Assembly: GCA_004376465.1 (NCBI GenBank)
Contig: SOJU01000062.1
Coordinates: forward strand, 1 to 37,746
DNA length: 37,746 nucleotides
Direction: 5' to 3'
Origin: Anaerolineales bacterium
GTDB lineage: Bacteria; Chloroflexota; Anaerolineae; Anaerolineales; E44-bin32
The position numbers and the translations under genes are program-made. Below are positions 1 to 37,746 of this stretch, piece after piece; within the stretch, counting starts at the first letter, position 1, and the number at the start of each line of letters is the position of its first letter. Below the pieces are notes generated by a model. The model was given only the letters and a program-made list of their open reading frames with translations. It had not been told where the DNA came from and searched no databases.

Positions 1-275
1 TCGAAGAGCAATACTCCCGAACCGCCAATAGGAGTAGGGGTTGCTGTCGGGCTTGAAGTAGAGGTTGCTGTCGGGCTTGGATGAACAGTAGGTCTCGTCG
101 AGGGAGAGGGTGTTGATAGTGAGGCTTGTGTGGGGTCTTGCAAGACTTCTGTTGATGGTGGCTTATTCGACAAAGCAGACGGTGAGCCGCATGAAGAAAG
201 GGGGATGATTACGAAGAAAACAATACCGACAAGAATGGAAATGCCAACAGCTAGGGGGCTTTCTCTTTGTTCCAT
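1..275 (-). CDS. Lipoprotein with S/T/P-rich linker, C-terminus truncated by window edge
   Basis: Minus frame from ATG at 275 is open to the edge: MEQRESPLAVGISILVGIVFFVIIPLSSCGSPSALSNKPPSTEVLQDPTQASLSTPSPSTRPTVHPSPTATSTSSPTATPTPIGGSG. Hydrophobic stretch then lipobox-like LSSC-G. Missing from the ORF track because it has no stop in the window. Confidence 0.75.
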   Translation of the reverse strand, partial: MEQRESPLAVGISILVGIVFFVIIPLSSCGSPSALSNKPPSTEVLQDPTQASLSTPSPSTRPTVHPSPTATSTSSPTATPTPIGGSGVLLF

Positions 276-527
276 ATGTCACCTCTCCAAACGTGTTACG
301 GTTTATCGATAAGCCGGTATTTAGGGATTTCGATATTACTTCATTCGGCGCTCCGCGAATTCCCTAAACAAGCCGTCCAGGATCTTCCACGTGGCCAGGT
401 GTCTGCGGTGCTCCCGACTGCGCTGAGATTGGGGCCATAAGTTCTATCATCTCAGGCAGCAATTCAACGCTGGTCTTGATCCGTTCTTCTCGAGAAGTCG
501 TTTGCTTGCTTGCGCCTACTTGTAATA

Positions 528-1586
528 TTAGCGAGCGATCCCGGTTATGGGGTCCACCCCCGTGTCAATATAGCCATCGATCAGATCTTGCAGTATCTCC
601 TTCACCCACGCTTCTCGTCCGGGCGTTAATCGATCAGGATTGATATCTTCGATGATTACCGGCATGGGCACAGTCCCGCCGCGCTCGCCCGCCCTAACCC
701 GATCCCAGATTTCTGCGATCGCCAGTTCAGGAGCAGCTCGCACCGTCGCGATCCATTTCTCTCCAAGATCATCTCCTGGTGACTCGCCGCCAATATAGCT
801 CAATCCTGGACCTTCGAGCATTTCCGCTGATGCTGCTGCGCTCAATTCAGGTGACAAGAAAATCGTATCCACATCCAAGTTAGATAATAAATTAATTGCG
901 TCCTGAACTGCTGCAATCTCAGATGTAGATGCCTCAACGCCAAGCGGATATGAATGAAAAGGTGGATAGGCCTGTCTGCACAATCCGCAATAGAACTTCA
1001 CCCCATTTTGAAACGCTAAATTACTAGCATGCTCTTCGCCGGAGTTCAGCACTGAGACAGCACCTACCCGCCAATCAGGTGTGACCACAGCCGAGATAAC
1101 GCCGGCGATGAAGCCAACTTGATCTGCACCCATACCATCTGGACCGATCCTCGTTAGATTGTGTGCATCGCTTAAGCCTTGGATCCCGATAGCCACAAAC
1201 TGCACAGTTGGATGCTGCGCCACCAAGTCATTTAATCCCGGATCAGGTGGAAGATAAATAACTACCTTCGCGTTCTGCTCGAGATCGCTGTCGGAAATTT
1301 CGACCAGGACGATGAACTCATTTCCTGCAGCTGTCGAAAGCGTGGTAATGAGGTCTTCCACCCTGGAAGTCATCCTCTCTGGGCTCTCACCCCCACTAAC
1401 TAGATAGACCAGACCAGGCTCAGCCGTGGACGATGCTGTTGGCACGATCGGCCGTTCCAGTGTAGGTTTTGCTGAAGCCTGTCCGTTTTCTCCTGGCCGG
1501 CCGCAAGCGGCAAGCATAACAAGAAATCCAAGCAAGGTAATTCTAAGCGCGTGATTGTTAGCGAATCGCATTAGATATTTTCCCAT
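528..1586 (-). CDS. BMP/Med-family (PnrA-like) substrate-binding lipoprotein
   Basis: 352 aa; lipobox LVMLAAC; GADQVGFIAGVISAV...WRVGAVSVLNSG is typical of the BMP family. An internal Met (MRFANNHAL) is an alternative start. Confidence 0.75.
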   Translation of the reverse strand: MGKYLMRFANNHALRITLLGFLVMLAACGRPGENGQASAKPTLERPIVPTASSTAEPGLVYLVSGGESPERMTSRVEDLITTLSTAAGNEFIVLVEISDSDLEQNAKVVIYLPPDPGLNDLVAQHPTVQFVAIGIQGLSDAHNLTRIGPDGMGADQVGFIAGVISAVVTPDWRVGAVSVLNSGEEHASNLAFQNGVKFYCGLCRQAYPPFHSYPLGVEASTSEIAAVQDAINLLSNLDVDTIFLSPELSAAASAEMLEGPGLSYIGGESPGDDLGEKWIATVRAAPELAIAEIWDRVRAGERGGTVPMPVIIEDINPDRLTPGREAWVKEILQDLIDGYIDTGVDPITGIAR

Positions 1587-1719
1587 CCATGTCCACTATT
1601 CTACTATCTGTAAGCAGCCCTTGACCATATCCCCCAAACGTGGAGAATTGATATTCACTATTATCTATACATTCTTTCTGTTCACCAATTATTAAGAAAT
1701 ACGAGATAATATTAGTCAA

Positions 1720-2817
1720 ATGAAATCATCTTCAAGAGTTATCTCACGCCTCAACCGTCGAGACGCGCTAAGAGTGTCTGCCCTGGGATTGGGCGGTATT
1801 ACCTCCCAAAGATTCCTGCGAGGACTCGCTCTACCGGAATTTCCAAGCGCAGAACGTCTCGGCAGAGTCGCATCACCCAATGTCGAACTTCACATACGAC
1901 CCGATTCAAGCAGCCAAGCGATTGGGACACTTTATGAGGATGCCGTCGTTCCCTGGCTGCGAGAGGTAGTCGGGTACCATCCATACCGCTTTAACCAACG
2001 CTGGGTGGAAACTCCAGATGGCTATCTGTGGTCTGGAACAGTTCAGCCCGTCCAAAATGAGCCGAACGAACCCGTAGATCTACTGCCCCTGACGAGCCTC
2101 GGTGAAGGGATGTGGGTTCAGGTGACGGTCCCCTGGGTGGATCTCGTCTTGGATAACCCGCCTGCCAGTTCTCCCTGGTTGAAAAAAAGCCTAACACCGC
2201 GTCTATCTTACAGTCAAATATTGTGGGTTGACCAAATTCGCACCGACGGTTCAGGCAACAACCCCCTATACCGTATCAATGAGCGTTACGGATATGGCGA
2301 CATTTTCTGGGCTGATGCCCATGCATTTCGACCGCTTATTGAAGAAGATCTATCTCCGATCCACCCTGATGTTGAAGATAAACGGGTCGTAGTCAACCTG
2401 ACATCTCAGACGCTATCGTGTTTCGAAGGTAATCGTGAGGTCTTTTTCTGCCGAATTTCATCCGGCCATAAATTTAACGCTTCCGGCGAGCCGGTCGATG
2501 ATTGGGCCACTCCGCTTGGTGGCTTCCAGATCTGGCGTAAGCTAATCTCGCTCCACATGAGCGGCGGAACAGTAAGAGCTGGCTATGATCTGTTGGGAGT
2601 CGGTTGGGTGACCCTCTTCTTAGGCAATGGTGTTGCGATCCATTCAACCTTCTGGCACAACAATTTCGGTGTCCCCATGTCCCACGGTTGTGTTAACGCG
2701 CGGCCGCAGGATGCACAATGGATCTTCCGCTGGACAACACCCTTCATCGACTATGATCCCGGCGATGTCACCGTGTCCATGCCGGGGGGGACCAGCATCC
2801 TGGTTGTTGAAGCATGA
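1720..2817 (+). CDS. L,D-transpeptidase (YkuD domain), twin-arginine-like leader
   Basis: 365 aa; RLNRRDALRVSALGLGG leader; SH3-like N-terminal region; catalytic HSTFWHNNFGVPMSHGCVNARPQDA. Confidence 0.88.
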   Translation: MKSSSRVISRLNRRDALRVSALGLGGITSQRFLRGLALPEFPSAERLGRVASPNVELHIRPDSSSQAIGTLYEDAVVPWLREVVGYHPYRFNQRWVETPDGYLWSGTVQPVQNEPNEPVDLLPLTSLGEGMWVQVTVPWVDLVLDNPPASSPWLKKSLTPRLSYSQILWVDQIRTDGSGNNPLYRINERYGYGDIFWADAHAFRPLIEEDLSPIHPDVEDKRVVVNLTSQTLSCFEGNREVFFCRISSGHKFNASGEPVDDWATPLGGFQIWRKLISLHMSGGTVRAGYDLLGVGWVTLFLGNGVAIHSTFWHNNFGVPMSHGCVNARPQDAQWIFRWTTPFIDYDPGDVTVSMPGGTSILVVEA

Positions 2818-2885
2818 GCATTTTTTTCATTAGCAATCTCGTTTGTTTGAAGTGACGTTTCACTTTTAAGACTGGAATTTACCCT

Positions 2886-3884
2886 ATGCCCGAAAGACGC
2901 GCAACAGCGACCGCTTCACCAAACATCGCCTTTATCAAGTATTGGGGCAACCGCGATCCTGCCCTCCGCCTTCCAGCGAATGCTTCACTCTCCATGACAC
3001 TCTCGAATCTTCAAACGAATACAACCGTACTTTTCGATGATCGCCTTGAAGCCGATCAAATCGAAATCGACGGCAGCCCCGCCTCAGATAAAGCCGCCAG
3101 CCGCGTTACGAAGCATTTGGATCTCATCCGCACCCTCTCAGGGAATCCCACCTTCGCTAACATACACAGTCTAAGCAATTTCCCCGCCGGCGCAGGCATC
3201 GCCTCTTCAGCCTCAGCTTTCGCCGCGCTGACTGCAGCAGCTAGCAAGGCAGCCGGACTGGAGCTAGATAAGAAGCAGCTATCCATCCTTGCCCGACGTG
3301 GCTCCGGCTCTGCCGCTCGATCCATATTCGGTGGTTTCGTGCAATTATTCTCGGGAGAAGTTAACACGGACGGGTACGCTGAGCAGCTTGCGCCTGCAGA
3401 ACATTGGCACTTGGTCAATCTCATCGCAGTTGTCACAAAAGAACACAAATCTATAGGATCATCCGAGGGCCACATGCTTGCGCCCACAAGTTCAATTCAA
3501 GCCATCCGTGTTCAGGATACAGCACGTCGCCTGGAAATCTGCAAAAAAGCGATTATGCAAAAGGACTTTCAAACACTCGCTCAAATTGTTGAGCTGGACT
3601 CAAACTTGATGCATTCCGTAATGATGACATCCGATCCGCCGATTCTATACTTGGAACCGGAGTCGATCAGTGTCATGAAGCATGTAACCCGCTGGCGAGA
3701 GGATGGTCTAGCAGTGTGTTACACAATCGACGCTGGGCCCAATGTTCATTGCATTTGCTCTCTTGAGGACTCCCCTGAAGTCGAGCGTCAACTCCGTTCT
3801 ATCGATGGCATTTTAGATATTTACCGATGCTCACCCGGAAATGGCGTGGCTCTGGCCGTTACCAATGAACAATCACCCCAGTGA
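2886..3884 (+). CDS. mvaD: Diphosphomevalonate (or phosphomevalonate) decarboxylase, GHMP fold
   Basis: 332 aa; ATASPNIAFIKYWGNRDPALRLPANASLSMTL and NFPAGAGIASSASAFAALT are MVD-family motifs. Confidence 0.88.
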   Translation: MPERRATATASPNIAFIKYWGNRDPALRLPANASLSMTLSNLQTNTTVLFDDRLEADQIEIDGSPASDKAASRVTKHLDLIRTLSGNPTFANIHSLSNFPAGAGIASSASAFAALTAAASKAAGLELDKKQLSILARRGSGSAARSIFGGFVQLFSGEVNTDGYAEQLAPAEHWHLVNLIAVVTKEHKSIGSSEGHMLAPTSSIQAIRVQDTARRLEICKKAIMQKDFQTLAQIVELDSNLMHSVMMTSDPPILYLEPESISVMKHVTRWREDGLAVCYTIDAGPNVHCICSLEDSPEVERQLRSIDGILDIYRCSPGNGVALAVTNEQSPQ

Positions 3885-3911
3885 TATAATCGCAGCAAAA
3901 CAAAGGCGTAG

Positions 3912-4967
3912 GTGATATTCGTGTCAGATTTTTTTCTGTTCTTAATCGTACTCTCGGTGTTGTTAATAGGCCACGAGTTGGGCCACTTTCTCGTTGGTAA
4001 ATGGCGCGGTGTAAAAATCGATGAGTTTGGCTTAGGGTTCCCGCCTCGAATTCTGACCTTATTCGAATCAGGCGGTGTTAAGTACTCTCTAAACTGGATC
4101 CCGTTTGGTGGCTTTGTCCGTTTCGCGGGAGAGGATGATCCAGAAATACAGAACGGTCTCTCTTCGTCGAGCATACTGACACGCACGCTCGTCCTTTCAG
4201 CCGGCCCTGCAGCGAATATCCTCTTAGGCTTCCTTGCTTTTCTCTTTGCATTCAAGTTTGCTGCACCCGATGTAAACCGCGTTCTCATCGCTGAAGTCCT
4301 TAAAGAGACACCTGCTTACGCTGCCGGGATGCTAGCCGGCGACATCGTCGAATTCGTTGATGACATTCCCGTTCAGGGAATAGGGGATATGCAGGAAGCC
4401 ATTCACGCCCAGCTCGGCGAAACTACGCTTATTGTTGTTGACCGAGACGGACAGATTGTTGAACTAACCATGATCCCTCGCGTGGAATTCCCTGCCGATC
4501 AAGGACCCATCGGTGTGACATTGAGTTTCCCTACCGCGCAGATGGGGTGGCTCGAAGCCTCCAAGTGGGGCGTGGATTCGGTCGTGACCCAGATCTCCGC
4601 GCTTATCAAACTCCCAGGTCGACTATTAAGCGGTCAAGCCTCACCTGAGGAAGCTCGTCTCAGCGGTTTAAAAGGCATTCATGATATGTTGTCGTGGGCA
4701 AGCACAATCGATCGAGCATCCGACCGGCCCTTCATCACATTGAACTTAATCGGGGTTATCAGTATTGGCCTGGCACTAGCCAATCTACTGCCCTTCCCTG
4801 CTCTCGATGGCGGGCGATTAATGTTTGTCCTTTATGAGGCGATCTTTCGGCGCCGAATATCTCCTCGATTCGAGGGCATCGCGCATGCCATCGGGTTTGC
4901 CATCTTAATATTTCTTATGGTCTATATCAACCTACAGGATTTCATCAATCCAATTTCTCTTCCTTAG
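3912..4967 (+). CDS. rseP: RIP metalloprotease, RseP/M50 site-2 protease with PDZ
   Basis: HELGH zinc motif near N-terminus, FGLGFPPRI, PDZ-like centre, C-terminal LLPFPALDGGR. GTG start at 3912; GTG at 3921 is an alternative. Confidence 0.9.
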   Translation: MIFVSDFFLFLIVLSVLLIGHELGHFLVGKWRGVKIDEFGLGFPPRILTLFESGGVKYSLNWIPFGGFVRFAGEDDPEIQNGLSSSSILTRTLVLSAGPAANILLGFLAFLFAFKFAAPDVNRVLIAEVLKETPAYAAGMLAGDIVEFVDDIPVQGIGDMQEAIHAQLGETTLIVVDRDGQIVELTMIPRVEFPADQGPIGVTLSFPTAQMGWLEASKWGVDSVVTQISALIKLPGRLLSGQASPEEARLSGLKGIHDMLSWASTIDRASDRPFITLNLIGVISIGLALANLLPFPALDGGRLMFVLYEAIFRRRISPRFEGIAHAIGFAILIFLMVYINLQDFINPISLP

Positions 4968-4987
4968 TATTCCTGCTGCGACATCCT

Positions 4988-5947
4988 ATGGCTCAAGAAC
5001 TAGACGAATTATTCTCGCTTTTGATGGACGAAGAGCAGCTTCTGCCGATCGAAGAACTCTCTGCCCTTTCTGATTTGGACACCCGCCAGCTAGACCGTTT
5101 TTCGAGTTGCTGGCAATCACTGTCTCCTCTACGGCGCCGCACCTTACTAGCGATACTCGGCCAACAAGCCGATGAACATATCGAGCTTCTATTCGATAGT
5201 ATCAACCGTCTCGGTCTCGATGACCCCGACCCGACCATTAGAAAGATTGCAATTGGCAATCTATGGGAATCTACAGATCCATCTCTCCCTGCAGCTTTCC
5301 TTACAGCACTCAACGAGGATAGCTCACTAGAAGTTCGCACTGCTGCCGCTGATGCTCTTGGACGTTTCGTCCTTTTAACAGAACTCGAGGATGATTCCTT
5401 GACAGAGTCAGACCAGATCGTGGACGATCTTCTGGGAACAATAAGGGATGGCGCCTCTTCTGATTTGCATCGCGCTTGTGTAAAATCCCTCGGTTTCTCT
5501 TCTCGTGAAGAAGCGCAAGCGATCATCGCCGATGCATACCTTTCAGAAGATGAGGATTTAGTACAGTCTGCCCTAATAGCCATGGGTAGATCGGCCAATC
5601 CTGTCTGGAGACCCGAAATTCTCCAGGAGTTAGATCACCCCTCACCACGAGTTCGCGCCGAAGCGGCTCGCGCCGCAGGTGAACTTGAGCTTCACGATGC
5701 AGCGCAGCCTCTTGTTGAGCTTCTTGAAGATGTCAGCGATGAAGTAATTCACATCGCGATATGGTCTTTGGGGCAGATTGGTGGCGACGTGGGCAGGACA
5801 GCACTATTAGATATCCAGGCCTCAGCACCAGATCCCGAGACAGTGAAGAAAGCCGATGAAGCCCTAGAGCACCTGGCATTTCTCGAAGGCACACCTGATC
5901 TCTTGATCTATGACTACGATGACCCTACAGAGGATGCCACGGATTGA
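4988..5947 (+). CDS. HEAT-repeat protein
   Basis: 319 aa acidic protein with repeated helical units such as DPDPTIRKIAIGNLWE, EVRTAAADALGRF, SPRVRAEAARAAGEL, DEVIHIAIWSLGQIGG. Confidence 0.8.
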   Translation: MAQELDELFSLLMDEEQLLPIEELSALSDLDTRQLDRFSSCWQSLSPLRRRTLLAILGQQADEHIELLFDSINRLGLDDPDPTIRKIAIGNLWESTDPSLPAAFLTALNEDSSLEVRTAAADALGRFVLLTELEDDSLTESDQIVDDLLGTIRDGASSDLHRACVKSLGFSSREEAQAIIADAYLSEDEDLVQSALIAMGRSANPVWRPEILQELDHPSPRVRAEAARAAGELELHDAAQPLVELLEDVSDEVIHIAIWSLGQIGGDVGRTALLDIQASAPDPETVKKADEALEHLAFLEGTPDLLIYDYDDPTEDATD

Positions 5948-6855
5948 GGGAATTCCTAAGCCTTTTTACGAGTAATATTTTCCCGATCATCGCTGTCGCT
6001 GGAGCGGGTTTTCTACTCCAGCGGAGAACGAGCCTTGATCCCCGACCCATCTCCGCTGTAATTTTTCGCATCCTCGTACCCGCCCTCGTTTTTGATTTAG
6101 TGCTCAAAACAGAAATTCCCAAGAATGATATCGTAAATATGGTAATCCTCGCATCAGGCGTGCTCTTCGTCATAGTCTTACTTAGTTGGGCGCTATCAAA
6201 ACTACTTCGCTTACCCCAGGCGCTGACATCCGCCTTCATACTCAGCGCATCGTTTATCAATGCAGGGAATTATGGTCTTTCGCTTAATCACTTTGCGTTA
6301 GGCGAAGCCGGCTTACTCTTGGCAAGTATCTATTTCATCACGAGTGCTTTATGGGCGAACTCAGTGGGTGTTTACATCGCCAGCGCTGGGAGAATGGACC
6401 CTCTGCGTGCGTTAAAGAATCTGGCCAGTGTGCCTGCCGTATATGCCATCCTTTTATCCCTCATTCTTCGCGCTCTCAACATTAGCCTCCCGCAAGCCAT
6501 TTCCAGACCGATCGAGCTTCTGGCAGCGGCAATGATTCCCATGATGCTGCTGGTTCTGGGAATGCAGATCGGCAAGGCGAGCCATCCTAAGCACCTCGGT
6601 TTACTTTCTATCGTGGTAGCCCTTCGTTTAGTTCTCTCTCCAATCGTTGCCTGGTTCATAGCAAGCGCACTTCGCATGCCAATGATCGGTATGCAAGTAG
6701 GCGTTATCGAGTCCGCTATGCCAACTGCAGTCCTTGCTTCTATCCTTGCGATTCAATACGATTCAGAGCCTGACTTTGTCACTGGCGCAATTCTTGTATC
6801 AACCTTGTTAAGCCCAATCACATTGACGCCGCTTCTCTATTTTTTCGGAGTGTAG
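5944..6855 (+). CDS. AEC-family (auxin efflux carrier-like) transporter
   Basis: 303 aa, about 10 hydrophobic segments, AEC-like order; TTG start overlaps the HEAT stop (TTGA). Confidence 0.8.
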   Translation: MREFLSLFTSNIFPIIAVAGAGFLLQRRTSLDPRPISAVIFRILVPALVFDLVLKTEIPKNDIVNMVILASGVLFVIVLLSWALSKLLRLPQALTSAFILSASFINAGNYGLSLNHFALGEAGLLLASIYFITSALWANSVGVYIASAGRMDPLRALKNLASVPAVYAILLSLILRALNISLPQAISRPIELLAAAMIPMMLLVLGMQIGKASHPKHLGLLSIVVALRLVLSPIVAWFIASALRMPMIGMQVGVIESAMPTAVLASILAIQYDSEPDFVTGAILVSTLLSPITLTPLLYFFGV

Positions 6856-6857
6856 CC

Positions 6858-8054
6858 ATAAGACAACTGCCATCCATCCTGCTTGTTGTAATTTTACTTC
6901 TTTCTCCGTTGGAAGCTGTTTCAGGCCAAGCGGACGAGATTCACGTCGATACACATACCGAGTATAAGTATGGTTCAACAATCAACTTCAGCGCACAAAT
7001 TCAAGGCGTAAGCGAAGTCATTCGTGCAGCAGTGTTCATCCGCGAGGGCTCATCTGAATTTCCAAACGTCGCCATTGCCGTCCTTTCAGACGGCTCTACG
7101 ATCTCGGCGGAAGTAATTGAAGAAGTTCAGGCGCTCGGAGTCGAGCCATTTTCCACAATCACTTACTGGTGGCAGATCGACTTCGCAAATGGCGACAACT
7201 ACATCACAGACCCCGTGTCCTTTGTTTACGAGGATAATCGTTTCGATTGGCATTCCTTGGGCAATTCCAACATCACCGTCCATTGGATAGAAGGCGAACT
7301 AACGCGTGGTCAGGATATCCTCAACCTAGCAAGTGATTCCATTTTGAAAATTCAGCGCGATCTCGCCTTGCCAGCCCTGGACCATGTGTCCATCTACACC
7401 TACCCTACAGCTGGCCAGCTTCAATCAAGCATACGTATGGGCGGTGCGACATGGGTCGGTGGGCATGCCCAACCAGAATTGAGAACCGTACTCTTGACCG
7501 CGCCAACTGGGGTTGAGGGTCAAATTTCTCTGGAACGGGATCTCCCCCACGAGCTTGTTCACATCCTGCTCTACGAACGTATGGGTGATCAATACCACAA
7601 CCTTCCCACCTGGCTCAACGAAGGGCTAGCCACGCTCCAAGAAGGCGTACCAAATCCTGCATACATCTTCGAGTTGGATCGCGCCGCCCGCGAGAATGCG
7701 CTTATTTCAATGCACTCCCTGTGTGCATCTTTCCCGATTTCCGAGGAGGATGCCTTGCTGGCTTACGCTCAGAGCGCATCCTTCACACAATATTTGCTCG
7801 ACATTTATGGTGTTGGCGGTGTGGCACTGCTTCTAGATGCTTATCAGGAAGGAACAAGCTGTGAAGGCGGTGTTCAACGGGTGTATCAACGTCCCATCTC
7901 TCAATTAGAAAATGAGTGGAGGTGGACGACACTCTCCAATCCCAATCTGCTCGATTTCGCCCAGCCGCTTCTACCTTGGGTTCTACTCGGCTTGTCCGTT
8001 CTCGTCGTATTCGGCGTCATTCTTCTGCTTAGCCGCCGGCAACACAAGGGATAG
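6858..8054 (+). CDS. Secreted/membrane-anchored peptidase, MA-like (gluzincin) domain
   Basis: ORF track starts at TTG 6909, but the frame upstream encodes RQLPSILLVVILLLSPLEAVSGQ (signal peptide). HELVHILLYER...WLNEGLATLQEG zincin motif; C-terminal TM helix. Proposed ATA start at 6858. Confidence 0.75.
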   Translation: MRQLPSILLVVILLLSPLEAVSGQADEIHVDTHTEYKYGSTINFSAQIQGVSEVIRAAVFIREGSSEFPNVAIAVLSDGSTISAEVIEEVQALGVEPFSTITYWWQIDFANGDNYITDPVSFVYEDNRFDWHSLGNSNITVHWIEGELTRGQDILNLASDSILKIQRDLALPALDHVSIYTYPTAGQLQSSIRMGGATWVGGHAQPELRTVLLTAPTGVEGQISLERDLPHELVHILLYERMGDQYHNLPTWLNEGLATLQEGVPNPAYIFELDRAARENALISMHSLCASFPISEEDALLAYAQSASFTQYLLDIYGVGGVALLLDAYQEGTSCEGGVQRVYQRPISQLENEWRWTTLSNPNLLDFAQPLLPWVLLGLSVLVVFGVILLLSRRQHKG

Positions 8055-8061
8055 GAATACT

Positions 8062-8610
8062 ATGAGTTCATTGAAAACACTCGTATTCGATCTTGAGACA
8101 AAGCGCCTTGCAGATGAGGTCGGCGGTTGGGACCATATCGATAAGATGGGCATCTCTGCTGGTGTAACCTATCACGTCGAAGAGGACGTCTGGTCCTTGT
8201 TTAAAGAGGATGATGCTGGTGCACTCCTTGACGAACTTGCTTCCGCCTCCAAAGTCGTCGGCTTCAACCTCATCCGTTTTGACTACACAGTTCTTAGGCC
8301 CTATGGGCTTTCTATTGATCGGCCCTTGGTAGAGAAAACCACAGACATGCTTGCAGACATCTCGCTAACACTTGGATTTAGAGTTGGCCTCGATCATCTC
8401 GCAGAAGCAACGCTGGGGGAATCCAAGTCCGCTGACGGGCTTGCCGCTGTTAAATGGTACAAGAAAGGCGAGATTGATAAAGTTTTGGCATATTGCAAAC
8501 AGGATGTTTGGGTTACGTACCGTCTGTGGGGATATGGTCGCGATCACGGCCACATTTTTCGGCGTGATCGAAGTGGTAGCAAAAAGAAGATCCCGGTGTC
8601 CTGGCAATAA
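8062..8610 (+). CDS. RNase H-like DEDDy 3'-5' exonuclease domain protein
   Basis: From internal ATG 8062: LVFDLET (DxE), GFNLIRFD (N..FD), YCKQDV (YxxxD). ORF-track start at 7912 overlaps the upstream CDS and is not preferred. Confidence 0.75.
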   Translation: MSSLKTLVFDLETKRLADEVGGWDHIDKMGISAGVTYHVEEDVWSLFKEDDAGALLDELASASKVVGFNLIRFDYTVLRPYGLSIDRPLVEKTTDMLADISLTLGFRVGLDHLAEATLGESKSADGLAAVKWYKKGEIDKVLAYCKQDVWVTYRLWGYGRDHGHIFRRDRSGSKKKIPVSWQ

Positions 8611-8625
8611 TCTGCAGGGTTCGCT

Positions 8626-10251
8626 TTATAGTGACCTTTTACCGATCAGCTCCGCAAAATCGCTCCCGTCTGATTCTTCTGACCGCCATACAATTGCATC
8701 ATGGCCTCGATCAGCAGACAAAGTAAAAGCAAATGCTGCAGCAATTCCAGGCTGGGATCGAACCATCCGGTAGAACTCTAAATATTGGCGAGCCTTTGTA
8801 CGATCAGCTACGCCTTGGATGGGGTTACAGAACTCAGTAATGATGAGTTGCTTATCCGGGAATTTGTCCCTATACACCTCGAATACACGTCCCTTATTGC
8901 GAGCTCTTAGAGAGGCCTGATCCGTCCAATAGCAATTCACGCCAACCCAATCAGCATTCTGGACCGCGCTCACCGCCTCACTAAGAAATTGAGCATCATC
9001 GGCTCTCCACCCTGGGAGAAGTTCACCCTGAGATAAACCGGGGAATCCGACCTTGGCCTCGGGGAAACGCGCCTTAATCATCTGGGTTACTTTTATAAAC
9101 CACTGGGAGAACTCCAACCCATCACGCCAGGACCGCCGCCACCCTGAGTTTTGGACATTCGGATTACTGTGGATTTCAAAATATCTTATCCCGGATCGAT
9201 ATAGACGTCCAAAATTGTGTTCAATCGATGCGAAAAATCGTTCTGCGGAGGTTGCCTCCCCAGAAAAGTCTCCCGTCACACGCACAACGATGAGCATTGT
9301 CGGGTTCAACCCGCGGATGCGTTCGATCGTATCTAGACTTTCATCAAGCTCCAGCTTGACAGCTTCTAACCTCGCCATCCGTATAAGTTCGAGATCTTCG
9401 TCTTGTAACGGCTCCCCCACCCTTGCATGAGCACCGATAAGACATTTTTCATGGTTCAAGCGGGAGGCATCGAACGATTTCTTCTTCGCCGGCCAAATAA
9501 GAAACGGCGTTGGGTCGATGATGTCCTTTGGAAAATTCGTTTCCCCGCGGTCGGTCGCTCCATCTCTTTTCAACGTTAAGTGCAGGTGCGAACCGGTAGA
9601 CGCTCCAGTAGAGTTCGCTCTCCCAATCAACTCGCCAGCCTTCACTTCCTGTCCCACCCGTACCAATGGCCGCGCAAGATGCCCATATACGGTTTTGTAT
9701 CCATCTTTATGTCGGACACGAACATGTTTCCCATAAGCGTGCACCCTTGGATCTGGGTTAGTATGAACCCGATAGACGACACCGTCTGCGCAGCAATAGA
9801 TGTTGGTGTTATTCAAAGCTCGGATATCTACACCCTCATGGCCTGGCATGCCAAAACGGCTGTATATCTGTGGATTTGCTCCATAATCTTGAGTGATAAA
9901 TGAGTAATCGGTGGGCCAAAGCAAGTAGAAAGATTTGCGTTTTTGCCCATAGCGATCTTCATCGGCGATTCGCAGCGCGAATTCCTCCTGCAACCCTTTT
10001 GCTGTGTCCGTGGAAATCGGGTCAAGACGAATGCCAGGGTGCTGCGAATAAAACCATTCTTTAAGTTGACTATATTCAGGATATCCACCCGGAACAACGG
10101 GGAAAGTTATCACCTGGGCTGGTGCCATGTATAGCGCTGCAGTTTGAGGATCCTGAGTCAAGTTCGGCCCATACTGCAGAACATATTCAGAACATGAGCG
10201 GACCCATGTCCAGTAATTCTCACGCGGGAGTAAGATCACTTGGTGTTCCAT
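8626..10251 (-). CDS. M23-family endopeptidase fused to a TIM-barrel glycoside-hydrolase-like domain
   Basis: 541 aa; M23 motifs HEGVDIRA and STGSHLHLTL in the first half; second half has GVNCYW and QLIITEFCNP strand-end motifs of a GH-like barrel. No signal peptide seen. Confidence 0.8.
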   Translation of the reverse strand: MEHQVILLPRENYWTWVRSCSEYVLQYGPNLTQDPQTAALYMAPAQVITFPVVPGGYPEYSQLKEWFYSQHPGIRLDPISTDTAKGLQEEFALRIADEDRYGQKRKSFYLLWPTDYSFITQDYGANPQIYSRFGMPGHEGVDIRALNNTNIYCCADGVVYRVHTNPDPRVHAYGKHVRVRHKDGYKTVYGHLARPLVRVGQEVKAGELIGRANSTGASTGSHLHLTLKRDGATDRGETNFPKDIIDPTPFLIWPAKKKSFDASRLNHEKCLIGAHARVGEPLQDEDLELIRMARLEAVKLELDESLDTIERIRGLNPTMLIVVRVTGDFSGEATSAERFFASIEHNFGRLYRSGIRYFEIHSNPNVQNSGWRRSWRDGLEFSQWFIKVTQMIKARFPEAKVGFPGLSQGELLPGWRADDAQFLSEAVSAVQNADWVGVNCYWTDQASLRARNKGRVFEVYRDKFPDKQLIITEFCNPIQGVADRTKARQYLEFYRMVRSQPGIAAAFAFTLSADRGHDAIVWRSEESDGSDFAELIGKRSL

Positions 10252-10253
10252 AC

Positions 10254-10961
10254 TCAGTTATTAAACCCCATGCCTTTTGATTTCATCGAAACGTAGCGGT
10301 TTTTTTTTTCAATTACAAGATGATCAAGCACTTCAATGTCGAGAAGTTTTCCGGCATCTACAATTGCCCGAGTTACAGCGACATCTTCAGGGCTGGGCGT
10401 TGGGTCACCACTCGGATGATTGTGCGCAACAATTATTGCAGCTGCATTGCGCCGCACTGCTTCCCGAAAGACCTCACCAACTCTTATGACTGAACTATTA
10501 AGCGATCCTCGGTATACATCTACAACCTTAATGACTTGATTTCGTGTATCTAATAGCAGTACGCGTAAGTGCTCCTGCTCTAATGCGCCCATTTCATAGA
10601 ATACGAGGTTGGCAGCATCCTGCGGTGATTGGATACGCGGTTTATCCTCTTGGTTGACAGTCGCAAATCTACGCCCTAACTCAACCGCTGCTTGTATTTG
10701 AGTGGCTTTTGCGAACCCGGATCCCCTTTTACTCTCAAGCTCAGGAAGCGAGATGCGATGTAATCCGGCAAGGCCTCCGACTTCCATTAATAGTGTCTGC
10801 GCTAACTGAACAGCGTTCATCCCTTTGATACCCGTTCTAAGCATAATGGCCAGTAACTCTGCATTGGACAGCGCCCCCGGACCTAAAGCAGCGAGCCGTT
10901 CACGAGGGCGATCGCCAGAGTCAAGATCCATAATCCGGTAACCCAACTGTTTATCCCCCAT
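10254..10961 (-). CDS. radC: RadC/JAB-domain DNA repair-like protein
   Basis: [28 protein letters not shown] and [21 protein letters not shown]. Start revised to MGDKQLGYR (10961). Confidence 0.92.
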
Positions 10962-11103
10962 ATCACACCCCCATTCAGTGCAAATTGCGTGCCGAAGCCG
11001 ATGTCTGCGACTATACTTCAGTGGAATCTCGCTGTCAAAGTGGCCCAGAATTTGCATCGCCATGAGTACACTGCATGCTATAATGCCGCTCGTCAGGAGT
11101 GCC

Positions 11104-11596
11104 CATGCTGGACATTTTCGGAATCGCCTCATTAGGAAATTTCTTTACATATCTCACAGCCTTTTTCGGTGCCTTCTTGGCCGCTTTGTGGCTAAGTCTG
11201 ATTTTTTGGACGCTCAGGGATATCCGCTCCAGGTCCCACGATAAATTTGTACACATTCTCACGGTGATTCTGGTTGCTATCTTGAATCTACCTGGACTTA
11301 TCATCTATCTCATAATCCGCCCATCCTTGACGCTCACTGAGGAGTACCAGCTTACGCTCGAAGAAGAAGCGCTCCTTTCTCAAGTTGAGGAGCGTTTGCT
11401 ATGTCCAGGATGTGGAAGTCATACGGAAAATAATTGGCAAGTCTGCGCTCATTGCCACACTCGACTCCGAAAGGTATGCCTTCAGTGTGACCAGCTTCTA
11501 CAGCTCCCCTGGCAGATTTGTCCACACTGCGCAACACCTGTGCCAGGGTCGTCAACAGAAGCTGAGCCAGCAGATACTCCACCCATAACAGGCTAG
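11104..11596 (+). CDS. Membrane protein with double zinc ribbon
   Basis: ATG at 11104 after CAGGAG; two TM segments then [22 protein letters not shown]...CLQC...CPHC. Confidence 0.75.
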
Positions 11597-11624
11597 CCCT
11601 CCCACCTGTACTCTCTTATATAAA

Positions 11625-11655
11625 AGAAACTGGCGAATAGAACTCGCCAGTTTCT
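11625..11655. terminator. Bidirectional intrinsic-type terminator between convergent genes
   Basis: Perfect 12-bp stem AGAAACTGGCGA / TCGCCAGTTTCT, 7-nt loop, A/T-rich flanks, between zinc-ribbon gene and eno. Confidence 0.85.
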
Positions 11656-11684
11656 ACTTTATTGACTGTTTATTTATTTATGCG

Positions 11685-13019
<1,335 letters not shown>

Positions 13020-13092
13020 TTATAAACCGTATCCATCTATTCGAGATCCCTTCTTGACCGACTTTACAAAATCCTCGTGATAGAATCCACCC

Positions 13093-14163
13093 ATGGCTCC
13101 ACAAAACAAGACCGTTGCCATAGCGATGAGTGGGGGTGTCGATAGCTCGGTTGCTGCCGCGCTTCTTGTTGAGCAAGGTTTCGATGTCTTCGGCGTAATG
13201 CTCCGTCTTTGGTCTGCTGGACCCGAGACAAGCAACCGATGTTGCTCACCGGAAGATGTCTCACTTGCAGGGCAAGTGGCAAGTCAGCTCGATATCCCCT
13301 TCCACACCCTGGATGTCAAGGACATGTTTAAAAAGGAGGTTGTTGATCCCTTTATTGATGACTATGCGCAAGGAAGAACGCCAAACCCTTGTATGCGGTG
13401 TAATCGAATAATCCGCTGGGGTTTCCTTCTAGAAAGCGTCCTCGCAATGGGCGCAAATCGCCTCGCTACGGGTCACTACGCACGGATACACCATGGGGGA
13501 GATCGCTATCACTTATTCCGAGCAATGGACAAAAACAAGGACCAAACCTACGTCCTCAGTGTTCTACAGCAACATCAACTCGCACGCACGATGTTCCCCC
13601 TGGGCGATATCAACAAAAATAAAGTTCGTGAACAAGCTGCAAAACTCAATCTCCCAATCGCTGACCGGGCCGACAGCCAGGACCTATGTTTCGTGGGCGA
13701 CCAGGATTATCGAGAATTCCTCTCCGTCCAGGGGATTCAGTTATCCCCTCCGGGCCCCATTCACGACGAGAAAGGTAAAATTCTCGGTCAGCATTCGGGG
13801 TTAGCAAATTACACAATCGGTCAACGCAAAGGTATCGGAGTTTCGAAATCATTTCCACTTTATGTAATAGACAAGAATATGCAGGATAATGTTCTCGTTG
13901 TCGGCCCCAAGGATAGACTCGGCCGTACGAGCTTCGCCATTGGACAGGCAAATTGGATTTCGGGCTCTCCGCCTAAAAGCGGCAGCCCCATACTTGTACG
14001 AGTGCGATATAAGGCAGAGGAAGTCGGTGCAACCCTTCGACCCTTTGATCATGCTCATGCCGAAATCCAACTTTGTACACCGCTCCCTGACGTAACTCCC
14101 GGACAGTACGCAGTGTTTTATGAGGGGGAAGAATGCTTAGGAGGAGGGATAATCCTTCCGTGA
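13093..14163 (+). CDS. mnmA: tRNA-specific 2-thiouridylase MnmA
   Basis: AMSGGVDSSVAAALL, PNPCMRCNRIIRWG, GQRKGIGVS; 356 aa. Confidence 0.96.
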   Translation: MAPQNKTVAIAMSGGVDSSVAAALLVEQGFDVFGVMLRLWSAGPETSNRCCSPEDVSLAGQVASQLDIPFHTLDVKDMFKKEVVDPFIDDYAQGRTPNPCMRCNRIIRWGFLLESVLAMGANRLATGHYARIHHGGDRYHLFRAMDKNKDQTYVLSVLQQHQLARTMFPLGDINKNKVREQAAKLNLPIADRADSQDLCFVGDQDYREFLSVQGIQLSPPGPIHDEKGKILGQHSGLANYTIGQRKGIGVSKSFPLYVIDKNMQDNVLVVGPKDRLGRTSFAIGQANWISGSPPKSGSPILVRVRYKAEEVGATLRPFDHAHAEIQLCTPLPDVTPGQYAVFYEGEECLGGGIILP

Positions 14164-14450
14164 CTCTTCATGGCTTTATCCTGGGTTTGACCATCGCATC
14201 AGCTTGTGCCTTCCTTTTTCACATCCTTCGCGGCGGGAGTCTCAAACGTCTCGTAATCTATATGGTATCTGCATGGGTCGGATTCTTTTCAGGTCACCTA
14301 CTTGGCGAACTAATCAATTGGCAATTGCTAAGGCTAGGCTCTATCAACCTGTTCCCTGCGCTTCTAGGAACGTTACTGAGCCTTGTTCTAACTGCTGTCT
14401 TGATAAAACCTAATTCCCGCTCACAAAATAGGTCCCGTCGCCGTCAATAG
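14160..14450 (+). CDS. Small conserved membrane protein
   Basis: GTG start at 14160 overlaps the mnmA stop (GTGA); AGGAGGAGGG about 8 nt upstream. Three hydrophobic segments. Confidence 0.6.
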   Translation: MTLHGFILGLTIASACAFLFHILRGGSLKRLVIYMVSAWVGFFSGHLLGELINWQLLRLGSINLFPALLGTLLSLVLTAVLIKPNSRSQNRSRRRQ

Positions 14451-14489
14451 GCCAAATTTCAGCGATTACGCGTGTGTTATAATTTGTCG

Positions 14490-14984
14490 ATGACCGGAAA
14501 AGCACCTTTCACACCAGCCAATGGCACATCTTCGCCCATTGAGACCGATCCTTCGGGCAATGACACATCTTCGCCTGTCGAGGCCATCCCTTCGGGAGAT
14601 AAGATCCCCACGCTATGGATCGTACTGGGAGTGGTATTAGTTCTTTTGCTTATCGCAGGAATAATCATCGCTGTTAACGCAATGATTAATAACCCCGCAC
14701 AAACTGAAACCTTGCGCGACATTATGATTATCTTTATGGCCTTCGTATCTCTAATCACCGGCCTAGCTCTTGTGATCTTGCTTGTTCAGCTAGCCCGGCT
14801 GACGAACCTCCTTCAATACGAGATCAGACCGATACTCGAAGCAACAAACGAGACGATTGGTTCGTTACGCGGAACTACTCAATTTCTCAGCGATAACCTT
14901 GTAGCACCTGTTGTCAAAGCGAACAGCTCATTCGCGGCGCTAAGACGCGCAATCGAGCTGTTTGACTTTCGCCGCCCTAAGTAA
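14490..14984 (+). CDS. Membrane protein, unknown function, tandem N-terminal repeat
   Basis: MTGKAPFTPANGTSSPIETDPSGNDTSSPVEAIPSGDK then two TM helices. ATG 14490 preferred over the track start at 14472. Confidence 0.65.
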   Translation: MTGKAPFTPANGTSSPIETDPSGNDTSSPVEAIPSGDKIPTLWIVLGVVLVLLLIAGIIIAVNAMINNPAQTETLRDIMIIFMAFVSLITGLALVILLVQLARLTNLLQYEIRPILEATNETIGSLRGTTQFLSDNLVAPVVKANSSFAALRRAIELFDFRRPK

Positions 14985-15020
14985 ATTTAGATTAAGATAA
15001 TAACAAAAGGAGAACGGATT

Positions 15021-15365
15021 ATGTCAGATAATAACAGTGATTTCGGTGCCTTCGTCTCAGGCTTTTTAATTGGCGGTCTGGTTGGCGCGGCTGTCTCTCT
15101 GCTCTTCGCCCCGCAGTCTGGAGAGGAGACCCGAACCCTAATCTATGACAAGGGCATTGAGTTAAAGGATCAAGCCGGAGGCGTCATTGATGATACGCGT
15201 GTTCGCGCGGAAGAACTCGCTAAGGAAGCAAAATATTTAGCAGAGGATCTTCAGAAACGAGGCAAGAGCGTCGCTGAGGGCCAGAAGAAGATGTCCAAAA
15301 AAGAAGTGGAACCTGAGAAGAAAGCTGCTACCCCCAAGAAGAAAGACGATACAGCGAAAAAATAG
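15021..15365 (+). CDS. YtxH-domain protein
   Basis: FLIGGLVGAAVSLLFAPQSGEETR is the YtxH motif; Lys/Glu-rich tail; AAAAGGAG upstream. Confidence 0.88.
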   Translation: MSDNNSDFGAFVSGFLIGGLVGAAVSLLFAPQSGEETRTLIYDKGIELKDQAGGVIDDTRVRAEELAKEAKYLAEDLQKRGKSVAEGQKKMSKKEVEPEKKAATPKKKDDTAKK

Positions 15366-15391
15366 CTTCACATGGTTCACTGAATATTAAT

Positions 15392-15414
15392 GGGACGCAT
15401 CAATGATGTATCCC
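15392..15414. terminator. Possible terminator between convergent ytxH-like and nnr genes
   Basis: GGGACGCATC-AAT-GATGTATCCC hairpin with one mismatch and one wobble, followed by GTTTCAT. Confidence 0.45.
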
Positions 15415-15457
15415 GTTTCATATTCGCCCTTCAAACGCAATCATCGTGAGCGATTAC

Positions 15458-17077
15458 TCATCCACGCTCTAATTCACTTATAGCAGCAGGAATAAGCTCG
15501 GCCACATCGCCTGCTAACACTCCGGCTGTTGAACCAATCATTCCTGCCGCTATCTCACCTGACCATCCGTGAAGAAAACAGCCTAAAATCGCTGCCTGAT
15601 ATGGCTGTGAGCCTTGTGCAAGCAGAGATGCGATCGCACCCGCCAATACGTCTCCAGTACCCGCACGCGCTAACGCAGGTGTTGCGAAAGGCAGAATCGT
15701 TGCTTGCCCGGTTGGAGAAGCGACGACGGTGAACGCCCCCTTCAACACAACCACATGCCCCCATTGAGCTGCCCACTCTAAGGCAGTTTTTTCTCGTCCC
15801 GCTTGGATCTCTGTTACCGAGATCCCTGTCAAAACCGACATCTCGCCCGGGTGAGGTGTGAGGATCGATTGCCCGGGTAAATGGGCATGCCAGTCCGGAA
15901 TACCTGCGAGCAGTTTCAAACCATCAGCATCGATAACGATAGGAGGCAGCTTCACCATCACATCGTTACCTTCCTGATGAATGAAACCTATTCCTTGTTT
16001 TGCGGTCGCCGAAGGATTTATCAGCCGTTTCATGAAGTCTAGTGTTGGCCGTTCTTGTCCAAAACCAGGACCTAGCAAAAGCGCCTGGCAATGAGGAAGC
16101 TCTTCAAGGATGATATCCGCGGCAGAGCCAGCAATCACTCCAATCTCATGCGGCAGGACGAGCCACGTAGCTTCTGGAATCATTGGAACTAAAAATCCTT
16201 GGATGGGTTCTGGAACAGCCAGCGTTACGAGGCCTGCGCCAGAACGATACGCCCCTAGCGCGGATAAGGATGCAGCGCCGGGGAAATTAACCGATCCAGC
16301 GACGATCATCACTCGTCCAAAGGTGCCTTTGTGAGCGTCCCGCGGCCTATCCGGCAGCCATGTTCGAACATCCTCACGCGTGGCGAAGACAAGATTTATC
16401 GCTGCGATTTCTTTTTGTGCTGGGGGTATCCCAATATCACCTACCAATATTTCGCCAACATACCCTGCTCCCGGGAAACGCAGGAGCCCCGGCTTGGCTG
16501 CAGCGAGCGTGACAGTTAAATCGGCGACGAGGCTCTCGCCTGCAATTTCACCCGTATCACAATCTATGCCCGACGGGCAATCTACCGCAACGACATAAGG
16601 TGCTGAAACATCCTCTTCTAGAACTTTTTTGACGAATGCCAGTATGCTCTTTGAATCACCTTTAATCGGAGGTTTAAATCCGGTCCCGAAAACAGAGTCG
16701 ACGAGTAAATCTGTGGTAGTTATCAAATCTCTAAGCACTTTGTGCCGCGTGTCTTTTTCTGCAGTTGTGACCGGACATCCATGCCGGATAATGCGCTGAA
16801 GGTTCTCGTCCTCGTCAGTTCGATCTCTAGTGAGATAGACCGATACCTCCGCTCCTGCCTCGTGTAAATAATGCCCAACTACGAGCCCATCTCCACCGTT
16901 ATTTCCCGGTCCAACAAGGATCGTCACGCTCCACCTTTCTGCTTCAGGCCAATATTCAAGAATCGCAGTGGCGATCGATTTACCTGCGTTTTCCATCATC
17001 TTGTCGTACGTCAGTCCAGACGCATCAGCCGCTTGCTCAATCGCACGCATCTGTTCAACTGTCACAACTTTCTTCAC
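15458..17077 (-). CDS. nnr: Bifunctional NAD(P)H-hydrate epimerase / ADP-dependent dehydratase
   Basis: NnrE-like N-terminus (MRAIEQAADASG...VGPGNNGGDGLVVGHYL) and NnrD-like C-terminus (ILTPHPGEMSVL, PALARAGTGDVLAG). Confidence 0.94.
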   Translation of the reverse strand: MKKVVTVEQMRAIEQAADASGLTYDKMMENAGKSIATAILEYWPEAERWSVTILVGPGNNGGDGLVVGHYLHEAGAEVSVYLTRDRTDEDENLQRIIRHGCPVTTAEKDTRHKVLRDLITTTDLLVDSVFGTGFKPPIKGDSKSILAFVKKVLEEDVSAPYVVAVDCPSGIDCDTGEIAGESLVADLTVTLAAAKPGLLRFPGAGYVGEILVGDIGIPPAQKEIAAINLVFATREDVRTWLPDRPRDAHKGTFGRVMIVAGSVNFPGAASLSALGAYRSGAGLVTLAVPEPIQGFLVPMIPEATWLVLPHEIGVIAGSAADIILEELPHCQALLLGPGFGQERPTLDFMKRLINPSATAKQGIGFIHQEGNDVMVKLPPIVIDADGLKLLAGIPDWHAHLPGQSILTPHPGEMSVLTGISVTEIQAGREKTALEWAAQWGHVVVLKGAFTVVASPTGQATILPFATPALARAGTGDVLAGAIASLLAQGSQPYQAAILGCFLHGWSGEIAAGMIGSTAGVLAGDVAELIPAAISELERG

Positions 17078-17094
17078 TGGATTATCTCCTTCCT

Positions 17095-18930
17095 CTACTG
17101 CAAGGAAAGTCCTTCGGATAAACTATCCAACCCTAACTCCTGCATCTTCTCCGTCGTCGGCATTCCTATAATTGAATCCCATCCACGTTCCTCGTAGTAA
17201 GCAAGCAACATCCCATCAATAAGAGGGACGTATCCAGCAGCTCCGCCCTCTGCAAGAGGAACTTTAAAGCACTCTGGCAGCGAGTCATCTATTCCAGCAG
17301 GGCTGAGGCGGTGGTTGATCATCCGCTTGAGATTCCAGGATCGCTCACCGAGAAGGAGTAAATCGTTTAAGGTGTATTCATATCCAGTTGCATACTGGAT
17401 CAACTTTCTGGTGTCGCTTGGAGGTAAGTTGGCAAAGATGCACATCACGAGAGCGTTGATGACGGATGTCCAATTCTGATGACGGATGATGTTCTTGACC
17501 TTTTCCGCACCTGCCTGCCGATTGAAGAAGTCTATGCCGATCGCCTCAATCGTCTGCCCGAGCTCGACCAGGTAGTACGGTCCCTGATTATGGCAAGCGC
17601 CTCGAGGAGAGGTGGCATAAACAAGGCCCACCCCTGATGCACCTCGTGGCTCATGATAAGGCACTTCTAGTCCCTTCACTTCCATCGCAGAATTCGGCGA
17701 GTCAAAATTCTCCCCTAGAGCTCTTGCCCCTTTGGCTATGATTTCCCCTAAACCTTCCCGCAGCACCGTTTGGTGAACGAGTTTCTCGACACTAGCGTGA
17801 TCCCCCCACCGGAATTCATCGCCGCTGAAGTCCTTTGAAGTGATTAATCCATCCTCGAATAATTTGAAAACTAGGCCAATTGTGTTTGAGAGCGAGATCG
17901 TATCCATCCCATAGCGATCACAGATCTCCCCCATCCTGGTAATGAACGATAGATCCGTAATCCCGAGATTCGGTCCGAAACCAATTGTCGTCTCATATTC
18001 AGGACCCTTGCGCTCTATGCCGTCCTTCAATTTAACTTTTCTACCGCACGCGATCACACAACCATGACAAGCGCTGATGCCGCTTAATATCGTCTCCGCC
18101 ATCTCTGATCCGGAAACCTTGTCAATGCCATCCAATGAGCCTGATGAAAAATATTTCTTAGGCATTAGCCCAATATAATCGAATAAATCGCTTGAGCTGG
18201 AAGTGCCTAAGTCTCGCATACTCACACTTACGGTATCATCCTTGAGCTCTCTATTTGCTCGAGCCCTTATGGCTGCATATTTACTCGGGTTATCAAGGTG
18301 GATCGAACCTCGACCACGCACGGCGATCGCCTTCAAGTTCTTCGAACCCATGACGGCGCCCAATCCCGTTCGTCCCGCCACTCTTCCATGATCGCAGAGG
18401 ATCAGGGCGAAGGGGATTTGCTGTTCCCCGGCAAGACCAATGCATGCCACCCGAGCTGCTGGCTGACCTAGCTCTTCCTTGATTTTTACCTGCGTTTGGT
18501 ACGTATCTGCCGCTCCCCAGAGATGGGCAGCAGATCGAAGCTCTACCTGGCTGCCCTGGATACATAAGTAAACCGGGGCTGCGGATCGACCGCGAACGAT
18601 CAAGACATCAACCCCTGCTTTACGCAGCTCTGTTCCGAAGAAACCACCAATATTGGATTCGGCCCAGATCCCCGTCGCGGGTGACTTCCCGCAAATTACG
18701 GAGCGTGCCACGGCGGGTCCGCTCGTGCCCGTTAGCGGACCGGTTAGGAAAGCGAGAGGTGCTTCAGGGCTCAGTGGATCGAGGTCTGGGGATAACTCAG
18801 GGTAAAGCAAATACGCGCCCAGACCACTTCCTCCTAGATACTTTTGCATAACATCATTATTGATAATCCCAACAGAATTTGAACCCGTTGAAAGATCAAT
18901 CGTTAAGGTGTGGAATTGGGATTTGCTCAT
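17095..18930 (-). CDS. aor: Aldehyde:ferredoxin oxidoreductase family (tungsten/molybdenum pterin)
   Basis: LTIDLSTG...YLGGSGLGAYLL, AFLTGPLTGT, ESNIGGFFGTELRKAG, CHGCVIAC Fe-S motif, DTISLSNTIG; 611 aa. Confidence 0.93.
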   Translation of the reverse strand: MSKSQFHTLTIDLSTGSNSVGIINNDVMQKYLGGSGLGAYLLYPELSPDLDPLSPEAPLAFLTGPLTGTSGPAVARSVICGKSPATGIWAESNIGGFFGTELRKAGVDVLIVRGRSAAPVYLCIQGSQVELRSAAHLWGAADTYQTQVKIKEELGQPAARVACIGLAGEQQIPFALILCDHGRVAGRTGLGAVMGSKNLKAIAVRGRGSIHLDNPSKYAAIRARANRELKDDTVSVSMRDLGTSSSSDLFDYIGLMPKKYFSSGSLDGIDKVSGSEMAETILSGISACHGCVIACGRKVKLKDGIERKGPEYETTIGFGPNLGITDLSFITRMGEICDRYGMDTISLSNTIGLVFKLFEDGLITSKDFSGDEFRWGDHASVEKLVHQTVLREGLGEIIAKGARALGENFDSPNSAMEVKGLEVPYHEPRGASGVGLVYATSPRGACHNQGPYYLVELGQTIEAIGIDFFNRQAGAEKVKNIIRHQNWTSVINALVMCIFANLPPSDTRKLIQYATGYEYTLNDLLLLGERSWNLKRMINHRLSPAGIDDSLPECFKVPLAEGGAAGYVPLIDGMLLAYYEERGWDSIIGMPTTEKMQELGLDSLSEGLSLQ

Positions 18931-19020
18931 TGTCTCAGTATGTTATGGATCTGTCGTTGACGAAATCGAGTGTCCATTAAGCTGTACTCCATTCTCGCCG
19001 CTTCACGTCTTCCAGATGAC

Positions 19021-20646
19021 CTAATTCTTAGCAGGAATCCCGCTCATCGCGTACTCTGCCATCGCAGTTATCGTCAAGGTGGGGTTAAGCCCAGGGTTAG
19101 CCTGGATGATTGACCCATCGACGATATACAAGCCAGGGTAGTTAAACACCTCAAGCTCTTTATTGACCACGCCTTCTGCATCATTACTCCCCATCAGACA
19201 CCCCCCAAGAATATGTGCGGTCATCGATGCGTTCAGCGCGCCTTCTACAATATTCCCCATTGGCAGACCATCAATCTCCGCAGCCATCGCACGGACTACC
19301 TGATGCCCTATGGGTATTTCCGCGGGTACCTGCTTCTCTTTCCCGCGGTCTGATGTTAACCCTAAGCGGAATAGAGTCAGTAGACTGCGGCCCAACTTCA
19401 CCCGCATGAGGTTATCCTCGGTTTGCATCAGGAGGATCAAAAAGGTGCGCCGACCCCAGGCAGGGTCGAACTTCGATTTAATAAACGACCAGGGATTGCG
19501 GAGAATGGCAAGCAAGAGCAGCCATAACCGGTAAGCTACGCCAGCTTCCCCGGCCTCGATCATTGGCGCAACTAAAAGGCGACTCAAGAAGGACGAGCCT
19601 TCTGGAAATCGAAAAGGCTCGATATGGGTGACGTCATCGGCATGGAAAACTGTGTTAATCGCAATCCCTTCCGTATGGTTGCTGGCTGGGTCCAGATCGG
19701 TAACACCCAGAAGCGCTTCGGAGTTGGTCCGCACATTTTCTCCGAGTCTCACGGACAACTCGGGGAGCGTGCGAGATACGTCCCTGCATTGCAGGAGCAG
19801 GTTCAATGTGCCGATCACACCCGCGGCGACGATCACGTTTCTGGCATAGATTTCACCACTTACAGACCTATATACACTTTTAGGATTTTTATATCGAAGG
19901 CGATACCGGGCGCCATCTCCGACACCATCTTTCGCCTTACTTATCTCAGTGACCTGGGCCTCAGGTCGGATCTCAACTCCAAGTTTTTCTGCGAAATACA
20001 GATAGTTCTTCGGCAAAGTGTTTTTTGCGTTTTCTCTACACCCGATCATACAGCCGCCACAAAAAGTGCATCCTGACCGCAGAGGGCCCTGGCCATTAAA
20101 GAAGGGATCGTCAACCTCGATTCCCTGCGTACCAAAATAAACCCCGACGGGAAGGTTTTTGAATGTACTCCCCCTGCCCATTTTCTCTGATACCGATCTC
20201 ATGATCTTGTCGGCTTCAGTAATGCTGGGGCTGATGCTGCGCCCTAGCATTCGCTTTGCTGTATCGAAATGAGGGGCGAGGACAGATTTCCATTCATTTA
20301 GCCCAGCCCAATTACCTACCTCATACATTTTATCGTCCGGGTCAACGAGCACATTCGCATATCCCAGGCTTCCACCCCCCACCCCGCTCCAGCTGAATGC
20401 CATCACATCTCGCAAAAGCGTTAATTCCCAGAAGCCGAAAAAACGAAGTGCGGGCATCCAAAGAAATTTCCACAACAGCCAATTGTTCTTCGGGAAATCC
20501 TCATCCTCGTACCGTAAGCCGCGCTCAAGTACAAGGACCCGATATCCCTTTTCAGCCAAGCGCATCGCCGAAACACTCCCGCCAAAACCCGAGCCGATAA
20601 TAACAAAATCGTAGATCTGTTTGGATGATTGAAGTTCTGATGTCAT
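19021..20646 (-). CDS. GMC-family (cholesterol-oxidase-like) FAD oxidoreductase with CxxCxxCxxxC motif
   Basis: FVIIGSGFGGSVSAMRLAEKGYRVLVLERG FAD site, CTFCGGCMIGCRENAKNT, C-terminal LYIVDGSIIQANPGLNPTLTITAMAEYA. Confidence 0.88.
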   Translation of the reverse strand: MTSELQSSKQIYDFVIIGSGFGGSVSAMRLAEKGYRVLVLERGLRYEDEDFPKNNWLLWKFLWMPALRFFGFWELTLLRDVMAFSWSGVGGGSLGYANVLVDPDDKMYEVGNWAGLNEWKSVLAPHFDTAKRMLGRSISPSITEADKIMRSVSEKMGRGSTFKNLPVGVYFGTQGIEVDDPFFNGQGPLRSGCTFCGGCMIGCRENAKNTLPKNYLYFAEKLGVEIRPEAQVTEISKAKDGVGDGARYRLRYKNPKSVYRSVSGEIYARNVIVAAGVIGTLNLLLQCRDVSRTLPELSVRLGENVRTNSEALLGVTDLDPASNHTEGIAINTVFHADDVTHIEPFRFPEGSSFLSRLLVAPMIEAGEAGVAYRLWLLLLAILRNPWSFIKSKFDPAWGRRTFLILLMQTEDNLMRVKLGRSLLTLFRLGLTSDRGKEKQVPAEIPIGHQVVRAMAAEIDGLPMGNIVEGALNASMTAHILGGCLMGSNDAEGVVNKELEVFNYPGLYIVDGSIIQANPGLNPTLTITAMAEYAMSGIPAKN

Positions 20647-20725
20647 GAATTGCCCTATTTTCTTTAAATATATAATCGTGGAGATGCCGCACTTTACTCG
20701 TGATACCTAAGCTAAGATTTCGCGC

Positions 20726-20998
20726 CTAATCTAACCATAACGTATCGAAGAGGATTATTACGCTCGAATATTCAACGGGTGCCTGCTCTTGCATGTCCGG
20801 TGGCAAACACTTTACGATTGATTCCATGTTTTCCGCTTTCCACTGGCAATACAATTTCCCCTCGGCTGGATCAAAGAAAGAATGAACCCACTCAACATCT
20901 CCGTGGGCTTTCTTTCTAATTTCGCGCCACTGTTCGATCCAATCATCCTGTGATTCCGGATACATTTGAATTTTATGTACTAGAAGGTAATGGGGCAT
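20726..20998 (-). CDS. Small DUF4242-like protein
   Basis: 90 aa MPHYLLVHKI...VEWVHSFFDPAEGKLYCQWKAENMESI; family call from motif style only. Confidence 0.55.
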   Translation of the reverse strand: MPHYLLVHKIQMYPESQDDWIEQWREIRKKAHGDVEWVHSFFDPAEGKLYCQWKAENMESIVKCLPPDMQEQAPVEYSSVIILFDTLWLD

Positions 20999-21036
20999 GA
21001 TTCGACCTCCAGGTCATGGGCATGATTCTTTATGGC

Positions 21037-21456
21037 TTATTCCTTTATCGGAACCTTTTGACAGCAGCGCACAAAATCTAACACTGTAGGCACATTGCGA
21101 AGCATGTACCCCATATTCCCCTGAACACGCAGACGGCGAGTCATCATCGCTTGAATCGGATCCAGTTGACCGGTGAATAATTTCTGGATGTGGTCTATGC
21201 GCGCCCGGAGTGTAAATGCTGCATCCGGTAATTCTTCTTTCTCAAGATCGATGAACCGGGCGCTGCGACATTTCCCATGCCACAAATCGAGATACACAGC
21301 TACAGGAAGATCTTGGCGCTCACTCCCGTCGTCAGGTTCAATCACTACCGTCATATCCCCTTCCCAGTTCTCCGCCACCTCAGCATAACGCTCATCAGAA
21401 TTGAGAACCTCGACTAGAACCTGCAGCCATTCATCGCTTGGAAATGGATAAGCCAT
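21037..21456 (-). CDS. SCP2 sterol-carrier-like protein
   Basis: 139 aa; LDPIQAMMTRRLRVQGNMGYMLRNVPTVLDFVRCC is SCP2-like; GGAGG upstream of ATG. Confidence 0.78.
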   Translation of the reverse strand: MAYPFPSDEWLQVLVEVLNSDERYAEVAENWEGDMTVVIEPDDGSERQDLPVAVYLDLWHGKCRSARFIDLEKEELPDAAFTLRARIDHIQKLFTGQLDPIQAMMTRRLRVQGNMGYMLRNVPTVLDFVRCCQKVPIKE

Positions 21457-21482
21457 CTTACGCCTCCGGAAAGTATGCTTGA

Positions 21483-21551
21483 ATTATGGGTCATAAGATG
21501 CGTACCTGTCAACGTTTTGCGTTGACAGGCCGCTCCATGCTCGGTTACACT
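21483..21551. promoter_or_regulatory. Divergent promoter pair with palindrome spanning both -35 boxes
   Basis: CCTGTCAACG-TTTTG-CGTTGACAGG (21505-21529). Plus: TTGACA 21522-21527, 18 bp, TACACT 21546-21551. Minus: TTGACA 21512-21507, 18 bp, CATAAT 21488-21483. Confidence 0.75.
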
Positions 21552-21579
21552 CGCAAGCCCAACCAATTTGGAGGGCGGC

Positions 21580-22731
21580 ATGATTTACCTGAGAGAAATT
21601 CTCGAAGATTTGGAGAATAAACGACTGGCTCCGTATGGCTTTCGCAGCCGCGATTCCAAAGGGCGTGAATATCCCGATCCAGAGCGCGAATACCGCACGG
21701 CCTTCCAGCGCGACCGTGACCGCATCATCCACACAACTGCCTTCCGTCGCCTTGAATATAAGACTCAAGTCTTTGTAATCACAGAGGGCGACTACTACAG
21801 AACTCGACTGACGCACACACTCGAGGTCGCGCAGATCGGTAGAACCATCGCCCGCGCACTTGGCGCGAATGAAGACCTCGTGGAGGCGATCTGCCTTGCC
21901 CATGATCTTGGCCACACTCCCTTTGGCCATGCGGGTGAGCATGCTCTCTCTGAATTAATGAGTGACCACGGCGGCTTTGATCACAATCGCCAATCACTGC
22001 GCATTGTGACGACGCTAGAAAGAAGGTTTCCACAATTCCCCGGCCTGAATCTCACCTACGAGGTGCGTGAGGGTATGGTCAAGCACGAAACAGCATACGA
22101 TATCTCAGACGCGCAGGGATATGACCCTGAGAAACGCGGCAATTTAGAAGCACAAATTGCTAATGTAGCGGATGAAACAGCGTACACCGCACATGATCTA
22201 GATGATGGTCTTCGTTCTGGTTTGCTCAAAATAAATCAACTTCAAGAATTAACGCTCTGGCAGAAACTAAAGGAGATTATAGGCTGGGACGCCGATGAGC
22301 TAGATGACATCATTCGACACCAAATCATCCGTCGCTTGATCGGTATTGAGATCTCAGATGTGCTAGAGTCGACTGTCCTCGCCCTTGAAACGAGCGGCGC
22401 TCAATCCGTTGATGAGCTTCAGCTCCATAAAGAGAACGTCGTAGTCCAATCTGAATCATTCATCAAGATGAACCATGAGTTGAAAGATTTCCTGTTCGCA
22501 AATATGTACCGCCACTTTCGAGTTTATCGTATGCAAATCAAAGCAGAGCATATCTTGCAGAATTTATTCAACGCTTATACGGAAAATCCGGGTATACTTC
22601 CCGCCGAAGTACAGGAACGAGCAAAGAATGGTGAATTTCACCGGGTAATTTGCGACTATATTGCCGGTATGACCGATCGCTTTGCATTAGATGAACACAG
22701 CCGCTTATTCGACCCACAGGCAGCGTTGTAA
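21580..22731 (+). CDS. dgt: dGTP triphosphohydrolase (HD domain)
   Basis: TAFQRDRDRIIHTTAFRRLEYKTQVF, TRLTHTLEVAQIGRTIARAL, LAHDLGHTPFGHAGE. ATG 21580 behind GGAGGG preferred. Confidence 0.94.
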   Translation: MIYLREILEDLENKRLAPYGFRSRDSKGREYPDPEREYRTAFQRDRDRIIHTTAFRRLEYKTQVFVITEGDYYRTRLTHTLEVAQIGRTIARALGANEDLVEAICLAHDLGHTPFGHAGEHALSELMSDHGGFDHNRQSLRIVTTLERRFPQFPGLNLTYEVREGMVKHETAYDISDAQGYDPEKRGNLEAQIANVADETAYTAHDLDDGLRSGLLKINQLQELTLWQKLKEIIGWDADELDDIIRHQIIRRLIGIEISDVLESTVLALETSGAQSVDELQLHKENVVVQSESFIKMNHELKDFLFANMYRHFRVYRMQIKAEHILQNLFNAYTENPGILPAEVQERAKNGEFHRVICDYIAGMTDRFALDEHSRLFDPQAAL

Positions 22732-22747
22732 ATACGTTTCATCAGGT

Positions 22748-23221
22748 ATGGTTATGGAAAATAAAGACATCTATCTTACGTCTGAAGGTGCACAAAATCT
22801 TCAGGAAGAACTCAAGGAATTAACGGGGCCACGGCGCCTGGATATTGCAAAACGTCTCCGTGAAGCCATCTCTATGGGAGATCTTAAGGAAAATGCGGAG
22901 TATATAACCACCAAGGAAGACCAGGCTTTTTTAGAGGGGAAAATTGCCGAGCTTCAGCAAATTCTAAAGATTGCAATTATCGTTGAAGGCAATGGCGGCA
23001 ACGAGCAGGTTAGCATTGGGTCAACAGTTGTCGTCGTTATAGATGGCGAAGCACCGCAGACATACAAACTCGTCGGCATTAAAGAAGCCGATCCAAGAAA
23101 CGGCAAGATATCGAATGAATCACCCATAGGTAGTTCTCTATTGGGAAAACGTGTCGGTGACACCGCCACTGCCGAGACCCCGGGGGGTGACCTCATAATG
23201 GAGATTCAAGAAATTCGGTGA
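22748..23221 (+). CDS. greA: Transcription elongation factor GreA
   Basis: YLTSEGAQNLQEELKEL, EAISMGDLKENAEYITTKEDQAFLEGKIAEL; 158 aa from ATG 22748. Confidence 0.92.
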   Translation: MVMENKDIYLTSEGAQNLQEELKELTGPRRLDIAKRLREAISMGDLKENAEYITTKEDQAFLEGKIAELQQILKIAIIVEGNGGNEQVSIGSTVVVVIDGEAPQTYKLVGIKEADPRNGKISNESPIGSSLLGKRVGDTATAETPGGDLIMEIQEIR

Positions 23222-23237
23222 AACACCCGGGAGGCAT

Positions 23238-23262
23238 AGAGACGAAGCATGCTGCGTCTCTA
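23238..23262. repeat. Short palindromic intergenic element
   Basis: TAGAGACG-A-AGCATGCT-G-CGTCTCTA, near-perfect 25-bp palindrome. Confidence 0.65.
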
Positions 23263-23308
23263 GTAGTATGGTAATAAATGCGTTAGGGCAATAAGCATGG
23301 GATATGCC

Positions 23309-23341
23309 AAAAGTGGCTGACCATTTAGGCCAGCCACTTTT
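23309..23341. terminator. Terminator between convergent greA and 23400 CDS
   Basis: AAAAGTGGCTG / CAGCCACTTTT stem with U-rich flank. Confidence 0.8.
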
Positions 23342-23399
23342 GTATTCTTCGATACAGACGTAGTTCTCCGACTCGTTCAGAAATTATCTAAAGGGTTTC

Positions 23400-24464
23400 C
23401 TAGGTCTTTGCTATTGCTTTTAATTCGATCGTCATGCGTTCGAAGAAGCTTTCTTTCGGAAGTGCCCCCTCCCCATAACTAATATCAACGATACGAGCTT
23501 CGACCCTAAGGGAAGCAGTTTCCAACTCAACAACTTCGCCTCCCTCAGCTGCAACCGGATCACCTTTCGCGGCAAGCTGGCTGCGCGTCTCTTCGTCGTT
23601 GAAAGTGTAGTTGCTCATTATGATCTTGGTTACGGTCTGAATGTCATTTTTATCAAAGAGCCAAACCTCGAAGGCTGATACTTTCTTGGGATCCCCCTGC
23701 CCTATTGCTTCAGCAATACCTACGCCACACTCGCCCAGGAAGTCGCCAGACGCTGGGCTTTCGACGCTGAAGGAATCATCATACAGATCGTCGCCGATCG
23801 TGTAGGTAGTACGGAATGTTGCCAACGGCTCGTCACTCGGGATTTCCATTTCAGCTTCAAAACCGACATCATGCGCTGCATCCTCGGGATCAGATGCAAA
23901 ATCAGATTCAAAGTCATTTTCCCTGGCTTCGATCCTGCGTCGCAGGACGAGCGCTATACCTAGCATCGCGCCCAAACCCAGCGTCCCCAGACAAACCGGC
24001 AGTATGTACTTTGATGCGGTGGTCGGTTCCGTAGCTTCAGGAGTCAGTTCTGCCGAAACGGCAGTCGGCTCCGATGATGCGGGTTCTTCATTCGCTTCAG
24101 TGGTTACTACAATCAGCACACCTGACGGTGATTCCACGGCCACAAGCGCCTGGAACTTTTGGAGGTCGCTGGGGCTGACGTCGTCAGGGTTTTCGCCTAC
24201 GTAGCTTAGAATTTCTTCTTTATTTTCGCCGATCGATTCATAGCGTTGAATGGCTAATTCTGCATCTGAATTTACCGAGTACGAATCAATCGCCATTCGT
24301 AAGTAATCGACTTGCAGGTCCTCGCGCAGCTGTGAAATGTCAGCGTCTACAAGCTCCACGGGTTGAATCACCCAAGCGTAAAGTAAACCCAGCGCAATTC
24401 CGGCAATTGCAGCAACGATTACAGCGAAGGATTTCCTTGTCATTATCTCTTTTGCGTTATCCAT
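23400..24464 (-). CDS. Membrane protein of unknown function with internal T/E-rich linker
   Basis: MDNAKEIMTRKSFAVIVAAIAGIALGLLYAWVIQPVELVDADISQLREDLQVDYLRMAIDSYS; second TM, then a C-terminal soluble domain. Start revised to 24464. Confidence 0.7.
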   Translation of the reverse strand: MDNAKEIMTRKSFAVIVAAIAGIALGLLYAWVIQPVELVDADISQLREDLQVDYLRMAIDSYSVNSDAELAIQRYESIGENKEEILSYVGENPDDVSPSDLQKFQALVAVESPSGVLIVVTTEANEEPASSEPTAVSAELTPEATEPTTASKYILPVCLGTLGLGAMLGIALVLRRRIEARENDFESDFASDPEDAAHDVGFEAEMEIPSDEPLATFRTTYTIGDDLYDDSFSVESPASGDFLGECGVGIAEAIGQGDPKKVSAFEVWLFDKNDIQTVTKIIMSNYTFNDEETRSQLAAKGDPVAAEGGEVVELETASLRVEARIVDISYGEGALPKESFFERMTIELKAIAKT

Positions 24465-24577
24465 GGTCCCTCTTTTCCCTCTATCGCCCTCAACCAAACA
24501 TTCTCAGGGCTGAAGATACACCACTTCCTGGATTTTAGCTCGACAAATGGAACAAAGCAAAGGTACCGATGCATGAT

Positions 24578-26920
24578 CTATGCCGTATCATCCTCGGCAT
24601 TAGGTAATTCGCTGCGATCGTATTTCGTTTCGCATGATTTGCACACTACTTGATCACGATTCTCCACTACCAGCAGCCCATTGCAAGCTGGACAGGGTAT
24701 ATTCAAAGGTTGTTTCCAGGAAGTGAATTGACATTCTGGATAATTTGAGCAGCCATAGAAGACGCGCCCTTTCTTGGTTCGTCTCTCAACTAGATCGCCA
24801 CCGTCATCAGGGCAGCTAACCCCAATTTTCTCCAACCAAGGTTCGGTGTGCCGGCAAGTGGGGAAATCCGAACAGCCAATGAATTTCCCATAACGCCCAT
24901 GTCGGATTAGAAGAGGTTTCCCACACGCAGGACAGGGACGATCGAGCAATTCTGGCTCCGTCTTTATCTCGGGCATATTCTCGAAGGCGCTCGCAAGTTC
25001 CTGTGAAAATGGCTCATAGAATTCGCGGATGACCTCCACCCATTCCCGTTTACCTGATGCGATTTCGTCTAACGAAGCTTCCATTTTTGCAGTGAATGTA
25101 ATATCGATCACTTCCGAGAAATGCTCCACAAGAAGATCCGTGACAACTTCACCAATCTCTGTAGGATGTAGGCGACGCTTCTCTCGAGTTACGTATCCTC
25201 GCTGGCGTAGCGTCGAGATCGTTGGAGCATAAGTTGAAGGACGCCCAATCCCATGATCTTCCATTGATTTAATCAAACTGGCATCGGAATAGCGCGGAGG
25301 AGGTTGGGTGAAATGCTGATCTGGAAACACTTCGGTTAGGTCGAGAGAATCCCCTTCGGCCAGTTCGGGAAGTTGTTCAAGTGTGGACGTAAGACCTTTT
25401 CCGCCGTTATCTCCATTCTTGGTTTGCTTCTCCCTATCACCATACACTTCCAAGAATCCTGGAAAGCGCATAGCTGATGCCGATACCTTGAAAAGATATT
25501 GGTGGTCCGTAGAAAGGCCTTCGATCCCAATCGCCAGGGTGTCGTACTCTGCGGGTTTCATCTGGGAGGCGACAAAGCGCCGCCAGATGAGATCGTACAA
25601 TTTAAACTGATCTGCTGAGAGATACGACTTGATCCGCTCTGGAGTCCGGGAAACGGACGTTGGGCGAATCGCCTCGTGCGCTTCTTGAGCGCCGCGCGAT
25701 CGCGTCTTATAGATTACTGGATTTTCGGGTCGGAACTCTTTACCAAAGCGCTTCTCGATAAATTGCCTGGCATCCCTGATCGCATCCTTTGACACCTGTG
25801 TAGAATCTGTACGCATATACGTAATCAGACCGTACGAATCACCTTCGCCAACATCAAGTCCCTCATATAATTGCTGAGCGATAGCCATCGTCTTGCGTGC
25901 AGTGTAATTGAATCGTCTGGAGGCAGCTTGCTGCATTGTGCTGGTCGTGAAGGGTGCCACAGGTTTGCGAATGCGCTGGCCATGCTTGACGCCGACTACA
26001 CGATAATCCGCCGCTTTGATATCCTCAACGAGTTCCTTCACTTCCCCCTCGCCTGTTATTTCTGCTTTCTCACCATCCCGACGAGTTAGCCTCGCTTTAA
26101 AATCAGGAGGCTTCTGCTGATTGACGAAGCTGGCATCGATCGTCCAGTATTCCTTTGGTACGAAATCGCTGATTTCCCGTTCTCTTTCTACAACCATCCT
26201 TAAGGCAACGGATTGAACCCTACCCGCCGAGAGTCGCCCGCGAACTTTGGACCAGAGCAATGGGCTGAGATTGTAGCCTACAAGCCTATCGAGGATTCGC
26301 CGTGCCTGCTGTGCATCCACAAGATCCATATCAATAATACGTGGTTCTTGAAACGCCTCTTCAACAGCAGTTTTTGTGATCTCATGGAACACAACACGTT
26401 TGACGATTTCGGGTTCGATCTCAGCTGCTTCAATAAGATGCCATGCGATCGCTTCCCCTTCGCGGTCCGGGTCTGTTGCAACGAAAACTTCGGCAGCTTT
26501 TGCAGAATCTGCCTTTAAGCCCTTAACGACATCGCGTTTTTCGTTGGGTACCCTGTACTTTGGTGTAAAGTCATTCTCCACATCTACCGATAGCTGAGAG
26601 CGCAATAGATCGCGCACATGACCCACCGACGCTTTCACAGAATACTCTTTTCCTAATATTCGCCCCACTGTCCTCGCTTTTGCGGGAGATTCGACGATGA
26701 CAAGTTTCCCTTTACGTTTGCGTGTTTTTTTCTTTGGTGCTTTACGCTGCACTTCAGGTTTCTCAAGCCCTTCATGCGCCGGTGTATTACCCATCCTATA
26801 CAATCCTGTATCACAAACTGGACATTTTCCCCGCGTTGCAGGAGTCCCGGAAGACGTAAACGTCGGTTCTGGGCTACCCATTTCTCTTTTCTCTTTGCAC
26901 TTTACACAATACGCTTCCAT
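24578..26920 (-). CDS. topA: DNA topoisomerase I with N-terminal DUF5679-like zinc ribbon
   Basis: N-term AYCVKCKEKREM...GKCPVCDTGLYRMG; then KLVIVESPAKARTVGRILG, SAGRVQSVALRMVVERE, ITYMRTDSTQ, and three C-terminal Zn-finger units. ATG 26920 behind GGAG. Confidence 0.96.
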   Translation of the reverse strand: MEAYCVKCKEKREMGSPEPTFTSSGTPATRGKCPVCDTGLYRMGNTPAHEGLEKPEVQRKAPKKKTRKRKGKLVIVESPAKARTVGRILGKEYSVKASVGHVRDLLRSQLSVDVENDFTPKYRVPNEKRDVVKGLKADSAKAAEVFVATDPDREGEAIAWHLIEAAEIEPEIVKRVVFHEITKTAVEEAFQEPRIIDMDLVDAQQARRILDRLVGYNLSPLLWSKVRGRLSAGRVQSVALRMVVEREREISDFVPKEYWTIDASFVNQQKPPDFKARLTRRDGEKAEITGEGEVKELVEDIKAADYRVVGVKHGQRIRKPVAPFTTSTMQQAASRRFNYTARKTMAIAQQLYEGLDVGEGDSYGLITYMRTDSTQVSKDAIRDARQFIEKRFGKEFRPENPVIYKTRSRGAQEAHEAIRPTSVSRTPERIKSYLSADQFKLYDLIWRRFVASQMKPAEYDTLAIGIEGLSTDHQYLFKVSASAMRFPGFLEVYGDREKQTKNGDNGGKGLTSTLEQLPELAEGDSLDLTEVFPDQHFTQPPPRYSDASLIKSMEDHGIGRPSTYAPTISTLRQRGYVTREKRRLHPTEIGEVVTDLLVEHFSEVIDITFTAKMEASLDEIASGKREWVEVIREFYEPFSQELASAFENMPEIKTEPELLDRPCPACGKPLLIRHGRYGKFIGCSDFPTCRHTEPWLEKIGVSCPDDGGDLVERRTKKGRVFYGCSNYPECQFTSWKQPLNIPCPACNGLLVVENRDQVVCKSCETKYDRSELPNAEDDTA

Positions 26921-26935
26921 ATAAAACAATCTCCG

Positions 26936-28036
26936 TTAAGAATAATTCCCCAGTTTCCGTTCGTTCATGAAATCGACTAAACGCTTCACTTGATCAGCCT
27001 TTTCTCTCCGGCAAATAAGCAACACATCCTCTGTATCGATAATAACCAGGTCATCGATTCCTAAAGCAGCGATAAGACGACCCGATTTTCTCTGCTCATC
27101 TTGCAGGATCATAACTCCGCTTGTGTCGAGTAAGAGTGTGGCTTCAGAATCGCAAACATTTCCATCCTCATCTTTCTCGAGAACGTTATACAAGCGATTC
27201 CAATCTCCAATATCAATCCAGCCCAGGTCATCTGCGGGGATCACGACGACATCTTCCGCCCCTTCCATCACGCCGTAGTCAATCGTGATACTCTTCAATT
27301 CATTCCAAACTGTAGCAACTGTTTCACGCTCTCGGTCCGTATCCAAAGCCTTCTGGATTTCTTGTAACCCCGAAAATAGATCTGGCATTTGACGCTGGAT
27401 TTCTTCTAAAATGCGCTCGGTTCGCCAGACAAACATCCCTGAATTCCAGCTGTATTCACCACTTTGTTGATACTCCCTGGCAATAGCTGCGTCCGGCTTC
27501 TCTTTGAAAGCTTTCACGGAGTATGTTTGTAGTCCCCGGTACTTATCTGCTTCATCCCCTTTGTGAATGTATCCGTAGGTTGGATCCGGAACTTCGGGCG
27601 TAATCCCCAGAGTAACAAGATGATTATCAAGTGCAGCATCGTAGGCTGCTTTAAGAAGCTCCCGGAATGCTATTTCGTTGGTCATATAGTGATCCGCCGT
27701 CAGACAGGCCATGACACTTCCAGGATCTCGATGGTTGAGGTAAATTGCGGCGAGGCCGATTGCTGATGCTGTGCCGCGTGGAGATGGCTCAATAATGAAA
27801 TTCTTTGGAAGCAGCGACTCCTCTTGTTTCGCTAATATCTTCGCATGATCTTCAACCGTAAGCACAAGTATGTTTGCAGGATCGATAATCGGTAAAATCC
27901 GCTCCACCGAAACCTGAAAGAGCGTCCTGTCTCCAAAAAACTTGAGCGCCTGTTTTGGACGCCTTTTTCTAGATAAAGGCCAAAGCCGGGTTCCCCCTCC
28001 TCCAGCCATTATCGCAGCATAGTAGTTTGAACCCAT
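26936..28036 (-). CDS. manC: Mannose-1-phosphate guanylyltransferase
   Basis: AAIMAGGGGTRLWPLSRKRRPKQ, EPSPRGTASAIGLAA, FKEKPDAAIAREY, YSWNSGMFVWR. Start revised to 28036. Confidence 0.93.
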   Translation of the reverse strand: MGSNYYAAIMAGGGGTRLWPLSRKRRPKQALKFFGDRTLFQVSVERILPIIDPANILVLTVEDHAKILAKQEESLLPKNFIIEPSPRGTASAIGLAAIYLNHRDPGSVMACLTADHYMTNEIAFRELLKAAYDAALDNHLVTLGITPEVPDPTYGYIHKGDEADKYRGLQTYSVKAFKEKPDAAIAREYQQSGEYSWNSGMFVWRTERILEEIQRQMPDLFSGLQEIQKALDTDRERETVATVWNELKSITIDYGVMEGAEDVVVIPADDLGWIDIGDWNRLYNVLEKDEDGNVCDSEATLLLDTSGVMILQDEQRKSGRLIAALGIDDLVIIDTEDVLLICRREKADQVKRLVDFMNERKLGNYS

Positions 28037-28040
28037 GGGT

Positions 28041-29153
28041 TTAATCCACCTTATATGTCGCTTTCGACTCACGAATTCTTACGAAGTTCATTCCGCCAAC
28101 CTGCTTAACCCGCCCCTTTAATTCCAGCATTGCGAGCGCTGCATTTACGGTTGACACTGGCAGCGAGCAGCGTGCTTGCAGTTCGTCAACATGAATCGGC
28201 TGCTTGCTTATCGCTTTAAATACTTTTTGTTCAATCTCGTCTTCCGGGAGTTGTTCTGCAACATCGTCCTGACTGCTCACAAGATCCAGATTTAATACCT
28301 CTAAGACCTCTTCAGGTTTTACTAAAGGGTGTGCTCCAGCTTGGATCAACCGATTCGTCCCTCTACTGCTCGGCTTATAAATATCGCCCGGAACAGCAAA
28401 AACATCTCGTCCCTGATCTGCTGCGAAGTCCGCTGTGATGAGCGCCCCGCTCGACTCGCCAGCCTCGATGACAATCACGGCTAAAGAAAGCCCGCTAATA
28501 ATACGGTTGCGGGGAGGAAAATTGCGTCCCTCAGGCTTCGTGCCCAGAGGGTAATCGCTGACGACCGAGCCCTGTATCGCGATCTTATCCGCCAGGCTGC
28601 GGTGTTCAGCCGGATAGATTTTATCCAACCCGGAACCCAACACGGCGATGGTTCGTCCACCAGCATCGATTGCTGCCCGATGGGCAATCCCATCGATCCC
28701 TCGAGCGAGTCCTGAGACAATCGATACCCCGCACCCAGCCAGGACATACGCGATTTCGCGCGCAACTGATTTTCCATATTGCGTCGCTCGTCGTGTGCCC
28801 ACGATCGCTGCAGCCAGGCGATCGTTATCTCCAAATTCACCTTTTAGGTAGAGAAGCGGTGGCGGCAAGCCTATCTCACGGAGCCTGGCGGGATAGTTCT
28901 GATCGTTAATCGTAAGTAACGAAAACCCCTGTTCGTAGACCCGCTCAAGTTCCCGACCCAGATCCATCTTTTCACGATTCGATAGGATGGATTGAATAGT
29001 TTTTTGTCCTAAACCAGCATTGCGCAATTCCGCCGCTGTCGCCTTCCAGGCAGATTCCAAATCCCCGAAGGCTTCCAGAAGCAGCTTGAAACGTGCTGCG
29101 CCTACACCGCTAATTCGATTGAATCCAACCCAGTAGCGAAGATCGTCCCCCAT
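28041..29153 (-). CDS. dprA: DNA-processing protein DprA
   Basis: AAAIVGTRRATQYGKSVA, VSGLARGIDGIAHRAAI, GSGLDKIYPAEHR, FPPRNRIISGLS, C-terminal winged helix. Confidence 0.94.
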   Translation of the reverse strand: MGDDLRYWVGFNRISGVGAARFKLLLEAFGDLESAWKATAAELRNAGLGQKTIQSILSNREKMDLGRELERVYEQGFSLLTINDQNYPARLREIGLPPPLLYLKGEFGDNDRLAAAIVGTRRATQYGKSVAREIAYVLAGCGVSIVSGLARGIDGIAHRAAIDAGGRTIAVLGSGLDKIYPAEHRSLADKIAIQGSVVSDYPLGTKPEGRNFPPRNRIISGLSLAVIVIEAGESSGALITADFAADQGRDVFAVPGDIYKPSSRGTNRLIQAGAHPLVKPEEVLEVLNLDLVSSQDDVAEQLPEDEIEQKVFKAISKQPIHVDELQARCSLPVSTVNAALAMLELKGRVKQVGGMNFVRIRESKATYKVD

Positions 29154-29488
29154 AGTAACTCCTATTCGCACTTAGCTTGCGAAAGCCGGCTGAGAATACC
29201 ATACCGATTCCGCGGGTGTCAAGTTCCCCCTTTGGAATCACTCAACCCGACCCGATCACAATCACCTACAGCCCCAACCCTCACACGATCAGTGATCTGG
29301 ATGGTAAAATTCGGTATCTTCATCAATTTCAACGAGAGCTTCTTTATGGAAACCTCCATCACCTAACAATTAATTACTCGCGATTCTACATTTCGATCTC
29401 TTCCGGAAATTCCGACATTCTCTTTGTCAGACGAATAATTGGTTCAACATTTTCTTGCCTAAACTCCCACATCAATGAGAAGCGTGAA

Positions 29489-31291
29489 ATGGACAAGCAG
29501 CGCGATTTCCAAGACATCATAACGGATAACAGATTGGTGGGCTTGTTGCGCATGATGCGTGGCTATCGCTTCATCTACCTCATTGCCACCATAAGCCTTG
29601 CCGTAGCTGCCCTCGCCAGGACGTCGATATATCTATGGCTCCGGTACTTTATCGATGATGTGCTCCCAAGCACTCCAACGTCAACGCGCCTGTTCTGGGT
29701 GGGTATGGGCTTTATCGGTCTTGCCCTTTTTCAGGGCTTCTTTACCTTCGTCAGCGGAGCGCTCGCCGCCAGAACTGCAGAGGGAATTGTCCGCGAGCTA
29801 CGGAACTATTTATTTGACCACATTCAACGCCTGACTTTTACGTATCACGACCAGACGCCTACGGGTGAACTTATTCAGCGCAGCACCTCCGATGTCGATG
29901 CTTTGCGCAGGTTCTTCGCTGATCAAATCATAGGCCTCGCGCGTATTCTTCTGCTTTTTGGACTTAACTTTGCTGCGATCTACAGTATAAGTCCGGTGCT
30001 CGCGTGGCGATCGATCGTCGTGATACCGCTCATCATCATCCTTTCTTACTTTTTTTTCCGAAAGATCTCTAAACTCTACGAGTCATACCAAGAACAAGAA
30101 GCAGTTCTATCGACAACACTTCAGGAAAATCTGAGCGGTACACGAGTCGTGAAAGCCTTCGCCCGCCAGGCTTTCGAGCGAGAGAAGTTCGAGCGCGAGA
30201 ATTGGGGAAAATTTGTTCTTGGACGTCGTCTGCTCACGATGCACGCCTTTTACTGGCCGTTGTCCGACATCCTCGCCAGTTTCCAAATGATTGCCGGACT
30301 TGCCATCGGGGCGTTAATGACAATCGACGGGACCTTATCCATTGGTTCTTATGTCGCCTATACCGGAATGCTAATCTGGATTATTTGGCCGATGAGAAAC
30401 CTGGGACGCCTCATCGTACAGATCTCCATGGGCGTAGTCTCATACAGCCGAGTTATAGAAGTGATCCGTCAAATTCGAGAACCTATGGATGTCGGTATTT
30501 ATCCACAAGATCGCGACTCGGCCGGTCAAATTATCTTTAACAATATTGGTTTCGCTTATGAAGATGGTTCCCCGGTTCTTGAAAACATCTCCTTCGAATG
30601 TGAACCTGGCGATGTCATTGGCCTGCTAGGACCAACGGGATCGGGCAAGACCACACTCGTCAATCTAATTCCACGCTTTTATGACTACACAAATGGCAGC
30701 TTGCAGCTCGACGGGGTCGAGCTTAATGAGTACTCACGGCGTTTTCTGCGGCAGCAAATCGGGATCGTTGAGCAAGAGCCATTCTTGTTCTCAAGGACAA
30801 TACGAGAAAATATAACTCTTGGCGTCAATCGCGATCTAGCCATGGATGAAATTGAAGCCGCTGCCCGCGCCGCCGCAATCCACGAAACGGTTATGACATT
30901 CCCAGAAGGGTATGAAACACTCGTGGGAGAGAAAGGTGTGACGCTCTCTGGCGGTCAGAAACAACGTATCGCCATCGCCCGGACGCTGCTAAAAGATCCT
31001 TGTATTCTCATCCTTGACGATTCGACATCTTCCGTGGATACCCTGACCGAAACGGAAATTCGCGAAGCTTTAAACCGATTGATGGAAAACAGGACGACAT
31101 TCATCATTGCTCATCGCATTCAGAGCGTTATGAACGCCGATCAGATTCTCGTTTTGGATAATGGGAAAATCGTACAGCATGGTGTACATGAGGAACTCAT
31201 CGCTGAGGATGGAATCTACCAGAAGGTCCACGAGATGCAGACACAGATCGAAGATGCACTTGAACAGGAGCTGACAGATGTCGGTAGTTGA
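29489..31291 (+). CDS. ABC exporter half-transporter, degenerate-site subunit
   Basis: From MDKQRDF (29489): six-TM domain, GPTGSGKTT Walker A, LSGGQKQR signature, LILDDSTSSVD (Asp in place of catalytic Glu). The 104-aa track extension looks non-coding. Confidence 0.92.
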   Translation: MDKQRDFQDIITDNRLVGLLRMMRGYRFIYLIATISLAVAALARTSIYLWLRYFIDDVLPSTPTSTRLFWVGMGFIGLALFQGFFTFVSGALAARTAEGIVRELRNYLFDHIQRLTFTYHDQTPTGELIQRSTSDVDALRRFFADQIIGLARILLLFGLNFAAIYSISPVLAWRSIVVIPLIIILSYFFFRKISKLYESYQEQEAVLSTTLQENLSGTRVVKAFARQAFEREKFERENWGKFVLGRRLLTMHAFYWPLSDILASFQMIAGLAIGALMTIDGTLSIGSYVAYTGMLIWIIWPMRNLGRLIVQISMGVVSYSRVIEVIRQIREPMDVGIYPQDRDSAGQIIFNNIGFAYEDGSPVLENISFECEPGDVIGLLGPTGSGKTTLVNLIPRFYDYTNGSLQLDGVELNEYSRRFLRQQIGIVEQEPFLFSRTIRENITLGVNRDLAMDEIEAAARAAAIHETVMTFPEGYETLVGEKGVTLSGGQKQRIAIARTLLKDPCILILDDSTSSVDTLTETEIREALNRLMENRTTFIIAHRIQSVMNADQILVLDNGKIVQHGVHEELIAEDGIYQKVHEMQTQIEDALEQELTDVGS

Positions 31292-33083
31292 ATTCAGAGA
31301 AGAAGAATTCTCAACGGAATTCAACGGGCAGACCGTGCTCCGCATCCTGGGTCTCACGAAACCCCATTGGCCCTGGTTAATCGGATTCGTTGTTACAATC
31401 GGGGTCGTTTCGGCTCTTGATGCCTATTTCACATTCCTCGGTAAACAGATCATCGATGAGGGCATCCTCGCGGGTGATCGTGTCGCACTATTTCAGATTA
31501 TTCGGACCTACGCATTGCTCACCATCGTGCAGGTTGTTAACGTCTTTGGCTTCATTTATCTAGCTGGAGTACTTGGTGAGCGGGTCCAATACGACCTGCG
31601 CAAGAACACATTCAACCACCTTCAGAACCTCTCGCTCTCGTACTTTGATCGGACACCCGTAGGATGGATTATGTCACGGGTGACATCGGATTCTGAGCGT
31701 ATCGCGCAGCTGGTCACCTGGGGATTGCTTGATGTAACTTGGGGATTGCTGAATATCGGTACGGCAGTCTACTTCATGTTAGTGATCAATTGGCAATTGG
31801 CTTTGATCGTCCTCATGATGATCCCCATCCTCATCATTATCGCAGCGCAATTCAAGAAAAAGATTCTTCTCCAATTTCGTCTTGTCCGAAAAATAAACTC
31901 CAAGATAACCGGCGCCTACAATGAGCAAATTGCAGGTGTTCGGGTGATCAAAGCACTCAACCGTGAAGTGAAGAGTCTTAACGAATTCAGTGAGCTCACA
32001 ACCGAGATGTACAACGCAAGTTATCGCGCCGCCTGGCTCTCGGCGCTGTTCCTTCCTACAGTTCAATTCGTAAGTGCGCTTGCCATCGGTGCGATCGCCT
32101 GGTACGGCGGCCTTCAAGTGCCGGTAGCCGGAATCACAATCGGCGGTATTCAGGCGTTTATCTCCTACATCACCTTCATGATGTGGCCGATCCAAGATTT
32201 GGCCCGGGTTTACGCAGAGATGCAGCACGCGATCGCTTCCGCTGAGCGTGTCTTTTCACTCACCGACTCGACACCAGAAGTGCAAGATAAACCGGACGCG
32301 TTCGATCCCGGAAGTATCCAGGGGGATATCTCCTTCGAGGACGTTGAATTTTTCTATGAAAAAGAAACTCTCATCCTTGAGAATTTCAATCTCAACGTTC
32401 GCAGAGGGGAGACCATCGCCCTTGTTGGTCCAACTGGCGGCGGTAAGAGCACAATCGTAAATCTCGTCAGCCGTTTCTACGAACCTACCAAAGGAAGAAT
32501 TACCATCGGCGGCCAGGATTACACAGATTTCTCTCTTCACGCCATTCACACCCGCATCGGCATGGTACTGCAAACCCCCCACCTCTTCTCTGGAACAGTT
32601 CGTGAAAACTTGCGCTACGGGCGATTAGACGCCAGCGCTGAGGAGATCCAGAATGCGGCAGAGATCGCTGGCGCACACGACTTCATTTCCAAGTTGGAAA
32701 AAGGCTACGATACCGAAGTCGGCGAAGGCGGTATCTTGCTGTCCGTTGGACAGAAGCAGCTCATCAGCCTAGCCAGAGCCTTGCTCGCCGACCCTGAGAT
32801 CTTCATCATGGACGAAGCGACAAGCTCTGTCGACACGCTCACTGAAGCACTCATCCAGCAGGGCATGGCCGCGCTCACGGATGAGAGAACGAGCTTCATC
32901 ATCGCTCACCGCCTCTCCACCATCAAACGCGCCGACCGCATCCTTGTGATCGAAAACGGCAAGATCCTTGAGATGGGCACGCACGCTGAATTGCTGGAAG
33001 ATAAAGGGCATTACTACAAGCTCTATACCGAACAATTCCGCCGGCAGCTCGAACAAGAACTGGACCCCTTTCAACAAGACTAA
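31278..33083 (+). CDS. ABC exporter half-transporter, consensus Walker B
   Basis: GPTGGGKST Walker A, LSVGQKQL signature, IFIMDEATSSVD; overlaps the upstream gene by 14 bp. Confidence 0.92.
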   Translation: MSVVEFREEEFSTEFNGQTVLRILGLTKPHWPWLIGFVVTIGVVSALDAYFTFLGKQIIDEGILAGDRVALFQIIRTYALLTIVQVVNVFGFIYLAGVLGERVQYDLRKNTFNHLQNLSLSYFDRTPVGWIMSRVTSDSERIAQLVTWGLLDVTWGLLNIGTAVYFMLVINWQLALIVLMMIPILIIIAAQFKKKILLQFRLVRKINSKITGAYNEQIAGVRVIKALNREVKSLNEFSELTTEMYNASYRAAWLSALFLPTVQFVSALAIGAIAWYGGLQVPVAGITIGGIQAFISYITFMMWPIQDLARVYAEMQHAIASAERVFSLTDSTPEVQDKPDAFDPGSIQGDISFEDVEFFYEKETLILENFNLNVRRGETIALVGPTGGGKSTIVNLVSRFYEPTKGRITIGGQDYTDFSLHAIHTRIGMVLQTPHLFSGTVRENLRYGRLDASAEEIQNAAEIAGAHDFISKLEKGYDTEVGEGGILLSVGQKQLISLARALLADPEIFIMDEATSSVDTLTEALIQQGMAALTDERTSFIIAHRLSTIKRADRILVIENGKILEMGTHAELLEDKGHYYKLYTEQFRRQLEQELDPFQQD

Positions 33084-33211
33084 TTGCCGGCGAGGTAATC
33101 CCCCTCTCTATCTTCGCCTCGCTATGGCAATAACTTGAAGGGTTGTGCCACCACTAAATGTTATTTCTACAAAGCCGGGATACAGGGTAGGAATTACAGT
33201 GTGCAGGAACT

Positions 33212-33349
33212 TGACATGCTGAGTGGAGCGAACCATCTCGTTCTTTGAATATATTACTTTTTCCATGCCGTAAACCAGATTCTTCGTCGCACTGCTCCTC
33301 AGAATTACATTGGCCAATAACCTGTCATACAGAGTGAAGCGAGAAATCC
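33212..33349. repeat. Cluster of three degenerate copies of an intergenic repeat
   Basis: 33212-33240 TGACATGCTGAGTGGAGCGAACCATCTCG (direct); 33277-33309 revcomp TGTAATTCTGAGGAGCAGTGCGACGAAGAATCT (inverted); 33323-33349 TGTCATACAGAGTGAAGCGAGAAATCC (direct). Confidence 0.6.
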
Positions 33350-33491
33350 TTATGTTGATTCCCTTCAGAACGCCAGCTGCTGACAGACTCCATGCATGAT
33401 GAGATCAGAGCGTAACCCTCTCACACTTTTTTTAGCCGAGAGACTGCACAGGCGATTAAGTCATCTGCGCGCACAATTGCGATACACATAA

Positions 33492-33521
33492 TAAAAGCCG
33501 CCTGGCTTTCACCAGGCGGCT
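33492..33521 (-). terminator. Intrinsic terminator of tRNA-Asp
   Basis: Minus strand AGCCGCCTGG-TGAAAG-CCAGGCGGCTTTTAT, perfect 10-bp stem with T tract. Confidence 0.92.
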
Positions 33522-33523
33522 AG

Positions 33524-33597
33524 CGGGGATGACGGGATTCGAACCCGCGATCTCTGCCTTGACAGGGCAGCGTGTTAAGCCGCTACACTACACCCCC
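33524..33597 (-). tRNA. tRNA-Asp (GTC)
   Basis: Acceptor GGGGGTG/CATCCCC, anticodon arm CTGCC-CTGTCAA-GGCAG, T-arm GCGGGTTCGAATCCCGT; CCA not encoded. Confidence 0.95.
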
Positions 33598-33609
33598 GTA
33601 GTAAAGAAA

Positions 33610-33639
33610 AGTATAACGCAAGCCGCGGACTTCGGTCAA
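33610..33639 (-). promoter_or_regulatory. Promoter for tRNA-Asp
   Basis: Minus: TTGACC (33639-33634), 18 bp, TATACT (33615-33610), 12 nt before the mature 5' end. Confidence 0.75.
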
Positions 33640-33710
33640 GATATATCCATCATTCTCAGAATCCAAGTATGATTTGTGCAGGTTTGTTGGATGATCTATT
33701 CAAACCCTGG

Positions 33711-33739
33711 TTGAAGGGCATTATCAGGTAGCGTATAAT
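33711..33739 (+). promoter_or_regulatory. Promoter for alaS
   Basis: TTGAAG (33711-33716), 17 bp, TATAAT (33734-33739); GGAGG then ATG 33762. Confidence 0.75.
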
Positions 33740-33761
33740 CCCTTTTTGAAGCGGAGGTTTA

Positions 33762-36524
33762 ATGGCAGGCAAGAAGGTAAACAAGGGGAAAACAGGCAGC
33801 ATGACCAGTGCAGAGATCCGGCAATCGTTCCTCGATTTCTTCGAGGTGCGTGGCCATACGATTGTGCCCTCGATGTCACTCGTCCCCGGCGGCGACCAAA
33901 CGCTCCTTTTTACCAATTCAGGAATGGTTCAGTTTAAAGATGTCTTTCTGGGGACCGGGAAGCGCCCTTACAAACGCGTCGCCGACTCCCAGAAATGCAT
34001 GCGTGTTGCCGGAAAGCACAACGATCTTGACGATGTTGGCCGGGATGACACCCACCATACATTCTTTGAAATGCTTGGAAATTGGTCATTTGGAGATTAT
34101 TACAAAAAGGAAGCGATCGAATGGGCTTGGGAACTCCTGACGGTTGAATGGGGGCTCCCGGGCGACAAGCTATGGGCAACTTGCTTTGAAGACGAATTGG
34201 GCGAGATCCCACGCGATGATGAAGCCGCAGAATATTGGCGCCAGCAGCCAGGTTTTAACCCCGAGCATTTACTCTTCTTCGGTCGTGAAGAGAATTTTTG
34301 GGAGATGGCAGATACAGGACCAGTCGGCCCCGATAGCGAGATCTTCTTGGATCGCGGGCAGAAATACTGCGAGAAGGCAGACGAACCAGGCCATGTCTGC
34401 CAGGTAAATGGTGACTGTCAACGCTTCATTGAGCTCTGGAATCTTGTCTTTATTCAGTACAACCGGTCAAGCCCCACAAATATAAAACCCCTTCCGGCAA
34501 TGCATGTAGACACCGGCTTAGGTTTTGACCGGGTCGTCTCCGTAATCCAGGATGTGGACTCCAATTACCGAACCGACTTATTCACACCGCTGATGGACAC
34601 TGTCCAAAAACTCGCTGGCCATTCTGAAGCTGATCGCGAGACCCACCTTACACCCTACCGCGTCATCGCCGACCACTCCCGCGCGGCAACATTTCTCATC
34701 GCTGACGGGGTTGTTCCTGGAAACATTGGACGTAATTACGTCTGCCGGATGATCATCCGTCGAGCAAGCCGTTTCGGTTCGATGATCGGCTTGAACGAGC
34801 CATTCCTGGCAGATGTAGCCGAAACGGTCATCGAGCATTATGGTGACGCGTATCCAGAATTAGTCCGCAATCGCCAGGCGATACTTCAAACCGTGACAGA
34901 TGAAGAACGCCGCTTCCACCACACGGTAGAAATCGGCATCAATTACCTTTCAGATATTGTGCAGGCAACACTTGCTTCGAAGAAAAAGGTCATCTCCGGT
35001 GATCAAGCTTTTAATCTATACGCGACCTATGGCCTCCCCTTCGAAATCACTCGTGACATCGCCCGCGAGAGCAATCTTGACGTGGAGGAAGAAGGTTTCA
35101 GGGTAGCGATGGAGACCCACCGCATCGCCTCAGGCTCAGGAGACACTCTCAGCGGATTGGTTGATGATGACATCGAATTCTATCAGCAGCTTTTGGCAGA
35201 TCTTGTGGAGGAAGGACGACTTGGTGAGAACGGCGTTATGTACGATCCCTATTCCAGTTATTCCGCCCAGGGCGATATCCTTGCGATTATCACAAGCGGT
35301 CAAAAGGTTAATTCAGCCTCTGCGGGTGAATCTATTGGTGTGATCTTACCTACAACCCCCTTATACGTGGAAGCTGGAGGCCAGGTATCTGACACAGGCG
35401 TTCTTCAACCTGCCAATGGTGAGAACTGGGAGATGCGCATTACAGACACTCGACAGCCAGTTGATGGTTTAATCATCCACTTCGGTGAAGTCAGCAAAGG
35501 CAAATTCAAAGTCGGAGCTCCAGCTAAAGCAACCCTCGATAAACAACGGCGTCTGGATATCATGCGCAACCATACTGCGACGCACTTACTGCATGCCGCT
35601 CTTCGACAAGTCCTCGGTGAACACGTCCGGCAAGCCGGTTCTCTCGTCGCTCCCGATCGACTGCGTTTTGATTTCACCCATCCACAAGCAATGACGCCCG
35701 AGGAAATCGAAAAAGTCGAAGCGTGGGTTAACGAGGCTGTTCTCGAAAATCACACCCTCACAATCATCCACCAACCCCGAGATGAGGCCATCAAGGAGGG
35801 CGCGATGGCGCTCTTCGGTGAAACCTACGGCGATACTGTCCGCTCGGTGAGTATCGGCATGGATAAGCGCATCTCGTTTGAACTCTGCGCCGGCACTCAT
35901 GTAAGCGAAACGGGAATCATCGGACCCTTTCTTCTTATCAGCGAGGGGAGCGTTGCTGCCGGGATTCGGCGGATAGAAGCCTTCACCGGCCGGGAAGCGT
36001 TGCGAATGATTCGCACACAGCGCGCCAGCTTGCAGCACCTGGCTGGTGAACTCGGTGGAACACCCGATGCGGTAGAACAAAGAGTCAAGCAATTAATTGA
36101 AGAACGAGACCGCTTATTCAGCAAAATCATCACCGTTCGGAAACAGTCTGCGTTCGCGGCCTTAGATCAGCTCACCCCGGAAGATGTGAGCGGAATCTCG
36201 CTTCTGACAGGTCAAATACCCGAAGCAGATCCAGAGATCTTGCGCGATCTTGCGGACCGTTTCCGTGCGGAACACCCCAACTGTGTTGTGGTTCTCGCGT
36301 CGGTCAGCGATGAAAAACCTTTAATCGTCGCTGCAATCAGCCCGGATCTTGTAGAGCGCGATTTCCACGCAGGCGAATTAGTAAAAAACATCTCCCAAAT
36401 AATCGGTGGAGGAGGAGGCGGTAAGCCGTCGCTCGCGCAAGCTGGTGGCAAGGATCCTGCCCGTGTGGAAGAGGCGTTGGGTGCAGTAAAAACTTGGATT
36501 CAAGAACGCCTGAGTTCTAGCTGA
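33762..36524 (+). CDS. alaS: Alanyl-tRNA synthetase
   Basis: MTSAEIRQSFLDFFEVRGHTIVPSMSLVP, HTATHLLHAALRQVLGEHVRQAGS, CAGTHVSETG, C-terminal GGGGGGKPSLAQAGGKD; 920 aa. Confidence 0.97.
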   Translation: MAGKKVNKGKTGSMTSAEIRQSFLDFFEVRGHTIVPSMSLVPGGDQTLLFTNSGMVQFKDVFLGTGKRPYKRVADSQKCMRVAGKHNDLDDVGRDDTHHTFFEMLGNWSFGDYYKKEAIEWAWELLTVEWGLPGDKLWATCFEDELGEIPRDDEAAEYWRQQPGFNPEHLLFFGREENFWEMADTGPVGPDSEIFLDRGQKYCEKADEPGHVCQVNGDCQRFIELWNLVFIQYNRSSPTNIKPLPAMHVDTGLGFDRVVSVIQDVDSNYRTDLFTPLMDTVQKLAGHSEADRETHLTPYRVIADHSRAATFLIADGVVPGNIGRNYVCRMIIRRASRFGSMIGLNEPFLADVAETVIEHYGDAYPELVRNRQAILQTVTDEERRFHHTVEIGINYLSDIVQATLASKKKVISGDQAFNLYATYGLPFEITRDIARESNLDVEEEGFRVAMETHRIASGSGDTLSGLVDDDIEFYQQLLADLVEEGRLGENGVMYDPYSSYSAQGDILAIITSGQKVNSASAGESIGVILPTTPLYVEAGGQVSDTGVLQPANGENWEMRITDTRQPVDGLIIHFGEVSKGKFKVGAPAKATLDKQRRLDIMRNHTATHLLHAALRQVLGEHVRQAGSLVAPDRLRFDFTHPQAMTPEEIEKVEAWVNEAVLENHTLTIIHQPRDEAIKEGAMALFGETYGDTVRSVSIGMDKRISFELCAGTHVSETGIIGPFLLISEGSVAAGIRRIEAFTGREALRMIRTQRASLQHLAGELGGTPDAVEQRVKQLIEERDRLFSKIITVRKQSAFAALDQLTPEDVSGISLLTGQIPEADPEILRDLADRFRAEHPNCVVVLASVSDEKPLIVAAISPDLVERDFHAGELVKNISQIIGGGGGGKPSLAQAGGKDPARVEEALGAVKTWIQERLSSS

Positions 36525-36548
36525 CCATCTCTCCCCCTTTCAAAAATT

Positions 36549-37746
36549 GTGAAAACACAAATTGTCTATCTAGAACCTCACGATGATTACAACTCCGTCC
36601 GCGATAAATTAAACTGGACACAGGCGCCGCGCGTCATCATCGTCTGGCCAGGACGCGGGAGAGTGCTCTCTCGACGCTTCGATCTGGTAATGCTCCAGCG
36701 CTACGCTCGTAAACTTGGAATCCAGATCGGACTTGTCACGCTCGATCCTGATGTGCTGCATCATGCCGAAGCTCTTCATATTCCCACTTTCGAATCCCTC
36801 GAGCTCCAATCCGAAAAAGCCTGGCGAGTTCGAGGTGAACGAAAAATCTCCAAACCCATATCTACGGCAGAATTTTCTTCTCTGCAACCGGTAACGAAGC
36901 GAACTTCTAAAATTTCTTCCCAAATGAATCTCGCCTCGCGAATCGCGTTATTTTCCGCTGGCATCCTGGCTATTTTGGCCCTGGCAATCCTGCTCATCCC
37001 GCAGGCGGTGATCACAATTCAGCCTGAGGCAATGGATATTCTCAAGACCTACTCCCTTGGATTAGATTTGGAACAGTCAGAAACCATCACGATTCCTACT
37101 CACCTTCCGGCTCAACAAGTCCAATCGGTATTAGAAGGCCAGCTCCGTCTACCAACAACCGGAAGAGCCGCCCAACCAGATCAACCTGCTCGTGGCGAGG
37201 TCATATTCACGAACTTGACGGACCAGAGTCTCGCAATCCCGGCAGGCACGACAGTTCGTACGTTCGATCCAACTGCGCCGCACTTCGTAACTCAAACACG
37301 TGTAAACCTTGATGCGGAGAAAGGATCGCAGGTCATTGTTGAAGTGGTCGCCTCTTTACCAGGACCTGATGGTAACGTTTCCGCGGAAGCGATCCAGGCA
37401 ATCGATGGGACTCTCGGATTATCCGCCTCCGTTTCTAATCCAAGCCCAATCACGGGCGGCTCGCTCCAGGTTCGAAGTGCTGTATCGCCGACAGACTTGG
37501 TTCTCATTCACTCGGAACTGGAGGACAACCTTTTCGATGAGGCACACCAAGCCTTGCTAAGCCAGGCACAGGAGGATGAGAAACTCATCCCAGGCAGCAT
37601 TCGAGTTGTCGAAACTATCGAGGAGAGATTTAGCAATGAAATCGGAGATGCAGCCGATTCGCTTGGATTAATATTGATATTAGAGTTCGAGGGGCTGGTA
37701 TATTCCCCAGATCAACTGCACTCTGCTATGAATTTCGTTGTGGCCG
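36549..37746 (+). CDS. Large membrane-anchored protein, possible baseplate-J-like family, truncated by window edge
   Basis: GTG 36549: VKTQIVYLEPHDDYNSVRDKLNWTQAPRVIIVWP...LALAILLIPQAVITIQP...GEVIFTNLTDQSLAIPAGTTVRTFD; open to window end. Family name from memory of similar Chloroflexi proteins. Confidence 0.65.
   Translation, partial: MKTQIVYLEPHDDYNSVRDKLNWTQAPRVIIVWPGRGRVLSRRFDLVMLQRYARKLGIQIGLVTLDPDVLHHAEALHIPTFESLELQSEKAWRVRGERKISKPISTAEFSSLQPVTKRTSKISSQMNLASRIALFSAGILAILALAILLIPQAVITIQPEAMDILKTYSLGLDLEQSETITIPTHLPAQQVQSVLEGQLRLPTTGRAAQPDQPARGEVIFTNLTDQSLAIPAGTTVRTFDPTAPHFVTQTRVNLDAEKGSQVIVEVVASLPGPDGNVSAEAIQAIDGTLGLSASVSNPSPITGGSLQVRSAVSPTDLVLIHSELEDNLFDEAHQALLSQAQEDEKLIPGSIRVVETIEERFSNEIGDAADSLGLILILEFEGLVYSPDQLHSAMNFVVA

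Follow-up and report, generated by a model that had tools for sequence, protein, structure and literature searches.

A conserved SCP2-dehydrogenase-AOR cassette of Anaerolineae as a probable lipid-alcohol oxidation module

Introduction

Enzyme couples that join an alcohol dehydrogenase (ADH) to a tungsten-containing aldehyde:ferredoxin oxidoreductase (AOR) have been described for Thermoanaerobacter, in which AOR is coupled with ADHs (PMC10816221), and for Aromatoleum, in which it is associated with a benzyl alcohol dehydrogenase (PMC6365974, PMC11231019). As far as the available text of these reports extends, such couples share with the cassette described here the link from alcohol via aldehyde to acid, but their dehydrogenases are not of the GMC type and their substrates are small or aromatic. 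A literature search for AOR in combination with SCP2 retrieved no paper describing it, most subscription journals being outside the coverage of that search. To our knowledge, no SCP2 carrier has been reported for either of these couples.

For the SCP2 component the closest known protein is TT1886 of Thermus thermophilus (1wfr, 2cx7), which belongs to the same subfamily, carries the motifs WEG and LDLWHGxCR, and has a solved structure to which no function has been assigned. Here, a stretch of 37,746 nucleotides (the window) from the Anaerolineae, a class of abundant and poorly cultured bacteria of sediments and bioreactors, was analyzed; the source is a metagenome-assembled genome (MAG) estimated to be 81% complete.

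Results and discussion

Gene content of the locus

The locus is composed of genes for an SCP2-like protein, an SCO4226-like protein, a GMC oxidoreductase, an AOR and Nnr, which follow each other in this order on the minus strand and are separated by intergenic gaps of 38, 79, 90 and 17 bp, respectively. Open reading frame coordinates and Pfam assignments thus agree with the first-pass annotation, which had described five consecutive minus-strand genes with gaps of roughly 17-90 bp. A sigma-70-like promoter sequence, TTGACA-18-CATAAT (21483..21512, minus strand), which as a consensus match only conforms to 11 of 12 consensus positions, is located 26 bp 5' of the SCP2 start, and consensus matching detected no terminator-like site in any of the four intergenic gaps.

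The SCP2-like protein (139 aa; 21037..21456, minus strand; Pfam SCP2, 1.4e-12) was modelled with confidence, its top structural match being the Thermus SCP2 2cx7 (Foldseek 8.6e-13), and it is placed in the SCP2 superfamily by both domain and fold. It represents a distinct subfamily with the signature motifs WEGD and LWHGxCR, the latter of which (residues L58-R64; 21265..21285, minus strand) corresponds to invariant columns among 20 homologues. The best 80 of its 433 genome matches are all from Chloroflexota, and a plasmid search for relatives outside this phylum returned distant haloarchaeal ones only. The protein is predicted to bind lipids and to act as a carrier.

The second gene encodes a 90 aa protein (20726..20998, minus strand) matching PF14026, which we take to be the former DUF4242, with 33.1 bits against a cut-off of 28.5 (6.5e-8). 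This gene is also present in some of the cassettes carrying an iron-dependent ADH (Fe-ADH; see below), and its product would be an optional accessory. In the nickel-binding protein SCO4226 itself, the ligands of Ni-1 are Asp43, Ser46 and His76 (PMC4186839).

The position that is assigned to alcohol oxidation is occupied in the window by a cholesterol-oxidase-like GMC oxidoreductase of 541 aa (19021..20646, minus strand), as indicated by profile and structure matches. Its C-terminal domain is recognized by Pfam GMC_oxred_C (1e-14), while GMC_oxred_N scores below its cut-off (20.6 versus 23 bits) and Rossmann-type FAD profiles match residues 12-43, so that an FAD-binding N-terminus and the C-terminal domain together identify a GMC family member; the catalytic pair H478 and N521, of the His plus Asn/His type, is invariant in 23 sequences. 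The NCBIfam cholesterol oxidase profile NF058674 (ChoxAB) aligns over the full length of the protein with 512 bits and thereby does not reach its curated cut-off, which is set at 850. Foldseek likewise retrieved cholesterol oxidases as best matches, followed by 3Fe-4S GMC dehydrogenases (Burkholderia cepacia glucose dehydrogenase, 6a2u; fructose dehydrogenase, 7w2j). The GMC fold and His/Asn pair are common to the window protein and to the cholesterol oxidases of Brevibacterium (1coy) and Streptomyces (1b4v), from which it differs by an identity of only about 20% in structural alignment, a four-cysteine motif, an AOR partner and its replacement by Fe-ADH elsewhere.

This cysteine motif (C193-C196-C199-C203; 20038..20070, minus strand), a candidate 3Fe-4S site, is invariant in 23 homologues; in L282, C196 is replaced by Val. 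The 3Fe-4S cysteines of Burkholderia cepacia glucose dehydrogenase (BcGDH) are Cys212, Cys218 and Cys222, with x5 and x3 spacing (PMC6719666), and, in a comparison of spacing only, C193, C199 and C203 of the window protein are arranged identically to those of BcGDH. The GMC protein probably holds a 3Fe-4S cluster. In contrast to BcGDH and fructose dehydrogenase, the window cassette has neither a gamma (hitchhiker) nor a multihaem subunit gene among its genes and no sugar context.

The AOR (611 aa; 17095..18930, minus strand) contains the AFOR N and C domains end to end (Pfam AFOR_N 1.6e-71, AFOR_C 1.3e-107), and its residues 9-601 align with 1aor. Residues C288, C291, C295 and C497, which we take from Pyrococcus AOR to be the 4Fe-4S cluster cysteines, and E313 and H447, presumably the active-site Glu and His, are all invariant. 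The enzyme is accordingly predicted to contain tungsten and to oxidize aldehydes.

Delimitation and conservation of the cassette

Nnr (15458..17077, minus strand; Pfam YjeF_N and Carb_kinase), a bifunctional NAD(P)HX epimerase/dehydratase, had been included in the candidate alcohol oxidation operon by the first-pass annotation. In four relatives, however, the entire block from SCP2 to AOR is absent and the dGTPase gene directly abuts Nnr. Since Nnr is retained where the cassette is missing, it was rejected as a pathway member and is attributed to a housekeeping synteny, which in the window's family comprises topA, greA, dGTPase, Nnr, mnmA and eno; the module proper consists of four genes (SCP2, SCO4226-like, GMC and AOR).

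A survey of 249 genomes drawn from the class Anaerolineae identified an AOR of the window type in 75 other genomes, of which 69 also encode the SCP2 subfamily. In 49 of the 75, SCP2 is located at most 6 kb upstream of AOR on the same strand, as compared to an estimated expectation of approximately 1% for random genes, and the arrangement is therefore not due to chance. The core across the class consists of SCP2 and AOR, and the slot between them is usually filled by an ADH from one of two unrelated families. With an Fe-ADH in the slot, the cassette was found in 17 family codes within the class, and SCP2-ADH-AOR also occurs in two families that do not belong to it; in one genome (G021) the Fe-ADH version is found at the very site that the GMC version occupies in the window. 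According to the AOR tree, GMC was recruited to the slot at least twice, in the window's family and in genome G213 of family f53; the GMC tree alone is insufficient to establish two recruitments, because an AU test did not reject a single clade of all cassette GMCs (p 0.17). The finding that an unrelated ADH was swapped in more than once indicates that the cassette genes work together. The conservation check proposed in the first-pass annotation has thus been carried out and did not refute the proposal: SCP2, ADH and AOR were found to be co-conserved in many families and absent together.

Most of the named Anaerolineales loci retain SCP2-AOR and have no adjacent ADH, and the ADH step is therefore not always encoded there. 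Moreover, 19 of the 81 SCP2 genes in named loci lack a nearby AOR, and at the loci L128, L149, L160 and L177, SCP2 genes without AOR are surrounded by unrelated genes.

Proposed function and alternative explanations

A patatin lipase gene adjoins SCP2 in five loci (L207, L215, L218, L219 and L220), acyl-CoA ligase genes are part of the cassettes L263 (long-chain type) and L270, and acyl-CoA dehydrogenases are present in the source genome. In Haloferax mediterranei, a remotely related SCP2 gene lies within an alkyl-sulfate/alcohol cluster on pHM100 (L192), together with alkyl sulfatase, Zn-ADH, aldehyde dehydrogenase, long-chain acyl-CoA ligase and acyl-CoA dehydrogenase; its product is only 28% identical and has no WHGxCR motif, and the cluster employs Zn-ADH and an NAD(P)-type aldehyde dehydrogenase where the window type has GMC or Fe-ADH and AOR. 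The substrates are most likely long-chain or isoprenoid primary alcohols bound for acyl-CoA.

The cassette is thus probably a lipid-alcohol oxidation module leading from alcohol through aldehyde and acid to acyl-CoA. The ligand of SCP2 would be a hydrophobic primary alcohol of the long-chain fatty or isoprenoid kind that has been set free from lipids, or the aldehyde derived from it, or both. The GMC flavoenzyme would oxidize the alcohol to the aldehyde, with electrons probably relayed by FAD and a 3Fe-4S cluster at the protein surface to an acceptor. The tungsten AOR would then convert the aldehyde to the carboxylic acid with reduction of ferredoxin, and the acid would be activated to acyl-CoA and enter beta-oxidation. 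Judged at the sequence level, this logic, which the first-pass annotation had put forward as carrier, alcohol oxidation and aldehyde oxidation, appears well supported by the exchange of GMC for the non-homologous, co-conserved Fe-ADH, by the intact active sites of GMC and AOR and by the patatin lipase and acyl-CoA ligase neighbours. Counting against it are the frequent absence of an adjacent ADH, the SCP2 genes without AOR and the cholesterol-oxidase-like character of the GMC protein; in addition, MoaA, which serves cofactor synthesis, was not found in the 81%-complete MAG and was detected in only 5 of 10 relatives.

Since the conserved core is SCP2-AOR and an adjacent ADH is often missing, the cassette might instead serve detoxification, with SCP2 sequestering toxic aldehydes that stem from lipids, such as those formed when plasmalogens or lipid peroxides are broken down, AOR oxidizing them and ADH handling only the matching alcohol; the patatin lipase could free ether-lipid products for such a route. 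The retention or re-acquisition of ADH in many families and the acyl-CoA ligases adjoining some cassettes fit use as a carbon source, and detoxification is considered unlikely. Operation in the reverse direction, in which AOR reduces fatty acids with ferredoxin and the dehydrogenase turns the aldehyde into a lipid alcohol that would go into wax, ether lipids or fermentation products, would be compatible with Fe-ADHs, which are reversible enzymes. AOR and ADH can indeed be alcohol-forming in Thermoanaerobacter and Clostridium, according to the available text of the respective reports (PMC10816221, PMC12727526). The lipase and acyl-CoA ligase neighbours nevertheless point to breakdown. Flavin GMC enzymes, which share the ADH slot, are moreover expected to work in the oxidative direction only, and a reductive function is regarded as very improbable.

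The steroid substrate suggested by the first-pass annotation, oxidized by the GMC enzyme and carried by SCP2, draws on the full-length NF058674 match, on the cholesterol oxidases heading the structural matches and on the possibility of sterol binding by SCP2 folds. This proposal is not supported, because the profile score is below its cut-off, squalene-hopene cyclase was not found in the 81%-complete MAG, and oxidation of the 3-OH, a secondary alcohol, yields a ketone of no use to AOR; furthermore, the slot is also filled by Fe-ADHs, which are not steroid enzymes. Sterol or hopanoid oxidation is therefore regarded as highly improbable. Plain synteny without functional linkage would account for Nnr and for the equally syntenic surroundings in the window's family, yet the four genes are missing as a block from an otherwise intact synteny, SCP2-ADH-AOR recurs in many families in other surroundings, and a non-homologous ADH refills the slot, which leaves this explanation a next to negligible probability.

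Within the lipid-alcohol oxidation module, SCP2 of the LWHGxCR type might, as a tentative and rather doubtful extension, be a dedicated and obligate shuttle that delivers the reactive lipid aldehyde from an interchangeable ADH to AOR, perhaps held on the invariant Cys63. If true, this would constitute, for Chloroflexota, a new module of carrier-based channelling in which the oxidation of lipid alcohols is linked to low-potential ferredoxin. The widespread SCP2-ADH-AOR module offers a concrete, testable candidate route for lipid alcohol degradation and generation of reduced ferredoxin in Anaerolineae, its context suggests a role for the SCP2 subfamily of TT1886, and it presents a natural case of a flavin GMC and an iron ADH replacing each other at one pathway position.

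An ABC transporter adjoining SCP2-AOR in family f11 was considered as a tungstate importer and rejected, its profiles being those of polar amino-acid transporters. In the neighbour survey, the majority of clusters represented antisense reading frames over cassette genes.

Organization and conservation of the gene block

The first-pass annotation had proposed a lipid/steroid alcohol oxidation operon of five consecutive minus-strand genes, and these are indeed present in the window, separated by gaps of 38, 79, 90 and 17 bp. As named by Pfam and in this order, they encode an SCP2-domain protein (a putative lipid carrier), an SCO4226-like protein (PF14026), a GMC-type FAD alcohol oxidoreductase and a tungsten aldehyde:ferredoxin oxidoreductase (AOR), which together form the cassette (21456-17095), followed by Nnr (17077-15458). 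A putative promoter, being a sigma-70-like site with a good consensus match, is located just 5' of the SCP2 gene, and a consensus search of the four intergenic gaps retrieved no terminator-like sites. The source genome, from Anaerolineae (Chloroflexota), is a metagenome-assembled genome (MAG) of 2.9 Mb and 81% completeness, which also contains two further, more distant AOR genes (L060:6725-8899 and L061:2-1348), with a thiolase-like gene ≈2.5 kb from the former.

Within the window's family (f1), the GMC gene is present in 17 of 27 genomes, 16 of which carry the matching AOR, a co-occurrence exceeding chance (Fisher p ≈2e-4, uncorrected for phylogeny). Considering that the flanking genes (topA, greA, dGTPase, Nnr, mnmA and eno) are also syntenic in this family, conservation alone represents weak evidence for a unit. 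The entire SCP2-to-AOR block is absent, however, from four genomes (G008, G014, G015 and G019; loci L198, L206, L196 and L199), in which dGTPase is separated from Nnr by ≈90-300 bp, indicating that the block is gained or lost as one piece. Since Nnr is retained in these genomes, it lies outside the block and its proposed role in the pathway is not upheld. In a second arrangement involving neighbouring Nnr and SCP2 genes (L208:5919-8129), Nnr directly precedes SCP2 with no AOR nearby. Genome G011 carries, in addition to its GMC cassette, a second SCP2-AOR pair without GMC (L201).

The SCP2-AOR core across the class

Among 249 genomes spread over the class (Anaerolineae), an AOR of the window type was found in 75 other genomes, with the same SCP2 subfamily in 69 of these and, in 49, an SCP2 gene on the AOR strand no more than 6 kb upstream. 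This pairing, together with the absence of the whole block from four genomes, bears out the co-occurrence expected among relatives. The two genes directly adjoin each other in lineage f11 and at the majority of named Anaerolineales loci; for 19 of 81 SCP2 genes (named loci) no AOR was found nearby. The adjoining f11-type pairs (L092-L098 and many named Anaerolineales loci) lack an adjacent alcohol dehydrogenase, and a polar amino-acid ABC transporter is often located divergently upstream.

Unrelated enzymes in the alcohol dehydrogenase slot

Outside f11-type loci, SCP2 and AOR are separated by a gap of one-gene size, and the 20 such cassettes retrieved contained an iron-containing alcohol dehydrogenase (Fe-ADH; Pfam PF00465/PF25137 and NCBIfam profiles) in 18 cases, a GMC enzyme in one and neither in one. 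The SCP2-FeADH-AOR order occurs in 17 family codes within the class, as well as in f100 and f107 outside it, and the SCO4226-like gene accompanies only some cassettes of either type. GMC and Fe-ADH enzymes have unrelated folds. Mapping the middle gene onto the AOR phylogeny takes two changes for the GMC label, neither of them avoidable given the strong support of the branches concerned: one in the window's family and one in genome G213 inside f53, whose sister genomes carry Fe-ADH. The G213 GMC is closest (69%) to a homologue located outside any cassette (L047). Conversely, in G021, of the same genus as the GMC-carrying G011, one contig ends with dGTPase-SCP2 and the start of an Fe-ADH, and another contains the remainder of an Fe-ADH followed by AOR. 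Because this AOR groups with the Fe-ADH type, the window's site seems to be taken up by a complete cassette of the Fe-ADH type, the joining of the contigs being inferred. This non-homologous replacement, including the G021 case, constitutes the strongest evidence that the middle gene would have one function, alcohol oxidation, in a pathway shared with AOR.

The cassette is set apart from known alcohol dehydrogenase and AOR oxidation by its dedicated SCP2 subfamily and by a slot filled by unrelated enzymes; no description of this gene set was found in the largely non-subscription literature searched. In f25, the SCP2-FeADH pair and AOR occupy two separate loci. An SDR matching HpnA/3-beta-HSD profiles, which may be a further alcohol-oxidising partner, follows AOR in L099-L103 (f25), L133, L135, L140 and L191.

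Features of the encoded proteins

The presumed catalytic pair of the GMC enzyme (His478 and Asn521) and its Cys motif (C193, C196, C199 and C203) show no variation among 23 homologues. C193, C199 and C203 are spaced exactly like Cys212, Cys218 and Cys222, the 3Fe-4S ligands of Burkholderia cepacia glucose dehydrogenase (PMC6719666), and exactly the former three are retained in the G213 enzyme, where Val replaces C196. The GMC AlphaFold model (pLDDT 84.9; about 58-75 around the Cys motif) matches cholesterol oxidases first and Fe-S dehydrogenases next. AOR can be aligned over its whole length with its Pyrococcus counterpart, with C288, C291, C295, C497, E313 and H447 being invariant. The confident SCP2 model (pLDDT 92) best matches Thermus SCP2 (2cx7), with which it has WEG and LDLWHGxCR motifs in common; the unusual W-H-G-x-C-R turn (window:21265-21285), invariant in the subfamily, is absent from haloarchaeal relatives.

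Candidate substrates

The core logic of the original proposal, carrier-associated alcohol and aldehyde oxidation, is retained; its steroid component is unsupported. Oxidation of a secondary sterol 3-OH yields a ketone, which AOR cannot process, and a pathway coupling the two oxidations therefore requires a primary alcohol; Fe-ADH substrates are small or aliphatic alcohols, and no squalene-hopene cyclase was found in the 81% complete MAG. Neighbours of sister cassettes, being patatin-like lipases near SCP2 (L207, L215, L218, L219 and L220) and acyl-CoA synthetases (L263, of the long-chain-fatty-acid ligase family, and L270), point to probable lipid breakdown. In Haloferax mediterranei, a distantly related SCP2 gene has a Zn-ADH on one side and a long-chain acyl-CoA ligase on the other, with aldehyde dehydrogenase, acyl-CoA dehydrogenase and alkyl sulfatase genes in the vicinity, and thiolase and 3-hydroxyacyl-CoA dehydrogenase genes adjoin non-cassette GMC homologues (L050 and L052). 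Judged by the ketone chemistry, the Fe-ADH substrates, the lack of a detected hopene cyclase and the neighbouring genes, long-chain or isoprenoid primary alcohols would be the best guess.

Cofactor and electron acceptors

MoaA was not found in the incomplete MAG of the window and was detected in only five of ten cassette-bearing relatives. At L110:7132-7959, the AOR of an Fe-ADH cassette has as its flanking genes that of a flavodoxin + 4Fe-4S protein, a possible AOR electron acceptor, and a MaoC-domain gene.
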